Source of the DNA: Synechococcus sp. MVIR-18-1
GTDB taxonomy: Bacteria; Cyanobacteriota; Cyanobacteriia; PCC-6307; Cyanobiaceae
Direction: 5' to 3'
Length of the DNA: 64,000 nucleotides
Assembly: GCF_014279835.1 (NCBI RefSeq)
Contig: NZ_CP047942.1
Coordinates: 1,550,001 to 1,614,000, forward strand
The notes under the pieces: model-generated
What the model was told of the DNA's origin: nothing
The model's input: only the letters and a program-made list of their open reading frames with translations
Database searches by the model: none
Shown: positions 1 through 64,000 of the stretch, one piece after another
Layout: the number at the start of each line of letters is the position of its first letter
Position numbering within the stretch: the stretch's first letter is position 1
Program-made: the position numbers and the translations under genes

Positions 1-95
1 TCTTCAAGCCGCCACTGCTTGGAGGGAGCATTTGGCATGTCAATGCGTTTGTAAATGTGACCATCAGTCACAAGGTACTGGCTGGGATCAACCAT
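1..95 (-). CDS. Partial unknown protein, N-terminal end only
   Basis: A minus-strand frame is open from an ATG at 95 to the left edge of the window. It gives about 31 residues of ordinary composition, beginning MVDPSQYLVTDGHIYKRID. An in-frame TTG at 116 is preceded by GGAG about eight bases upstream and could be the true start. The frame is closed further upstream by a TGA. I do not recognise the family from this fragment, and the plus-strand frame over the same bases looks less protein-like. The rest of the gene lies outside the window. Confidence 0.4.
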   Translation of the reverse strand, partial: MVDPSQYLVTDGHIYKRIDMPNAPSKQWRLE

Positions 96-313
96 CTTTT
101 TAGAGGTGACGATCAACGAGAGGTCTCCATCAACAAATCAAATCTGATCGGACCAGGTAGGAAGTCACAAGGGTTTGTCTTGGGGAGCACATCAACAGTG
201 GATGGCCTCTCCCTACCGCTACCACGATCCCAAGCCATCGCGATCAGAAATCCAGGCCTGAGATTCGAGAGCCATAGAGCGATGATGATCCATCTATGAA
301 TGCAGCATTCAGC

Positions 314-664
314 ATGAAAACCCAACATCTTTGCCTTCCGATGCTGCTGCTTGCGCTGGGAGTATCCAGCTCAGTTCATGCCAGTTGCGACACCCTTTCA
401 ACCAAGCTGAGCAGGATCAATGCTGAAGAGAAAGAGTCCTTGAAAAAAGCACGAAAAAAGCACGTCAAAAAGAAATGCGGATCTCAAAGTCAATCTTGGA
501 TTGGAGGAGCAGCAGGTTCCAGACGATTTGAATATCTAAATTGCAAACTCAGCGCACGGAATAGTGAAGAGTTCAAAAACAAGTGGTCTAACGAATCTGC
601 GACTTGGCAGGCCAAGCGAGAGAAATTAGAGACTGAACTCCTCTCCTCTGGTTGTGCTGAATGA
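314..664 (+). CDS. Small secreted basic helical protein
   Basis: This gene encodes a predicted periplasmic protein of about 116 residues with no recognised family. From the ATG at 314 the protein has a classical signal peptide (MKTQ, a leucine-rich core, then SSVHA before SCDTL). An ATG six codons upstream at 296 would add a short N-terminal extension. The mature part is highly charged and lysine-rich (KKARKKHVKKK), probably helical, and carries four cysteines including one near each end, which suggests disulfide-stabilised helices. It stands alone, convergent with the alcohol dehydrogenase gene. Its general architecture resembles the product at 9055-9321. Confidence 0.72.
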   Translation: MKTQHLCLPMLLLALGVSSSVHASCDTLSTKLSRINAEEKESLKKARKKHVKKKCGSQSQSWIGGAAGSRRFEYLNCKLSARNSEEFKNKWSNESATWQAKREKLETELLSSGCAE

Positions 665-702
665 TGGATTCTGCAAGACCAACCAGACAACCAAGCGCAG
701 AC

Positions 703-1719
703 TCAGCCATCCATTAGGCCGTCTGTCTGATCAAGCACGAAGCGGTAACGCACATCACCACGATGCAAGCGTTCAATCGCTTGATTGACCTGATCGAACG
801 GAAGATGCTCCACCTGAGGTTTGATGGCATGCCTCACGCAGAACTCCATCATTTTTCGAAGACTCCCAGGCGACGACGTGGGACTACCCGTGATCGACCG
901 ACGAAAGGAAATCAAATCGAAAGCACCAACTTGTATGGGCTGCAAGACGGCTCCCAGCTGATGCAAGCGACCCCGTGGGGCCAGAGATCCCATCACGGCA
1001 GACCAGTCGAGCGGTTGATTCGCGGTGTTAATCACGAGATCGAAGCGTCCAGCCAATGCGGGGAGCTCTTCTAAGAGCATCACATTGTGAGCCCCAAACC
1101 CCCTGGCCTCATGAGCCTTGGTGAGGTCGGTGGTGAGAGCGGTGACCTCACACCCCCAGGCCTTAGCGAACTGCAGCGCCATATGACCGAGTCCACCAAT
1201 CCCCACAACCGCCACATGGGCCATAGGCGACACCTGCTCATCCAGAAGCGGAGCAAAAACTGTGATGCCACCGCAGAACAACGGTCCTGCCACGGCAGGA
1301 TCCATCCCTTTTGGCAGAACAATTGTCCAGTCCTGGTGGGCTTTGACATGGCTGGCAAGCCCGCCCTGGCGGCCCACAATCGTCGCCTCCAGGGACGGAC
1401 AAAGATTGCTGGTTCCAGCCAAACATTGATCGCAGCGAAAACAACTGCCACTGATCCAGCCCAAGCCACGAATCTGCCCGATCACGCTTGAGTCCACGCC
1501 AGCGCCAACAGACACCACCCTGCCCACAACTTCATGGCCAGGGACTAGCGGGTACTGGCTGATGCCCCAGCTGTTGTCGATCATCGACAGGTCGCTATGG
1601 CAAAGACCGCAGTGAAGGACCTCTAAAACAAGTTCGTCAGCACCCGGCTCAAGCAGGACTCTCTTGACCTTTTGCAGAGGCGCCGATGCACTCTCAGCTT
1701 CCCAGACATCTATATCCAC
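703..1719 (-). CDS. Zinc-dependent NAD(P) alcohol dehydrogenase
   Basis: The protein is a medium-chain dehydrogenase/reductase that should interconvert alcohols and aldehydes, closest in motifs to the YahK/cinnamyl-alcohol-dehydrogenase group. Catalytic zinc ligands are visible as Cys40 in CGLCHSD, His62 in GHEVVG and Cys149. The structural zinc lobe has Cys93, 96, 99 and 107 in the usual C-x2-C-x2-C-x7-C spacing. The Rossmann nucleotide loop GIGGLG is at residues 173-178. Length (338 residues) is normal for the family. The start is GTG, and no upstream in-frame ATG was seen close by. The substrate cannot be read from sequence. The divergent DUF1651 gene lies about 180 bases upstream. Confidence 0.9.
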   Translation of the reverse strand: MDIDVWEAESASAPLQKVKRVLLEPGADELVLEVLHCGLCHSDLSMIDNSWGISQYPLVPGHEVVGRVVSVGAGVDSSVIGQIRGLGWISGSCFRCDQCLAGTSNLCPSLEATIVGRQGGLASHVKAHQDWTIVLPKGMDPAVAGPLFCGGITVFAPLLDEQVSPMAHVAVVGIGGLGHMALQFAKAWGCEVTALTTDLTKAHEARGFGAHNVMLLEELPALAGRFDLVINTANQPLDWSAVMGSLAPRGRLHQLGAVLQPIQVGAFDLISFRRSITGSPTSSPGSLRKMMEFCVRHAIKPQVEHLPFDQVNQAIERLHRGDVRYRFVLDQTDGLMDG

Positions 1720-1897
1720 GATGAATCCAGCCAGCCTGATTCAGCCTTAGCCAGAAAAACAAAAAGTGCGTTGACGCACGCGCAGAACTCAACTAGAACA
1801 TCTGTACCAGCGACAGATTCTTGGCTCCGTGTTCGCCCTACGCCCCTTTCCAGGCTGAAGCGTGGATGCATGACTCTGTCATCAGCCCTCGAAAGAC

Positions 1898-2146
1898 ATG
1901 CCACACCAGGACTGGATCCAGGATCCAAACTCCACGGACACGAAACGTTTCCACCCCGATGAAAAAAGTTGGAGCCGTGATCCACACGTCTTCGTGGATT
2001 CAGGGCGACCTCTTTCAGGTGACCCTCCCCTGTTGAAGACGCGTGTGCATTTGAGCCAGCAAACAGCTGATCAACTTTGGCGCGAGCTCGTACGCGTTGG
2101 CTGGAGGCCCTGCGGCCCACAGTGGAGCTCAGACTCAGACATTTGA
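1898..2146 (+). CDS. DUF1651 family protein
   Basis: This is an 82-residue protein matching the DUF1651 pattern known from marine picocyanobacteria. It has an N-terminal FHPDEKSW segment, then VFVDSGRPLSGDPPLLKTR, then a helix containing LWRELVRVGW and a C-terminal P-x-W. Family members are small soluble proteins of unknown function, usually present in several copies per genome. The ATG start gives the typical family length. The gene is convergent with the cupin gene, with about 50 bases between them. The longer minus-strand frame over the same bases has no family resemblance and is taken as a shadow. Confidence 0.75.
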   Translation: MPHQDWIQDPNSTDTKRFHPDEKSWSRDPHVFVDSGRPLSGDPPLLKTRVHLSQQTADQLWRELVRVGWRPCGPQWSSDSDI

Positions 2147-2197
2147 GCCACCTCCATCACAATCAACGCTTGATTAGGAATGCCTGTTTCGCTGCAC

Positions 2198-2467
2198 CTA
2201 ACCGAATTGGTAATGCTTACGCACAGGTTGGTGAACTTCCCAAGTGCAGCTCATCCCCTTCGGAAACACAACAAGATCTCCCGCCCCAAATCTCACGGGC
2301 TCGCCGCCATCCGGAGTCACCGTCACATCCCCGTCAAGCAACAAGCAAGTTTCGCGCTGGTCATAGGTCCAAGGGAATCTGCTGATGTCGCAGCCCCAAA
2401 TCGGCCAATCTCGTAAACCAAGAGCCAGGATCGTGCTCTCGGGACAAGGCGATGTGACACTGATCAT
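2198..2467 (-). CDS. Small cupin-domain protein
   Basis: This is an 89-residue single-domain cupin of the Cupin_3 (EutQ/DUF861-like) type. The hallmark segments are the strand with YDQRETCLLLDGDVTVTPDGG and the second motif FGAGDLVVFPKGMSCTWEV, ending in the aromatic tail KHYQFG. Such proteins have a beta-barrel that may bind a metal or small ligand, but the usual histidines of the first metal motif are not obvious here, so enzymatic activity is doubtful. The ATG at 2467 is chosen because the longer frame to 2575 runs into the Rieske gene and adds no conserved sequence. The gene lies 22 bases downstream of the Rieske oxygenase on the same strand, which suggests co-transcription. Confidence 0.8.
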   Translation of the reverse strand: MISVTSPCPESTILALGLRDWPIWGCDISRFPWTYDQRETCLLLDGDVTVTPDGGEPVRFGAGDLVVFPKGMSCTWEVHQPVRKHYQFG

Positions 2468-2489
2468 CGTGGTAATTGAACAGAGCTTC

Positions 2490-3812
2490 TCAGATTCGCT
2501 GATTTCGGGGCGCCTGACCATCCCCAACGAGCAATCCCCGCTGCCAACGAGACGTTTGGCGGAGCGAGACACCACTCAGTGCAGCGAGAGTTACACCCAA
2601 CCAAAGCAGCCAACTCAACTGACCCGCTCCGATCAACACGGCAGACAGCCACAGCGAACCCCAGAGCCAAGGCCGTAGTGAACGAATCCGTCGCAGAGCA
2701 ACCGAGCAGCTGCGACAGTGCTTGGTATGACTGTGATATCGATCCATTAAAACCTCTACATCCTGACGCGGCGGCAGCGGCCGGCCAGCGAAGGGGCCAC
2801 CTCCTTCGCGGTTGACCCAGCGATGTAGCGCCTTGACATACACATCAGCTGATGTGGGAAGGACAAAAGCCTGTTCAGCGGAAGCACTGCCACCAGCGGC
2901 TTCAAGGACCCTTTCTTGCCAGTGCAGAAAGACCTGATCGTCCTCTAAGACCTTGTGGTTGCCGATGTGCTGCAACCAGCGAGGCCGCAACCCCACCAAG
3001 ACGCGAGGAGCAACAGCCTTGAACTGGAAGGGGAACCGAGCAAACAAACGACATTTCCCTCGGCTGATCGGTACGGCATAAACCACCGTCAAAATGCGCG
3101 CAAACCCCTTAGCCGTGAGGTCATGCCACATCAACTGGGGAGCTCGAAAATGTGTGTCCTGTGAACCGAGCTTTCCCTTTCGAGGACCCTCCTGCCAAAA
3201 CGCTTCAAACCCTTGGGAGTCCTCGCGGGTGATCACTGCCTCCACTGGAGAGGCATTCTCCCTTTTGCCCACGGTGCGGTGATGCGTGAAGGGAACATGA
3301 CTCACATCCAAAACATTCTCAAGGAGGGTGAGAGCATCCATCGGCAAATCGCGGAATGTGTCTTGCACAATCCAGCCATCCGCCCAACCATCTCCCTGCT
3401 CCTTCAAAACTGGAACCAAGGGAAGCGCTGCAGGATCAGCAGCTGTAGCCGTGCCGCTCCAGACAAACAACAATCCCTGGCCTATCGCAGTGGGCAAGCT
3501 CCCACATTCCGTTCGCTGGGCTTGCGAGCGAGCTCCTTCCCCCATTTGAGGAATCGCCCGACACGTACCCTCCCCGTCAAAACTCCAACCGTGATATGGA
3601 CATTCCAATTGACCGGCCTCATTGATCCGGCCTTCACTCAATGGAACAAGTCGGTGAGGGCAGACATCTTTAAAGGCTCTCCAGCTGTCGCCAGGAGCAT
3701 CCCACCACAGCACCAAATCTTGATCAAGAAGCGTGAATCGCTGGGGACGGGTTGGGTCAAGATCGCGCGTATAGGCCACGGGCCACCACTGTTCACTCCA
3801 GCTGGGGTGCAT
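2490..3812 (-). CDS. Rieske non-heme iron oxygenase, pheophorbide a oxygenase-like
   Basis: This 440-residue protein resembles the PaO/Tic55/chlorophyllide a oxygenase family, which oxidises tetrapyrroles or related hydrophobic substrates using electrons from ferredoxin. The Rieske [2Fe-2S] ligands are Cys51 and His53 in CPHR and Cys71 and His74 in CPYHGW. The mononuclear iron motif is D-x2-H-x4-H at residues 169-177. A C-x2-C pair (KHCRSCS) stands before the C-terminal region, as in PaO and Tic55 homologs. Two hydrophobic C-terminal helices suggest a membrane anchor. The ATG at 3812 (MHPSW) starts just before the conserved SEQWWPVAY; the frame can extend to 3926 but that part looks non-conserved. 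The cupin gene follows immediately. The substrate is unknown. Confidence 0.88.
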   Translation of the reverse strand: MHPSWSEQWWPVAYTRDLDPTRPQRFTLLDQDLVLWWDAPGDSWRAFKDVCPHRLVPLSEGRINEAGQLECPYHGWSFDGEGTCRAIPQMGEGARSQAQRTECGSLPTAIGQGLLFVWSGTATAADPAALPLVPVLKEQGDGWADGWIVQDTFRDLPMDALTLLENVLDVSHVPFTHHRTVGKRENASPVEAVITREDSQGFEAFWQEGPRKGKLGSQDTHFRAPQLMWHDLTAKGFARILTVVYAVPISRGKCRLFARFPFQFKAVAPRVLVGLRPRWLQHIGNHKVLEDDQVFLHWQERVLEAAGGSASAEQAFVLPTSADVYVKALHRWVNREGGGPFAGRPLPPRQDVEVLMDRYHSHTKHCRSCSVALRRIRSLRPWLWGSLWLSAVLIGAGQLSWLLWLGVTLAALSGVSLRQTSRWQRGLLVGDGQAPRNQRI

Positions 3813-3952
3813 GGTTGCTTCACGACTGACACCATGATCGTCGGATCTTGATCCGTATCGTGAGGCTGTACGCCGTACCGAGCAGATTGAACGTTCAGCT
3901 CGATGGCCATCGGCTCCCAAACTCACTTGAACAACGCTGAGACAGCTTCCCT

Positions 3953-4354
3953 ATGGTTTTGACCGTTTTTTCAATCCTTCTAGCTCTGTTTCACTTCGTC
4001 GGGCCGATGCCCACCGATCTGGGCATCCATCAAGGTCAACTCAGTTCGTGCGAATCACCCGCTCACTGCGCACGACTCGAGTGGGAGCGAAACGATCCAG
4101 TCGAAAGCCTAAGGGAACTCGCCGAAGTCATCCAACAAACCCCTCGATCCGAGATCGTCGAACAGCGAGCGGATTATCTCCATGCCACCGCAAGCAGTCA
4201 GATTTTCGGCTTCGTTGATGATTTAGAGCTCTACGCGGATTCAGAACGATCTGTACTCCAGGCACGCTCAGTTTCAAGACTTGGAGAATCAGATCTTGGG
4301 GTCAACGAACAACGTCTTCGAAGCTTGGAAGCTGCCTTGTCCAATCAAGAGTGA
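3953..4354 (+). CDS. DUF1499 family protein
   Basis: This is a 133-residue protein of the DUF1499 family, whose role is unknown and whose members are common in cyanobacteria and algae. An N-terminal hydrophobic stretch (VLTVFSILLALFHFVG) looks like a signal peptide or membrane anchor. The domain core shows SSCESPAHCARLEW near residue 30 and, near the end, the DDLELYADSERSVLQARSVS strand pair ending in R-x-GxSDLGVNEQR, which is the diagnostic part. It is divergent from the Rieske gene, with about 140 bases between the starts, which could hold both promoters. Confidence 0.85.
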   Translation: MVLTVFSILLALFHFVGPMPTDLGIHQGQLSSCESPAHCARLEWERNDPVESLRELAEVIQQTPRSEIVEQRADYLHATASSQIFGFVDDLELYADSERSVLQARSVSRLGESDLGVNEQRLRSLEAALSNQE

Positions 4355-4575
4355 ATGAGATCGTGTCGCATTTAACGTTAAGCGTCCACGTAAATCAGTG
4401 CAGCTCAAACACATACAAGGGTCATCATCATGCACGCTGGCATGGAGCTGAACAGGGCGATAACTCGGGCGCATGTGTGATCCGCTTTGAACTGTTTTGA
4501 CGCATCAATGAACCGCTCACCAGGTCTGGCAATCCATTCTGAAATTGTTGTTATCAATGCATCCGCGACCCATCT

Positions 4576-5715
4576 TTATTCGGTCAGTTGGGCAGCGAGA
4601 TCAACCGCACTTTGGAGAGCCCCTTCAGCCATGCCAAAACCAGGGCCGGCAATCCAGTCCCCACAAAAGCCAACAGCACTGGGCCCGCACCATTGAAGGG
4701 ACGTTGGGAGCGGGTAATCCAGGGGCTGAGATGCTCCCCAACGCATGACCCCTAAAGAACGCGCCAGAGGAAGTGCCTGAGCCAACTCTGGCCAAGGCAG
4801 CAACAGCTCAGTGAGAGCCTTTCGTTGACGTAATTCCTGCGACACCAACAAACCAGGCTGGCTGTCTGGCGTGATCGGGGACCCGTCATCTAATCCATGG
4901 ACCACTAAGCCCAGCTTTTGATCCTGCTGACGATGAAGAACGATTCGTTCAATGCCAAATGTTTCTTGAGCTTCAGACGTCAACCAAATTTGCCTAGGGA
5001 GATGGTCGGCACATCGAGGGAATTCGAGCATCAAATTCCAGCGCACCGATGCACGCATCTCAGCAATTTGCTCGAGTGCAGCGTCCAGGAAGGGATCCAC
5101 ATTCAACGGAACTGCCGAACGCAAAGGCACATCGCGCCACCCCAACATCGCCAGGGAGCGGGGATGCGCCAAAAGATTTCCAGTGACCACTAAAGAACGC
5201 GCACGGTGCTGACCGGAGAAGCACCACCATCCATTTTCCCTACTCAAGCCACTGATTCGTTCTCCAAACACCCCGTGCGTTTTTGAGCCTGCAGCCTGCA
5301 GCAAAGCTTCTGGCACCGATGCCATGGTTGGCACACCACGAAAACGAGGGCCCTGCAGCAGTGGGTGATCCGGTGGGTCAACGAGGCAACCCGTCTCATT
5401 TAACCCAACAACAATTCCTCGATCAGGCTGGACAATCCCCTTCTCCAGAAGAGGATTCCACAATTCAGCGAGACGACCCTTCGGTGGTTGGCTGAAGCTG
5501 AAACAAGGCGCACCATGGTCGAGCCGCCAGAGCAAATCGTCGCGTCGGCGCCGCGACGCGGCTCGACCACCAGGACCTCGACCAGCTTCTAAGAGCAAAA
5601 TGGTGCCGTCAAAACCGGCTTGACGAAGCGAAGCAGCAAGACCAGTGCCGGCCAGACCAGCTCCGATCACAGCAAGATCAAAATCTGAATGCGGAGAGTC
5701 AGCTAATAGGGTCAT
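4576..5715 (-). CDS. FAD-dependent oxidoreductase, renalase/amine-oxidase-like
   Basis: This is a 379-residue flavoprotein with an N-terminal Rossmann dinucleotide-binding fold: VIGAGLAGTGLA from about residue 16, followed by the acidic strand end and the arginine-rich GGRAASRR motif typical of the amine-oxidase/renalase superfamily. Near the C-terminus, VGFCGDWIAGPGFGMAEGALQSA is the conserved second FAD contact. The substrate cannot be inferred. Cyanobacterial homologs are usually annotated only as NAD(P)/FAD-dependent oxidoreductase. It is divergent from the bestrophin gene with only about 38 bases between starts. It shares strand with the nearby Rieske oxygenase but the DUF1499 gene separates them. 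Confidence 0.87.
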   Translation of the reverse strand: MTLLADSPHSDFDLAVIGAGLAGTGLAASLRQAGFDGTILLLEAGRGPGGRAASRRRRDDLLWRLDHGAPCFSFSQPPKGRLAELWNPLLEKGIVQPDRGIVVGLNETGCLVDPPDHPLLQGPRFRGVPTMASVPEALLQAAGSKTHGVFGERISGLSRENGWWCFSGQHRARSLVVTGNLLAHPRSLAMLGWRDVPLRSAVPLNVDPFLDAALEQIAEMRASVRWNLMLEFPRCADHLPRQIWLTSEAQETFGIERIVLHRQQDQKLGLVVHGLDDGSPITPDSQPGLLVSQELRQRKALTELLLPWPELAQALPLARSLGVMRWGASQPLDYPLPTSLQWCGPSAVGFCGDWIAGPGFGMAEGALQSAVDLAAQLTE

Positions 5716-5753
5716 AAAGCGCCAATGGCCGCGGGATTAAGTCAAAGCGAATC

Positions 5754-6701
5754 ATGGGGAACGCCATGCCAATTAAGTCTGGGACCTACGGCGATCCACC
5801 GCGTACAGCTCGACGGGACTATTTCGTTGTTTTGTTGCTGTTGCTGTGGCGTATGCGCTACGACCTCTTGCTGTTGGCGGTGGTTGGCACTCTGATCTTG
5901 AGTGACACAGTGCCCACCAATTGGCAACAAAGCGGCAGCGTGGTCTCAATTATGGGAATTACGGTATCGATCTTTATAGGTTTTAGAAATACTCAGGCGA
6001 TTGGCCGTTGGTGGGAAGCACGGCAATTATGGGGAGCAATCGTTAACCACAGCCGCAATTGGACAGACATTTTAACAAGTCTGCTTCCAGAAGATCACTT
6101 AGCGAGTGCAGATGGACGCAACCTAGTGCGTTATCAAGTTGCAATGGTTTGGCAGCTCAATTTTCAGTTAAGAAATTTTTACCATCAAGATCTAAGGCGC
6201 TTCCAAGACTACCTCTTGGAGAATCTAGAGATGAAACCAACAACAACACTAAGACAATTAGGGCAGGCTAGAGCCATTGCAGTTCGCAAACTATATGAAA
6301 ACAAAAGCATCAATGCTCGTGGCAGAGAACAATTAATGAACATTGCCAATGCCACCGTTGACGCAATCGGTGGCCTTGAGAGAATTAGAAATACGCCATT
6401 GCCTGCAAGTTACGACGTTTTTGTTCGCATGTTGAGCTGGATCTTCGGGTTTCAGCTCCTGTTGAACTTCAAAACAGATGGGACATCTGTAGTCGGCAGC
6501 ATCACCGGGATCGTGTTGTTCCTTGGCTTTTTAATGGCCGAACGCATTGGTGCCTACGTTGAAGGTCCATTCGATGGAGATGGAAGCACATTTGCATTGC
6601 CTCTCAATGCAATCTGTCTCACGATTAGCCGCGACTTACTAGGGAATGAAACCGATTCATGCCTCCATCATTTCTCCAAAGACCCTGTTCGATGGACGTA
6701 A
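5754..6701 (+). CDS. Bestrophin-family anion channel-like membrane protein
   Basis: This is a 315-residue integral membrane protein of the bestrophin/UPF0187 family. The diagnostic RWWEAR motif lies at about residues 85-90, after two hydrophobic helices, with the cytoplasmic helical region and further hydrophobic helices (RMLSWIFGFQLLLNF and GIVLFLGFLMAERIGAYVEGPF) following. In algae and plants thylakoid bestrophins carry chloride or bicarbonate. A similar role in supplying bicarbonate or balancing charge here is only inference. ATG codons at 5754 and 5766 are both possible starts. The SSADH gene follows after 56 bases on the same strand, and both look more AT-rich than their neighbours. Confidence 0.88.
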   Translation: MGNAMPIKSGTYGDPPRTARRDYFVVLLLLLWRMRYDLLLLAVVGTLILSDTVPTNWQQSGSVVSIMGITVSIFIGFRNTQAIGRWWEARQLWGAIVNHSRNWTDILTSLLPEDHLASADGRNLVRYQVAMVWQLNFQLRNFYHQDLRRFQDYLLENLEMKPTTTLRQLGQARAIAVRKLYENKSINARGREQLMNIANATVDAIGGLERIRNTPLPASYDVFVRMLSWIFGFQLLLNFKTDGTSVVGSITGIVLFLGFLMAERIGAYVEGPFDGDGSTFALPLNAICLTISRDLLGNETDSCLHHFSKDPVRWT

Positions 6702-6757
6702 AATAGTTAAAATCAAGGTCACAAGCCCTCATTCGTTAGGGCAAAACATAAGAAAAA

Positions 6758-8137
6758 ATGACACAAGCAAAAGGCCTTAAAGCGGTTAATCCTGCCACCG
6801 GAGAAATCATTAACACGTATCCATTAATGGATCAAGTTCAGATCATTCAAGCCATAGAGCAGGCGCATTCTGGATACCAACAATGGAAAACCTCTGCTTT
6901 TAGCGTAAGAGCAAAAGCTCTTACTCAGGCCTCACAGGCATTAAAAGCAAACAATATTGCCTTGGCAGAATGTATCACCCAAGAAATGGGAAAGCCTATT
7001 CAGCAATCATTAGCGGAGGTAGAAAAATGTGCCTGGGTCTGCGAGTATTTCGCAGCGAATGGTCAACAGCACCTTGCTGACGAAATGATCGATCTGGGTG
7101 AGAAGAAGGCCGTCGTAACGGCGCAACCGCTCGGAATTCTTTTTGCAGTGATGCCCTGGAATTTCCCTCTATGGCAAGCCTTCAGAGCAATTGCCCCTGC
7201 CTTAATGGCAGGAAATACGCTCCTTCTAAAAGGTGCATCCAATGTGCCGGGATGCAGCAAGGCCATTCAAAAAATCTTTGACAGCTGCGACATCCCTCAA
7301 GGGGTCTTCACGAATTTGCCCATTCGATCAACAGATGCACAACTCGTCATTGCGCATCCAAAAGTACGCGCTGTCACCCTTACAGGGAGCGAGGAGGCCG
7401 GTCGTGCTGTGGCATCAATTGCAGGCGCCAATCTAAAAAAATGTGTTTTAGAGCTAGGGGGACAAGATCCCTATCTAATCCTTCACGATGCAGATCTTGA
7501 TTTAGCAGCAGATCGTTGTGCAGCAAGTCGGATGCTTTGCTCAGGACAAGTTTGCATTGCAGCAAAACGCCTGATTATTGTCAATGATGTCTACGATCAA
7601 TTCTTCAACCTTCTGCAGGAAAAACTGAATTCTTACGTGATGGGAGACCCAATGAATCCCGCATTTAATATTGGACCAATAGCAAGATTAGATCTCCGTC
7701 AAAAAATTCATCTGCAGGTTGAAAAAAGCATTAAACAGGGAGCCACTCTTCGCAAAGGTGGGAGAATACCAGAACAACAAGGCTGGTGGTATCCCATCAC
7801 AGTCCTCGAAGATGTCACACCGGGGATGCCCGCATTTGATGATGAAATTTTTGGGCCAGTGCTTAGCCTTGTCCGTGCAGAAAATGACAAGCATGCGATT
7901 GAACTTGCCTCCGAAACTCGCTTTGGATTGGGAGCAGCCATTTTTTCAGCAAACACCGCCAATGCCAAGCGAATCGCAGTCGAAGACATTGAAGCAGGAT
8001 GCGTGGCAATCAATGATTTTGTAAGAAGTGATCCTCGGGTTCCCTTCGGAGGGATTAAAGACAGTGGCTATGGCAGAGAACTGGGTAAACTTGGTATCCA
8101 TGAATTTATCAACAGCAAAAGCATTGTAGGAGCTTGA
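6758..8137 (+). CDS. gabD: NAD(P)-dependent succinate-semialdehyde dehydrogenase
   Basis: This is a 459-residue aldehyde dehydrogenase of the succinate-semialdehyde dehydrogenase type, oxidising succinate semialdehyde to succinate. The catalytic general base lies in LELGGQDPYL at about residue 232 and the catalytic cysteine in GQVCIAAKR at about residue 265. The start N-P-A-T-G-E-I and the ending PFGGIKDSGYGRELG are characteristic of the Sad/GabD group. Cyanobacteria use this enzyme with 2-oxoglutarate decarboxylase to bypass the missing 2-oxoglutarate dehydrogenase step. The decarboxylase is not in this window. It follows the bestrophin gene and may be co-transcribed with it. Assignment to the exact subfamily is less certain than the ALDH fold. 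Confidence 0.88.
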   Translation: MTQAKGLKAVNPATGEIINTYPLMDQVQIIQAIEQAHSGYQQWKTSAFSVRAKALTQASQALKANNIALAECITQEMGKPIQQSLAEVEKCAWVCEYFAANGQQHLADEMIDLGEKKAVVTAQPLGILFAVMPWNFPLWQAFRAIAPALMAGNTLLLKGASNVPGCSKAIQKIFDSCDIPQGVFTNLPIRSTDAQLVIAHPKVRAVTLTGSEEAGRAVASIAGANLKKCVLELGGQDPYLILHDADLDLAADRCAASRMLCSGQVCIAAKRLIIVNDVYDQFFNLLQEKLNSYVMGDPMNPAFNIGPIARLDLRQKIHLQVEKSIKQGATLRKGGRIPEQQGWWYPITVLEDVTPGMPAFDDEIFGPVLSLVRAENDKHAIELASETRFGLGAAIFSANTANAKRIAVEDIEAGCVAINDFVRSDPRVPFGGIKDSGYGRELGKLGIHEFINSKSIVGA

Positions 8138-8178
8138 TTAAATTAAAAAGCAACAACAACAACCATGGGGCATTAAAA

Positions 8179-8200
8179 AAGATGGGTGGCGGCCCATCTT
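8179..8200 (-). terminator. Probable intrinsic terminator for the minus-strand SDR gene
   Basis: An eight-base stem (AAGATGGG with CCCATCTT) encloses a six-base loop. Read on the minus strand it is followed directly by a run of T. It lies about 75 bases beyond the stop of the SDR gene and about 40 bases beyond the convergent SSADH gene, so it could serve both directions, better on the minus strand. A second perfect repeat, TGATCAGA/TCTGATCA at 8217-8240, lies closer to the SDR stop but has no T run. Confidence 0.5.
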
Positions 8201-8272
8201 CTCAACTTGATTGCAATGATCAGAAGTCAAACTCTGATCACTGATTTATCGCATATATAGAGGACCTGGTCT

Positions 8273-8950
8273 CTAGGAATCAATACTCAATAATGCTTCG
8301 GGAAGAGCGATCAGTGGGCGAGAGGCACTGCTTGTCACTTCAAGAATCTTCCCGATCGAAGCCGGAGTATTCAATGCCTCCACGCAGCAACGGGCAACAA
8401 GACGCCTTGGAATGGAATCCTTCTCCTGCTGATTAGGACCTGTCCAATACACCCCCTCTTCCTCCAGTGATTGCTCTCTTTCACTGAGACCACCTGGCCT
8501 AATGACCGTCCAATCCAGCCCGCTGTTCTCCAGAGCCTGCTCCCCAATTCGTTTCCAGACAAGAATCAGACCAAACAAGTTCAGGGGGTGACGCCACCGC
8601 CCCGCACATAAAGAACTCACGAGAATCACCCTAGACACTCCAACTCTCAAACAACTCTCCACTTGAGAACGTACTCCCCAAGCGTCAACTCGCATCGGAC
8701 CTAACAAATCAATCGAAGGCCTGGCACCCGTTGCAATCACTAAGGCATCCACACCCTTTAAGGCTGCATCCAAAGCGCTTGGGTCTTGCAAGCTGATCCG
8801 AACTTGCTCAGCCTTGCTAAGGGTTTCGGGAATCACCGACTCAGACCTCAGCAACAAACGCGGACAGTCTCCATAAGCCATCAACTCCTCAGCAATCCGA
8901 AACCCTGTTTTTCCAGAGGCTCCAGTAATCGCAATTGTTCGCTGACTCAT
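8273..8950 (-). CDS. Atypical short-chain dehydrogenase, NAD(P)-binding
   Basis: This is a 225-residue single-domain Rossmann protein of the NmrA-like atypical SDR group. The nucleotide-binding motif TGASGKTGFRIAEEL is at residues 9-23, with ALVIATGARPS about residue 70 and a long conserved WTVIRPGGLSE segment around residue 145. No Tyr-x3-Lys catalytic pair is evident, so it may be a redox sensor or use another mechanism. Homologs in cyanobacteria and plants include proteins acting in chloroplast or photosystem assembly, but no specific role can be assigned. The ATG is at 8950, divergent from the small secreted gene at 9055. Confidence 0.85.
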   Translation of the reverse strand: MSQRTIAITGASGKTGFRIAEELMAYGDCPRLLLRSESVIPETLSKAEQVRISLQDPSALDAALKGVDALVIATGARPSIDLLGPMRVDAWGVRSQVESCLRVGVSRVILVSSLCAGRWRHPLNLFGLILVWKRIGEQALENSGLDWTVIRPGGLSEREQSLEEEGVYWTGPNQQEKDSIPRRLVARCCVEALNTPASIGKILEVTSSASRPLIALPEALLSIDS

Positions 8951-9054
8951 GAGAAGGTGTTATTGCAATAATTCTAAAATTGATGATAAGGGAGATCTAA
9001 GGTAAAGCGCACAGCAACGCATCAACATCAACGTCAAAACTGACGCATCAAACC

Positions 9055-9321
9055 ATGAGAATCTCAATAGCTGCAGCAATTCTGGCCCTTATGAGCTTGC
9101 AAGCAGGCAAAAGCCAAGCGACAACAGAATGCGAGCTACTCACAAGAATCATGAATAGCCTTGGCTCAAGAATGAGCATCAATCGCTACATCATTTCTAG
9201 CAAGGGAGATAGTGAAGCCGCAAAAAAAGCTAGCGATGAGCTATCAGAACAAAACAAAAGCTATCGCAAAGCAAAATCACAATATAAAAAAGCAAACTGC
9301 AAGAGTGTGTGGGACAAATAA
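9055..9321 (+). CDS. Small secreted dicysteine helical protein
   Basis: This is an 88-residue predicted periplasmic protein without a recognised family. It starts with a signal peptide (MRISIAAAILALMSLQAG, then SQATTEC). The mature part is about 65 residues, rich in lysine, serine and alanine, probably one or two helices, with one cysteine near each end that could be joined. The ATG at 9055 is the only sensible start. It ends just before a terminator that belongs to the opposite strand. The architecture is like that of 314-664, though I see no convincing sequence identity. Confidence 0.7.
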   Translation: MRISIAAAILALMSLQAGKSQATTECELLTRIMNSLGSRMSINRYIISSKGDSEAAKKASDELSEQNKSYRKAKSQYKKANCKSVWDK

Positions 9322-9342
9322 GGTAAGGTTAAGGTCATTCTG

Positions 9343-9384
9343 AATACTCAAAATAAAAGCCCGATTGCAATTAAGCAACCGGGC
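9343..9384 (-). terminator. Intrinsic terminator of the DUF4278 gene
   Basis: On the minus strand the sequence GCCCGGTTGC, a six-base loop, GCAATCGGGC (one mismatch) is followed by TTTTATTTT. The stem occupies 9359-9384 and lies about 40 bases beyond the stop of the minus-strand gene at 9426. Confidence 0.7.
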
Positions 9385-9425
9385 AACAAACTCAATCACC
9401 GAAAATGATGACTATGGGAGCTTAG

Positions 9426-9602
9426 TTACTTGGAGTAACGAACGCCTCGGTAGCTCAAAACTGGATGTTGTTGCATTTCAGCTCTGACCTTTTCACGGCA
9501 AGTGTTGTAGTGCTCGTGGCGATAGGTGAGCTCCACACAGGTTTTAGCCGCAGAGGGCTGATGGGCTGCGTAGGACTGACCTCTGTACAGAAGAGTTCTC
9601 AT
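9426..9602 (-). CDS. DUF4278 family small protein
   Basis: This is a 58-residue protein matching DUF4278, a small cyanobacterial family of unknown function that begins with a M-x-L-x-Y-R-G-x-x-Y pattern; here it is MRTLLYRGQSY. A second copy of the YRG signature (LSYRGVRYSK) closes the protein, so the sequence is nearly symmetric around a basic middle with two cysteines. The start at 9602 is supported by GGAGAA six bases upstream; the frame can be read to 9758 but the added residues are not protein-like. It has its own terminator downstream. No operon partner is evident. Confidence 0.8.
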   Translation of the reverse strand: MRTLLYRGQSYAAHQPSAAKTCVELTYRHEHYNTCREKVRAEMQQHPVLSYRGVRYSK

Positions 9603-9764
9603 GATGTTCTCCGAGAAAACCCAAGTCCCCGTTCCTTGGCTTGGGCTGGTCTGCGCCTCGTAAAAACGAGGTGAACGATGCAATGCGTAGCTGTTGCTAC
9701 TGCACAAACATAGGGATTGGTCAAGGAGATCGGCGTTCATCACGATACAAAGACACAAATCAGG

Positions 9765-10487
9765 TCAAAGGAAACCATTGGGATGGGTGTGCTCCACGTC
9801 CACCACATGACCGTCACCATTCACACGGCAAAGCCAGGGCGCCTTTGTACGAGGAACATTGACGCGTACTGAAAATCCTCCCTTATACGATTCAGTCCCA
9901 ACGATCTGGAGGGAATCACGCCTTCGCCCAACCTGATTCGATACCGCGCGAAGACAGGTTGACTCTGCATGCTGGCGCTGATTTCCCCCGCCATGACCAG
10001 AGTGACCTTGAATCAAACTTCCGATCAAAGCTCCAGCAAACGCTCCAATTGCAGACCCCGTACTCGTTGAAGAAGAATTGTCATAGCGAGGACTCGGATC
10101 ATGCGCGGTTTCTAGACGAACAGCAAGGCGTTGCGCTTGACCTCTGTCGTTCCATGCAAAAACATTGCTATTGCCGCCATCACGAAATTGCGCGTTGTGC
10201 AAGCCAGAGGATGTTTCAATTTGCAGAGCCTCCTTGGAAGGTCCGCGAAAGCGATAGGTGGAGCCATTGTCAAGCTTGATCACCAACACAGTGTTGCCAG
10301 CATTGACCTTTTGTTGACTTACGCAATGCCCCTGAAAGGCAACAGCACCACCACTCATCAATCGGCACACTCCCTGTGCACGAGCAATCGTTTTTGCAGA
10401 GACCATTGCAGGACCCGCAAACAATTGCAGGGATGAAATCGTGACTACCCCAGACACCACAACACCAACACGAACCAAATGCTTCAT
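9765..10487 (-). CDS. Secreted protein with glycine-zipper segment
   Basis: This is a 240-residue predicted secreted or envelope protein. The start at 10487 (MKHLVRVG) gives a standard signal peptide ending near AMVSA; the longer frame to 10541 puts extra polar residues in front and is less likely. The N-terminal half looks beta-rich and may resemble an RNA- or ligand-binding barrel, but no family is recognised. Around residues 140-170 a glycine-alanine helix (GSAIGAFAGALIGSLIQGH) has the spacing of glycine zippers found in outer-membrane-associated proteins. The C-terminal part has paired cysteines and ends near HTHPNGF. It is divergent from the lipoprotein gene at 10744. Confidence 0.7.
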   Translation of the reverse strand: MKHLVRVGVVVSGVVTISSLQLFAGPAMVSAKTIARAQGVCRLMSGGAVAFQGHCVSQQKVNAGNTVLVIKLDNGSTYRFRGPSKEALQIETSSGLHNAQFRDGGNSNVFAWNDRGQAQRLAVRLETAHDPSPRYDNSSSTSTGSAIGAFAGALIGSLIQGHSGHGGGNQRQHAESTCLRAVSNQVGRRRDSLQIVGTESYKGGFSVRVNVPRTKAPWLCRVNGDGHVVDVEHTHPNGFL

Positions 10488-10743
10488 ATCACTAAAAAAG
10501 AACACCACTTCTTGGTAGCAAGACCTCTCGTTCATAGCCAAAAAACCGACATGAACCGAAGCCGATTATTTAGCAGGTGATCATGCAATACTTAGGTTCA
10601 AAACAGCTAGTCCTAAAAAGTCTCAAAAGGTAATGCATGGCTTACAAAGGAGCAAATCATCAAAACTTACCAAAAAACAAGCACAAAAGCCTAACTATAA
10701 AAAGTTTTTTAGGTCAAAGCACAGAGAAACTAACAGCAAAGCC

Positions 10744-11337
10744 ATGCATTACAAAGCAACCCTTCACATCATCAAAGGCTTGTTCTTAGCAGCTCCCTTG
10801 CTGTTGATCATGAGCTGCGAGCCAGGAATTTCCGCAAAGCAGTCCGCAAGCAAAGATGAAATCAAACGAAGCAATACGCAAAAACCACACAATCTTGATT
10901 CTGGCCAAACAGGTCCAAATCCAGCCCTTCTTCAGAGTCATCACGATAGCTTTTCGCTCAAAGCAAGGCGTCTATCCAGCACAGGCGCAGCCAACAATGG
11001 CCAATGGCTGGTCGAATTATTTCGAGGAAGCGAACGCCTTGCCCGCTGGCCTGCCATCAGCGGATACAACACGAAGCCAACGGCTGATCGACGCTGGAGT
11101 CCAGGAAATGGAGCAGCTCTACCAATTGGAGATTATCTGCTGGGGCAGCCCGAGCCATGGGGAACAGACATCTGGTTGAACCTACAGCCACAATTCAAAA
11201 CAGACCGAAGCGGACTCGGTATCCATCATTGCAACCCAGGTAGTGGATGCTTATGCATTCCTAGTCGCAATGACCTTGAAGCGATTGCCGCGTGGGTAAA
11301 AGCCACTGGGATCGATAAGTTAACCGTTCAGAATTGA
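10744..11337 (+). CDS. Putative lipoprotein with L,D-transpeptidase-like C-terminus
   Basis: From the ATG at 10744 the protein has 197 residues. The N-terminus has a hydrophobic core and a lipobox-like LLLIMSC, so it is probably a lipoprotein; the frame extends upstream to 10633 through a lysine-rich stretch that would spoil the signal. The C-terminal half contains P-x-G-x-Y near LPIGDYLLG and a terminal GIHHCNPGSGCLCIPS motif. This resembles the active site of YkuD or Tlde1-type (DUF2778) L,D-transpeptidases, where His precedes S-x-G-C. If so, it would act on peptidoglycan cross-links in the periplasm. The motif is imperfect, so the assignment is tentative. It stands alone. Confidence 0.62.
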   Translation: MHYKATLHIIKGLFLAAPLLLIMSCEPGISAKQSASKDEIKRSNTQKPHNLDSGQTGPNPALLQSHHDSFSLKARRLSSTGAANNGQWLVELFRGSERLARWPAISGYNTKPTADRRWSPGNGAALPIGDYLLGQPEPWGTDIWLNLQPQFKTDRSGLGIHHCNPGSGCLCIPSRNDLEAIAAWVKATGIDKLTVQN

Positions 11338-11460
11338 GAAAAACTATAATTATAGATTCCATAGACTAATAATACAAATCTTTTTCCGCCCGCAAGCAAG
11401 GGTTAAAATTATTAACCGAAAAGACTAGATCAAAAGAGCATATTAAACTAATATACAGTT

Positions 11461-11667
11461 TCAATGAAGTTCATAGTAAAGACAGATTGCAACCATTGTA
11501 AGAACGATTCCCTTTAGAAAGGAAAGCCATAAGAGTTGATACGTTGAGAGGCCAAACTTTCTAATTAATCCATTCAAAATAGACTTATGAAATGCAACAA
11601 TTCGGCCATTTCCTGCTGTATTGAATTGCTGAAGACTTTTAACTCCAGTTTCTGCTAGCTTGGCCAA
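11461..11667 (-). CDS. Possible small membrane protein
   Basis: This is a 68-residue frame with a TTG start, in an AT-rich intergenic region. The C-terminal half (YQLLWLSFLKGIVLTMVAIC) is a convincing single transmembrane helix, and the N-terminal half is polar. No family is recognised and no strong ribosome-binding site is seen. The composition and length make it plausible but unproven. The remaining bases of the 11338-11876 gap hold no other feature that I can support. Confidence 0.35.
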   Translation of the reverse strand: MAKLAETGVKSLQQFNTAGNGRIVAFHKSILNGLIRKFGLSTYQLLWLSFLKGIVLTMVAICLYYELH

Positions 11668-11876
11668 TGTACCGATTCAATTCACTTGATTGTAGACTCA
11701 AACAGACTCCCCAGAGCATTGACTGTCTTACAATCGAAACAATTTATTTTCACAGCGGAATCTCACGACTTATACTCTTAAGAGTCAAAATAGTTTGATA
11801 AGTCACCAACGCTGAAAACTCACAATTGATGAGCCAGAATCAGAACTTTTTAAAAACAAATCGCTAGGCCTCAACC

Positions 11877-12092
11877 ATGAGCTGGACTGTTGCTAAATCC
11901 TGGACAAGCGTTACGCCCCAGAAGGGCTTCCGCCATTTTCGCCTAATCCTTCAGGGAGGGAAAGGACAATCCCGATGGGTGGAATTAGAAGCAGTGCTTG
12001 ATTCAAGCGTTCGTCTACGCATCCACTGGAACGAACTCAAGAACCAAGAGCTTTGGACCAGCGGTTGGCAACAGCTTCCACCAGACGAGTGA
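11877..12092 (+). CDS. TIGR02450 family Trp-rich protein
   Basis: This is a 71-residue protein matching the TIGR02450 tryptophan-rich family of unknown function, found in cyanobacteria and some proteobacteria. Recognisable parts are the start with KSWTSVTPQKGFRHFRL, the central WVELEAVLD and the end WNELKNQELWTSGWQQL. It is preceded by an AT-rich region of about 200 bases that may hold its promoter. The methyltransferase gene follows after 47 bases on the same strand. Confidence 0.8.
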   Translation: MSWTVAKSWTSVTPQKGFRHFRLILQGGKGQSRWVELEAVLDSSVRLRIHWNELKNQELWTSGWQQLPPDE

Positions 12093-12139
12093 GGGCTTCG
12101 AACTCGCAGGGCAGCCAACAAACTCGCCAAAATACATCG

Positions 12140-12793
12140 ATGGCAGTTCAAATTCTCACTGAAGACCAGCGATACAAGCTCGACCGCGAGCCTGATCGCG
12201 TTTTTTATTCAGAACCACGCTTCGTCCAGCATTTAGATGAAGGCTTTAGGACACGTCTCACCAGCTTTTACAGAGAGCACATTCCATCTGGAGCTGTTGT
12301 GCTTGATCTGGGATCGTCTTGGGTGAGTCACCTACCAGAAGACATTCATTACGAGCGCGTAATCGGCCATGGCATGAACGAGGCAGAACTCGTGGCCAAC
12401 CCAAGACTCGACAGCCACTACGTTCAAGACATGAATCTGGAGCCCACGATCCCCCTAAAGGATGCATCCGTTGATGTCTGCCTGGCCGTTGCTGCTTGGC
12501 AGTACTGGACACAACCAGAAAATGTCGCGTCAGAGATGCTCCGAGTCACGAGACCCAATGGAACAGCAATCGTTGCATTCTCGAATCGGATGTTTTTTAC
12601 GAAAGCACCACAGGTTTGGACAGATAACGACGACAAACAGCATCTCGACTACGTGGGCACAGTGCTGCAAGCCAATGGTTGGTCTGACGTACGCGTGTTT
12701 GCGGAAGAAACAAAAGCCGCTGGTTTGATGGGAATAGTTGGCGGGAAAGGTGATCCATTTTTTGCAGTTGTTGCGCGCAAAAGTATCGGTTAA
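12140..12793 (+). CDS. SAM-dependent methyltransferase
   Basis: This is a 217-residue class I methyltransferase of the Methyltransf_11 kind. Motif I is visible as VVLDLGSSWVSHLPE at about residues 50-64. The post-motif acidic region and the ASVDVCLAVAAWQYW segment around residue 115 match motif IV, followed by RVTRPNGTAIVAFSNR. Substrate is unknown; cyanobacterial homologs are annotated only as methyltransferases. The ATG at 12140 is preferred because the TTG at 12053 lies inside the TIGR02450 gene. The 250 bases after the gene are AT-rich and hold nothing I can name. Confidence 0.85.
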   Translation: MAVQILTEDQRYKLDREPDRVFYSEPRFVQHLDEGFRTRLTSFYREHIPSGAVVLDLGSSWVSHLPEDIHYERVIGHGMNEAELVANPRLDSHYVQDMNLEPTIPLKDASVDVCLAVAAWQYWTQPENVASEMLRVTRPNGTAIVAFSNRMFFTKAPQVWTDNDDKQHLDYVGTVLQANGWSDVRVFAEETKAAGLMGIVGGKGDPFFAVVARKSIG

Positions 12794-13042
12794 TTATCAT
12801 TTAAACCACCAACTCAAGAGAAATCAATAATTAATTAACTTTGCGCATAAAGACAGCGCTGGAGTTAAATAAGGTTTTTGATGTTTGCCCCATGATTAGA
12901 CATTAAAAGCATAATTGAAGAGCCAACAGCTACAATCTTATGTAATCAAGGATTAAGCCATTTATGCATTTCCTTTCCTGACACATACAAGTATTTTTAC
13001 CGTTAAAAATTAATCTTTCTGAGTTTTCTATCAACTAACTCC

Positions 13043-14605
13043 CTAAAGATCTAGTGAGCGAAGCAAGTCCTTCTGAGCCCTGCGACCTGTGATCGCATGC
13101 GCTGCCATAGCACCACTCGCAGCAACGGGTGGAATACCAATTCCAGGAAAACAACTCGATCCACATTGCAGCAATCCCTGAACGGGAGTGGTGACCCCAG
13201 GAAACAGCCCCTTGGCTGCTGACATTGCAGGGCCATAGCTCCCCTGATCCGTGGATAGGTAATGACGGTGAGTGATAGGGGTCCCCTCCATCACCACTTG
13301 GCAACGACTGCGCAGATCGGGAATGCGTTGCTCCAACACATCCCAAAACACCTGACAGCGTTGTCCACGTTTCTCCCGATAGGCCGCAGTTCCCCGCTGG
13401 AGATCCGCCCATTCTGACCAGGGCTCATTGGCCGGGGTATAGGCGTGGAGCACATGATGTCCCTCCGGTGCCATCGAGGGATCGAGCACAGATGGAATCG
13501 ACACCACCACAGCATTGCGATCAGCGTCGATCCCACGTTCCCAGTCTCCGACCCAAACGGTATGAATCGGTAGGTCCTCAAGACCACTCGCATCAAATCC
13601 CAGATGAAGATGCAAAAAAGAACGACAACGAGGAGTAGACAGCCTGTCCTGTCTCCAAGCCTTCGCAGCCGTCTCTGGCAAAAGAGCCGCTGTACCCCAG
13701 GCATCCGCATTGCTCACCACAACGTCGGCATAAAGCGTCTCGCCATTGCTGAGTTCCACGCCAATGGCCCGGTCACCATCGAGTAACACCTGATGAACCC
13801 TTGCGCCAAGCCTCAAGCTGCCGCCATGAGCCTCAAGGCCACGCACGAGTGCATCAACCACGGCCGCACTGCCTCCTTTCGGAAAATCAAGGCAAGATTG
13901 AGGGTCAAACCACTCACCAAACAAGGTGGCCATCGCGGCTGCGTTGGTATCAGCCATCGGCATACCGCTGATCAAAAAACAGAGCAAATCCACCCAATGA
14001 CGCAGGAATGGATCCTGCAAGTGACGGTCCACTAGAGGTCCGAATGCACCACTTAAATGGCGGATGGCTGGAAGATGCTGCACCAGGCGTCCACTCCGTC
14101 TCAACAGAGGACCAATCCCATCAACGGATGCTGGCAATGCCAGCAACGGCAAGGCATCTGCGGCGGCTGCGATCGGCTGCAGCACCTCTGTAAAACGCTG
14201 CCACTCAGCCACAGCCTCAGGTCCACGCAGCCTTTGCACCACGCGTTCAAAGCCATCGCCTCCCACCCCAACACGGAGATGGCCTTCCGGAAACAAGACA
14301 TCCCAATCCTTGTAACTCACCACATCCAAGGGCTGATCCAAGGCACGCAGGATCTGGGCGAGCGGGTTACTGCTTGGCCACCGCGACAACCCACTCCATA
14401 GGGATGGACCAGATTCAAAGCGATAGCCCTGGCGTTCAAAGCCATGAGCAGCCCCGCCTGGCTGACTATGAGCTTCAAGAACCAAAACCTCCTTACCAGC
14501 TCGAGCAGTGAGTCCGGCACAGCACAAGCCGCCAATCCCACTGCCGATCACGATCACCTCAGTGCTTTTTGGCATCAATGACTTATGGGTCTTGATTTGG
14601 GTCAT
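13043..14605 (-). CDS. CrtISO-like FAD oxidoreductase (carotenoid isomerase/desaturase family)
   Basis: This is a 520-residue flavoprotein of the phytoene desaturase/carotenoid isomerase superfamily. The FAD-binding loop VIGSGIGGLCCAGL is at about residues 19-32, followed by LEAHSQPGGAAHGFERQGYRFESG, which is very close to the CrtISO signature. The C-terminal FAD contact lies in CGSSCFPGIGIPPVAASGAMAA. True CrtISO converts poly-cis lycopene to the all-trans form at the membrane. Divergence elsewhere means this may be a paralog acting on another carotenoid or retinoid. Start codons at 14605 and 14575 are both in frame; the second begins just before the Rossmann strand. It is divergent from the SIMPL gene with about 55 bases between starts. 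Confidence 0.83.
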   Translation of the reverse strand: MTQIKTHKSLMPKSTEVIVIGSGIGGLCCAGLTARAGKEVLVLEAHSQPGGAAHGFERQGYRFESGPSLWSGLSRWPSSNPLAQILRALDQPLDVVSYKDWDVLFPEGHLRVGVGGDGFERVVQRLRGPEAVAEWQRFTEVLQPIAAAADALPLLALPASVDGIGPLLRRSGRLVQHLPAIRHLSGAFGPLVDRHLQDPFLRHWVDLLCFLISGMPMADTNAAAMATLFGEWFDPQSCLDFPKGGSAAVVDALVRGLEAHGGSLRLGARVHQVLLDGDRAIGVELSNGETLYADVVVSNADAWGTAALLPETAAKAWRQDRLSTPRCRSFLHLHLGFDASGLEDLPIHTVWVGDWERGIDADRNAVVVSIPSVLDPSMAPEGHHVLHAYTPANEPWSEWADLQRGTAAYREKRGQRCQVFWDVLEQRIPDLRSRCQVVMEGTPITHRHYLSTDQGSYGPAMSAAKGLFPGVTTPVQGLLQCGSSCFPGIGIPPVAASGAMAAHAITGRRAQKDLLRSLDL

Positions 14606-14660
14606 AGCCAGTCACAGTTGTGATCGCGAAAAACACATCCCAATCCACAGATCGGTTGGA

Positions 14661-15443
14661 ATGGTTGAAAGTCCAAAGTCCGTGCCAGAACAATCGTCCC
14701 CAGGTCCGAACCGGCTTTCACTATGGCGTCGAACGCCTCCTCTGGTGTTGCCGATGCTGGTGCTGAGCTGCGGTCTTGTTGTGGCTGGAGCTGTTGCCGT
14801 GAAAGGGATTCGAACCGCAACAGACACCGTGACCGTGACCGGTGCCAGCACCGAAAGGCTTCGTAGCGATTATGCAGATTGGACCGTGACCGTGAGTGGC
14901 AACGGTCTAAGCCAGCAGCAGGCCTATCAAAATCTGCAACCTGATTTGAAGCGGACGCTCGCTTTTCTGCAAGATGCGGGCATCCCCGAAAACAGCACCC
15001 AACTCACCGTTTTACGGACTGATCGCAACGACATTCGCAACCGTGTTACCGGGATGCTGACCAACACAGAGTGGACAGCACGTCAGTCCATCCACGTTGG
15101 CAGCTCAGATGTGGCCTTAATCCGTAAGGCATCAAACACCATTAGCAACCTGATTGGCGACGGAGTGTCGTTAGCAATTCAGCCACCGGCTTATACCTAC
15201 ACAAAGCTGGCTGAAAAACGCGTCGACATGCTTGCCAAAGCAACTGCCGATGCTCGAGATCGAGCGATTGCGATCGCAGGTCAGGCTGGCTCCGGTATTG
15301 GAGCCATTACCAATGCAGACACAGGCACCTTCCAAATCACCGTGCCGAACTCCACAAAAATGGGGAGCTATGGCTCCTATGACACCAGCACCATCGACAA
15401 AGACATCACCGCGGTGATGGGAGTGACCTTCAGAGTGCAGTGA
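14661..15443 (+). CDS. SIMPL (DUF541) domain envelope protein
   Basis: This is a 260-residue protein with one N-terminal transmembrane segment (LVLPMLVLSCGLVVAGAVAV, about residues 27-46) and a periplasmic SIMPL/DUF541 domain. The domain is recognised by VTVTGASTERLRSDYADWTV, the middle ITVL-like strand and the ARDRAIAIAGQAGSGIG helix with the C-terminal VMGVTFRVQ strand. SIMPL proteins are poorly characterised envelope factors; E. coli YggE affects oxidative stress tolerance. The ATG at 14661 is chosen since the longer frame begins in the divergent gene. The stop overlaps the GTG start of the rhomboid gene, so the two are translationally coupled. Confidence 0.87.
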   Translation: MVESPKSVPEQSSPGPNRLSLWRRTPPLVLPMLVLSCGLVVAGAVAVKGIRTATDTVTVTGASTERLRSDYADWTVTVSGNGLSQQQAYQNLQPDLKRTLAFLQDAGIPENSTQLTVLRTDRNDIRNRVTGMLTNTEWTARQSIHVGSSDVALIRKASNTISNLIGDGVSLAIQPPAYTYTKLAEKRVDMLAKATADARDRAIAIAGQAGSGIGAITNADTGTFQITVPNSTKMGSYGSYDTSTIDKDITAVMGVTFRVQ

Positions 15444-15976
15444 TCCTTCTTCCTTTGGTCCTATTAGGTCTGTCCTGGCTGCAGGAAGGCATCGATCAAC
15501 TCTTGCTAGGCGGACGATGGAATTTGGCCATGGGGCCTGGAACGCCTTGGTGGACCCTGCTCACCGCACCATTCAGCCATGGAGATCTAGGTCATCTCAT
15601 CGGCAACAGCATCGTTTTTTTACCCCTCAGCTATCTCGTGCTGTTGAAAAGCCTGCGCGGTTATGTGGCGGTTTGGATTGCCGTCATTCTTCTCGAAATT
15701 CCGCTCTGGATGTTTTGGCCTGTGGGCAGCCACGGACTCTCAGGAGTCGTCTATGGACTCCTTGGCTACCTCCTGCTCATTGGGTTCCTTGAACGCAGAC
15801 CGCTGGCCATCGCATTAAGCGTGATTGCCGTTGCCTTCTACGGAAGCGCCTTACCTGGATTGCTGCCCTGGGCCTCACCTGCAGGAGTGAGCTGGATTGG
15901 TCACGCGAGTGGATTCATCGCTGGGCTTTTGGCAGCTGGCGCTGTGTCACGTGAACCCCATCAACCGTCAGCCTGA
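15440..15976 (+). CDS. Rhomboid-family intramembrane serine protease
   Basis: This is a 178-residue polytopic membrane protein of the rhomboid family. The signatures are HGDLGHLIGN (His52 and Asn56), the nucleophile in GLSGVVYG (Ser101) and the catalytic histidine in WIGHASGFIAG (His155). All residues for proteolysis are therefore present, although the protein is at the short end for the family. The start is GTG, overlapping the SIMPL stop by four bases (GTGA), which points to coupled translation. A functional link between the two, such as SIMPL being a substrate or partner, is only suggested by this arrangement. The 3' end overlaps the convergent small membrane gene by 16 bases. Confidence 0.87.
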   Translation: MILLPLVLLGLSWLQEGIDQLLLGGRWNLAMGPGTPWWTLLTAPFSHGDLGHLIGNSIVFLPLSYLVLLKSLRGYVAVWIAVILLEIPLWMFWPVGSHGLSGVVYGLLGYLLLIGFLERRPLAIALSVIAVAFYGSALPGLLPWASPAGVSWIGHASGFIAGLLAAGAVSREPHQPSA

Positions 15977-16185
15977 TCCTCAGCTGATTTAAGAAAGCGA
16001 CCAGACAAGCGAACAGCCAAGACAGAACAAGCGGCTCCATAGCCGACAAATGTGGCCACTTGACCAAAAGATCCCATCTCATAGACCTCTCCGCCTAACA
16101 ACACCCAATCCACGAGTGATGAGGCGACACCCCACACAACAACCCAAATCGAAACATAGAGAATCCCCCTCACGGCGGTGTTCAC
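15961..16185 (-). CDS. Small two-helix membrane protein
   Basis: This is a 74-residue protein with two hydrophobic helices (ILYVSIWVVVWGVASSLVDWVLL and ATFVGYGAACSVLAVRL) and a charged C-terminus. The GTG start at 16185 has GGAG eight bases upstream, which supports it. No family is recognised. It ends inside the 3' end of the rhomboid gene on the other strand. The roughly 200 bases upstream, to 16399, hold no other feature I can support. Confidence 0.65.
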   Translation of the reverse strand: MNTAVRGILYVSIWVVVWGVASSLVDWVLLGGEVYEMGSFGQVATFVGYGAACSVLAVRLSGRFLKSAEDQADG

Positions 16186-16399
16186 GGCAGCTCCTTTTGA
16201 AAATGCTTGTTCAACTCGACGCTAGGGCAAGCGTCAATCCAAGTCTTTCAGTGCTGATCAATGGCCGATCAATTACCTGGTCACTGATTCCACTGATGGA
16301 GAGGTTTCTTTCAAAGCTTCTTGAAGCAACCTGACAATTAACCGTCACCTCGCTAGGACCTTTGGGTGATCACTTTGATAAAAGCAGAAAGGTCCTCTT

Positions 16400-16615
16400 A
16401 TGTCTGAAAACAATCAGCAGCAACCTGTTGTGATCAAGCAAGGAGGCGGCGGCACTGGCATTGGCCTGGTTCTAGCGGCGTTAATTCTTGGCGGTGCTCT
16501 GGTCTATGCCGTCACAATCTGGTCAAACACGCAGAAAAAAATGATCGAAGCGCCCAAAGAAGCGATCCAGAAAGGCGTGGACACCCTGAAAAAAGCCATT
16601 CAGCCTGGGTCTTAA
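16400..16615 (+). CDS. Small single-helix membrane protein
   Basis: This is a 71-residue protein with a polar, glutamine-rich N-terminus, a glycine-rich linker and one transmembrane helix (GIGLVLAALILGGALVYAVT), then a lysine-rich amphipathic tail. No family is recognised. The ATG is preceded by an AAAGG-type site. It stands alone, convergent with the hypothetical gene at 16628. Confidence 0.65.
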   Translation: MSENNQQQPVVIKQGGGGTGIGLVLAALILGGALVYAVTIWSNTQKKMIEAPKEAIQKGVDTLKKAIQPGS

Positions 16616-16627
16616 AGGCAGCCCCCT

Positions 16628-16903
16628 TCACCCCCCTTCCGCCGATTGCTGCTGGCTGTGATGGCGGTAGAGATCGCTATCTCCATCACTGTCGCTCTCG
16701 GCTTTCGCTTGGTAATGGGGACCGGGTCTTGGCTGGGGGGACTCCACTGCCAAGAGATCGTCATCCGAACTCACGCCCTTTTCTTCGCGCGCGATCGCAC
16801 GCTGATAAGCGGAACTGACGTCTGATAAACCGTCGTTACGAACAGATGTCATGGCCGCAAAAGCAGTGAGGCCATGATGGCAGTCCTGCAACTCGATGAC
16901 CAT
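16628..16903 (-). CDS. Hypothetical acidic, probably disordered protein
   Basis: This is a frame of 91 residues (ATG at 16903), or 74 if started at the ATG at 16852 (MTSVRNDGLSDVSSAYQRA), which looks the better start. The middle helix SSAYQRAIAREEKG is followed by an acidic, proline- and serine-rich tail. No family is recognised. It overlaps the nth start by one base in the divergent orientation if the longer form is used. It is probably real because both starts and composition are normal, but conservation is not visible from one sequence. Confidence 0.5.
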   Translation of the reverse strand: MVIELQDCHHGLTAFAAMTSVRNDGLSDVSSAYQRAIAREEKGVSSDDDLLAVESPQPRPGPHYQAKAESDSDGDSDLYRHHSQQQSAEGG

Positions 16904-17556
16904 TGCTCAAAAAAGAGCGTGCTTCCCACCTGCTCTGCCGCCTGGATGAGCACTATCCAGATCCACCGATCCCTCTGGATCACAGCGACCCTTTCAGCCT
17001 GCTGATCGCTGTGCTTCTCAGTGCACAGTGCACCGACAAAAAGGTCAATGAAGTGACTCCGGCCTTGTTTGCAGCTGGACCAACTCCAAGTGCCATGGCG
17101 GCCTTAACAGAAGCAGAGATTTACGAACACATCCGCCAGCTCGGGCTCGCCAAAACCAAGGCCCGCAATGTGCACAAACTCGCTCACCTATTGATCACAG
17201 TGCACGGAGGGAAAGTACCAAGCAGCTTTGAAGAGCTGGAGGCGCTGCCTGGCGTAGGTCACAAAACCGCCAGCGTGGTGATGGCCCAAGCTTTCGGAGT
17301 ACCGGCCTTCCCTGTGGACACGCATATTCATCGGTTAGCGCAGCGCTGGGGGCTTAGCAATGGAGACAGCGTTGAGCGAACCGAAAAGGATCTGAAATCC
17401 CTATTCCCCCCGAAGAGCTGGAACAAGCTTCACTTGCAAATCATCTTTTATGGACGTGAGCACTGCACTGCTCGTGGATGCGATGGAACCGTTTGCCCAA
17501 TGTGCCGCGAGCTGTACCCAAAACGAAGACAGCCGGTGATCTGGAGAAGGCCTTAG
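16903..17556 (+). CDS. nth: Endonuclease III, DNA base-excision repair glycosylase/lyase
   Basis: This is a 217-residue endonuclease III removing oxidised pyrimidines and cleaving the resulting abasic site. The helix-hairpin-helix LPGVGHKTASVV ends with the catalytic Lys121, and the catalytic Asp139 is in FPVDTHIHRLAQRWGL. The C-terminal cluster region has Cys188, 193, 198 and 201, a C-x4-C-x4-C-x2-C spacing that differs from the usual C-x6-C-x2-C-x5-C of the [4Fe-4S] loop. The start is TTG; no ATG in frame fits. Family-typical N-terminal sequence (KKERA, then LDEHYPDPP) follows directly. Confidence 0.92.
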   Translation: MLKKERASHLLCRLDEHYPDPPIPLDHSDPFSLLIAVLLSAQCTDKKVNEVTPALFAAGPTPSAMAALTEAEIYEHIRQLGLAKTKARNVHKLAHLLITVHGGKVPSSFEELEALPGVGHKTASVVMAQAFGVPAFPVDTHIHRLAQRWGLSNGDSVERTEKDLKSLFPPKSWNKLHLQIIFYGREHCTARGCDGTVCPMCRELYPKRRQPVIWRRP

Positions 17557-17614
17557 CCGCAAGACGCTCCAACGTCAAACCTCTGTTACAGTTCGTTTCA
17601 ATTGAAAGATCATC

Positions 17615-17851
17615 ATGGACCGCACTCCCGCTACCGACACCTGGTTCCAAAGCAAGGCAGCTCGCTCCATTCACGAAGATCAACTCAAGAAAGTTGAACT
17701 TTTTAATGGTCGTGCCGCGATGATCGGATTTGTGATCGGGGTGATTACCGAAGGTCTCACAGGTCAAGGAATCCTCCATCAAATCGGCCTCGGCCCCCTT
17801 GTTGATGGGTACACAGCTTGCAGCGCTCAGATGCTTCCCTTCTGTTTCTGA
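17615..17851 (+). CDS. hli: High-light-inducible (Hli/SCP) chlorophyll-binding protein
   Basis: This is a 78-residue single-helix member of the light-harvesting-like family. The Hli signature is ELFNGRAAMIGFVIGVITE at about residues 30-48, where Glu, Asn and Arg bind chlorophyll and pair two helices, followed by GLTGQGILHQIGLG. These thylakoid proteins protect photosystem II and help chlorophyll reuse under high light. The ATG at 17615 follows a short AT-rich leader. It is probably expressed on its own and induced by stress, as is typical of the family; no promoter element could be named with certainty. Confidence 0.92.
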   Translation: MDRTPATDTWFQSKAARSIHEDQLKKVELFNGRAAMIGFVIGVITEGLTGQGILHQIGLGPLVDGYTACSAQMLPFCF

Positions 17852-17913
17852 TCTGACTAGTCAATGCCTGTCAGCCCCCTGGCCTTAGGATTAAGGGCTG
17901 ACAGTGCAGGCCA

Positions 17914-18183
17914 ATGGCTCGAAAGCGGCGCAAACTCAGCAAAGACATGGAAGCCGAAATCAAAGCGGCCCATAAGAAAGTTGAGTTTATTTCTGCGTTA
18001 ATTCGAGACATCCGAGAAGAAGATATTCAAAACGAATACGCAGAAGCCTTTGCTCAAGTGCACGCTGCATGCACCCACCTCTCCCAGCTGTACGACGCTG
18101 AGGGCATCACTGAGGAAAGCGAAGGCACACTCGTTCTCTACAAAGGTCTTCTCAATCAATTTGAAGAAGATTACGAGCTCTAG
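17914..18183 (+). CDS. Conserved-looking small helical protein
   Basis: This is an 89-residue soluble protein that starts with a basic segment (MARKRRKLSKDMEAEIKAAHKK), followed by acidic helices and ending EEDYEL. It resembles unnamed small cyanobacterial proteins, but I do not recognise a family. The charge pattern suggests a helical bundle or a nucleic-acid-associated protein. It lies downstream of hli by about 60 bases and could be separate. Confidence 0.7.
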   Translation: MARKRRKLSKDMEAEIKAAHKKVEFISALIRDIREEDIQNEYAEAFAQVHAACTHLSQLYDAEGITEESEGTLVLYKGLLNQFEEDYEL

Positions 18184-18265
18184 GGAATTTTCAAGATCTG
18201 GACCTTATCCACTAATTTTTTTCTAAAAATCCGGTAAAACCGGAACGGTATTTAGAAATAGTTTG

Positions 18266-18775
18266 ATGCCAGACAAGAACGATCCGCGCTGGTTCACCCT
18301 GGCGATGGCTAGCCGCTGGCCGCTCGCAGTTGTGATTGCGGCGGGGTCAGTTGCCGTGGCTGCGACCCAAATACTCCGTCAACCAATCCCGATCGGACTG
18401 CCCCTCGGACAGCCGTTTCCAGTGCGTCTCGTTGGCGGCGTCATTGTTGATGAAATCAAGGAACCTGTAAGGGTGAAGAGTGAGGGTTCGATCGCCATAG
18501 AGGCCTCTGAAGCTCTCCCCGTGCAAGGCCAAGTTTCCGTCACCAAGCCCGTGTTGATTGAATCAAACCGATCACTTGACGTGCAAGGACAGGTTTCAGT
18601 CAACGAAGTGACAGCTCCCGTCAAAGTGCAAGGGTTGGATGAAGGTCCTGTTCTTGTCGGAACATCCGACGAAGATCAGTTGAACGTCGGTGGAGCGGTA
18701 GACGTCACCGAGATCGGCGGTCGGATCAATGTGCGCCTGCGTGATGCGGCTCAATCTGTTCTGCCAATTCCTTAA
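18266..18775 (+). CDS. Membrane-anchored beta-repeat protein
   Basis: This is a 169-residue protein with one N-terminal hydrophobic segment (WPLAVVIAAGSVAVAATQIL) followed by a beta-rich region of imperfect repeats. The unit VQGQVSV occurs twice with about 23 residues between starts, and further valine-rich units (PVKVQGLDEGPVLVG, LNVGGAVDV, RINVRL) follow. It is probably an extracytoplasmic, solenoid-like domain; no family is recognised. ATG at 18266 is chosen over the adjacent TTG. A six-base hairpin (TCCGGT/ACCGGA) lies about 20 bases upstream. The stop codon directly abuts the pfkB-type start (TAAATG), so the two are almost certainly one operon. Confidence 0.7.
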   Translation: MPDKNDPRWFTLAMASRWPLAVVIAAGSVAVAATQILRQPIPIGLPLGQPFPVRLVGGVIVDEIKEPVRVKSEGSIAIEASEALPVQGQVSVTKPVLIESNRSLDVQGQVSVNEVTAPVKVQGLDEGPVLVGTSDEDQLNVGGAVDVTEIGGRINVRLRDAAQSVLPIP

Positions 18776-19597
18776 ATGAGATCACTTCCAACTGATCTCA
18801 CTCTGGCTGTTGTCGGGCATCTCGAGTGGGTTACTTTTCTTGCCGTTAATGAGCTCCCTTCACCTGGGCAGATCAGCCGTGCCCATCGCTCCCTCGAAGA
18901 GCCAGCGGGTGCTGGCGCTGTCGTAGCTGTTCAATTGGCCAGGCTGACGGGCCAAAAAGTGGCCTTCTTTACAGCCCTTGGGAAGGATGAAATCGGCGCG
19001 CGGAGCGAAGCACGCCTGCATGAGTTAGGTGTCACACCCATCATTGCCTGGCGCGACCAACCCACCCGCCGCGGTATCAGCTTGGTTGATAGCAGCAGCG
19101 ATCGAGCGATCACGGTCATTGGGGAGCGACTGACACCAGTCGCTCATGATCCATTGCCGTGGGAGCATCTCGCCAATTGTGCCGGGGTGTTTGTCTCTGC
19201 AACCGATCCGCAAGGACTCAAGCTGGCGCGCGCAGCCAAAGTTTTAACGGCTTCGCCCCGGCTTCGACTACCCGTTCTTCAAGAGGCCGGAGTCAGTCTC
19301 GATGCCCTGATCGGCAGCAATCTTGATCCAGGCGAATGCATCGAAGAGGGTGCATTCACCCCAGCGCCAACCTTGAGGATCGCCACAGAAGGAGAGAGGG
19401 GAGGGGTCCTCATTCCAGGAGGACGATTTGAAGCCCAACCTCTGCCTGGCCCTCTTGCAGAAACCTATGGATGCGGCGACAGCTTTGCCGCTGGCGTGAC
19501 AGCCGGACTCGCTGCAGGATGGTCCACCACTGAAGCGATCAAGCTTGGGGCCCAGTGCGGAGCAACCTGTGCAACACACTTCGGTCCCTACGCCTAG
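18776..19597 (+). CDS. PfkB-family sugar/nucleoside kinase
   Basis: This is a 273-residue ribokinase-fold enzyme. The N-terminal G-x-G pattern is replaced by EEPAGAGAVVAVQLARL around residues 41-57, and the C-terminal signature ETYGCGDSFAAGVTAGLAAG supplies the catalytic Asp and anion hole. Related cyanobacterial proteins phosphorylate sugars, but the exact substrate cannot be read. The ATG follows the preceding stop directly, so translation is probably coupled to the beta-repeat gene. The protein is slightly shorter than typical PfkB members of about 300 residues. Confidence 0.87.
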   Translation: MRSLPTDLTLAVVGHLEWVTFLAVNELPSPGQISRAHRSLEEPAGAGAVVAVQLARLTGQKVAFFTALGKDEIGARSEARLHELGVTPIIAWRDQPTRRGISLVDSSSDRAITVIGERLTPVAHDPLPWEHLANCAGVFVSATDPQGLKLARAAKVLTASPRLRLPVLQEAGVSLDALIGSNLDPGECIEEGAFTPAPTLRIATEGERGGVLIPGGRFEAQPLPGPLAETYGCGDSFAAGVTAGLAAGWSTTEAIKLGAQCGATCATHFGPYA

Positions 19598-19689
19598 CGC
19601 CAAAGGAACTGCGCCCAAACGCTGTGGGCGGAAGTCTTGTCTATGCATAATCTCGAGGAGACAGGAACCAAGCAACACCACTGGCAATC

Positions 19690-19740
19690 AAAAGTATTGG
19701 GCTAATCAGATCGATCTCAAGATCCTGAATCAATACTTTT
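19690..19740. repeat. Perfect 10-base inverted repeat, possible terminator or small RNA
   Basis: AAAAGTATTG at 19690-19699 is perfectly mirrored by CAATACTTTT at 19731-19740, enclosing a 31-base loop that contains a second short repeat (GATCT/AGATC). It lies about 90 bases after the PfkB gene. The T run at the end of the right arm would suit a plus-strand terminator. The rest of the 19598-19870 gap holds nothing else I can name. Confidence 0.45.
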
Positions 19741-19870
19741 CCGCCTTAAAAAGGACCGCTTTGTTCGCAATTTCATGAAGACCTGGATCAAAGGGATAAA
19801 CCTCGATCGCTTTGATTTTCATTGAGCTGCAGTCATCAAATTGTTGAGGAAGAAAGGAAGGCACAAAAAA

Positions 19871-19892
19871 GCCCCCTCTGTGAGGAGGGGGC
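19871..19892 (-). terminator. Intrinsic terminator of psbA (D1:2)
   Basis: GCCCCCTC and GAGGGGGC form an eight-base G/C stem with a six-base loop. On the minus strand it is followed by a T run, giving a strong terminator about 40 bases after the psbA stop. Confidence 0.85.
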
Positions 19893-19898
19893 TTTCTA

Positions 19899-19915
19899 GT
19901 TCAGTTGATCTGAAC
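19899..19915 (-). repeat. Stem-loop in psbA 3' untranslated region, copy 1
   Basis: GTTCAG, five-base loop, CTGAAC, placed between the psbA stop codon and the terminator. The same stem-loop is present after the second psbA gene at 22346-22362. Confidence 0.6.
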
Positions 19916-19932
19916 TTTGAAGGGGTTCCAGA

Positions 19933-21012
19933 TCAACCGATTGCAGGTGCTTGAAGTGCCACAGGTGTGGACTCAGCAGCTGCCAGGTCGAGGGGGAAGT
20001 TATGAGCGTTGCGCTCGTGCATCACTTCCATACCAAGTCCAGCTCTGTTAAGAACGTCGGCCCAGGTGTTCAGGACGCGGCCCTGACCATCAAGGATTGA
20101 CTGGTTGAAGTTGAAGCCGTTCAAGTTGAAGGCCATGGTTGACACGCCAAGGGCGGTGAACCAGATGCCGACCACAGGCCAGGCTGCAAGGAAGAAGTGA
20201 AGGCTACGGCTGTTGTTGAACGAGGCGTATTGGAAGATCAGGCGACCGAAGTAGCCGTGAGCAGCCACGATGTTGTACGTCTCTTCTTCTTGGCCGAACT
20301 TATAGCCGTAGTTCTGGGACTCGGTCTCGGTTGTTTCACGAACCAAGGATGAGGTCACCAATGAACCGTGCATGGCGGAGAACAGTGAACCACCGAAGAC
20401 ACCAGCCACTCCAAGCATGTGGAAGGGGTGCATCAGGATGTTGTGCTCAGCCTGGAAGACCAACATGTAGTTGAAGGTTCCAGAGATGCCCAAAGGCATG
20501 GCGTCAGAGAAAGAACCCTGACCGAAGGGGTAGACCAGGAACACTGCAGATGCAGCAGCAACAGGTGCGCTGTATGCAACACAGATCCAAGGGCGCATGC
20601 CCAAGCGGTAGGAAAGTTCCCACTCACGTCCCATATAGGCGTAGATGCCGATCAGGAAGTGGAAGACAACCAGTTGGAAAGGACCGCCGTTGTAGAGCCA
20701 CTCGTCGAGTGAGGCAGCTTCCCAGATTGGGTAGAAGTGCAAGCCAATGGCGTTGCTGGAAGGAACAACAGCACCAGAGATGATGTTGTTGCCATACATC
20801 AGTGAACCTGCAACAGGCTCGCGGATGCCGTCGATATCAACCGGAGGAGCGGCGATAAAAGCAACGATGAAGCAAGTGGTAGCGGCAAGCAGTGTGGGGA
20901 TCATCAACACACCGAACCAACCGACATAAAGACGGTTGTTGGTGGAGGTGACCCACTCACAGAACTGCTGCCAGCCGTTAGCGCCGGAGCGCTGCTGGAT
21001 GGTGGTAGTCAT
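19933..21012 (-). CDS. psbA: Photosystem II reaction centre D1 protein, D1:2 (high-light) form
   Basis: D1 binds the reaction-centre pigments, QB and the Mn4CaO5 cluster in the thylakoid. The protein is 359 residues, starting [10 protein letters not shown] at 21012; the longer frame to 21072 is not part of D1. Residue 130 is Glu ([10 protein letters not shown]), which marks the D1:2 form associated in cyanobacteria with high light and faster charge separation. The C-terminus has [14 protein letters not shown] followed by a processed tail. Manganese ligands in this C-terminal region are intact. It is followed by a tandem stem-loop and terminator. Its 3' half is nearly identical in DNA to the second psbA at 22380, consistent with gene conversion. 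Confidence 0.97.
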
Positions 21013-21197
21013 GAGAACGGATATAGATGCCTTAGGAGACGAGCTCAAGAGGCGAAGAAAGACTGGAATCACCCAGTGAACAAAATTTAATTGAGTTGTG
21101 TTGCTTTGTGTTGCCCCTGAGATTGCGGCTGGTCATCACGCCCATAAGCCCGGCTAATTAATGGCCTTCTTGCTGGTGTGCTCATACCGTTGGAACG

Positions 21198-22253
21198 ATG
21201 CAAACAAGTCGGCGTTACTTTCTGAGGCTGTTAGCAACCACGGCAGTAAGTCGGTGTTTGCTTCATGCCGTTCAAGCAGCGCCCAATCAAAAAACGTTTC
21301 ACTCAGTGGCAGCCTCAGAGCGGGGAGATCTTCGCCTGGCCTTGATCAGTGATCTCAACGGTCCTTACGGATCAACCCGCTACAGCCCAACCGTGACAGC
21401 AGGGATTGATCTGCTTTCTGAACTGAAACCAGATCTGGTGCTTTGCGCAGGGGACATGGTGGCCGGCCAGAAGATCAGCCTGACGGATTCTCAGCTTGAG
21501 GCGATGTGGAGCAGCTTCCAATCCACGATTCTCAATCCCCTCCTCCAGCAGGGGATTGGAATGATTCCAACGATGGGAAATCACGACGCATCCAGTCAAA
21601 CAAAGGCTTCTCAGTACGTTTTTGCAAGAGAGCGCCATCAGGCAGAAGCCTTTTGGGACCATCAGAAGAACCGGCTTGGGCTCAAGTTCATCGATGCGTC
21701 GCAGTACCCCTTTCAGTTCAGTGTTAAACAACCTGGCTTATTCGTGGTCGTAATTGATGCTTCATCCGCCACTGTTGATCAAGGTCAACGGCAGTGGCTG
21801 GAGCAAGCACTGGCATCAGAGTCCAGATCACCAGACGATTGCTGCATCGTGATGGGACATCTCCCACTCACCGCCATCAGTGTTGGCAGGGATCGTGCCG
21901 GCGAGTGCATCGAAGATGCTGTGAACATTATCGATTTGATGCGACGTCATCAGGTTGACCTCTATCTCTCAGGACATCACCACGCCTGGTATCCGGGCGA
22001 ACTCAAGAGACAGCGCATGCTCAGCCTTGGTGCCATGGGGAACGGACCTCGTCGGTTATTGGGGACGCAACGCACATCTGATCCGAGCCTCACAGTGCTT
22101 GATCTTTTTCAAACGACGAGGGTAGTTCGTGAAACCACATTCAGTTTGAAAACATTGGAGTCAATCAGCCTTGACTCCTTGCCAAAGCAGTTGAGCGCAA
22201 ATTCATTTCCAACCTTGAATCGGCGGGACACCAATTGGTCTTATGGCGCCTAA
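21198..22253 (+). CDS. Secreted calcineurin-like metallophosphoesterase
   Basis: This is a 351-residue phosphoesterase. The N-terminus TSRRYFLRLLATT has a twin-arginine motif followed by a hydrophobic stretch and AVQAA, so export by Tat is likely. Metal-binding motifs are SDLNG (Asp52), GDMVAG (Asp86), GNHD at about residue 136, MGHLP and GHHHAWYPG. The first motif has D-x-N instead of the usual D-x-H, as in some purple-acid-phosphatase-like enzymes. It may release phosphate from extracellular organic phosphates, but the substrate is unknown. It lies between the two psbA genes on the opposite strand. Confidence 0.88.
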   Translation: MQTSRRYFLRLLATTAVSRCLLHAVQAAPNQKTFHSVAASERGDLRLALISDLNGPYGSTRYSPTVTAGIDLLSELKPDLVLCAGDMVAGQKISLTDSQLEAMWSSFQSTILNPLLQQGIGMIPTMGNHDASSQTKASQYVFARERHQAEAFWDHQKNRLGLKFIDASQYPFQFSVKQPGLFVVVIDASSATVDQGQRQWLEQALASESRSPDDCCIVMGHLPLTAISVGRDRAGECIEDAVNIIDLMRRHQVDLYLSGHHHAWYPGELKRQRMLSLGAMGNGPRRLLGTQRTSDPSLTVLDLFQTTRVVRETTFSLKTLESISLDSLPKQLSANSFPTLNRRDTNWSYGA

Positions 22254-22313
22254 AAACGCTTCCTGAATTGAAGAAGTTAAGTCTTCTTGATGCTGTCATA
22301 AGCGCACAAAAAA

Positions 22314-22339
22314 GCCCCCTCCGTCAGGAGGGGGGGGGC
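22314..22339 (-). terminator. Intrinsic terminator of psbA (D1:1), with G-run expansion
   Basis: This is the counterpart of the terminator at 19871. The stem is CCCCCTCC with GGAGGGGG and a four-base loop, but the G run is nine bases rather than five, so four Gs are unpaired. On the minus strand a T run follows. It could also act on the convergent metallophosphoesterase transcript. Confidence 0.8.
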
Positions 22340-22345
22340 TTTCTA

Positions 22346-22362
22346 GTTCAGTTGATCTGAAC
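22346..22362 (-). repeat. Stem-loop in psbA 3' untranslated region, copy 2
   Basis: GTTCAG, TTGAT loop, CTGAAC, identical to the copy at 19899-19915 and in the same place relative to the psbA stop and terminator. Confidence 0.6.
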
Positions 22363-22379
22363 GTTTAAGGGGTTCCAGA

Positions 22380-23456
22380 TCAACCGATTGCAGGTGCTTG
22401 AAGTGCCACAGGTGTGGACTCAACAGTTGCCAGGTCGAGGGGGAAGTTATGAGCGTTGCGCTCGTGCATCACTTCCATGCCGAGACCGGCACGGTTCACC
22501 AAGTCAGCCCAGGTGTTCAGGACGCGGCCCTGACTATCAAGGATGGACTGGTTGAAGTTGAAGCCGTTCAAGTTGAAGGCCATGGTTGACACGCCCATGG
22601 ACGTAAACCAAATGCCCACAACGGGCCAGGCTCCCAACAAGAAATGAAGGCTACGGCTGTTGTTGAACGAGGCGTATTGGAAGATCAGGCGACCGAAGTA
22701 GCCGTGAGCAGCCACGATGTTGTACGTCTCTTCCTCTTGGCCGAACTTATAGCCGTAGTTGTGGGACTCGTTCTCGGTTGTTTCACGAACCAAGGATGAG
22801 GTCACCAGTGAGCCGTGCATGGCGGAGAACAGTGAACCACCGAAGACACCAGCCACTCCAAGCATGTGGAAGGGGTGCATCAGGATGTTGTGCTCAGCCT
22901 GGAAGACCAACATGAAGTTGAAGGTTCCAGAGATGCCCAAAGGCATGCCGTCAGAGAAAGAACCCTGACCGAAGGGGTACACCAGGAAAACAGCCATGGC
23001 TGCAGACAGCGGTGCGCTGTATGCAACACAGATCCAAGGGCGCATGCCCAAGCGGTAGGACAATTCCCACTGACGGCCCATGTAAGCCGAAATGCCGATC
23101 AGGAAGTGGAAGACAACCAGCTGATAGGTGCCGCCGTTGTAGAGCCACTCGTCGAGTGAGGCAGCATCCCAGATTGGGTAGAAGTGCAAGCCAATGGCGT
23201 TGCTGGAAGGAACAACAGCACCAGAAATGATGTTGTTGCCGTACAACAAAGAGCCAGCCACGGGCTCGCGGATGCCGTCGATATCAACCGGAGGAGCGGC
23301 GATAAAAGCGACGATGAAGCAAGTGGTAGCGGCAAGCAGACAAGGGATCATCAGCACACCGAACCAACCAACATAGATGCGGTTGTTGGTATCAGTGACC
23401 CACTGACAAAAGTTTTGCCAGCTGCTTAAGCGACCGCTGCGAACGGCAGTTGCCAT
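22380..23456 (-). CDS. psbA: Photosystem II reaction centre D1 protein, D1:1 (standard) form
   Basis: This is a 358-residue D1 starting [10 protein letters not shown]. The position equivalent to residue 130 is Gln ([10 protein letters not shown]), which identifies the D1:1 form expressed under moderate light in cyanobacteria. Other differences from the first copy cluster in the N-terminal 35 residues and around the second and third helices, while the last third is almost the same. The C-terminal extension after DLA is present for CtpA processing. SD and promoter cannot be fixed with confidence; the 130 bases upstream to the palindrome at 23589 should contain the promoter. Confidence 0.97.
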
Positions 23457-23588
23457 GAGAAAAAATAAGAACGGGATCGATCAATCAATCCTCAAAAGAG
23501 GAGCCATGATCACAGTCAACATGATGAAAAGGGGTCCACAATTCAAGCAAAACCAACGGATCTCATTATCTCGACAACATTTTTCATG

Positions 23589-23617
23589 ACAACTTCATGA
23601 ATGATTCATGAAGTTGT
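23589..23617. repeat. Perfect 13-base palindrome between DUF697 gene and psbA
   Basis: ACAACTTCATGAA at 23589-23601 is perfectly mirrored by TTCATGAAGTTGT at 23605-23617 with a three-base spacer. It begins directly after the stop of the minus-strand DUF697 gene and lies upstream of the D1:1 psbA gene. It has no T run on either side, so it is either a T-less terminator, an RNA stability hairpin or a protein-binding site. Confidence 0.6.
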
Positions 23618-23618
23618 G

Positions 23619-24965
23619 TCATGCACCGGCGAATTGATTCGTCTTGAGCCATGCCCTGGCCTGATCAGCAAAACCGGGAAGATCCATTCGCTCACGCTCT
23701 GCCGCCTTCGCAACCAACAGCGGGGCCTGTCGCTTGAGATCATCGAGGTCAGGCTGGGCAACACCGGCATTAAGGGCCATCCAATCAGCCATTGATGCAC
23801 CCACTACGCGAGTGAGATAGGCAGCGCTAAGGCCTTGAAGCATCCCTGCCGCCAACCAAGTACCACCGTCAAGTTTGGCCATGCCAAGCAATGCTTGACC
23901 ACTCCACTCCACAACCCCCTGCCCAAGGGCGGCCGTCCCCAACTGGCGAGCCACAACCTGCAACACCTCAGAGCTCCAGGAGCAGCCCCAAATTTGAGCC
24001 ATTTCCTTCACCATCAAGCCGTTCACCACAGCCACAGCAAGAAGATCAACGCTTGGGACAGGGGAGGCAATCACCACACCCGCCACAATCCACTGACTCC
24101 TTTGAAGCAGGGAACGGAATCGCTCACGACGCAACTGCTCTAGCTCTGCTTGCCAACGGCGATGAAGAGAGGTCAACAAGCGTTGCTTGGTGATCTCGCG
24201 GCTCCGAGAAGGCTGAGCAAAATGGCGTCGCACTGGATGCAAGCCTCTCCGTAGATCAGCTGACTCACCACTCCAAAACAACAGTCGATCGCACCATGGC
24301 TTGGGTAATTGACAGCTCAAGGCTTGCTGTCGAGCTTCGCGAGAGTCGTGAACAGAATCCTTAATGAGCAACCAAGCGGGGCGATCCGTGGGCAATTGTT
24401 CCAATCGCAAAAGATCAGCTGCCCTCAGCGGCATTGGAAGTCCGTACAAGATCACATCAAGCAGCTCAAGCTCCTGAGGCCAGTTCCAAGCATCAGCAAC
24501 CACTGGCAACGGCTTTGCGATGCACAGCTCAAGTGAATTGGAACCTTCCAAAGCGTTGTGAAGCTCGGAAGTACTCGGATGAGTCCCGCCCTCACTAATT
24601 ACCACACCCACACTGAGAGGCGCATGCTGAGCTTTCAACAGATCCAACTCCTGTTCGCGAGGACATCGCAAACCATCGAGACCTAACGCCAGCTCGAGCT
24701 CAGTGAACTGCGCCAGCACCGCCTCACAACGACGGATCCATCCAGAGATTGAGGACGGCTCTGAAAATTGAGGAGGCCGAGAAGGACGGGACATCCACCA
24801 GAAACCAGCTCCCAAGACCAAGAAGCCGGCGCCTCCACCGGGGAGGTGAACCAGGTCGCTGAACAGCCAACTTCCAAAAGCCAGGGTCCCTCCAGCCAGA
24901 GCAAGTTTCCCTGCGATGGATGGAATCAGCTTGATGGTGCTGATTGATGGAACCGGCATCAGCAC
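23619..24965 (-). CDS. DUF697/YcjF-like membrane protein
   Basis: This is a 448-residue protein with a short N-terminal hydrophobic region (IAGKLALAGGTLAFGSWLFSDL and GGGAGFLVLGAGFWWM). A soluble middle resembles a degenerate GTPase-like region without a Walker A motif, and the C-terminal DUF697 domain is marked by a hydrophobic segment with SPVPSVDLLAVAVVNGLMVKEMA. Cyanobacterial homologs are unnamed. The start is GTG, with an in-frame ATG two codons later. It lies upstream of psbA in the same orientation, separated by the palindrome at 23589. Confidence 0.8.
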   Translation of the reverse strand: MLMPVPSISTIKLIPSIAGKLALAGGTLAFGSWLFSDLVHLPGGGAGFLVLGAGFWWMSRPSRPPQFSEPSSISGWIRRCEAVLAQFTELELALGLDGLRCPREQELDLLKAQHAPLSVGVVISEGGTHPSTSELHNALEGSNSLELCIAKPLPVVADAWNWPQELELLDVILYGLPMPLRAADLLRLEQLPTDRPAWLLIKDSVHDSREARQQALSCQLPKPWCDRLLFWSGESADLRRGLHPVRRHFAQPSRSREITKQRLLTSLHRRWQAELEQLRRERFRSLLQRSQWIVAGVVIASPVPSVDLLAVAVVNGLMVKEMAQIWGCSWSSEVLQVVARQLGTAALGQGVVEWSGQALLGMAKLDGGTWLAAGMLQGLSAAYLTRVVGASMADWMALNAGVAQPDLDDLKRQAPLLVAKAAERERMDLPGFADQARAWLKTNQFAGA

Positions 24966-25119
24966 AACAAATCCATAACTTGGGGCTTTCCTAGCTCAAC
25001 CTGTCTAGTCAGGGCCAGCACTTGCGTACGTATGAAAACTGGCAGCGTCCAGTCCGTCCCTCATAACGAGACCTCTGAACGAGAAATTTATATGGTTAGG
25101 GGACCTGTGTCTCACATCG

Positions 25120-26025
25120 ATGGCCCGCGATCGTCGCCATGAGGTCAAACGGGTCCTAATGGTGGCCCTCACCATCAACGTGGCCATGACGTTGCTGAAG
25201 ATGGTGGTGGGACTAGCCAGTGGATCACTGGCTGTGGTTGCTGATGCAATGCACAGCGCAACCGATGCTCTCTCAAGCTTGACGGGACTGATCACCAATG
25301 GGCTCTCGGATCCCAAACCAGACCGAGATCATCCCTACGGCCATCACAAATACGAAGGAATTGGGGCTCTGGCGGTTGCTGGCTTCATCTTTTTCACAGC
25401 AATCGAAATCCTGATCACCTCAAGTGAACGCCTTACCGAGGGATTGCCTGAACTACGGATTAACGCAACGGAGCTGTTGCTGCTGCTTCTAGTGCTCGTC
25501 TTCAATCTTCTGCTCGCCGGCTACGAGCGACGAGAGGGGCGCCGATTAAACAGTCCACTGCTCCTAGCCGATGCCCATCACACCACGAGTGACATCTGGA
25601 CCACCGTGATTGTCCTGGTGGGGCTGACAGGGGCCTGGCTGCTCAAGATCAGCTGGCTTGACGTCGCGCTCGCCATGCCCCTTGCCGTGCTTCTGATTCG
25701 TGTCTGCTGGCAGGTTTTGCGCGACAACCTGCCCTGGCTTGTGGATCACATTGCGATTGCCCCTGAAGCCATCAACGAACAGGCGTTGGGTGTACCTGGA
25801 GTCCTCAATTGCCATGACATCGCCAGCAGAGGGATCCTGGGCCAACAGGTCTTCATTGATATGCACATGGTGGTGGATGTCGATGACCTGATTGCAGCGC
25901 ATCAGATCACTGAACGCGTTGAAGAGCGCCTTGAATCCCGGTTCGGCCCCGTTCGCTGCACCATTCACCTCGAGCCAAGAGACTATGCAGAACAAGTGAT
26001 CACCTTCCGTGGAACCCACGGTTAA
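25120..26025 (+). CDS. Cation diffusion facilitator (CDF) family metal transporter
   Basis: This is a 301-residue CDF transporter, exporting divalent metals (Zn, Mn, Co or Fe) against a proton gradient. Six transmembrane helices are visible in the first 210 residues. Metal-site motifs are DAMHSATDALSS in helix 2 and HHTTSDIW in helix 5, giving an A site of Asp/Asp with His/Asp. The cytoplasmic C-terminal domain ends with VRCTIHLEPRD, the usual ferredoxin-like fold. The ATG at 25120 gives the typical length. Metal specificity is not certain; the D-D/H-D pattern occurs in both Zn and Mn groups. A 95-base gap to the next gene holds no obvious regulator. Confidence 0.9.
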   Translation: MARDRRHEVKRVLMVALTINVAMTLLKMVVGLASGSLAVVADAMHSATDALSSLTGLITNGLSDPKPDRDHPYGHHKYEGIGALAVAGFIFFTAIEILITSSERLTEGLPELRINATELLLLLLVLVFNLLLAGYERREGRRLNSPLLLADAHHTTSDIWTTVIVLVGLTGAWLLKISWLDVALAMPLAVLLIRVCWQVLRDNLPWLVDHIAIAPEAINEQALGVPGVLNCHDIASRGILGQQVFIDMHMVVDVDDLIAAHQITERVEERLESRFGPVRCTIHLEPRDYAEQVITFRGTHG

Positions 26026-26101
26026 GCACGGAGATCAAGAAAGGATGCCTCTAGGAGTTCGATGATGCGTCACACTTGCGCCTGATTCCAGGCCTCGGGC
26101 C

Positions 26102-26620
26102 ATGACTGATTCCAACAGCGATTCCCGTCAACAGGGCAGACAAGGTGAGGGCGGCGGGGGCTCCCGTGGCGGCCGCAATTCCGGCAACCGAGAGGGGGGC
26201 GGATTCCGTATTCGACTCAGTGACAACGAGATGCGTGCAGTGAGAGCCCTCCAAGAGGCTTTCAATCTGCGTTCAACCGTTGCAGTGCTGGGTTTTGCCG
26301 TTCGCGCTCTTGCTCAGATGCTGGAGGACGGCCAGCTCACTGAGTTGATCGCTCAGCAACGAGCCCAAGGTGGCGGGCGACGATCCGAAGACGGACGAGG
26401 AGAAGGCAATCGGGGTGAACGGAATCGGACACCACGTCCTGATCCTTTTGCACGGCCAGCCAAACCCCAACCTCCTGCCCCTGATCCAGAACCTGCAGCG
26501 GAACCAGAACCTGCAGTAGAAGCAGAGGCTTCACCAGAGACAGAAGCTTCAACAGACGCCAGCGCTAGCGATGGGACTTCCACGCCAGCAAGCGACGACA
26601 ACACCGAGACTGGAGCCTGA
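26102..26620 (+). CDS. RGG-rich protein with ribbon-helix-helix-like core and acidic tail
   Basis: This is a 172-residue protein with three parts. Residues 1-34 form a glycine/arginine/serine-rich low-complexity segment. Residues about 35-80 hold the only folded-looking region, FRIRLSDNEMRAVRALQEAF and following helix, which resembles a ribbon-helix-helix or similar dimeric DNA-binding fold. The rest is an RGG-type then proline/glutamate/alanine-rich acidic tail. No family is recognised. It may bind nucleic acid. The stop is three bases before the trpS start, so the two genes are co-transcribed. Confidence 0.72.
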   Translation: MTDSNSDSRQQGRQGEGGGGSRGGRNSGNREGGGFRIRLSDNEMRAVRALQEAFNLRSTVAVLGFAVRALAQMLEDGQLTELIAQQRAQGGGRRSEDGRGEGNRGERNRTPRPDPFARPAKPQPPAPDPEPAAEPEPAVEAEASPETEASTDASASDGTSTPASDDNTETGA

Positions 26621-26623
26621 TCG

Positions 26624-27634
26624 ATGGGGCGGCCGAGGGTTCTCTCCGGCGTTCAACCAACAGGTGCTCTTCATTTGGGCAACTGGTTGGGCGCCATTCG
26701 CAATTGGGTGGATCTGCAGCACGACAACGACACATTCTTTTGTGTCGTTGATCTGCATGCCGTCACCGTTCCACACCAACCAAATCGTTTAGCGGAGGAC
26801 ACCCTCAGCACGGCAGCCCTTTATCTGGCTTGCGGTCTCGACCCTGATCAATCCACCGTTTTTGTCCAAAGTCACGTCAAAGCTCACAGCGAGCTGTGCT
26901 GGCTCCTGAACTGCGTCACTCCCTTGAACTGGCTGGAGCGCATGATTCAGTTCAAAGAAAAAGCCGTCAAGCAAGGCGACAACGTCTCAGTAGGCCTTCT
27001 TGACTATCCAGTTCTGATGGCCGCAGACATCCTTCTCTATGACGCAGACCTTGTGCCTGTTGGGGAAGATCAGAAACAACATCTGGAATTAGCGCGCGAC
27101 ATCGCCCAACAACGCATCAACGCTCGCTTCGGCTCAGAGGATCAACCGCTCCTGCAAGTTCCCAAGCCATTGATCATGCGCGAAGGGGCGAGGGTGATGA
27201 GCCTGATGGATGGCCGCAGCAAAATGAGCAAAAGCGATCCGAACGACAACAGTCGGATCACGCTTCTTGACCCACCTGCACTGATCACGAAGAAGATCAA
27301 GCGGGCCAAAACAGACCCTCAAATGGGTCTTGAATTCAGCAACCCGGATCGACCGGAAACCGACAACCTCCTCGGCCTTTATGCGCTGCTGAGCGGCAAG
27401 GGCCGAACAGCCGTTGCTGAAGAATGCGCAGCGATGGGCTGGGGAACCTTCAAGCCTCTGCTGGCAGAGGCCGCCGTGAGCGCCTTAGAGCCGATTCAAA
27501 GCAGATATAGCGAGCTCATGGATGATCGGGCCGAATTAGAGAACGTGCTGCAACAAGGCCGTATCCGGGCTGAAGGCGTGGCAACAGCCACCGTGGATCG
27601 CGTACGCAAGGCCATGGGCTTTCTGACGGCCTAA
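26624..27634 (+). CDS. trpS: Tryptophanyl-tRNA synthetase
   Basis: This is a 336-residue class I aminoacyl-tRNA synthetase charging tRNA-Trp. The HIGH-equivalent loop is TGALHLGNWLGAI near residues 11-23, and KMSKS is at about residues 199-203 (GRSKMSKSDPND). Tryptophan recognition segments D-Y-P-V-L-M-A-A-D-I are present. The length is normal. The ATG at 26624 begins MGRPRVLSGVQPTG, which is family-typical. It is placed directly after the RGG protein gene. Confidence 0.96.
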   Translation: MGRPRVLSGVQPTGALHLGNWLGAIRNWVDLQHDNDTFFCVVDLHAVTVPHQPNRLAEDTLSTAALYLACGLDPDQSTVFVQSHVKAHSELCWLLNCVTPLNWLERMIQFKEKAVKQGDNVSVGLLDYPVLMAADILLYDADLVPVGEDQKQHLELARDIAQQRINARFGSEDQPLLQVPKPLIMREGARVMSLMDGRSKMSKSDPNDNSRITLLDPPALITKKIKRAKTDPQMGLEFSNPDRPETDNLLGLYALLSGKGRTAVAEECAAMGWGTFKPLLAEAAVSALEPIQSRYSELMDDRAELENVLQQGRIRAEGVATATVDRVRKAMGFLTA

Positions 27635-27671
27635 TCATTTGGGAGGCCTTTGAAAAGATTCTCTAATACTT

Positions 27672-27691
27672 AAGGCTTCCTGAGAAGCCTT
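27672..27691 (+). terminator. Stem-loop after trpS
   Basis: AAGGCTTC, four-base loop CTGA, GAAGCCTT, a perfect eight-base stem about 38 bases after the trpS stop. It lacks a T run, so it may act as a weak terminator or an RNA end-protecting hairpin. The remaining bases to 27880 hold nothing else I can name. Confidence 0.45.
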
Positions 27692-27880
27692 GACTCCAGA
27701 TCCAAGGAATGCCAGCAAAAACGAGCAAAAACGGCGCGTCTCGCGAGTCTTGAGGAGAGATTAATTAAGTGTTTCTGCTCATGCACAACTGATACTCAGT
27801 CGTCAAGGCCGGTACCAAAGGACTCGCCAAAAGCTTCCCATCCTGACGAAGGTGGCAGTCTCGTTACGGAACGTCACCTT

Positions 27881-28555
27881 TTGCTGAGCTCCTTCTCCAA
27901 GCTGCCCCGCGCCGTATTACCCACTTTCCGTCAAGCCAGTGGTATCGGTGTTGTCAGCATGGGGCTAATGCTTGGCCTAGGACACAGCATTCATGCTGAA
28001 CGCTCCAGCGAAAGGATTGAACAAGCAGAAAAGTTGGCATTGGCACTCCAACAAGACGTCAATACCGACCAACAAGCATCTCCTTATTCGATCACTCCTG
28101 AACGACGCGCCCTGCTCAACACCATTCGCTTCGCAGAAGGGACTTGGAAGGACGGTCACGACCTTGGGTATCGCACCCTCTACGGAGGTGGCCAGTTTGA
28201 AGATCTCTCCAAACATCCAGAAAGGGTTGTCGTGAAGCGTTATGTCAGCGCCGCGGCCGGGGCCTATCAATTTTTGCCCACTACCTGGCAAGAGGTTTCA
28301 GGCCGATTAGACCTGCCCAGTTTCTCTCCAGAACATCAAGACCAAGCGGCTCTTCATCTGGTCAAGAGACGCGGAGCTCTCAACGAAGTGGATCAGAAAG
28401 GTCTCACGGCTGAAGCCATGAATAGCCTCGCCCCGGAATGGGCTTCTTTTCCCACCCACTCAGGACGAAGTGCTTACGGTCAACCCGTCAAAAGCCATGC
28501 TGAGCTAGCAAGTTTTTATTCAAAAAATCTTCAGACGCTTCGTCAAGGCGCCTAG
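27881..28555 (+). CDS. Secreted lysozyme-like muramidase (GH104-like)
   Basis: This is a 224-residue protein with a lysozyme-type catalytic domain similar to phage lambda endolysin and glycoside hydrolase family 104. The hallmark is LLNTIRFAEGT with the catalytic Glu at about residue 87, then GYRTLYGGGQFEDLSKHP and SAAAGAYQFLPTTW. An N-terminal hydrophobic segment (GIGVVSMGLMLGLGHSIHA) acts as signal peptide. The start is TTG at 27881; the first in-frame ATG falls within the signal region. It is likely to cleave peptidoglycan, in cell growth or against other bacteria. It overlaps the convergent DUF2605 gene by four bases. Confidence 0.85.
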   Translation: MLSSFSKLPRAVLPTFRQASGIGVVSMGLMLGLGHSIHAERSSERIEQAEKLALALQQDVNTDQQASPYSITPERRALLNTIRFAEGTWKDGHDLGYRTLYGGGQFEDLSKHPERVVVKRYVSAAAGAYQFLPTTWQEVSGRLDLPSFSPEHQDQAALHLVKRRGALNEVDQKGLTAEAMNSLAPEWASFPTHSGRSAYGQPVKSHAELASFYSKNLQTLRQGA

Positions 28556-28869
28556 AGCGACTTTTTCGCATTCGCCTCCGACACACGAGCTGCGAGACCC
28601 CAGATCTCGATCACAAGTTGGTGCCACGGCGTCATCGCCTCCATTGAGATAGCCATTGCCGCAGGGGTGGCACTGACCAGGGCTCTTGTGGCAGCAATCG
28701 CCTTAAGGCCCTCGTCAATCCGAACTCCCATCGCCTCACGATCATCCGGAGTCAAGACTGAATCTGGACAGGCCGCCAAAAGCTCCTGACCACGCTTGAA
28801 CCAGTGGTTGAAGTCATTGAGCAACGAGTCCAACAACGACTCGAGCAGAGCGTTTGCCTCTTGATTCAT
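28552..28869 (-). CDS. DUF2605-like cyanobacterial protein
   Basis: This is a 105-residue helical protein resembling DUF2605, a small cyanobacterial family of unknown function. The N-terminus NQEANALLESLLDSLLNDFNHWFKRGQELL is the diagnostic part. The ATG at 28869 is chosen because the frame's upstream continuation covers the thrS 5' end. It is divergent from thrS and convergent with the lysozyme gene, overlapping it by four bases. Confidence 0.75.
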   Translation of the reverse strand: MNQEANALLESLLDSLLNDFNHWFKRGQELLAACPDSVLTPDDREAMGVRIDEGLKAIAATRALVSATPAAMAISMEAMTPWHQLVIEIWGLAARVSEANAKKSL

Positions 28870-28894
28870 GACCTGTTCAACGCACCCCAATAGG

Positions 28895-30748
28895 ATGGCG
28901 GGCCCTGAACAGGAAACGGTGAGCAGCGTCGCAGCAACCACCCCAGCCCCTACCGCGCCTGTGGTTCTGCCCAAGACCAGCGATAGCGAGACCCTGCTGA
29001 AGATTCGCCACTCGATGAGCCACGTGATGGCCATGGCAGTTCAGAAGCTATTTCCTAAGGCCCAAGTGACCATTGGTCCCTGGACTGAATCAGGGTTTTA
29101 TTACGACTTCGACAATCCGGAACCCTTCACGGAAGCCGATCTCAAGGCAATCAAGAAGGAGATGGGGAAAATTATTGGCCGCAAGCTCCCGTTGGAGCGG
29201 ATTGAAGTCAGTCGTGACGAAGCAGAACGTCGAATCAAGGCTCAAAACGAACCCTACAAACTGGAAATTCTCGAAAGACTGGTTGAGCCAATCACGCTCT
29301 ACACCCTGGGTGAGCAGTGGTGGGATCTCTGTGCTGGACCGCATGTGGCCAACACGAGCGAACTCAATCCAAAAGCGTTTGAGCTCGAAAGTGTGGCTGG
29401 TGCTTACTGGCGTGGCGACGAAACAAAAGCTCAGCTGCAGCGCATTTACGGGACTGCCTGGGAGACCGCCGATCAACTGTCAGAGCACAGACGCCGCAAA
29501 GAAGAAGCACTGCGTCGTGATCATCGCCGCCTCGGCAAAGACCTCGATCTGTTCTCCATCGAAGACGAAGCTGGAGCCGGGCTTGTGTTCTGGCATCCCC
29601 GGGGCGCACGCATGCGTCTTCTGATTGAAGATTTCTGGAGGCAAGCGCACTTCGAAGGGGATTACGAGCTCCTCTACACACCACACGTTGCGGATATCAG
29701 CCTCTGGAAGACCTCAGGACACTTGGACTTCTATGCAGAGAGCATGTTTGGCCCCATGGAGGTGGATGAGAGGCAATATCAGCTCAAGCCAATGAACTGT
29801 CCGTTCCACGTTCTGACCTACGCCAGCAAACTTCGTAGCTACAGAGAACTCCCCATCAGATGGGCAGAGCTAGGGACCGTTTACCGCTACGAGCGACCCG
29901 GGGTAATGCATGGGCTGATGAGAGTCCGTGGCTTCACGCAAGACGATGCCCACGTGTTTTGTCTACCCGAACAGATCAGTGATGAGATCTTGCGAATCCT
30001 GAATCTCACAGAACGGATCCTGTCAACATTCGATTTCAGCAACTATGAGATCAACCTTTCAACAAAACCAGACAAAGCCATCGGAGAAGACGCTGTCTGG
30101 GATCTCGCCACCAAAGGCCTAATCGAAGCCTTAGAGCGCAAGGGCTGGAACTACAAAATTGATGAGGGTGGGGGAGCGTTTTACGGACCCAAGATCGACT
30201 TGAAAATCGAGGATGCGATTGGTCGGATGTGGCAGTGCTCAACCATCCAGCTTGATTTCAACTTGCCTGAGCGCTTCGAACTGGACTACATCGCAGCGGA
30301 TGGCAGCAAACAGCGCCCAATCATGATTCACCGGGCCATTTTTGGGTCACTGGAACGATTTTTCGGAATCATGACCGAAAACTACGCGGGAGATTTTCCG
30401 TTTTGGCTCGCGCCTGAACAGATCCGGCTGCTTCCAGTAACTGATGACGTTTTGGGATACGCGGAAGAGCTTCAAAACCAGCTCAAAGCAGCTGGTATTC
30501 GCGCCAGCATTGATCGCAGCGGAGATCGACTTGGCAAGTTGATTCGCACGGGAGAACAAATGAAAATCCCAGTGCTTGCTGTGATTGGAGCCAAAGAAGC
30601 TGAACAGGGCGCCGCGAGTCTGCGCAGCCGCCGCGATGGGGACCTTGGCGTGATTACGAGGGAACTACTGGTCACGACAGCACAATCGGCCAACCAAGAA
30701 CGGCTCGCATCACTTTGTTTTGCAGACAGTGGGAGTATCGGGGTATGA
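28895..30748 (+). CDS. thrS: Threonyl-tRNA synthetase lacking the TGS domain
   Basis: This is a 617-residue class II synthetase charging tRNA-Thr. The editing-like domain is represented by IRHSMSHVMAMAVQ, the zinc-binding core by MNCPFHVLTYA and the motif 2 and 3 region by VYRYERPGVMHGLMRVRGF and HRAIFGSLERFFGI. The anticodon-binding domain follows from PEQIRLLPVTDD. The N-terminus begins directly before the editing domain, so the TGS (N1) domain of the E. coli enzyme is missing, as in several cyanobacterial ThrRS. The ATG at 28895 is chosen over 28868, which lies inside the divergent gene. DUF1824 overlaps its end by four bases. Confidence 0.95.
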   Translation: MAGPEQETVSSVAATTPAPTAPVVLPKTSDSETLLKIRHSMSHVMAMAVQKLFPKAQVTIGPWTESGFYYDFDNPEPFTEADLKAIKKEMGKIIGRKLPLERIEVSRDEAERRIKAQNEPYKLEILERLVEPITLYTLGEQWWDLCAGPHVANTSELNPKAFELESVAGAYWRGDETKAQLQRIYGTAWETADQLSEHRRRKEEALRRDHRRLGKDLDLFSIEDEAGAGLVFWHPRGARMRLLIEDFWRQAHFEGDYELLYTPHVADISLWKTSGHLDFYAESMFGPMEVDERQYQLKPMNCPFHVLTYASKLRSYRELPIRWAELGTVYRYERPGVMHGLMRVRGFTQDDAHVFCLPEQISDEILRILNLTERILSTFDFSNYEINLSTKPDKAIGEDAVWDLATKGLIEALERKGWNYKIDEGGGAFYGPKIDLKIEDAIGRMWQCSTIQLDFNLPERFELDYIAADGSKQRPIMIHRAIFGSLERFFGIMTENYAGDFPFWLAPEQIRLLPVTDDVLGYAEELQNQLKAAGIRASIDRSGDRLGKLIRTGEQMKIPVLAVIGAKEAEQGAASLRSRRDGDLGVITRELLVTTAQSANQERLASLCFADSGSIGV

Positions 30749-31155
30749 GCGACCCAGCAATCACGTCTCTTGCGGATCTCAATCGATTTCGTAGTGCTCC
30801 TCAGCTGAGTTCACATGAGCGCAAGGATCTCAAAAACGAGCTCATCGCTGAGATGCGTCACTTTGCCTGGTTCACTGTTGGCGTTATGGCTCCCTCGTCC
30901 ACTGACGCCATGACATGCCTCCGCGACCTTGAGCTGGCGATGGGTTGGCCTCCCATGAAGTGCGAGGAGGGAACACGCATTGAGAGCGGGGTTTTCCTAA
31001 AAGCCAACCAATCCACCGGTTGCATTCGCATCCGAGCAGAGGCGGGGCTGGGTGAAGGCTTCTTAATCAGCGGCCATCAAGCTGAGTCTCAACAATTGGG
31101 CCCACAGTCAGGCCCCACATGGGGACCCCTGCCTCTCGACTTTTTTCATGACTGA
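30745..31155 (+). CDS. DUF1824 family protein
   Basis: This is a 136-residue cyanobacterial protein of the DUF1824 family. Typical features are FAWFTVGVMAPSS with AMTCLRDLELAMGWPPM and GPTWGPLPLDFF at the end. Function is unknown. The ATG overlaps the thrS stop (ATGA), so it is translated from the same message. The longer frame to 30715 lies inside thrS and is unlikely. Confidence 0.85.
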   Translation: MSDPAITSLADLNRFRSAPQLSSHERKDLKNELIAEMRHFAWFTVGVMAPSSTDAMTCLRDLELAMGWPPMKCEEGTRIESGVFLKANQSTGCIRIRAEAGLGEGFLISGHQAESQQLGPQSGPTWGPLPLDFFHD

Positions 31156-31233
31156 GTGTTCTAGAGCCTCTTGAAGACTTGTCGATTCCGATCAAAGCCA
31201 TCAGCCTTCAGCTGAGATGCGCCAATCGATCCA

Positions 31234-32307
31234 ATGCAGGCAACCACATACCTGGCCGGTGATCTCGGTGGCACCAAAACGCTCTTAGCGATCTACAGCG
31301 ATCAAAACGGCAAGCTGAAACGAGAGTATGTCCAGCGTTACGTGTCGGCGGAATGGACGTCTCTGGACTCCATGCTCAAGCACTTCCTCCAATCACGACC
31401 TGACGCCAACTCCACTCCTCAAACCAGCTGCTTCGCAGTCGCTGGACCGGTTAGAGACCGTGCCGTTGAACTCACCAATTTGGGATGGAGTATCAACCAA
31501 GAGTCGCTGAAAAAATCTGCCGGTTTGGAGGAAGTCGAACTCGTGAATGATTTCGCTGTCCTGATCTATGGCTTACCGCATTTCAGCGACAGTCAACAGA
31601 TCACACTTCAAAAAGGATCGAGATTGGCTTCTGATGGCACCCGGTACCAGCAAGGTCCCGTGGCCATTCTTGGAGCAGGGACGGGCTTGGGAATGGCTCG
31701 GGGACTTCCCACCAGCACAGGATGGATTGCACTACCGAGCGAGGGTGGTCATCGAGAGTTCGCTCCACGTTGCAACGACGAATGGGCACTGGTGCAATGG
31801 CTCAAGCGCGATCTATCCCTAGAGCGAATCTCCGTGGAGAGGGTTGTCAGCGGAACCGGATTGGGGCACGTCATGAACTGGATGCTGCAGCAGTCAGACA
31901 ATGCGATGCACCCACTTCTAGAGAAGGCCAAGGCCTGGAGATACAACACACCAGATCATCCTGAGTATCACGATCTCCCTGCTTCCACATGCCAATACGC
32001 CAAAGCAGGCGACCAGCTCGCGAACGCTGCGATGACGCTTTGGCTTAGTGCCTATGGAGCAGCAGCAGGTGACCTGGCCTTACAAGAATTGTGTAGTGGG
32101 GGACTGTGGATCGGTGGAGGAACAGCCGAAAAAAACCAGGATGGTTTGAAGTCCATGGACTTCTTAAATGCCATGCATCAGAAGGGGCGCTTTCAGCCTT
32201 TTTTGGAAGGTTTGACGGTGCGTGCCGTGATCGATCCGGAAGCTGGTCTGTTCAGTGCTGCTTGCAGAGCGCGGGAACTGGCTGAGTCGAGTGGGACACT
32301 GGCCTGA
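31234..32307 (+). CDS. glk: Glucokinase (Glk family)
   Basis: This is a 357-residue glucokinase of the E. coli-type (PF02685) group, phosphorylating glucose at position 6 with ATP. The phosphate-binding loop is LAGDLGGTKTLLAIY at residues 7-21, the substrate region holds AGPVRDRAVELTNLGW and LVNDFAVLIYGL, and the second ATP loop is LGAGTGLG. It starts a run of genes on the plus strand (thrB, ndhD, prlC and an unknown gene) with gaps of 5 to 56 bases. It is unrelated in family to the ROK kinase at 43236. Confidence 0.92.
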   Translation: MQATTYLAGDLGGTKTLLAIYSDQNGKLKREYVQRYVSAEWTSLDSMLKHFLQSRPDANSTPQTSCFAVAGPVRDRAVELTNLGWSINQESLKKSAGLEEVELVNDFAVLIYGLPHFSDSQQITLQKGSRLASDGTRYQQGPVAILGAGTGLGMARGLPTSTGWIALPSEGGHREFAPRCNDEWALVQWLKRDLSLERISVERVVSGTGLGHVMNWMLQQSDNAMHPLLEKAKAWRYNTPDHPEYHDLPASTCQYAKAGDQLANAAMTLWLSAYGAAAGDLALQELCSGGLWIGGGTAEKNQDGLKSMDFLNAMHQKGRFQPFLEGLTVRAVIDPEAGLFSAACRARELAESSGTLA

Positions 32308-32321
32308 GTGGAAACGCAGGG

Positions 32322-33269
32322 ATGGCGCAGCCGCGTATCGGCCAAACAGTGGTGGTGGATGTTCCCGCTACCACCGCCAACATTGGACCAGGATTCGACT
32401 GTCTAGGCGCTGCTCTGGATCTCAATAACCGTTTCACCATGCGTCGAATCGATGGCGATGGAGAGCGATTTGAATTGATCATCGAGGGGCAGGAGGGGTC
32501 TCATTTACGGGGAGGGCCAGACAACCTCGTCTATCGAGCCGCGCAGCGGGTCTGGAAAGCAGCAGGCCAAGAGCCCGTAGCGATCGAGGCTCGAGTGCGT
32601 TTAGCCGTTCCTCCAGCCAGGGGGCTAGGCAGCAGCGCCACAGCCATCGTGGCGGGGCTTGTCGGTGCCAATGCCTTGGTGGGAGAGCCACTCAGTCGAG
32701 AAAAACTGTTGGAGCTCGCGATCGATATCGAAGGACACCCAGACAATGTTGTGCCTTCGCTACTGGGGGGGCTTTGCATGACAGCAAAGGCTGCGTCGCA
32801 ACGCTGGCGAGTGGTGCGTTGCGAATGGATGCACAGCATCAAGGCAGTCGTTGCGATCCCAGCCATGCGTCTCAGCACCAGCGAAGCGAGGCGGGCCATG
32901 CCCAAATCGGTTCCCATTGGTGACGCAGTGGTCAACCTCGGTGCCCTCACCCTGCTGCTGCAAGGCCTGAGGACCGGAAACGGCGATTTGATCTCAGATG
33001 GAATGCATGACCGCTTACACGAGCCCTATCGCTGGAGACTGATCAAAGGTGGACAGGACGTCAAAGAGGCTGCTCTAGCGGCTGGAGCCTGGGGGTGTGC
33101 CATCAGTGGAGCGGGGCCAAGCATTTTGGCGTTATGCGCAGAAGAACGAGGGCCAGCAGTGAGTAATGCCATGGTGAAGGCTTGGGAAGCGGCTGGCGTC
33201 GCTAGTCGCGCTCCACTGCTTAACCTTCAGACGACAGGGAGCCACTGGCACCCCAAAGACGCTGAGTAG
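32322..33269 (+). CDS. thrB: Homoserine kinase
   Basis: This is a 315-residue GHMP kinase that phosphorylates homoserine for threonine synthesis. The start shows [20 protein letters not shown], and the ATP loop is [17 protein letters not shown] at about residues 92-108. The C-terminal motif is [14 protein letters not shown]. Length and order are normal. It follows glk by 14 bases and precedes ndhD by 56. Confidence 0.95.
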
Positions 33270-33325
33270 AATTACTCAGCAGGGCCCCAAGGGCTGATAA
33301 GTTCAATCACAATCTTGCGAATGCC

Positions 33326-34897
33326 ATGGACGCCAATTTGCCGCTGACGGCTGCGTCTCAGGCAGCGTTCCCCTGGCTATCGCTCATCGTTTTACTACCA
33401 GCGGCGATGGCTTTGTTGATGCCATTGCTTCCAGGTGATGACTCGCAGCAATCACCGTTGCCGCGAAATCTGGCCATCGGCGTCCTTCTCGTCGATCTCG
33501 TGCTGATGCTGGTGGTCTTCAGCCAGCATTTCGACCCGAGTAATAGCAGTCTCCAGCTCGTTGAGAGAGTCAGCTGGGTTCCATCGATTGGATTGGAATG
33601 GTCCCTAGGCGCTGATGGCCTGTCAGCACCACTTGTTGTGCTGAGTGGATTGGTCACGCTCTTATCCGTTGCCGCCAGCTGGAACGTCCAACACAAGACC
33701 AAGTTGTATTTCGGTCTCTTGCTCGTTCAGGCCTCCGCTCAGGGGCTGGTTTTCCTTTCCCAGGATTTTCTGCTGTTCTTCCTCGCTTGGGAGCTAGAAC
33801 TCGTGCCTGTTTATCTCCTCATAGCGATCTGGGGTGGAAGCAATCGTCAATATGCAGCCACAAAATTCATCCTCTACACCGCTGTCGCATCCCTCCTGAT
33901 TTTGATCAGCGGTCTTGCGCTAGCCCTATCCGGAGACACCTTCACACTCAACCTGACTGAACTCGCTGCACGTTCGCCAGGCGGAACCTTTGGGTTGCTC
34001 TGTTATCTGGGCTTCTTGATTGGTTTTGGGGTGAAGCTACCGATGTTTCCGCTTCACACTTGGCTCCCAGACGCCCACGGAGAAGCCAATGCGCCTGTGT
34101 CGATGTTGCTAGCTGGTGTGCTCTTAAAAATGGGCGGTTATGCCCTTCTGCGTTTCAACGTTCAGATGCTTCCCGATGCGCATCTCGTTCTTGCACCAGC
34201 CCTCATCGTTCTTGGCATCGTCAACATCATCTACGGAGCGCTGAACGCTTTTGCTCAAGACAATGTCAAACGGCGTATCGCCTGCAGCTCAGTAAGCCAT
34301 ATGGGCTTTGTGTTGCTTGGAATCGGTGCGGTAGATGCCCTGAGCCTGAGTGGTGCCATGCTCCAAATGATCAGTCATGGACTGATTGCAGCAGCCATGT
34401 TCTTCGTAACAGGCTGTTTCTACGAACGCACCAAAACCCTGTCGATTCCAAACATGGGCGGTCTTGCCAAGGTGCTTCCGATCACCTTTGCTTTCTTTCT
34501 TGCAAGCTCCCTGGCCTCCCTTGCCCTTCCAGGCATGAGCGGATTCATCAGTGAAATCACGATTTTCCTAGGAATCACAAGTCAGGAAAATTTCACCACC
34601 TTGTTCCGCGTTACCGCTGTTGCCATTGCAGCGATTGGACTCGTGCTCACCCCGATGTACCTCCTCTCAATGTGCAGGAGAGTGTTCTTCGGCCCACGAA
34701 TTCCAGCTTTGGCCTTCATCGATGACATGCGTCCTCGAGAACTCGTGATCGGGCTCACCCTGATGGTTCCAACTTTGGTGATTGGAATTTGGCCTCGTAT
34801 CGCCATGGATTTCTACGAAGCAGCCACCGATGCTCTCGCCAGTGATCTCGGCACTCATAGCCTGGTAGCCCTCACAACCCTGCTGCCGGCGGGCTGA
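33326..34897 (+). CDS. ndhD: NADPH/ferredoxin:plastoquinone oxidoreductase subunit 4 (NDH-1)
   Basis: This is a 523-residue proton-translocating antiporter-like membrane subunit of NDH-1, acting in cyclic and respiratory electron flow in the thylakoid. About 13-14 hydrophobic helices are visible. The conserved [20 protein letters not shown] with [13 protein letters not shown] lies around residues 245-275, including lysine and histidine residues of the proton path. It resembles the D1/D2-type NdhD rather than the CO2-uptake D3/D4 type, but this is not certain from sequence alone. prlC starts five bases downstream. Confidence 0.95.
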
Positions 34898-34902
34898 CAG
34901 CG

Positions 34903-37020
34903 ATGACCAACCCAGAACTCTTGCGCGGACAGGGCCTTCCACGCTTCGAGGCCATCGATGCATCCCAGGTAGAAACTCATATCCCAGCACTGATTCAGGA
35001 CTTGGGAGAACAGCTCAGCGCGCTGGAATCCACGCTGCAACAACGCCTCTCTGACACCACTGCCCTGAGCTGGGATGAGGTGATGACTCCACTGCACAAT
35101 CTTGGAGAACGTTTGCGCTGGAGCTGGGGAGTTGTAAGTCATCTCAACGGCGTCTGCAACAGCTCCGAGCTGCGCGAAGCCCATGCGGCACAGCAACCGG
35201 AGGTGGTGCGCTTTAGCAACCGCGCGGGGCAAAGCCAAGTGATCCACCAAGCCCTGGAAAGTCTTCAACGCAACCCCAGTCATCCGCTTGACTCCACTCA
35301 AATCCGCATCCTTGATGCCGAGCTGTTGTCGATGCGCCATCGGGGGGTGGGATTAAGCGGAGCTGCCAAAGAGTCCTTTAACGCAGCCAGCGAACAACTC
35401 GCTTCCCTGTCCACTCGATTCAGCAATCACGTTCTCGATGCCACCCAGGGCTGGACCCTGTTGGTGCATGACGCTGAACAACTCAAAGGCATACCGGAAC
35501 GGGCCCTTCAAGCCCTGGCTGGTGCCGCCAAGGATGCTGGAGATCAACATCGCGATGGCCAAGATCCCACGGCCTTGGAAGGGCCTTGGCGTCTTGGTCT
35601 CGATATGCCCCGATACCTACCCGTACTGACCTATGCCGACAAGCGAACACTGAGAGAAACGGTCTACAGGGCACAGGTGAGTCGGGCGAGCTCAGGGGAT
35701 CTCGACAACACTCCTCTCATCGAGGAGATCCTTGACCTACGCACCCATCAGGCTGCACGCCTTGGCTATCAAAACTGGGCCGAACGAAGCCTGGCCTCAA
35801 AAATGGCCGACAACGTAGAAGCTGTTGAACAGCTTCTTGAAGAACTTCGTGCTGCAGCCCTCCCCGTCGCGGAACAAGAGATTGACGAACTGAGGGACTG
35901 TGCCCGTCGTCATGGGGCAACAGAAGCGGATGAGTTCAGCCCCTGGGATGTGAGCTATTGGGCGGAGAAACTTCGTCAAGAGCGGTTCAACCTCAATCAA
36001 GAGGAGTTGCGTCCATGGTTTCCACTTCCACAAGTGCTCGATGGCCTTTTCCATCTTTGCGAACGCTTGTTCTCCATCGAGATTGAGCCTGCTGATGGCG
36101 AAGCACCGATCTGGCATCAGGATGTGCGCTTTTTCAGAGTCAGCGATCAAGAGGGCCAGCCACTCGCAGCGTTTTATCTCGATCCCTTCAGCCGACCCGC
36201 CAGCAAACGAGGTGGAGCCTGGATGGATGAATGTTTGAACCGGTCTCGCAATTCTGAGGGTGAGCTCATCCACCCTGTGGCCTATCTGATTTGCAACCAG
36301 ACCCCACCCGCTGGAGACGTCCCAAGTTTGATGAGTTTTGAAGAGGTTGAGACCCTTTTTCATGAGTTTGGCCATGGGCTTCAACACATGCTCACCACGG
36401 TGGACCATCCTCAAGCCGCCGGAATTAACAATGTGGAATGGGACGCGGTGGAGCTTCCTAGTCAGTTCATGGAGAACTGGTGCCTTGATCGCCAGACCCT
36501 GATGGGAATGGCCCGTCATTGGAAAACAGGGGAACCATTACCCGAAGAGGACTACAACAAATTGCGCAACAGCCGCACCTTCATGCAGGGATGTGGAACC
36601 CTCCGCCAGGTTCATTTCGCGTTGACCGATTTACGACTTCACAGCGCTTGGAGCCCTGATCTTGGTCAATCCCCGGATGCATTCAGGCGCTCGATTGCGG
36701 ACAACACAACCGTGTTGCCACCGATCCCGGAAGACCGATTCCTCTGTGCCTTCGGCCATATTTTTGCTGGTGGCTACTCCGCTGGTTACTACTCCTACAA
36801 ATGGGCAGAGGTCTTAAGCGCCGATGCTTTTGCCGCTTTCGAGGAAGTTGGCCTCGATCAAGAAGCGGAGGTACAAGCCACCGGTGAACGCTTCCGCAAC
36901 ACGGTTCTGAGCCTGGGAGGAAGTCAGCGACCAGCTGATGTCTACAAGTCTTTCAGGGGTCGAACAGCCAGCACTGACGCATTAATACGCCATTCCGGAC
37001 TGGCAGCAGCCGGTCGTTGA
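34903..37020 (+). CDS. prlC: Oligopeptidase A-type M3 metallopeptidase
   Basis: This is a 705-residue zinc metallopeptidase of the M3 family, degrading short peptides in the cytoplasm. The zinc-binding HEFGHGLQH starts at about residue 487, with the third ligand in NNVEWDAVELPSQFMENW just after. The N-terminal part is helical as expected. It begins five bases after ndhD and is followed ten bases later by an unknown gene. Confidence 0.95.
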   Translation: MTNPELLRGQGLPRFEAIDASQVETHIPALIQDLGEQLSALESTLQQRLSDTTALSWDEVMTPLHNLGERLRWSWGVVSHLNGVCNSSELREAHAAQQPEVVRFSNRAGQSQVIHQALESLQRNPSHPLDSTQIRILDAELLSMRHRGVGLSGAAKESFNAASEQLASLSTRFSNHVLDATQGWTLLVHDAEQLKGIPERALQALAGAAKDAGDQHRDGQDPTALEGPWRLGLDMPRYLPVLTYADKRTLRETVYRAQVSRASSGDLDNTPLIEEILDLRTHQAARLGYQNWAERSLASKMADNVEAVEQLLEELRAAALPVAEQEIDELRDCARRHGATEADEFSPWDVSYWAEKLRQERFNLNQEELRPWFPLPQVLDGLFHLCERLFSIEIEPADGEAPIWHQDVRFFRVSDQEGQPLAAFYLDPFSRPASKRGGAWMDECLNRSRNSEGELIHPVAYLICNQTPPAGDVPSLMSFEEVETLFHEFGHGLQHMLTTVDHPQAAGINNVEWDAVELPSQFMENWCLDRQTLMGMARHWKTGEPLPEEDYNKLRNSRTFMQGCGTLRQVHFALTDLRLHSAWSPDLGQSPDAFRRSIADNTTVLPPIPEDRFLCAFGHIFAGGYSAGYYSYKWAEVLSADAFAAFEEVGLDQEAEVQATGERFRNTVLSLGGSQRPADVYKSFRGRTASTDALIRHSGLAAAGR

Positions 37021-37030
37021 GCTTGCAGAC

Positions 37031-38497
37031 ATGGATCACGACCTGCTTGCGCTCAGTTCCATCTGGGACCCTTCTCAATCCGATCGATCTACGCATATTC
37101 CGCTGGTATCGCTGGAAGAAGCTCTAGAGCACAGCAGTTTGAAAAAAGGGATTAGCCGTAGAGATTTTCTTGCGGAGCTCCTGAAAGATGTTCACCATCA
37201 ACGCTTGCTTCCTCTGCTCGCCATGCTTCCACGCGGCTGGCGGCAAGAGCCCGCATCACTGCCAGAACAAATAAGAGGCCTAGGGATCTTGCTTGGAGAG
37301 GGCCTGATCAGTCCCCTTCTCCTGGCGGCATTCGCTGATGACTTACAGCACCTTCTCCCTCCAACAACAAGCCAAAAGCCCTCAGCATTGGATCTTTGGT
37401 GCCAGCGCTCTTACAACGGTGCCGACCGCAACCAATTACCACTTCCTGATGGACTGGAGACATGGAGGTCCCAAGCAACGGCATCCCTCCAATCACAAAA
37501 CAAACAACATGAACCAAATCCTCGATCAGGGCTAGCCGGACTGACTTCACTCGGAGGAGAGATTGCCTGGTGCAATCACGGACTCTCCTATCTCCAATCC
37601 GCAGCGTCCAGAGATCAGAACCAGCAGATGGCTCAAGTGTTCAACGCTCTTGGCAGCAATCTTTTGAAGGGACAGGGCCTCAACATCGAGACATATCGGT
37701 TCGAAGGTCAATCCTGCGGAAAAAATCTCATCCACTGGCTTCAAGCCAAAGGTTGGAGTTGCAAGGCAAGAGTGCGGACCAGCGTGGCCAGCTTCGGCCT
37801 TGGAGCGAGTACACCCAGTGCTAACAGCAATCAGTGGAGTCAAATCCCCCTCGCCGTTCCTTACCGAACGGGCTTGCAAGAGCCGAACCAAAAAGAGATC
37901 AACGCCTTGCTCCCCCATGCCTGCCTGGAGATGGAATTACAACCGCCGGAGGGAGAAACCGTTCTTCTGCAGTACTACCAGGGCACAGAAGGGCTGAATG
38001 GCTGGGCCGCAATGAATGACTTGGATCGACCGTGGCAAAACGGACGCTCTAACGGCACCGTCCATTACTCCCCAACGGTCTTTCAAGATCAACAACTAAC
38101 CGACGCTATTGATCTCTGCGAACTGATGGGCGCCATCCACAACAGCGAGGCAAGCATGGAAAAGCTTCATCTCGGCGGGTACGGAGCGATCGGTTTCTGC
38201 ATCGACTCCACCGCACTGCTGGAGCAAGCACTGACAGGCAGTACCAGCCTGTTTCCACTCACGCTCGGAGGGTTATGGCGAGAAAGACTCAGTGCACAGC
38301 TGAATCATTTACTCGACCACAAAATGAGACCTAATGATGAAGCTGTTGATCGCTATAAGGTGGCAATCGAAGAGATGCCTCAAGACCTCTATCACAATTC
38401 AGAGACCCGCAAAGATGCACGGCGGCGCCTTCTAGCTAGTCAGCCAAGACATTCACCTTTCTTACTCATTCAACGCCTCAACCAGGAGAGGAGCTAA
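37031..38497 (+). CDS. Unknown 488-residue protein at the end of the glk operon
   Basis: This is a large soluble protein without a recognised family. No signal peptide, Walker motif or metal motif is evident. The N-terminus contains a helical region (SRRDFLAELLKDVHHQRLLPLL), and the C-terminal half holds GYGAIGFCIDSTALLEQAL. It starts ten bases after prlC and is the last gene of the run. Its 3' end overlaps the convergent alpha/beta hydrolase gene by 20 bases. It may be specific to picocyanobacteria, which I cannot verify. Confidence 0.72.
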   Translation: MDHDLLALSSIWDPSQSDRSTHIPLVSLEEALEHSSLKKGISRRDFLAELLKDVHHQRLLPLLAMLPRGWRQEPASLPEQIRGLGILLGEGLISPLLLAAFADDLQHLLPPTTSQKPSALDLWCQRSYNGADRNQLPLPDGLETWRSQATASLQSQNKQHEPNPRSGLAGLTSLGGEIAWCNHGLSYLQSAASRDQNQQMAQVFNALGSNLLKGQGLNIETYRFEGQSCGKNLIHWLQAKGWSCKARVRTSVASFGLGASTPSANSNQWSQIPLAVPYRTGLQEPNQKEINALLPHACLEMELQPPEGETVLLQYYQGTEGLNGWAAMNDLDRPWQNGRSNGTVHYSPTVFQDQQLTDAIDLCELMGAIHNSEASMEKLHLGGYGAIGFCIDSTALLEQALTGSTSLFPLTLGGLWRERLSAQLNHLLDHKMRPNDEAVDRYKVAIEEMPQDLYHNSETRKDARRRLLASQPRHSPFLLIQRLNQERS

Positions 38498-39581
38498 CCA
38501 AACTGCGCTCAAGTTCACGACAAATTGCAGCTACAACCTGCTGACGGAAGGCCACACTAAAAGGACCCGACGAACCGTTATGGCTCATACGATCGATGAG
38601 ATAACGATGCAAGGAATGCGTTCGCTGCCAACGATTCCAGTTCGTGAGAGGCAATAAGCTCAAGCGACCGGGATAGGCGAGACGACCGAAAGCAGCAACA
38701 GGATCCTTACTTCCAACCACCATGGCAACATCCTGGATGCTTTCAAGAGCAGCATTTCCACTAAAGACCCCACAGATAGAAATAACTTGAACAGAGCTAC
38801 AGCAAAGCTTTTGCAACATTTCTGCTGTACCAATAGCCATTTCAGCCCCGCCGCTATAACCCACTAAAACCACACGGGATGCATGCGAAGGATGAAATCC
38901 TAACGCCTCTAATCGTCGTGCAATTTTTAAAGCTAATTCGTAATTCATAACAGGGCCATAACGACGATCGGACGAAATGCCTACCTTGATGACATTATTT
39001 GCTTGAATACAAAATGCACAAACAAACTGCACAAAACCGCTAGGGTGATGCTCTTGAAGAGAAAACAACCACTGCCAAAACCATCGAGAGTAAGAAGCAG
39101 CACGGAGCCCAACATTCGTGATGGTATAGGCCTCAATTCCTTTTACCAATAGGGAATCATTATCAATTTCAGACTCTAAACAATTCAGAAACTCTTGAAC
39201 TCTTGGCGGGTGATTCTCTTCACTTTGATGAATGCCATCGAGATACACCAAAAAGTGGCGATGCGATGACTGCTTCTCCTCATTGCCAACAAACAAACCG
39301 CTGGCATCTGGAAAACTTTGCATCCAACCTTCCCAGAACACAAAATCAACCATCACCGAATACACACCCACCAAAGCAAGTACAACAACAATCGCCCCTC
39401 CTGACACGCCAAGCAGCTCTAAGAGAGACCCTGATTGCAAAAGAGAGGCTGCATCCCGCCGAACCACACCGACACCGATCAACATCAAAATGCCCACAAG
39501 AACCAACACGCCAATCAAGACACGTGCCCCAAGGCGAATGCTGTGTCTATGGCCATGAATGACGGCGTTACTTCTAGTCAT
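38478..39581 (-). CDS. Membrane-anchored alpha/beta-hydrolase-like protein
   Basis: This is a 367-residue protein. Two N-terminal hydrophobic helices (VLIGVLVLVGILMLIGVGVV and GGAIVVVLALVGVYSVMVDFV) precede a soluble domain with the nucleophile elbow VVLVGYSGGAEMAIGTAEML (G-x-S-x-G) at about residue 240. A later Asp is plausible in VVGSKDPVAAF. It is probably a serine hydrolase facing one side of a membrane; substrate is unknown. ATGA overlap with the preceding membrane gene at 39578 supports coupling in a three-gene run. Confidence 0.72.
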   Translation of the reverse strand: MTRSNAVIHGHRHSIRLGARVLIGVLVLVGILMLIGVGVVRRDAASLLQSGSLLELLGVSGGAIVVVLALVGVYSVMVDFVFWEGWMQSFPDASGLFVGNEEKQSSHRHFLVYLDGIHQSEENHPPRVQEFLNCLESEIDNDSLLVKGIEAYTITNVGLRAASYSRWFWQWLFSLQEHHPSGFVQFVCAFCIQANNVIKVGISSDRRYGPVMNYELALKIARRLEALGFHPSHASRVVLVGYSGGAEMAIGTAEMLQKLCCSSVQVISICGVFSGNAALESIQDVAMVVGSKDPVAAFGRLAYPGRLSLLPLTNWNRWQRTHSLHRYLIDRMSHNGSSGPFSVAFRQQVVAAICRELERSLVSSSPG

Positions 39582-40129
39582 CGTTGGATTTGAAGTGCAA
39601 CTTCTTTAGCCAAAGTGTCATAACTCGATCGCCATCTTTGAGAGAACAAGGCCCCTACAAGTAGCAGAGCAATCACATAGCCAGGAAGGCAAACAAAGAG
39701 GGCATGAGAGAAAGGGATTCCGTACATTGCATTCACCAAAATCATCATATTGAGATGCATCCACGCCAGAATTGTGACGGCAATCAGATCACTCACATAA
39801 GGAGCTGCAACCAGTACGTAAAAAAGGCCTGGCCAAAGTGCCACAGCCATCCGATTACCAAACGTGATGGGCTGCAAGGGAACCCCTTCCATCAAGGCCA
39901 GCATCAGAGAATGACAAACAAGGCAAAGCAAAAGAGCCAAGCTAAGGACCAGAGCATCTACCACCATATGGAGCAAGATTTGCCTGGGTGTGAGTCGATT
40001 AGCAAGCAGAGAAAACAGGTGGGAGGCAGACATTGAAAAACCAACAGCCACAAGAAGGCCGACACCAGTATCAAGGGCCAGGAGAACCTGGCCCATCGAA
40101 ACAAGTTGCTCGCTAAGTTGCTGAATCAT
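39578..40129 (-). CDS. Polytopic membrane protein of unknown function
   Basis: This is a 183-residue protein with about five hydrophobic helices, for example LLALDTGVGLLVAVGF, DALVLSLALLLCLVCHSL and LPGYVIALLLVGALF. No family is recognised, though the helix layout resembles Yip1-like proteins. It overlaps the hydrolase gene by four bases and lies four bases after the DUF6629 gene. Confidence 0.7.
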   Translation of the reverse strand: MIQQLSEQLVSMGQVLLALDTGVGLLVAVGFSMSASHLFSLLANRLTPRQILLHMVVDALVLSLALLLCLVCHSLMLALMEGVPLQPITFGNRMAVALWPGLFYVLVAAPYVSDLIAVTILAWMHLNMMILVNAMYGIPFSHALFVCLPGYVIALLLVGALFSQRWRSSYDTLAKEVALQIQR

Positions 40130-40133
40130 CAGC

Positions 40134-40829
40134 TCAGGAGCGCTGAACTTGGGGACGATTTACAATCCAGACCACCATGATTGAAAGCACAGCACAGTAG
40201 AAGCACCAAACAGAATTAAATGTTGCGCTATAAGTGATCCAGGTAAGGAAGATCGAGACAAAGATCAATACACCAAATAGTTTCACAGCCTTATCACTCA
40301 CAGCAACTAGCGGCAGAACAATAAATCCCCAGTAAACAAGCTCACCAACGGGCTCAGTATTGACAAAATTATGGAAAATACTTTGGAGATTAGAGACGTC
40401 ATACATCAATCGACCGTTGCTAAATACGGAAGGCTGAAGAGCTGGGGGGTTCAGCAGCAGAGGAAGATAGAAAGAGATGCCTAAAACAGTTGCAACAATC
40501 GCCACCCATTTCAGACGTCTTTGCAAACCCGTTGAATCTGTCGTTCGACTAATAGACCAGGCACTCCACGGAATCCAAATCATCCAAAAACAATAAGCAA
40601 AAAATAGAAATCCAAGGCCAGCCATTGATGTCAATGGCTCAATCTTTCCACCAACGATTCCTGTCCACTCCAACCCCTCTACAAATTGCTGAACACCAAA
40701 GAAGAAAGGAACGAGTGCTAACGGTTTGTATCCAGGCCGTTCAGCCTTAGACGCGAGGTGATGGGAATACAGCCCCAATGGCATGAGGACCGCAGACGCA
40801 GTGAAACTCGCAGAAGCCGAGAAGCACAT
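40134..40829 (-). CDS. DUF6629-like multi-helix membrane protein
   Basis: This is a 231-residue membrane protein starting MCFSASASFTASAVL, which is the signature of a family of unknown function now called DUF6629. About seven hydrophobic helices follow, with conserved FFGVQQFVEGLEW after the second. The ATG at 40829 is preferred over the upstream GTG at 40859 because this family starts with MCFSA. It is the first gene of the three-gene minus-strand run. Confidence 0.8.
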   Translation of the reverse strand: MCFSASASFTASAVLMPLGLYSHHLASKAERPGYKPLALVPFFFGVQQFVEGLEWTGIVGGKIEPLTSMAGLGFLFFAYCFWMIWIPWSAWSISRTTDSTGLQRRLKWVAIVATVLGISFYLPLLLNPPALQPSVFSNGRLMYDVSNLQSIFHNFVNTEPVGELVYWGFIVLPLVAVSDKAVKLFGVLIFVSIFLTWITYSATFNSVWCFYCAVLSIMVVWIVNRPQVQRS

Positions 40830-40887
40830 GAGCTTTAATTGAAACCAACGAACGACCAAGCTTGGACACGCACGCCAGCATTGTCAG

Positions 40888-41493
40888 TTAATCAATAAGA
40901 AGTGATTCGATCAACAGATCAAGCGACTTGGGATGGGACATCAATTGCTGATGCGTCCAGACGGGCACAGCTGTGCTCTTCCCGATTGGAAGCACGGCTT
41001 GCCACCCAGGGCACACCATCAAATCCCAACGGCAGAAGAAGCTCAGGCACTCCACAGACTGCAACTCGGCGTAATCGCCATTAAGGGAGCGCAGCAGGGG
41101 ACTTCCGCGCTTCATGTCCGCCAAACCAGCGAACAAACAGGCGGGAACGCACTGTGCTGTGAGCGTTCCCTGTTGGGGGCTACCAACGCTAAAGAATCGA
41201 TGCGTTCGCTTGGCACCATCCAATTCTTGGAGCCAAGTGCGGGCAATGACCCCACCCATCGAAAAGCCAAGAAGGTCAATCGGCGTTTTCGGACCCCAAC
41301 GTTCTTGAATCAGGCCATCTAGCTGATGAGCGAGCTTGCGGAGCGGAATCGCACCAAAGCGATGGGGCAAATGCGGAGACAACACAGGACGATCTTGTCC
41401 TTCAAGGCGACGCTCCAGGCGAGAAAACAACCGGGGCGTATCGAGAAGTCCATGCACCAAAACGAGGGGTCGGTTAGCAGCTTCAGATGGCAT
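40888..41493 (-). CDS. Lipase-like alpha/beta hydrolase
   Basis: This is a 201-residue hydrolase with the opening RPLVLVHGLLDTPRLFSRLERRL (oxyanion HG motif) and the nucleophile elbow LLGFSMGGVIARTWL near residue 95. A terminal His lies in VPVWTHQQLMSHPKSL. Its family members include triacylglycerol lipase-like proteins. The ATG at 41493 shares its A with the folB stop (TGATG), so it is coupled to the folB-proA group; the longer frame to 41517 starts with TTG inside folB. Confidence 0.8.
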   Translation of the reverse strand: MPSEAANRPLVLVHGLLDTPRLFSRLERRLEGQDRPVLSPHLPHRFGAIPLRKLAHQLDGLIQERWGPKTPIDLLGFSMGGVIARTWLQELDGAKRTHRFFSVGSPQQGTLTAQCVPACLFAGLADMKRGSPLLRSLNGDYAELQSVECLSFFCRWDLMVCPGWQAVLPIGKSTAVPVWTHQQLMSHPKSLDLLIESLLID

Positions 41494-41876
41494 CAAAAAT
41501 CCTGCTGACCTGACCAATTACGCCGCCGCTCGATAGCAACTGTGCCTGTAAAACCAGCGATAGGAGGGTTGCACTTTTGCAAGAGCAAATGCATTGGCAA
41601 AGGGCCATAGAGACGTTCCAGCACCTCAAAGACCTCCTCACTGAAACGTTCAATGGTGAGGCAACACAGCTCTCTCACCAAGGCCTGAAGCGCCAGCACT
41701 GCCAGGCTGTAATCGGCGGTTGCACTGAGATCATCGGACTTGGCCGATTCACTGAGATCTAAGCCCAATGTGATGTCGAGTTGAAACCATTGACCATCCC
41801 GTCGTTCATGGTCCAGCACTCCAACATGAGCCCAGAGGCGCAGATCATGGATATGAATCAAATCTCCAGCTGTCAT
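41493..41876 (-). CDS. folB: Dihydroneopterin aldolase
   Basis: This is a 127-residue enzyme of folate synthesis that converts dihydroneopterin to hydroxymethyl-dihydropterin and glycolaldehyde. The start shows [25 protein letters not shown], with the conserved D-Y in [16 protein letters not shown] and the catalytic-region Glu in [13 protein letters not shown]. The start overlaps the proA stop by four bases (ATGA), and the stop shares a base with the lipase start. Confidence 0.92.
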
Positions 41877-43195
41877 GTCGTACCGCTGGGTAGGTCGCGA
41901 TGGCTGAACTGTTCCCGTCCCTCAGCAAAATCAGCAGCGATATGCCCCTCACCGCGCAACCGATAGCGATAGGTCACCAATCCTTCCAGCCCTACAGGCC
42001 CACGGGGCGGCACGGTCTGGGTGCTGATACCAACCTCTGCACCAAAGCCGTAGCGAAAACCATCAGCGAAACGGGTTGAGCAGTTGTGGTACACCCCGGC
42101 GCTATCCACTGCTCGCAAGAAGCGTTCTGCAGTGGCTTGATTCACCGTTGCAATGGCCTCGGTATGGCGTGAGCCATATCTCCTGATGTGTTCGAGGGCT
42201 TCGTCGACATCTTTCACCACTCGCACTGCGAGCACGAGATCTAGATATTCCTGGCTCCAATCATCACTGGTTGCAACCTGCTCCACCCCTAAGCCTCTAC
42301 TCGCCTCATCGCCGCGTAAGCACACGCCAACATTTTTAAAGGCAGGAACAGCCTCTTTCAGAAAAGTAGAAGCAATCTGCTCATGAACCAGGAGCGTCTC
42401 GATCGCATTGCAAGCCGCCGGATATTGGGTCTTGCTATCGATCGCAATGCGCAAAGCCTGGGCACAATCGACCTCTTCATCCACATACAAATGACAAACA
42501 CCATCGGCATGGCCAAGGACCGGAATTCTGGTGTTGTCCTGAATGAAACGGACCAGCTCGTTGCTACCCCGAGGAATAATTAAGTCCACAAGACCATCGA
42601 GCCGGAGTAGAGCCAAGCTCTCTGCTCGGGTTGTAAGCAAATCCAAGGAATCTGCAGACACTCCTGTGCCAGTGAGGCCCTCTTTTAACGACTGCATCAC
42701 AGCTTGATTGGTGCACTTCGCCTCGCTACCACCTTTCAGAATTGCGCCGTTGCCTGAACGAATCGCCAGTGCAGCGATTTGGATCACAGCGTCAGGCCTC
42801 GCCTCAAAAATCACACCTAAAACCCCGAGAGGGACTGTGACGCGCTCCAACACCAAGCCATCGGCAAGCTCGCGATACAACTGCCTCTCTCCCAAAGGAT
42901 CATTCAGAGCCGACAATTGACGGACGCCATCAATGGCTCCGGCCAGCTTGCTCGCATCCAACTTGAGACGAGCAACCAAGGCAGGAGCTAAGCCATTAGC
43001 GGAGGCCTGAGCGAGATCTTCTGAATTCGCAGCAACAATGCGATCCGCATGGGCCTCGAGTGAGGAGGCCATGGACAACAACGCTTGTTGGCGTTCTTGA
43101 TTTGAACTCTGTCCCAAGCCAACAGCAGCACGCCGAACCGCTGTAGCCAGAAGCAATAGATCTGCTGATGGTTCGGGCACACCTTGACTGGTCAT
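41873..43195 (-). CDS. proA: Gamma-glutamyl phosphate reductase
   Basis: This is a 440-residue reductase of proline synthesis, reducing glutamyl-5-phosphate to the semialdehyde with NADPH. The motifs [13 protein letters not shown] and LKGGSEAK are present in the N-terminal half, and the catalytic cysteine is in [12 protein letters not shown] at about residue 262. Length is normal. It overlaps folB by four bases and follows the ROK kinase gene by 40 bases. Confidence 0.95.
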
Positions 43196-43235
43196 CGTCG
43201 CGCGCTTGTTCTTTTGTTCATCATCTCGTTTCGCC

Positions 43236-44126
43236 TCACGTCAAGCGCTCGATAGCCAGTCGTGCAGCCCCGAGACGACCTGCACCATTACCTAAAGCAC
43301 AGGCTTCAATGCGCAGCCCTTCCCGACTTACGGCCTGAACCCGTTGCTGAATTTCCTTGCGCAGCGAGGGAAGGAAATGGGAGGCAGCTCCAGAAATTCC
43401 GCCACCAAGCAGAACCACTTCTGGCGTGAACATGTACACCAACGAGCTGATTCCGACACCGAGTGTGGTCCCATATCGAGACCACACAGCTTGCGCTTCG
43501 GAATCACCATTCGCAGCCAAGGCTGCCAACTCAGCCGGATCTCCATCCCACAATCTCCTCAGCGCCGAAATGCTGGCAAATTGTTCAAGGCTGCCACTAT
43601 TTCCGCTGTTGCAAGGTGGTCCGTTGGGATCCAGACCGATCAGACCTGGTTCAGCCGCGGCCCCATTGTGCCCCGTGAATAAACGGCCAGACAGCATTAC
43701 ACCACCACCTACTCCAGTGCCGAGAGTGAGCATCACCACATCAGAGCAACCCTGCGCCGCCCCCTTCCACGCCTCTCCGACCAAGGCACAGTTGCCGTCA
43801 TTGGCAAGGGTGACGCGACGCTGAAGACGGGGCTCCAACCAGTCAGCAAGAGGCACCTCCTCCCAACCGGGCAGGTTGATACAAACCCTTGAAACCCGTG
43901 CACTCACATCCATAGGACCGGGCAAACCGATCCCAACAAGCAAGGCGCGGCGATCGGGATCCAAGGCTTCAATCGCTTCTACTAATGCGATACAAACAGC
44001 ACCTGGTGTTGCTGGCTGAGGAGTTTGTACCTGCTGCTTCTGAAGAAGTTTGCCATCTGCTGAGAAGCGACCAAGCTTGATCGCAGTTCCACCTATATCA
44101 ACTCCAATCACTTCCGGGAAATGCAT
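43236..44126 (-). CDS. ROK-family sugar kinase (putative glucokinase)
   Basis: This is a 296-residue ROK kinase. The ATP loop [16 protein letters not shown] is at residues 6-21 and the second domain shows [17 protein letters not shown]. The catalytic Asp is in [14 protein letters not shown]. The zinc motif usually reading C-x-C-G-x2-G-C is CNSGNSGS here, so two of three cysteines are replaced by Ser. Whether the substrate is glucose is unsure. It starts three bases after the tamB stop and leads on to proA, so all are probably transcribed together. Confidence 0.87.
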
Positions 44127-44129
44127 GAC

Positions 44130-47100
44130 CTAAAACCGAAAGAAAAGCTGCAGTTGGCTTTGCCAAGTGCCCTGTGCATCAACAGATCCAGAAATACTCA
44201 AGTTTGGATCTATTTGATATCCAAGGCTTCCCTGGGGAGGAATATCATTGCGGTTGGGTGCAGCCAGAAAAGACAAATCAAAACGGTCAGTAATATTCAC
44301 TCCAAAATCAGTCAAAATTGCCAATTGAGGCGGAACACGACCCGAAACCCTTTCACCTTTGTTATCAACAGTAGGCGTCACATATGTGGGGTAGAAAGCA
44401 AATTGAAGCCTTTGGTTAAAAGCATCAGTAAACGTACCCAACACAGGCGAAAGCAGTGATTGGCCAAGCACCGCCGCTAGAGCAGTGCCTGCACCTGCGC
44501 CAGTAAGTCCAGCCAATGAGTTTCCACCAATCAAACCAAACAATTGAGGCTGAGACATCGGCGGAGAGCTACGAAGCTGAACGCTGTCGGAGAGGCGATT
44601 GGCAGGCCCTTCAGCCTGGAGCATCACTTTTACCAAACGCAATTGACCTCCAGCACCAAGGGTTCCTGTGCCATTGGCATCAAAGACGGTTGTGTTCGAC
44701 GTATTACTACCAATCCCAAGATTCACACTGTCTGAGACCCTCGTCTCCATGGCGATGTCCACGTAAGGCATCAGACCCTGCGAAGGCGTGAAAACTGCCA
44801 CATTCGGAGCTTTGCGATCCAAGTTAAAGGTGCTCGTAAACACCGAAACACGCCCTGTGAGCAATTGCAGAACACCTCTTAATTTAATGTCTTGATCCAA
44901 AGGACCGTTGACAGAGATTAATCCTGCTGTGGTGAAATTAGCCAAGTCAGGCAAATTGGTGACAGGTTTTACTTGAACTTTCAAACCAGGTCCAAACCGA
45001 ACCCGAAATTCATCAAAAGTGATAAAAGACAACCTGGGGATAGAGGCTTTAAGGCTCTTATTTGGGTCCTCCTCAACATTGGGGCCGAGCAAGACAAGAG
45101 GTTCCTTGAAATCCCAATCCTCTTCGAGAAGAGCATTGGCTGAAACTAAAGGTCCGGCAACTAACGGATCATTTGTATCTCCACTCTTTCCATCACTCTT
45201 CTTAAATCTTGAGAACAAAGATGGTTCGGGAGTAATCGCCCCATCACTCACCTGAAGATCCCCTTGCAAATCGGGGCTTACAAGTGCTCCATTCACGCGA
45301 AGGTCAGCAGCAAGAGCTACATCCGCGGTAGGCACCTTGATTCTCGCCTTCTTAACGGTGATCGCCAATGGAACGTCTTCAGGCGCAGGCTTAAATAATT
45401 TCAGAGCGCCACTGGCCTGAATAGTTCCTGAACGACCAATTCGACCCTTGAATTCCTGCACCTCTAACCGATCAAAGTCAAACAAAACGGAACTTTTAAC
45501 CTTGCTAATAATTTGGTCTCGAACAACAAATTTTCCATCATTCATCACGATGAATCCATTGGCCTCCGGGGCCAGAAGACTGCCGCCAATTAACAAGCGG
45601 AGATCGGTATTTCCCTCACTCCAAGCGACCACATCTCTCGAGAATCCAGCCAGGAAGTGAAGACCATCACCATGACTTTCAACCCTGACGTCCAAGGGTC
45701 GATCGGACTTCAAGGGGACTTGCCCAATCACCGTCAGCGGCTCCTCAGCCCCCTCTGCCCGCAAAGCCAAATCAAGCTGCAACGTCTCATTAGCAAGCAA
45801 AACCTGACCACGATCGAGTGCAATCGGCTCCTGGCCAACACGTGCCTCCTCCAGCACAAGCTCAGTCGTCAGGACCGGTGCCCCTTCACCCAATCGATAG
45901 CGACCTGAAAGCCCCAAGGCCCCTTGCAAAGCTGGAGGGACGGGTGCCACCAGCGCAAGAAGACTGAACGGCAAATGTGCCAAAGAAAAGCTTCCTTTAC
46001 CGGCCTGCAGGGGACCCTTGAGCTCAGCGATGAACGGCTTCACCTGCAGGGCAATATCTTTGTCATCACCATCGATCCAAAGATGACCTCGCGCGGTGAG
46101 ATCCAGATCGAGGCGATTAAGGCTTGGCCCCTGAACATCAACAACAGCGTCGACTTGCCCCCGTAGATCTTCAGGATGAAACGCTTCTTTCTCTCTACGA
46201 AGACGACGGGCATCTGCTAGTGCCAATTGAGATCCTCTAAGGGCCCTCAACTGACCATCCAGCGATCCACCAAAGGTATTCACCAACAAGCTGCCTAGGT
46301 CAGTGGCATCGCCCTGATACGGAGGAAGAGACTGAGAGAGTTGCGGGAGGCTGAGCGCACTAGCTGTTAGCCAGCGCGCACTCAGGCCACGGGCCTGAAG
46401 CTTGGCGTTCAGTCCAGCGTTTCGATATCCATCCGCCTCAAATGTGATCTGCCCGCTATCGCGAGGCAAAAGCTCGCCGCTGACGTCATACCGATCATTT
46501 TTGTACTTAGCCGTCAGCAGAGCTTGGCGCAACTGAATTCCCAGCAATCCTGGTTGCGCGAGCTTCAGATCGGCCGACATGCTCCAAGGCTGCAAGCTCA
46601 AATCACCGGAACCACTTAAACGTCCATACACCCCTTCCCAGCGCTGTTTCGGAGGCAACACCAACTCCAAACCATCCATGCTCAGGTCGTTGGCTGTCCA
46701 GCGGTAAAGAGCAGGGCTACCACTGATCTGGAGCTCACCGTTCCTGCGCTGCAAGCGAACGCTTTCGGGCAACCAATTACCCCCAAATTGAGCATCTAAG
46801 GAGCCAGAAATCACAGCTCCAACGGATGCCATCTGGAGTTGTCCACCACCACCCTGGCGTCCTTCAAAGCGGCCTTCCCAACGTTCAACCAGGCGAATAG
46901 CACCTGCACGAGGACTATTAATTTCGAGGTGAAGGTCAGGCTGCAAAGACTGAAGAGGGCCACGGACCTCCCCGTCCGCCGCAATCGTGCCGTCCATCTC
47001 CGTCCCAAGGAGGGGCCCAATCCTGCTGAGGGGATAGTCCTGTACACGCACATTGGATTCCAACGCGCCAACCTGCAGCCCACCCTTCCCGATTTGAAGG

Positions 47101-48572
47101 GGCAAGACAGCATCTGCATTGAGTTGAGGGCTACTGAAGCGATTCAGACTCAACAGTCCCTGATCTGAAGACCAATCGGCCTGTAGAGACCATCGCTCTA
47201 GCAAAGGATTGCTGTCTTGCTTGAGCGCCAACTGAAGTCGAGGGGACAGGCTGGGGCCCGACGCACGCAACTCACCATTGAGAGGGGCTTTCGTCCCCAA
47301 TAGCTCAGGAATCAAAGGCAGTCCCTTCCAGGCCTTCCCCACCAGTTGAAGCTGCTTGGTTTTGATATCAAGCAGCGGGTACAGCGCACCCTCCGCCTTT
47401 ACCGATACACCAGGAGCCTTTAAAGCCAATGTTTCGAGGCTGGCTTTCCATGCCTTTGCGCGACGCCCATCGCCCCGCACCTGCAGATCAATCGCAATGG
47501 GTTGCTCCAGGACATTGGCCTCAGGGAGTCGCCATCGCCCTGAAAGGTTGAAACGGGGCTGAGACCAGTCACCATCAAGGCGCATCGCCAGCTGATTATC
47601 CTGATTCAGCTCCTTCAGGGTGGCGCTTAAATCAAAGCTCTGATTCAGATGAAGGCGTCCGCCCAAACTTGCCCGATAGGGGCCATAACGCCACTGACTG
47701 CGGGGAATCGAGAGTCGGTCATCATCACATTGGAGACGCAGCTGTCTGGATGCAAGCGCGTGCTGAAGCGGCTTGCCGCTGACCTTCAAGCCCACGACCG
47801 ACAGTCCACCACCACAGCTGGTTTGACCTCGATTCCATTCGAAACTGAGATCACCACCCACTTGCCCCCTCAACTGGATGGGCTGCTCCATGGGGAGCAA
47901 CCCTTGCAAGCGGTCCAGGCGAATCCGCTTCAGACGCGTCGCTAGCTGAAATTCAGGACGGTCCCAGTGAGCCCGCCCTTTCAGCGTCACCGAGCCTCGA
48001 TCAGGAAGACCCATTTGGAAGGCACCATCTGCCCATTTCTCATTGAGACGAAGGCGCGCAGCTCCCGCCAAAGAAAGCTGAAGGTTCGCTGGCTCAACAC
48101 GGATTTTGGCTGGATCGACAAGCCGAACACGAAGGTCCACGCGATGCAGAAACTCACCGTTTGGCTTTGGTCCTGGCACCCAAAACTGCCCTTGTTGATT
48201 GCGGCTTAGGTTGACGGTTGCCCCGTTCAGTCGGGCCACGACCACCAGGCGCAAATGGCGAATGCTGGAGAGAGGATCAATCCCCAAGCTGAGTTTCTGA
48301 ACACGAAGGGTTGAGGCATCCTTCGTTCCAGGACGAATGCTGATCGGCCCGATCCCGATCCCATCAAGGCCAAGGCCGCGATAAGGGCCGATCTCAATCG
48401 GATGCCCCAGAGGTATGGAAAGTTGCTGTTCGAGGGAGGGGCGCAGTCCATTCACAGCCCGTGCAATCAATCGGTCAGCGGTGAGCCAAACCGCAGCTGC
48501 AGCCACAACTGTGAGACCTAGTCCAGAGATCATCACTCGTGGAGCCATCGCGCCTTTGCCAGTGCTCCCCAT
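44130..48572 (-). CDS. tamB: TamB-like translocation/assembly module protein (DUF490)
   Basis: This is a 1480-residue envelope protein with one N-terminal membrane helix (LGLTVVAAAAVWLTADRLIARAV) and a very long, repetitive beta-strand region, closing with the DUF490/TamB C-terminal domain. The closing part includes SPPMSQPQLFGLIGGNSLAG and an end in LFFRF, typical of beta-barrel-associated folds. TamB-like proteins bridge inner and outer membrane and support lipid transfer or barrel assembly. It is the first gene of a five-gene minus-strand run and is divergent from the Ycf51-type gene. Confidence 0.9.
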   Translation of the reverse strand: MGSTGKGAMAPRVMISGLGLTVVAAAAVWLTADRLIARAVNGLRPSLEQQLSIPLGHPIEIGPYRGLGLDGIGIGPISIRPGTKDASTLRVQKLSLGIDPLSSIRHLRLVVVARLNGATVNLSRNQQGQFWVPGPKPNGEFLHRVDLRVRLVDPAKIRVEPANLQLSLAGAARLRLNEKWADGAFQMGLPDRGSVTLKGRAHWDRPEFQLATRLKRIRLDRLQGLLPMEQPIQLRGQVGGDLSFEWNRGQTSCGGGLSVVGLKVSGKPLQHALASRQLRLQCDDDRLSIPRSQWRYGPYRASLGGRLHLNQSFDLSATLKELNQDNQLAMRLDGDWSQPRFNLSGRWRLPEANVLEQPIAIDLQVRGDGRRAKAWKASLETLALKAPGVSVKAEGALYPLLDIKTKQLQLVGKAWKGLPLIPELLGTKAPLNGELRASGPSLSPRLQLALKQDSNPLLERWSLQADWSSDQGLLSLNRFSSPQLNADAVLPLQIGKGGLQVGALESNVRVQDYPLSRIGPLLGTEMDGTIAADGEVRGPLQSLQPDLHLEINSPRAGAIRLVERWEGRFEGRQGGGGQLQMASVGAVISGSLDAQFGGNWLPESVRLQRRNGELQISGSPALYRWTANDLSMDGLELVLPPKQRWEGVYGRLSGSGDLSLQPWSMSADLKLAQPGLLGIQLRQALLTAKYKNDRYDVSGELLPRDSGQITFEADGYRNAGLNAKLQARGLSARWLTASALSLPQLSQSLPPYQGDATDLGSLLVNTFGGSLDGQLRALRGSQLALADARRLRREKEAFHPEDLRGQVDAVVDVQGPSLNRLDLDLTARGHLWIDGDDKDIALQVKPFIAELKGPLQAGKGSFSLAHLPFSLLALVAPVPPALQGALGLSGRYRLGEGAPVLTTELVLEEARVGQEPIALDRGQVLLANETLQLDLALRAEGAEEPLTVIGQVPLKSDRPLDVRVESHGDGLHFLAGFSRDVVAWSEGNTDLRLLIGGSLLAPEANGFIVMNDGKFVVRDQIISKVKSSVLFDFDRLEVQEFKGRIGRSGTIQASGALKLFKPAPEDVPLAITVKKARIKVPTADVALAADLRVNGALVSPDLQGDLQVSDGAITPEPSLFSRFKKSDGKSGDTNDPLVAGPLVSANALLEEDWDFKEPLVLLGPNVEEDPNKSLKASIPRLSFITFDEFRVRFGPGLKVQVKPVTNLPDLANFTTAGLISVNGPLDQDIKLRGVLQLLTGRVSVFTSTFNLDRKAPNVAVFTPSQGLMPYVDIAMETRVSDSVNLGIGSNTSNTTVFDANGTGTLGAGGQLRLVKVMLQAEGPANRLSDSVQLRSSPPMSQPQLFGLIGGNSLAGLTGAGAGTALAAVLGQSLLSPVLGTFTDAFNQRLQFAFYPTYVTPTVDNKGERVSGRVPPQLAILTDFGVNITDRFDLSFLAAPNRNDIPPQGSLGYQIDPNLSISGSVDAQGTWQSQLQLFFRF

Positions 48573-48636
48573 TGATGACCGTCATCCCTGCCAAGGTCGA
48601 CGCAATATAGAGAGGAGATTTGTCCCTAACCAGCCC

Positions 48637-49077
48637 ATGCCGCTTCCGGAATTATTGGAGGGTTCGAGCAAATGGCTGGCCTGGAGTGGCCTCGGCCTAT
48701 CTGTTCTGACGGTGATTGCGTTCGTGACCCGTTGGGGACTGCGTTTTCGCCTTGTTGGCGTCAGCAGTTTTACGTTCTTGTTAGCGGTGAGTTGTTGGGC
48801 GTTTTCAATCAGCTATTCGCCCCCGGTGCGCGTGGAAGGAGCTTTACAAGTGCCGATTGTGTATGACAACGGCACCGACCTTGTCGTGGCACAAGCTTCC
48901 AGTGATTTTGCAGACGGTGCCATTGCACCAACCCTGGACCAGATCGCTGCAAACCTCCGTCCGGGTGGTCGCAATCGTGAAGTGCGCGTTCGACTTCGGC
49001 AGCTTCAGGCCGTGAGCGAGGGCACTTCAAGACCTGTTGTGTTGGGAGAAACCAAACGAGACTTCAGCCAGGGATGA
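48637..49077 (+). CDS. ycf51: Ycf51-like protein (DUF2518)
   Basis: This is a 146-residue protein matching Ycf51, found in cyanobacteria and red-algal plastids, of unknown function. Two hydrophobic helices (WSGLGLSVLTVIAFVTRWGL and GVSSFTFLLAVSCWAFSIS) are followed by a conserved region with VPIVYDNGTDLVVAQ. The ATG at 48637 is chosen because the longer frame covers the tamB 5' end. It overlaps the DUF4332 gene by four bases (ATGA). Confidence 0.85.
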   Translation: MPLPELLEGSSKWLAWSGLGLSVLTVIAFVTRWGLRFRLVGVSSFTFLLAVSCWAFSISYSPPVRVEGALQVPIVYDNGTDLVVAQASSDFADGAIAPTLDQIAANLRPGGRNREVRVRLRQLQAVSEGTSRPVVLGETKRDFSQG

Positions 49078-49478
49078 ACGCGAATGCCCCTCTCCATGCG
49101 TTACCCCAAGGTTTTCGCGATGAGCAGCATGATTTAAAACAGGCTGGCATCAGCAACTGGGGGCAGCTCCGTGATCTCACAGATCAAAATCTGAGCCGTC
49201 TTGTCGCAACGGGGCGATCCACAGCTCGCAATCTCAAACGCCTACGCGGAATCGCTGAATTGGTGTGCTGTTTGGAACTTGCCCCAGCCGATGCGGCCTT
49301 ATTAATGCACGCAGGCTTTGCAACGGTCGCAGCGATCGCAACCTCTTCGCCGCAGGAGATTACAAACTGCACAGGGCGCCTGGAACGCCAATTAGGGAGT
49401 GGCAGAGCTCCGGTTGTGGATCTTGCGATTGCCAAACAATGGATCATGCAAGCAAAAGCCAGGCAAACCACGAACTGA
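49074..49478 (+). CDS. DUF4332 helix-hairpin-helix protein
   Basis: This is a 134-residue protein with two helix-hairpin-helix-like repeats, as in DUF4332: DLKQAGISNWGQLRDLTDQNL with LKRLRGIAELVC, then LLMHAGFATVAAIATSS with a final helix. Such proteins may bind nucleic acids or other proteins. The start overlaps the ycf51 stop by four bases, so the two are translationally coupled. Confidence 0.82.
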   Translation: MNANAPLHALPQGFRDEQHDLKQAGISNWGQLRDLTDQNLSRLVATGRSTARNLKRLRGIAELVCCLELAPADAALLMHAGFATVAAIATSSPQEITNCTGRLERQLGSGRAPVVDLAIAKQWIMQAKARQTTN

Positions 49479-49581
49479 CCGCTCCAAGCTGCAGCCCCGG
49501 ACTTACTCCTTTGAAATAGTTTCAGTTATTCAAGGAGGAACCTTGCGTCCCCTCCAACAAGGTCTCGTTAAAACTTGGTTT

Positions 49582-49854
49582 ATGCGCCAGCTGACGATTC
49601 CATTCCTTTCACTCTCATTATTGATATCCGCTTCACCAGGGTTCGCTCAATCCAGCCTTCTAGAGAGCGTGAAGAGAAACCCAGCGGAAGCCAAAGCGCT
49701 CTGCCAGTCGTTCAAAGCCATGAACAACAATGGCCAGTCCGCACTCTCATCTGAAGCCATCAATCAGCTGGCAAATCAACGCAACATGAGTCCAGGTAAT
49801 GCAGAAATCTTGGCTACTTATGTGATCGGACTGCACTGCTCGGATGTTCGCTGA
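49582..49854 (+). CDS. Small secreted protein
   Basis: This is a 90-residue predicted periplasmic protein with a standard signal peptide (MRQLTIPFLSLSLLISASPGFAQ). The mature part is about 67 residues with two cysteines and a helix ending YVIGLHCSDVR. An in-frame TTG at 49543 is preceded by a perfect AAGGAGG with a four-base spacer, so the protein may instead begin 13 codons earlier. No family is recognised. The stop lies 11 bases inside the next gene. Confidence 0.72.
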   Translation: MRQLTIPFLSLSLLISASPGFAQSSLLESVKRNPAEAKALCQSFKAMNNNGQSALSSEAINQLANQRNMSPGNAEILATYVIGLHCSDVR

Positions 49855-51457
49855 TCAGTGCTTCATAGACGCGAGATTGATCACCCCTGATGGGGTGAGT
49901 TTGGTGTCACGCATTTGGACTCCACAGGGCTCTGGTCCATGGCCCACCCTGCTGATGAGACAGCCCTACGGGCGGGCGATTGCTTCCACCGTGACCCTCC
50001 CCCACCCGCTTTGGTGGAGCGACCAAGGATTTGCAGTCGTCGTCCAAGACGTGCGCGGACAGGGCAGCTCGGAAGGAACATTTCAAGGCTTTGGCCAGGA
50101 AGCCGCTGACACCGCAGCCACCCTGACTTGGCTCCGCGAACGGCCCGAATGCAACGGCCGCATTGGCCTTTACGGATTGTCTTACCAAGGGCTGACCCAA
50201 TTGCTCGCCCCACCGGATTGCCCAGCACCTGATTGCCTGGCACCAGCCATGTGCGGGTTGGATGAACGGGAGCATTGGAGTTGCGAAGGCGGCGCTCATT
50301 GGTGGCACCTCGGCCTCGGCTGGGGCTTGCAGCTTGCAGCCCTGCAAGCCAAGCGCCGCAACGATCCAGGCGGCTGGAACGAGATCCACAGCGCATTGGT
50401 CGATGGTCGCTATCTGCGCGAGGGAGTCGGACTCTTGGAGCGACATGACCCCAAGGGGATGGCCTTGCGCTGGTTGCAACAACCTGCTGATCAAGCCAAA
50501 GGCTGGACTCTCCATCGCCCAACGGATGCCTGGCTCCGCAAACCCATGCTTCTGATCGGAGGGTGGTGGGATCCCCATCTGCGAGGTCTCCTCGACCTTC
50601 TCACAACAGCCCGATCCAGCGGCGGCAATCCAGAACTGCACATTGGCCCCGCCACCCATCTGCAGTGGTGGCCAGAAACCAACCAGCTCCTCCTGGATTT
50701 TTTCAATCAACATCTTAAAAATTCTCCGCCCCACAGCCAAGGCAAGACAACAGAGATCAGACTGTGGGATCAAGGCGATGCCACCTGGTCTCGTCAAAGC
50801 GGAAGCCAATGGTCCAGTGCCTGTTGGCACCTCAGCAGCCAAGGTTTGGCCTGCCTTGATCCCACAGATGGGCAATTGCTCGATGCAGCCATCCCTGGAT
50901 CAGGAACCTGCGTCATCGTTCATGACCCGTGGCGACCCGCACCAGCCGTTGGTGGTCATTTGAGTCCTACGGCTGGGCCCTGCGATCGGAGGATCGTGGA
51001 TCAACGATCGGACGTGGCCGTGTTTAGTTCCGCGCCACTCAAAACGGGGCTCCAGCTTTGTGGTCGCCCTGTTTTGAAATTAAAAGTATCCGCCGATCAG
51101 CCAGCCTTTGATCTGTGCGCTGCACTATCAAAACTCCCCGCTGGTGAAGAGGAGGTGCAGCAACTCTCAACAGGTGTGTTGCGAGTGCGACAAGCCACTC
51201 ACAGCGAGAGCGACAGTGACATCCCATTCATCAACATCACGCTCGAACTACAACCACTGCTTGTGAGCTTCCAACCTGGAGATCGACTAAGGCTCTCGCT
51301 TGCGGGGGCCTCATGGCCAGCGATTGCGATCAATCCAGGCGATGGGAAGCAACGCTTTGGCCCCCCCAACAGCGATTGCCGTGTCATCACTCTTTGTTTA
51401 CAGCTGGATGAGGCGACACTGCAAATGGCGCCACTGCTTGTTCCCCAAGCCGCATGA
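49844..51457 (+). CDS. CocE/NonD-type serine hydrolase (X-Pro peptidase-like)
   Basis: This is a 537-residue hydrolase. The nucleophile elbow GLYGLSYQG places Ser at about residue 112, the Asp region is GGWWDPHLRGLLDLL at about residue 241 and the His is in GPATHLQWW at about residue 270. The C-terminal part is a jelly-roll domain. CocE and related enzymes cleave esters or N-terminal X-Pro dipeptides. The physiological substrate is unknown. The ATG overlaps the previous gene by 11 bases. Confidence 0.88.
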   Translation: MFADQCFIDARLITPDGVSLVSRIWTPQGSGPWPTLLMRQPYGRAIASTVTLPHPLWWSDQGFAVVVQDVRGQGSSEGTFQGFGQEAADTAATLTWLRERPECNGRIGLYGLSYQGLTQLLAPPDCPAPDCLAPAMCGLDEREHWSCEGGAHWWHLGLGWGLQLAALQAKRRNDPGGWNEIHSALVDGRYLREGVGLLERHDPKGMALRWLQQPADQAKGWTLHRPTDAWLRKPMLLIGGWWDPHLRGLLDLLTTARSSGGNPELHIGPATHLQWWPETNQLLLDFFNQHLKNSPPHSQGKTTEIRLWDQGDATWSRQSGSQWSSACWHLSSQGLACLDPTDGQLLDAAIPGSGTCVIVHDPWRPAPAVGGHLSPTAGPCDRRIVDQRSDVAVFSSAPLKTGLQLCGRPVLKLKVSADQPAFDLCAALSKLPAGEEEVQQLSTGVLRVRQATHSESDSDIPFINITLELQPLLVSFQPGDRLRLSLAGASWPAIAINPGDGKQRFGPPNSDCRVITLCLQLDEATLQMAPLLVPQAA

Positions 51458-51493
51458 ACTCCGGCAAACTGATTCCATTGTTGCCCCACATTC

Positions 51494-52234
51494 ATGAAGC
51501 TCTCCTCCTGCCTTCTGGTCTGCGCTCTCGCGGCACCGATGCTGCAGGCGTTCCCGGTGCCAGCGGCACGAGGTGAACAGCTTTTAGCCCAGGGAGCACT
51601 GGCCCCAAGGACACCTTTAAGCACCAGTGAGGCCAGCAAGGCAGCAGATTTTTTACTGACAGCTCTACAAACCCGTAACGCCCAGGCTTTGTTTGATCGC
51701 CTGTCCGCCCCACTACAAAACGCAACCACCGTTGAAGCAGTGAAGGGTCGACTAAATCAGGCCCATCGCATCCAATCCACGCGTGTTGTAGCGATTTATC
51801 CAGGAATCGATGACACCACCGTAGATGTGATTGCCCAAACCGAGCAGGGGAGCAAGGAGCTGCTGCTCGTTCTTGATGATGAAGGCAAGCTTGTGGCCTG
51901 GAAATGGCTGGGTGAAACGCTGCCGATCGAGACAACCGCCCTGACATTTGTTCGCGATCTCGACGCAAAACGCTGGATTGCTGCTCGCTACTACCTGTCG
52001 CTTGATTTTCAAAAAGAAATTTCCCCAGAGGATCTGGAACGAAAGTGGAGCAAATTGAGCCGCATCCTCGGTGGAGTGAAGCGGGTTAAAAACGCTGTTG
52101 TCTCAAGCAGAGGAGCCGAACAACAACTCGTTTTGGTCACCATTGAATTTGGAACTGTGACCGACAACTTGTTCGTGATTTTCGATGCTCAAGGCCGGAT
52201 CATCAACGTGGACTTCTCAGAGGATCTGGTCTGA
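51494..52234 (+). CDS. Secreted protein with two DUF3887-like halves
   Basis: This is a 246-residue predicted periplasmic protein with an N-terminal signal sequence (LSSCLLVCALAAPMLQAFPV). The mature part seems to be an internal duplication of a small alpha+beta fold like DUF3887: one half around residues 60-135 with AALQTRNAQALF-type helices, and a second half around residues 150-245 with FVRDLDAKRWIAARYYLS and ending FVIFDAQGRIINVDF. Function is unknown. It follows the hydrolase gene by 36 bases. Confidence 0.72.
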   Translation: MKLSSCLLVCALAAPMLQAFPVPAARGEQLLAQGALAPRTPLSTSEASKAADFLLTALQTRNAQALFDRLSAPLQNATTVEAVKGRLNQAHRIQSTRVVAIYPGIDDTTVDVIAQTEQGSKELLLVLDDEGKLVAWKWLGETLPIETTALTFVRDLDAKRWIAARYYLSLDFQKEISPEDLERKWSKLSRILGGVKRVKNAVVSSRGAEQQLVLVTIEFGTVTDNLFVIFDAQGRIINVDFSEDLV

Positions 52235-52315
52235 TCCCAAAAACTCGAGCGAATCCATGCAGCCATGGCGGCTTTTCCGCCTAAGCTCCCGGCCTAACGA
52301 AGACCATCCCCCTGC

Positions 52316-54613
52316 ATGACCGGCGCTGTTCTCGACTGGATGGTTCAGGACAGCCAGAGGCTGGCTGAATGCCGACACGATCATCCCTTCTCTCTTCTGG
52401 GGCCCCAACAGCTGGAGTCGGGTCAATGGATTGTTAGGGCTTGGGTTCCAGAAGCAGAAACCGTGGAGATGATCCTCGATGGCGAACGCCTCTCAATGCA
52501 AACGCCTCATCACCCATGGGTGTTCGAAGCTCAATGCTCAAGGGATCCAGGGCATAACTACAAATTGAAGATCCGCCGAGGCGGGCTCGAGCACGAGCAA
52601 TTCGATCCTTGGGCCTTTCGGCATGAATGGATGGGCGAAATGGATCGCCATCTGTTTGCAGAAGGCAATCACCATCACATTTGGCGCCGGATGGGGGCCC
52701 ACCAATGCCAACAAGGCGGCATCCAAGGTGTGATGTTCTGCCTCTGGGCACCGAACGCCCTCACCGTCAGCGTGATCGGAAATCTCAATTCCTGGGATGG
52801 CCGCTATCACCCCATGCAGCAAAGGCTGGGAGGTATCTGGGAACTATTTATTCCTGAGCTTGAGGAAGGACATTTCTATAAATATGAAATCCGTACCCAA
52901 GATGGGCACTGTTATCAGAAGGCTGACCCCTACGGCTTTCAGCATGAAGTTAGGCCTGATACCAGCTCGATTGTTAGTCATCTCGACGGATTTCAGTGGA
53001 ATGATGACGCCTGGATCAGCAGCCGAGACAGACGCAACCCTCTCGATCAGCCGATCTCGGTTTACGAGATGCACCTTGGTAGCTGGATTCACGCCGCCGC
53101 CGACGATCCATTCATCGAAGCCGATGGAACGCCTCGCCCACCGGTGCCTGCTGCTGATCTAAAACCAGGTGCCCGCCTGCTCACCTATCCCGAGCTTGCC
53201 GATCGTCTGATTCCTTACGTCAAAGAGCAAGGCTTCAGCCACATCGAATTGATGCCAATCACAGAGCATCCCTTCGATGGGTCATGGGGATACCAAGTCA
53301 CTGGCTGGTATGCACCCACAAGCCGCTACGGCACTCCCGACGAATTTCGCGCCTTCGTGGATCGCTGCCACGCCGAGGGCATCGGGGTGATCATCGATTG
53401 GGTGCCTGGCCACTTCCCCAAAGACAGTCATGGGCTTGCCTTCTTCGATGGCTGCCATCTTTACGAACATGCCGACCCACGAATTGGCGAGCACAAGGAA
53501 TGGGGGACGCTGATCTTCAACTACAGCAGGAATGAGGTAAGAAACTTCCTCGTTGCCAATCTCGTCTTCTGGTTTGACCAGTTCCACATCGATGGCATCC
53601 GGGTTGATGCAGTGGCATCAATGCTCTACCGAGATTATTTACGGCCCGATGGTGAGTGGTTAGCCAACGAACAAGGGGGTAGAGAAAACACCGAAGCCGT
53701 TCGCTTCCTTCAGCAAGCCAATCACGTTCTGTTCGAGCATTTCCCAGGTGCTCTCTCTATCGCAGAGGAATCCACCACCTGGCCCATGGTGACTCAGCCC
53801 ACGGAGAACGGTGGACTTGGCTTCAATCTCAAATGGAACATGGGTTGGATGCACGACATGCTCGATTACTTCGAGCTGGATCCGTGGTTCCGCCAGTTTC
53901 ACCAAAACAACATCACGTTTTCGATCTGGTACACCTACACCGAAAACTTCATGCTTGCCCTTAGTCACGACGAAGTCGTGCATGGCAAGAGCCATCTCCT
54001 TCACAAGATGCCAGGCGATGACTGGCAGAAGTACGCCAACACGCGCGCCTTGCTGGCCTACATGTGGACGCACCCAGGCAAGAAAACGATCTTCATGGGT
54101 ATGGAGTTCGGTCAACGTTCTGAATGGAACGTTTGGGGGGATTTGCAGTGGGATTTGCTGAACTATGAGCCGCACGCGGGTGTTCACCTCATGGTGAAAG
54201 AACTCAACGCGCTCTATAAGCAAGAGCCAGCTCTCTGGAAAGACGACTTTGATCAGTACGGCTTCCAGTGGATCGACTGCAATGACAATCGCCATTCCGT
54301 GATTAGCTTCATGCGACGGGAAAGCACAAGTGGCTCTTGGTTAGTCGTCGTGGCCAACTTCACGCCCCAAAGCCACTCCCATTACAAAGTGGGAGTTCCA
54401 ATCTCTGGCTTCTACGAAGAAATCTTCAATACCGATGCTGCCAAATACGGTGGCAGCAACCTAGGAAATCTTGGTGGGAAGCTAAGCGATGAATGGGGAA
54501 TCCATGGCTATGAAAATTCCTTGGATCTCTGCCTGCCGCCACTCAGCGTGATGGTGTTTAAGCACGATGCCAAGAAAAGTTTGGCTGAAGCCAGCAAAAA
54601 AGAGAGTGATTAG
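52316..54613 (+). CDS. glgB: 1,4-alpha-glucan branching enzyme
   Basis: This is a 765-residue GH13 enzyme that introduces alpha-1,6 branches into glycogen. N-terminal carbohydrate-binding (CBM48) modules occupy roughly the first 220 residues. The catalytic nucleophile lies in [15 protein letters not shown] at about residue 425, the acid/base in IAEESTTWP at about 482 and the third acidic residue in [10 protein letters not shown] at about 550. The length fits the family. The short upstream gap of 80 bases holds no clear regulator. Confidence 0.97.
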
Positions 54614-54709
54614 GTTCAGGTGATGTGACAAAACTGGCCGAATCGCCGAAAAGCACAGCGTTTTGGTCAGTTTCGTCAGGTAGGTTGCCGCCTGGATCTT
54701 CACGCATTC

Positions 54710-55765
54710 ATGAGCGACACCCTGCCCCTACTGCTCCGTGCCGCCCGCGGAGAATCGGTAGAGCGTCCTCCAGTCTGGATGATGCGCCAAGCAGGGCGCT
54801 ACATGAAGGTCTACCGCGACCTTCGCGACCGCCACCCCAGCTTCCGAGAACGATCTGAAAACCCCGATCTCTCGTACGAGATCTCCATGCAGCCCTTTAA
54901 GGCCTTCCAGCCTGATGGGGTGATCCTTTTCTCAGACATCCTGACCCCACTGCCTGGCATGGGGATCGAGTTCGACATTGTTGAGAGCAAAGGCCCTCAA
55001 ATTGGTGATCCAATCAGGAACCTCAGTCAAGTTGAAGCGCTCAGGCCTTTGCAGCCAGAAGAGAGCATGCCCTTTGTGGGCGAAGTCCTGGGCCGGCTGC
55101 GCAGCAGCGTTGGCAACCAGGCCGCAGTCCTTGGCTTCGTAGGCGCCCCCTGGACCCTGGCGGCATACGTCGTGGAAGGAAAAAGCAGCAAGAACTATGC
55201 CGTCATCAAAAAGATGGCCTTTCAGGAGCCAGAACTCCTGCATAAACTCCTCGATCACTTCGCGACTTCGATTGCTACCTACCTGCGTTATCAAATTGAT
55301 TCCGGAGCGCAGGTTGTCCAGATGTTTGACTCCTGGGCAGGGCAACTCAGCCCCGCCGATTACGACACGTTTGCTGCGCCCTATCAGAAAAAAGTTGTTG
55401 ATCTCGTCAAACAAACGCATCCCGACACCCCATTCATCCTTTACATCTCTGGAAGCGCAGGGGTTTTAGAACGAATGGGTCGCACAGGTGTCGACATCAT
55501 TTCTTTGGATTGGACCGTGGATATGGCTGAGGGCCTCGCCCGCCTTCCTGACCACATCGGCGTACAAGGCAATGTCGATCCTGGATTGCTGTTTGGCACA
55601 CCTGAGGCCATTCGCGATCGCATCGATGATTGCGTACGCAAGGCCCGTGGTCGCCGCCACATCCTGAATCTTGGCCATGGAATTTTGCCTGGCACGCCTG
55701 AGGAGAATGGCCGCGCATTCTTTGAAGCTGGTAAGACTGTGATGGATCGAATCGGGGAGGGCTGA
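54710..55765 (+). CDS. hemE: Uroporphyrinogen decarboxylase
   Basis: This is a 351-residue enzyme that decarboxylates the four acetates of uroporphyrinogen III to give coproporphyrinogen III, leading to haem and chlorophyll. Characteristic motifs are [13 protein letters not shown] near residue 21, [28 protein letters not shown] and LDWTVDM. Length is normal. The next gene begins directly after its stop, so the two are probably on one message. Confidence 0.96.
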
Positions 55766-56767
55766 TTGATCCCGTCACCCGCTCGAATCTTGATTACCGG
55801 CGCAAGTGGTTGCGTCGGCCAATACACAACGGCTTGGCTCCTGGAAAATTCCGATGCCGAGTTGCTGCTTTGGCTGCGAGATCCAGCCAAACTTTCGGCA
55901 ATCTCAGCAGATCAACCACGTGTCCGCTTGTTAGTAGGAGATCTGCGTGAAACAGATCGATTTGCGAGCGAACTCTCCACCGTGACCAGGGTGATTCATA
56001 CGGCTACTGCATGGGGAGATCCTGAGCGTGCCCATCAGGTGAATGTCGTGGCCGTCAAAAGGATGCTGGCCCTTCTGAATCCAGCTGTCGTTGAGCAGAT
56101 CATCTATTTCTCAACCGCCAGCATTCTCGATCGTTCCCTGCAACCGCTTCAAGAAGCTCTGGCCTACGGCACCGAATACATCCAAACCAAAGCTCAATGC
56201 CTAAGGGAGCTTGAACAACATCCATTGGCTGAACGCATTGTGGCGGTGTTTCCAACACTGGTATTCGGCGGAAGGGTAGATGGAACAAGTCCCTTCCCGA
56301 CCAGTTACCTAACGGAAGGCTTAGCGGAAGCAAGCAAATGGTTATGGCTCGCTCGCTGGCTGAGAGCCGATGCCAGCTTCCATTTCATCCATGCTGCTGA
56401 CATTGCTGAAATCTGCGGGATCCTGGCTACCACGCCTCACCAACCCAATCCAGAACCTGGGCAGGGACCGGTCCGCAGAATCGTGATGGGACAACCGTGG
56501 ATCAGCGTGAACGATGCCGTTGCCACGCTCTGTCGCTGGAGAGGTGTGTCGCGAACTCCTGGGATACCCCTTTGGAGCTGGTTAATTGAAGGCCTGATCA
56601 AAATCCTTCCCATCGAAATCAACGCATGGGATCGATTTTCAATTCATCAACGTCACTTCGTTCATGATCCCGTTACCCAGCCTGAACGCTTCGGTGGTCG
56701 AAGCTATGGACCAGACCTTGAAACAGTTCTGATGAATTCAGGACTTCCACATCGTGGAAGCATCTGA
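55766..56767 (+). CDS. NAD(P)-dependent epimerase/dehydratase-type SDR
   Basis: This is a 333-residue extended SDR. The nucleotide loop ILITGASGCVGQYTT is at about residues 8-22, and the catalytic pair is in YIQTK near residue 139. The substrate is unknown; nearby hemE suggests but does not prove a pigment or lipid role. It starts with TTG right after the hemE stop, with GGGGAGGG as a strong ribosome-binding site eight bases upstream, which settles the start. Confidence 0.85.
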   Translation: MIPSPARILITGASGCVGQYTTAWLLENSDAELLLWLRDPAKLSAISADQPRVRLLVGDLRETDRFASELSTVTRVIHTATAWGDPERAHQVNVVAVKRMLALLNPAVVEQIIYFSTASILDRSLQPLQEALAYGTEYIQTKAQCLRELEQHPLAERIVAVFPTLVFGGRVDGTSPFPTSYLTEGLAEASKWLWLARWLRADASFHFIHAADIAEICGILATTPHQPNPEPGQGPVRRIVMGQPWISVNDAVATLCRWRGVSRTPGIPLWSWLIEGLIKILPIEINAWDRFSIHQRHFVHDPVTQPERFGGRSYGPDLETVLMNSGLPHRGSI

Positions 56768-56801
56768 ACAGCGTTAAACTCACAACAGTGTTTATGAGCT
56801 C

Positions 56802-57161
56802 ATGATCAGCCGTTTGCGTTCTCTCCTCTCAGCCGCGATTGCTTTGGCACTCGTCCTGGGTATCGGTGTTGGTACAGCCAATGCTGCCACTGTTGAAGTG
56901 AAGCTCGGTACAGATTCCGGCATGCTTGCATTCGAACCCAGCACCCTCAACATCAAAGCTGGTGACACCGTCAAATTTGTCAACAACAAGCTGGCACCTC
57001 ACAACGCCGTTTTTGATGGCCACGACGAGCTCAGCCACAGCGATCTAGCGTTTGCTCCCGGCGAATCATGGGAAGAAACCTTCACTGAAGCTGGAACTTT
57101 TGACTTCTACTGCGAGCCCCACCGTGGTGCTGGCATGGTTGGCAAAGTTATCGTTGAGTGA
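56802..57161 (+). CDS. petE: Plastocyanin
   Basis: This is a 119-residue lumenal copper protein that carries electrons from cytochrome b6f to photosystem I. The signal peptide ends near GTANA (residue 28), and the copper ligands are His67 in LAPHNAVF, Cys104 and His107 in [10 protein letters not shown], and Met112. Start, length and ligands are standard. A strong terminator follows, so the petJ gene downstream is probably under separate control. Confidence 0.97.
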
Positions 57162-57186
57162 TCGCTTAGATCAGCAGTTGAACACA

Positions 57187-57230
57187 AGTCCGGCGAGCGT
57201 TTTAACAGATGCTCACCGGGCTCTTTTTTT
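57187..57230 (+). terminator. Intrinsic terminator of petE
   Basis: AGTCCGGCGAGC and GCTCACCGGGCT form a 12-base stem with one mismatch and one G-T pair, followed by CTTTTTTT. It lies about 25 bases after the petE stop, well placed to separate petE from petJ. Confidence 0.88.
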
Positions 57231-57274
57231 GTCAACCGAAATGGATAGGGTTGTAGAAATTGAAGTTGGTGGTG

Positions 57275-57646
57275 ATGCTCCATCCCATGTCCCTGTTCGC
57301 ATTGCTGCTTTGCATCGGCCTCAACCTGTTGGGAGTCTCACCTGCAGTTGCGGTGGCCAGCACTTCTGGCGTTGACGTCGAACATGGTGGGCAACTCTTT
57401 TCTGCGAATTGCGCTGCATGCCACATGGGTGGTGGCAATGTGATCAGTGCCTCCAGAACATTGAGTCAAAGGGATCTTCAAGCTCATCTCAATGAGTACG
57501 GCGACGATCACATTGAGGCCATCGAGCACCAAATTGAAAATGGAAAGAATGCGATGCCCTCGTTTGAAGGAAAATTGAGCGAACAAGACATCATTGATGT
57601 AGCCGCCTACGTAGAACTCAAGGCTGAAAAAGGCTGGCAGCGATGA
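57275..57646 (+). CDS. petJ: Cytochrome c6
   Basis: This is a 123-residue lumenal cytochrome and the alternative carrier to plastocyanin when copper is scarce. The signal peptide ends near AVAVA, the haem site is CAACH (Cys46, Cys49, His50) and the axial Met94 is in NAMPSFEGKL. The ATG at 57275 is chosen; the frame begins with TTG at 57260. The stop overlaps the next gene by four bases (ATGA), so the Nif11-like gene is co-translated. Confidence 0.95.
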   Translation: MLHPMSLFALLLCIGLNLLGVSPAVAVASTSGVDVEHGGQLFSANCAACHMGGGNVISASRTLSQRDLQAHLNEYGDDHIEAIEHQIENGKNAMPSFEGKLSEQDIIDVAAYVELKAEKGWQR

Positions 57647-57846
57647 GCCGAGAGGGTTGGAAAGATTTCTTGCGTGCTGCAGAACGCAGTCCAGCTCTTC
57701 AACGGGAACTCAGCGTCTGTATTGAAACAAAAGACATCGTTGCGCTTGGCAAAAGACTAGGTTTCTCATTGTGCCTAGACGACCTCAACCAAGACCCTCA
57801 AGCCGAAGCCATCAGCAAATGGTTCGAGCAGAGCACGATCCAATAA
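57643..57846 (+). CDS. Nif11-like small protein
   Basis: This is a 67-residue protein with the Nif11-type helix pattern: FLRAAERSPALQREL and IVALGKRLGFSLCLDDL. The Nif11 family includes leader peptides of ribosomally made natural products and unlinked small proteins of unknown role. No modifying enzyme or double-glycine cleavage site is seen, so a leader role is unlikely. It overlaps the petJ stop by four bases and may be translated with it. Confidence 0.72.
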   Translation: MSREGWKDFLRAAERSPALQRELSVCIETKDIVALGKRLGFSLCLDDLNQDPQAEAISKWFEQSTIQ

Positions 57847-57935
57847 CCGGACAACCCTCTACATCACGGCGTACATATCTCACCTTTATCCTGATAACTC
57901 TGGAGCGACATCAGGCGTTGATCAAAGCAAATGCA

Positions 57936-58166
57936 ATGACTAGCGAACAGTTGGATCGGGTCATTGAGATGGCATGGGAAGACCGCACACCCTTTGAAGC
58001 GATTGAATATCAGTTCGGTCTGAGGGAGAAAGATGTGATCAGCTTGATGCGCCAGTCGTTAAAACCAGGATCCTTCCGTAGCTGGCGTAAACGTGTCTCA
58101 GGCCGCAAAACCAAGCATGCAGCCACGAGCCATGCCGACCGATTCAGAGCAGCTTGCCACCACTAG
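57936..58166 (+). CDS. TIGR03643 family protein
   Basis: This is a 76-residue protein matching TIGR03643, a small bacterial family of unknown function. The pattern DRVIEMAWEDRTPFEAIEYQ and FGLREKDVISLMRQSLKPGSFRSWRKRVSGRKTKH is diagnostic. It looks like a helix-turn-helix fold. The ATG at 57936 gives the family length, although the frame extends upstream. It follows the Nif11-like gene by 89 bases. Confidence 0.78.
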   Translation: MTSEQLDRVIEMAWEDRTPFEAIEYQFGLREKDVISLMRQSLKPGSFRSWRKRVSGRKTKHAATSHADRFRAACHH

Positions 58167-58180
58167 GCAACATCGAAAAA

Positions 58181-58402
58181 TCAATCGTCAGATTGGTTGC
58201 TCGAGCGGCTCTCAATCTTGGCATCAGCCCAACGTGAGAAGAAATAAACAGCAATAAACATCGGCAAGTAGGCAACCCACATGTTGTCGAGCTGCAGACC
58301 ACTGTTATTAATGAGAACCAAGCCTCCATAGCCCACAACAAAGTAAATACCAGCCCTGCGAAGAGCTCCAATCTGTTTAGGCTTCATCGAGATCAGTACC
58401 AT
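58181..58402 (-). CDS. Small two-helix membrane protein
   Basis: This is a 73-residue protein (68 if started at the ATG at 58387) with hydrophobic helices AGIYFVVGYGGLVLI and WVAYLPMFIAVYFFSRWA. It ends in a polar tail. No family is recognised. The start at 58402 has AGGGA directly upstream but with a short spacer. It is convergent with the TIGR03643 gene. Confidence 0.62.
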   Translation of the reverse strand: MVLISMKPKQIGALRRAGIYFVVGYGGLVLINNSGLQLDNMWVAYLPMFIAVYFFSRWADAKIESRSSNQSDD

Positions 58403-58411
58403 TTTCCCTAA

Positions 58412-58816
58412 GCTAAGAGATCACTCAGCCGATGGCATCGTTCCGGCTTCGACCTAGATGCAGCAACCGCAATCGGGACAATTCTCACGGATGACATTGT
58501 CTCCGTAGCAAATACTGTCATCGAGGAGAGGCTTCCCATAAAAGAGGCAAACAAGCTGCTACAAACAAGCATTCCAAGTTGTAGCTTCATCTATTACCAG
58601 CATTACATGTTAAAGATTGCAAGGAACTGTGAAGGCAGGCTCAACAGTACTGATCCGGCATTAAATCTAAGCTGGAGTCACCTAAAGCCTAAGAACTTCA
58701 ATAATCTGAGGGGAAGATTGGTAGGCAGAAAGAGTCGCCTTGGCAGGATGCCTAAAGTCCACATTCAAGGATTGATCACCCAATCGATGGGCGTAAAACG
58801 CAAATTACCTCTTTAG
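58412..58816 (+). pseudogene. Open frame without a start codon, possible decayed gene
   Basis: A frame opens after the TAA at 58409 and runs 134 codons to a stop at 58816. It reads like real protein (SRWHRSGFDLDAATAIG, then VANTVIEERLPIKEANKLLQ, then basic LRGRLVGRKSRLGRMPKVH), but the first in-frame ATG is at 58607, midway through, and no GTG or TTG occurs before it. It may be a truncated or decayed gene whose start has been lost, or only the 69-residue part from 58607 may be translated. No family is recognised. Confidence 0.35.
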
Positions 58817-58865
58817 GAATCTCCAACTTTAGTTAGCAACCAACATCCCAAACCATGACACGGAT

Positions 58866-58997
58866 ATGGACCGCAAAAGAGTTGAGCACAAACAGAAAAA
58901 GAGGGGGGATTATTTTCAGAGTTCCTGGGGAAAGGCGGTAGAACTACGCGAGCAACTGCCAACAAGCACAACAGAGATCACAACAAAAGATGACTAG
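58866..58997 (+). CDS. Possible 43-residue small protein
   Basis: An ATG at 58866 opens a 43-codon frame with a lysine-rich start (MDRKRVEHKQKKRGDYF) and a helical middle (SWGKAVELREQLP), ending KDD. It lies in a gene-poor stretch. Composition is protein-like but there is no family and no clear ribosome-binding site. The following bases to 59245 are AT-rich and hold nothing else I can support. Confidence 0.3.
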   Translation: MDRKRVEHKQKKRGDYFQSSWGKAVELREQLPTSTTEITTKDD

Positions 58998-59245
58998 AAT
59001 TCGCGCTCCCCATTCCTCAAAGACCTAACAAAACCGCTTTTACATGAAAATGTATTGATGATGACAGCACTACGACCAGAAATGTCAAGCGCGAAAGCTT
59101 GATATCAGAATGCAAGGTCTTAACCAACAAATGATCCGCACAAAAGCAAAACACTAGAAACATTCAAGAATAAATACTAAACAATAAAAGCTCTTGCCAA
59201 GCAATGAATGACTAAAGTTAGGTTCGCAGAACTAGAAACAAAGAA

Positions 59246-59545
59246 ATGACTGACGTCAACAACCTACCAAGCCCCAGCGAAATGACCTATGCCCAAGCCT
59301 GGGAGGAATATCAAAACAATGGAGAGACCTGGAGAACAGAGCATGACGAAGCCCTACAGCAAGTGCGCTTAGAAATGCCTGAGGCCGGCTCTGGAGCCCT
59401 TGTCGAGGCAGGACTGATCATGGCAACCCGTCCAATTGGTCAACGCCAAGAGGCACTTAGCCGATGGCACGAATTTTTCGAAAGCGACAAACGAGCAAAT
59501 GCTTTGAATGGCTATCCATCTGGACATCCAAAATCAATCACATGA
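59246..59545 (+). CDS. Small acidic protein of unknown function
   Basis: This is a 99-residue soluble protein with no recognised family. It has aromatic and acidic segments (TYAQAWEEYQNNGETWR) and a middle of two helices with LVEAGLIMATRP and RQEALSRWHEFFESDK. The ATG is preceded by an AAAG-type site. It stands alone in a gene-poor region. Confidence 0.62.
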   Translation: MTDVNNLPSPSEMTYAQAWEEYQNNGETWRTEHDEALQQVRLEMPEAGSGALVEAGLIMATRPIGQRQEALSRWHEFFESDKRANALNGYPSGHPKSIT

Positions 59546-59885
59546 GCATATGAAAGCAGAAACTCTATCTAACGAAGAGGTATAGATCAGCACTTTTCAG
59601 CTTTCAAAATCTTCGCAGCAACAAATCAGCGCTCTTCGTTCAAGCCAAGAGAGCCATCTAAGCAATTAATCTATTCCGCCAAAAGAGTCACTAACAACTC
59701 TATGCTCCCTACAACAAATTGATCTTTTACGAAGTGAATACTGAGAAATACTTCTAGAGCTTAATACACATAATACAGTGCCGCATTCCATAAATCCTCA
59801 ATTATAGACAATAGAATTATTGCCGGATATTGGTAACGCATCATTTATTGAGACAACTCCCCTGAGTTCCTGAGGGGCCTTCAAA
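59546..59885. other. AT-rich non-coding stretch
   Basis: I find no supported gene in these roughly 340 bases. Short frames begin at TTG or GTG and are not protein-like. Near the right end, an imperfect CCCCT/AGGGG repeat (59867-59875 region) could form a weak hairpin after the minus-strand gene at 59886, but it lacks a T run. Confidence 0.5.
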
Positions 59886-60083
59886 TTAACTGCGAACTGC
59901 CTCCAGCACCGCAAGATACAGATCCTCGTCGATCTCCCGGATGTCGTATTCCGTAGGCATGGCGCCATGGTGATGTTCATGCACCACGGTCCAACACTTG
60001 CGCTCCACATCACTCAGTTCGGCTCCGTACACGGCATGGACACGCTCCACCAAAGCCTTGACCAAAGCTGAATCTGTTGCCAT
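59886..60083 (-). CDS. Small conserved-looking protein
   Basis: This is a 65-residue soluble protein starting MATDSALVKALVERVHAVY. The middle contains ERKCWTVVHEHHHGAMPTEYD, with a His-rich patch and a single Cys that could bind metal. It ends in an acidic helix. No family is recognised. The ATG at 60083 is clean. It is divergent from clpB, with 158 bases between starts. Confidence 0.68.
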   Translation of the reverse strand: MATDSALVKALVERVHAVYGAELSDVERKCWTVVHEHHHGAMPTEYDIREIDEDLYLAVLEAVRS

Positions 60084-60241
60084 CCCTATCTCCCATTCAA
60101 CGTTGAGGATCGGCTGACCCTACAAGTGCAGGTCGGGATACCGCATGGTGGCGCAAAGACCGACCGAGCCGGATCGGTTCTCCGCTCTACAAATGCAAAA
60201 GATCCACATACGGTTCCAAGCAATAAAACGTAGAAATCGCC

Positions 60242-62833
60242 ATGCAACCCACAGCCGAACTATTCACCGAAAAAGCCTGGTCCGCGATCATGTCAGCCCA
60301 GCAGCTGGCGCAAAACCGCCGGCATCAACAGCTTGAAAGTGAGCACCTGTTGCGGGCTTTGTTGGACCAAGAAGGTTTGGCTGGCCGGATCCTCGATAAG
60401 GCTGGGGTGTCTCCACCCGCTCTGCAAACGGCTGTAGAGACCTATCTCAGTCAGCAACCCTCACTCACCAACGCCCCAGACTCGGTGTTTCTAGGCAAAG
60501 GCCTCAATGCCTTGCTCGATCGCGCTGAAACGCTGAAGCAAAGTTATGGCGATAGCTTTATTTCAATTGAGCATCTGCTGCTGGCCCTCGCCGACGATGG
60601 TCGCTGTGGCCGTCAGCTTCTTAGCCAAGCTGGCACCGATAGCTCTCGTTTAAAAACCGCCATTAATGCCGTGCGTGGCAGTCAGAAAGTGACCGACCAA
60701 AACCCAGAGGGAACCTACGAATCTCTCGAAAAATATGGTCGAGATCTCACGAGCGCTGCCCGAGACGGCAAGCTCGATCCGGTGATTGGTCGTGATGAAG
60801 AAATCCGCAGAACGATTCAAATCCTCAGCCGACGCACCAAAAACAACCCTGTCCTGATTGGTGAACCAGGGGTCGGCAAGACAGCGATTGTGGAAGGGCT
60901 TGCCCAACGCATCGTCAATGGGGATGTGCCTCAAGCCTTGCAAAATCGTCAGTTGATCGCCCTCGATATGGGAGCACTGATCGCTGGAGCCAAATATCGC
61001 GGTGAATTTGAGGAACGCCTTAAAGCCGTGCTCAAGGAGGTCACCAACTCCGAAGGACAAATTGTGTTGTTCATCGATGAAATTCACACCGTGGTCGGTG
61101 CAGGTGCCACCGGTGGCGCCATGGACGCCAGCAACCTGTTGAAGCCCATGCTTGCGCGAGGCGAACTGCGCTGCATCGGGGCCACCACCCTGGACGAGCA
61201 CAGACAACACATCGAGAAAGACCCCGCCCTAGAGCGTCGCTTTCAGCAAGTGCTGGTCGATCAACCCACCGTTGAAGACACCATTTCAATTTTGCGTGGA
61301 CTTAAAGAGCGCTACGAAGTGCACCACGGCGTCCGCATTGCAGACAGCGCGCTCGTAGCAGCAGCCGTTTTGAGTAGTCGATACATCGCCGATCGCTTCC
61401 TTCCAGACAAAGCGATCGACCTTGTGGATGAATCAGCCGCCAGGCTTAAGATGGAGATCACCTCCAAACCAGAGGAGATCGACGAAATCGATCGCAAAAT
61501 CCTTCAGTTAGAAATGGAGAAGCTCTCGTTAGGACGCGAGTCTGATGCGGCGAGTCAAGAGCGACTGCAGCGATTGGAACGAGAACTTGCGGAATTATCC
61601 GAACAACAAAGCACCCTCAATGCTCAATGGCAGCAAGAAAAAGGTGCCATTGATGAGCTCTCGGCTCTGAAAGAAGAGATCGAACGCGTGCAACTACAGG
61701 TGGAACAAGCCAAGCGGAGTTATGACCTCAACAAGGCTGCAGAGTTGGAATACGGAACGCTCGCTGGACTTCAAAAGCAACTGCACGCCCAGGAACATGC
61801 CTTGGCAGAAACCGATGACACTGGCGAAAAATCACTGCTAAGAGAGGAGGTCAGCGAAGACGACATCGCTGAGGTGATTGCGAAGTGGACAGGAATTCCT
61901 GTGGCAAGGCTTGTTCAATCCGAGATGGAGAAACTACTCAAACTCGAAGACCAACTCCATGAACGCGTCGTCGGACAACACCAAGCAGTGACGGCTGTAG
62001 CCGACGCCATCCAGCGATCCAGAGCCGGGCTCAGCGACCCAAATCAACCCATCGCTAGTTTTTTATTTTTGGGACCCACCGGTGTGGGCAAAACAGAGTT
62101 GTCAAAAGCCTTGGCAGCCCAATTGTTTGATAGCGAAGACGCCTTGGTGCGCATCGACATGTCGGAATACATGGAGAAACATACGGTGAGCCGATTAATC
62201 GGTGCACCTCCCGGATATGTGGGATACGAGGCTGGAGGACAGCTCACAGAAGCGATACGGCGCAGACCATACGCGGTGATCTTGTTTGATGAAGTGGAAA
62301 AAGCTCATCCAGACGTCTTCAATGTGATGCTCCAAATCCTCGATGATGGTCGCGTCACCGACGGCCAAGGCCGCACTGTTGATTTTACCAATGCTGTGTT
62401 AATTCTCACCAGCAACATCGGCAGTCAATCCATCCTCGATTTAGGAGGTGATGACAACCAATATCAAGAGATGGAGAGTCGGGTCAATGAAGCTCTACGC
62501 AGCCATTTCCGTCCAGAGTTCCTAAACCGAATCGACGACACCATCATTTTTCATAGTCTTCGTCGCGATGAATTGCGCCAAATCATTGGCCTTCAAGTAG
62601 AACGATTAAGACAACGTCTCAGTGAACGCAAGCTCGATCTCAACATCAGCGAAGAAGCCACCGACTGGTTAGCCAATGCCGGTTATGACCCTGTTTATGG
62701 CGCGAGGCCCCTCAAGCGAGCGATTCAGCGGGAACTGGAAACACCCATTGCGAAAGCGATCCTCGCAGGTCGCTACGAAGAAGGCAGCACAGCCCAAGTA
62801 GACGTTGAAGAAGAACAACTCAGTATTAACTGA
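60242..62833 (+). CDS. clpB: ClpB protein disaggregase
   Basis: This is an 863-residue AAA+ chaperone that works with DnaK to rescue aggregated proteins. Order of parts: N-terminal Clp_N repeats (about 1-145), first AAA domain with Walker [14 protein letters not shown] at about residue 206 and Walker B LFIDEIH, coiled-coil M domain (about 410-530, rich in Glu, Leu and Gln), second AAA domain with Walker [14 protein letters not shown] at about residue 610 and sensor residues in RPEFLNRID. Length is normal. No CIRCE repeat is seen in the 158 bases upstream. Confidence 0.97.
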
Positions 62834-62917
62834 ACCTCTACTCAACTCACTGCTTGTGCGAGTGCATTCACAACCAGCTTAAAGTTCGCTTCAATGGTGG
62901 CAAAGAAGGTTGAAAGG

Positions 62918-64000
62918 ATGGATTCAGAGGTCAATGGTGAAATCGCATCAACAGGACGCGTAGATCTCAGTGGTTTCTGGGGAACAAATCGGGCAGTTCT
63001 CACCATGGCTATTCTCTGTACACAACTAATCTTTCTCCTAACAGACACCATTGGCGTTCCTGACCATCTTTATTCCAGAGGCTACCTGGGAGGTACGCCA
63101 TACGAGAGCATTTGGTCGGATGCTCTTTTCCTAATTCCTGCGGCTTTAATCATGCCGCTCGTTGGAAACTTACAGCAAAAAGTTGGTCCCAAAGCCATCA
63201 CAGTTCTTGGCTTTGGATTGTTTGGAATTAGTCTGATAGCCGCATCCATATCAACAGAACAACACGTCTTTAATTTTTTCAGGATCTTGCAGGGCCTTGG
63301 AGGAGGTGTCTCGCTACCCATTGCTGGCGGCCACATGGGTGGGCGCATCGGGAAGGCCTACATCCCACTAGGAAAATCGCTTCTCGTCTTTTTCTTTGCC
63401 ATTGGGGCTACAGGCGGGATCGCCATCTCAGCATTCATCACTTGGAATATTGGGTGGAGATATATTTATGGATTATTCGGTCTATTAATATTAATTTCTT
63501 TAGGCGTCATCATCAAACTCATGCCGAGCACGCCTGGTGATACGAGAATTAAAATTGATTGGCTAACGTATAGCTTGCTAGCCGGAGGCTTTGGTCTTTT
63601 CAGCATGTCCCTAGTGTATGGCAATCAAAAAGAATGGTTTCAAAGCTCTATATATATCATCGCAGTATGGACTTCAGTTCTGTTAATAGGATTCTTTTTC
63701 TGGAGGCTAAGCAAAGGTCCACCTTTGATCAACCCAAGAATATTCAATGATATCAATTACTGCGTCAGCCTAATCAACCTTTCAGTGATCTTATTTTTTG
63801 TTTTCATGATTTTCGGCACAGTCCCACATTTCATGATGCAGGTAATGGGAAATACGATTGGAAGTTATTCAATCCCATTTACTTTTTTCTCATTAGGAAC
63901 TGTTACTGGCACTTTCCTTACCACTCCAATCATAAATCCTTTTTATATAGGCAGAAGCATAATGCAAAAGAAGATAATCTCTAGCCTTGGCATTCTTATC
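62918..64000 (+). CDS. MFS transporter, DHA2/EmrB-like (partial at right edge)
   Basis: The frame is open from the ATG at 62918 to the right edge (361 codons), so the C-terminal part is missing. It has multiple membrane helices. The third-fourth helix region FRILQGLGGGVSLPIAGGHMGG fits motif C-like sequences of the DHA2 drug:H+ antiporter family. Homologs export drugs or organic compounds. The ATG at 62918 has AAGG-type bases upstream; the ATG at 62894 is also in frame. It follows clpB by about 85 bases on the same strand. Confidence 0.82.
   Translation, partial: MDSEVNGEIASTGRVDLSGFWGTNRAVLTMAILCTQLIFLLTDTIGVPDHLYSRGYLGGTPYESIWSDALFLIPAALIMPLVGNLQQKVGPKAITVLGFGLFGISLIAASISTEQHVFNFFRILQGLGGGVSLPIAGGHMGGRIGKAYIPLGKSLLVFFFAIGATGGIAISAFITWNIGWRYIYGLFGLLILISLGVIIKLMPSTPGDTRIKIDWLTYSLLAGGFGLFSMSLVYGNQKEWFQSSIYIIAVWTSVLLIGFFFWRLSKGPPLINPRIFNDINYCVSLINLSVILFFVFMIFGTVPHFMMQVMGNTIGSYSIPFTFFSLGTVTGTFLTTPIINPFYIGRSIMQKKIISSLGILI

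Follow-up and report, generated by a model that had tools for sequence, protein, structure and literature searches.

In the picocyanobacterium Synechococcus sp. MVIR-18-1, whose genome is a single contig of 2.45 Mb, a small gene for a stand-alone Nif11-domain protein overlaps the cytochrome c6 gene petJ by four nucleotides, and in other genera of the family its relatives are often found behind the plastocyanin gene petE at loci where petJ is absent. We put the chance at about even that the product is a Nif11 docking protein that is cytosolic and autonomous, is co-expressed with petJ wherever that gene is present, and acts as an adaptor or regulator for the supply of these electron carriers and not of c6 alone. 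The features that matter here were placed as follows in the window, by which we mean the whole 64,000-nucleotide stretch of DNA that was analysed:

54710..55765, plus strand: hemE, left part of the conserved block, named by reading the protein with no family search; relatives lie upstream in related loci
55766..56767, plus strand: SDR/epimerase-family gene with a TTG start (PF01370, 56.1 bits), in the conserved block
56802..57161, plus strand: petE, plastocyanin precursor (TIGR02656, 126.4 bits against a cut-off of 87.85; PF00127), signal peptide by eye
57187..57230, plus strand: intrinsic terminator of petE, a hairpin (57187-57224) and then a T-run
57275..57646, plus strand: petJ, cytochrome c6 of the Gln-52 type (PDB c6 1kib), signal peptide by eye
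57643..57846, plus strand: stand-alone Nif11-domain small protein of 67 aa (PF07862, 35.2 bits), with a 4-nt ATGA overlap with petJ
57936..58166, plus strand: TIGR03643/DUF2805 protein of 76 aa (TIGR03643, 126.9 bits against a cut-off of 66.55)
60242..62833, plus strand: clpB, right part of the conserved block, named by reading the protein with no family search; relatives lie downstream in many loci

The order of the block is hemE, SDR, petE, terminator, petJ, Nif11 gene, TIGR03643 and, further on, clpB, such that the layout given in the preliminary description (petE and petJ as neighbours with a strong terminator between them, the Nif11 gene overlapping petJ by ATGA, and TIGR03643 next) was recovered in full. 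Gene order at related loci showed that marine Synechococcus retain the block hemE-SDR-petE-petJ-nif11-clpB and that Prochlorococcus retain it with some members lost. A 65-aa ORF for which neither Pfam nor NCBIfam gave a match at E<=0.1 lies at window positions 59886-60083 (minus strand), on the strand opposite clpB, and its relatives are found between petJ/nif11 and clpB in many loci.

Evaluating the cytochrome itself revealed a CAACH haem motif (CxxCH) and, by eye, a hydrophobic N-terminus or signal peptide, with the best solved structures being c6 (1kib, E 2.6e-29) and with a Gln aligned to that of 1kib at the redox-tuning position 52, where the rule in PMC8358224 is Gln in c6 and a hydrophobic residue in c6B and c6C. 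The name c6 is used because of residue 52 and the PDB matches, and on these grounds the petJ product is a c6 of the high-potential type and not c6B; against the NCBIfam PetJ model NF045930 it scored 119.5 bits, under the cut-off of 135, and formal equivalog status is not claimed. The start at ATG 57275 was preferred over TTG 57260, and most relatives begin with MLNP or similar there. A second Gln-type c6 gene (Gln by eye; 118 bits against NF045930) lies elsewhere in the genome (L002:1495-1851, minus strand), between genes that resemble, by eye, a HupE/UreJ protein and a permease, and the third c6-family gene (in L003) is c6B, with Val at position 52 by eye and a best match to 4kmg, the c6B structure of PMC8358224.

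Within the genus, 30 of 31 genomes carry the Nif11 gene, the one without it being G026, whose completeness is 63%, and all 30 loci possessed petE-petJ-nif11 with the ATGA overlap, the Nif11 ATG being set on the petJ TGA. In a second Synechococcus genus (g5) petJ likewise stands beside the Nif11 gene in 21 of 22 genomes. The invariable coupling to petJ within the genus, at 30 loci of 30, is what favors a c6-specific factor, that is, a Nif11 protein that helps to make, or to switch to, cytochrome c6. The TIGR03643 gene, which had been proposed as part of the same c6-linked set, turned out to be unlinked in most relatives: 26 of 31 genus genomes have it, 9 at the petJ locus and 17 elsewhere. Its probable start is ATG 57936, 89 nt after the Nif11 stop, and the longer GTG frame is closed in 5 of the 9 loci (the open frames run to 85-87 aa). 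The literature naming DUF2805 proved scant in our search and of no help, and with only 9 of 26 at the locus we rejected this protein as a partner; it is an incidental neighbor, in this sub-clade only, and no part of the petJ-nif11 unit.

Beyond the genus, a different picture emerged. We searched a Nif11 profile built from 30 genus proteins against 250 family genomes, drawn at at least 80% completeness, and 70 of them matched; 68 were kept (24 of the genus and 44 of other genera), the two left out of this count and of the 74 loci (30 genus, 44 other genera) having weak Nif11 matches away from this locus (L081 and L082, in G121 and G073). Upstream petE was present at all 44 loci of other genera, and petJ was absent from 23 of them, such that the expected gene order, with petJ and the Nif11 gene linked, stood in the genus and in g5 but failed at about half of the loci outside the genus. 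Across all 74 loci petJ is present in 51 and absent in 23, the Nif11 gene then following petE, and among the petJ-bearing loci the 4-nt overlap recurs in 43 of 51, while the remaining 8 leave 2-5 nt between the two frames.

Co-occurrence was scored at thresholds of E<=1e-9, 1e-20 and 1e-20, c6 and plastocyanin being judged at E<=1e-20. Both petE and petJ are found in 77 of the 250 family genomes, 52 of which have the Nif11 gene, and petE only in 75, where the Nif11 gene is present in 16 and absent from 59. The profile found the gene in none of the 85 genomes with petJ only (no plastocyanin found at E<=1e-20; for example G038, G046 and G059), which are the mirror image of the petJ-less Prochlorococcus, nor in any of the 13 with neither carrier. 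Seen from the other side, the 68 genomes with the Nif11 gene all have petE, 52 have any c6, and 16 have no c6 at E<=1e-20. Exceptions to the link with petE do occur: in one genus, two genomes that lack petE (L086, L097) have a diverged Nif11 gene downstream of petJ, at a distance of about 200 nt. At L090, where petE is present, the gene is diverged and N-terminally degraded. Outside the two Synechococcus genera, this inspection covered 20 petJ loci, one of which (L095) is not at the block. The Nif11 gene, then, occurs with either carrier or with both, and its association with petE is strong, not absolute, and confounded by ancestry.

Named database records, a set that overlaps the family genomes, held a similar mixture. 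Among the best 80 of 276 petE relatives, petJ and the Nif11 gene occur together in 19, all titled Synechococcus and WH7803 included; the Nif11 gene occurs without petJ in 15 (9 Prochlorococcus, 4 Synechococcus, 2 other), petJ alone in none, and neither gene in 46 (42 Prochlorococcus and 4 uncultured Synechococcaceae), two of which (L209, L235) stop no more than about 110 nt from petE, too close to be judged. Outside the family, only 10 matched among the 156 class genomes searched, and these matches cover about positions 1-56 of 74; orthologues outside the family were rejected on that partial coverage. In the loci fetched for the weaker Nif11 matches, neither petE nor petJ turned up in tblastn searches with the two genes of the window.

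On a tree of the neighboring SDR protein (128 rows), 5 changes are needed for petJ and 6 for the Nif11 gene. Rows that lack petJ and have the Nif11 gene fall among Prochlorococcus, in L063, L189 and L198, and in L191, a short metagenomic contig. Built quickly (LG+G4, unrooted, L095 and L203 left out) and with support below 80 at 42 of 117 inner branches, the tree reads best as three probable losses of petJ in which the Nif11 gene stayed.

Substitution rates were compared on both sides of this divide. Across 28 pairs from 8 close loci beside petJ, the Nif11 gene gave a dN of 0.086 and a dS of 0.774 (ratio of means 0.11), and petJ itself, in the same pairs, 0.068 and 0.796. Where petJ is missing, dN/dS of the Nif11 gene was 0.17-0.28 in six pairs, with two more pairs being saturated in one case and without a finite dS in the other. 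Three petJ-bearing g5 pairs gave 0.09, 0.31 and 0.38, such that constraint does not clearly depend on whether petJ is there. One locus, L059, was left out of alignment A3, and its GTG start was set by hand for the gap and dN/dS comparisons. As judged from these rates, the Nif11 gene is under purifying selection both beside petJ and in the lineages that lack petJ here.

These observations bear directly on the c6-specific factor, to which a role in c6 maturation had also been attached. The diverged copies behind petJ in the two petE-less genomes lend it some support beyond the coupling in the genus, but the gene is retained under purifying selection without petJ, follows petE directly at the 23 of 74 loci where petJ is missing, has no c6 at E<=1e-20 in 16 of its 68 genomes, and was found by the profile in none of the 85 petJ-bearing genomes that lack petE, the group to which the two diverged copies belong. 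Moreover, c6 matures in the lumen and the Nif11 protein has, by eye, no signal peptide, and a part in lumenal c6 maturation is for this reason unlikely. We consider a c6-specific role improbable on the whole.

The transcriptional setting of the gene was evaluated through the terminator of petE. Its hairpin (57187-57224) folds at -22.2 kcal/mol with a T-run after it, the petE-petJ intergenic region has a fold z of -3.99, and none of 200 shuffles reaches the same stability; a simple consensus terminator scan did not include this hairpin among its calls. Among the related loci, a hairpin of <= -8 kcal/mol with a T-run follows petE in 59 of 74, where dinucleotide shuffles average 12 of 74, and at a threshold of -15 kcal/mol the counts are 54 of 74 against 0.6. 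Of the 23 loci that lack petJ, 21 also retain the terminator, as against about 1 of 23 after shuffling. Since it stands there before the Nif11 gene, the latter is presumably transcribed from its own promoter in petJ-less loci.

It had been suggested that adjacent petE and petJ genes with a terminator between them reflect copper-dependent switching, and one can extend this to a Nif11 protein that is part of the control, with petJ-nif11 as the low-copper arm. The arrangement itself, petE and petJ adjoining with a terminator between, speaks for such a component. The known PetR/PetP copper switch, whose PetR belongs to family PF03965 (PMC7896320), concerns the same two genes. However, an adjacent gene and a terminator are no evidence for switching, and PF03965 (BlaI), a family wider than PetR, is absent from all 31 genus genomes, as compared to its presence in 49 of 78 class genomes (none among the 7 family members drawn). 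A switch by PetR was rejected on this absence; one that works by other means may still operate. In addition, the Nif11 gene is kept in genomes without a detected c6, where there would be nothing to switch, and we regard a copper-switch component as highly improbable.

Iron limitation lowers a petJ gene, without a clear indication of which c6 copy, in two strains of marine Synechococcus (PMC12274634), and in field Synechococcus an unspecified Nif11 transcript rises with iron (PMC9723758). An iron-responsive petJ-nif11 pair would fit both of these transcript reports, neither of which is tied to this gene. In the literature within reach of our search, which most subscription papers lie outside, we found none that links Nif11 to petJ or to cytochrome c6, and for plastocyanin only the transcript list of PMC9723758.

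Turning to the protein, the match to PF07862 (35.2 bits, gathering score 23.8) spans the full profile, positions 1-48, and beyond the domain the tail is conserved at W60, F61 and S64. The profile of the group matched a single solved structure below E 0.001, namely 9zn4 (the MppE Nif11 leader) at E 0.00022, with the remaining six listed structure matches at E 0.15-0.9. The AlphaFold model is helical and of moderate confidence (pLDDT 75.8), and Foldseek with this model returned nothing significant, the best hit being again 9zn4 at E 3.6. Defence families had no match for either small protein (Nif11 or TIGR03643). The protein resembles other stand-alone Nif11 proteins of PF07862 in being short, with a single N-terminal Nif11 domain over the Pfam cut-off, and it differs from them in forming a distinct orthologous group with a conserved tail that is fixed behind petE/petJ.

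To our knowledge, no function has been established for Nif11 proteins other than RiPP leaders. Precursors of that kind carry a variable core peptide behind a GG-type site and have a modifying enzyme nearby, and their Nif11 leaders dock on their enzymes. A RiPP precursor with a Nif11 leader and a short core, as in the prochlorosins, would explain the shared domain, the weak match to the leader model TIGR03798 (26.3 bits) and the distant sequence match to 9zn4. The present protein nevertheless scores under the leader cut-off of 32.3, its C-terminal part is conserved where a core would vary and shows, by eye, no variable core behind a GG-type site, and the nine ORFs scanned between 55766 and 60083 include no modification or transport family. 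We rejected a RiPP precursor on score, tail and neighbors, and hold the chance of one to be minimal.

The Nif11 product may be a small helical cytosolic docking protein that is made together with apo-c6 where petJ exists and, where petJ has gone, is expressed from its own or the former petJ promoter. By analogy with Nif11 leaders on their enzymes, it would dock protein to protein through its Nif11 surface, and it would thereby act as adaptor or regulator of a cytosolic partner tied to the supply of plastocyanin or c6. It would then serve more than c6 alone, being presumably made also where petJ is gone.

The strongest competitor to a carrier-linked docking protein is that the gene is an inherited bystander, with a function unrelated to the carriers, a coupling to petJ that serves expression only, and a linkage that is old synteny. 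The genes hemE, SDR and clpB, none of which has to do with the carriers, share the same conserved block, and inheritance of the block would suffice to account for the linkage; the neighbors petE and petJ come and go independently of the Nif11 gene, and the many Prochlorococcus that keep petE without it (the 42 counted above among the best 80 of 276 named records) count against the carrier-linked reading, as do the 59 of 75 petE-only family genomes that lack it. On the other hand, the Nif11 start lies inside petJ or within 5 nt of its stop in 51 of 51 petJ-bearing loci, and in the inspected loci the orthologue is found only beside petE and/or petJ. A bystander is a serious possibility that we place short of an even chance, and between a Nif11 protein concerned with the carriers and a bystander in an old block the choice is not far from even.

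Other Nif11 genes in the same genome also lie near electron carriers. Nine, the present gene included, are over the cut-off. In L003 (genome C1 about 1620600-1621600) a Nif11-cupin gene (817-1389, minus strand), its cupin match under the cut-off for that family, is divergent from the c6B gene (1486-1818, plus strand), with a YciI-family gene on the other side. This agrees with the c6B neighbors given as "data not shown" in PMC8358224, namely "Nif1 domain-containing", YciI and DUF3136, of which Nif11 and YciI are seen here; it differs from the present gene, which is single-domain, downstream of c6 and overlapping it. At L259 (genome C1:881705) a single-domain Nif11 gene (1501-1746) ends 86 nt before the start of a gene (1833-2114) for a plant-type [2Fe-2S] ferredoxin. 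Genes of the L259 type occur in 31 of 31 genus genomes, and in 30 such loci fetched the ferredoxin follows 90-372 nt on, on the same strand, in 18 and does not in 12 (three of these being cut by contig ends). A further two or three Nif11-like genes stand in a row at L262/L265 (genome C1:500477-500939), next to genes that resemble phycobilin lyases; two of these neighbors have no NCBIfam family. For the other Nif11 genes of the genome no electron-carrier neighbor was recognised. That two of three c6-family genes have a Nif11 neighbor has a probability of 1.3e-4 by chance, as a rough, after-the-fact figure that assumes 2700 genes.

The occurrence of Nif11 genes beside plastocyanin/c6, c6B and ferredoxin is a lead and not a result, and it may matter more than our main finding. 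It is conceivable, if rather unlikely, that the single-domain Nif11 proteins of picocyanobacteria form a class that, in the cytosol, partners or regulates the soluble electron carriers of photosynthesis, and if so, each such protein would govern how much of its carrier is supplied, for example by iron status. For the gene described here, the conserved coupling to petJ makes a function in c6 a tempting conclusion, and the loci beyond the genus correct it, as that coupling is no evidence of c6 function here. What stands in its place is a short, constrained gene, coupled to a photosynthesis gene in Synechococcus and kept by Prochlorococcus lineages that, at this locus, do without petJ.
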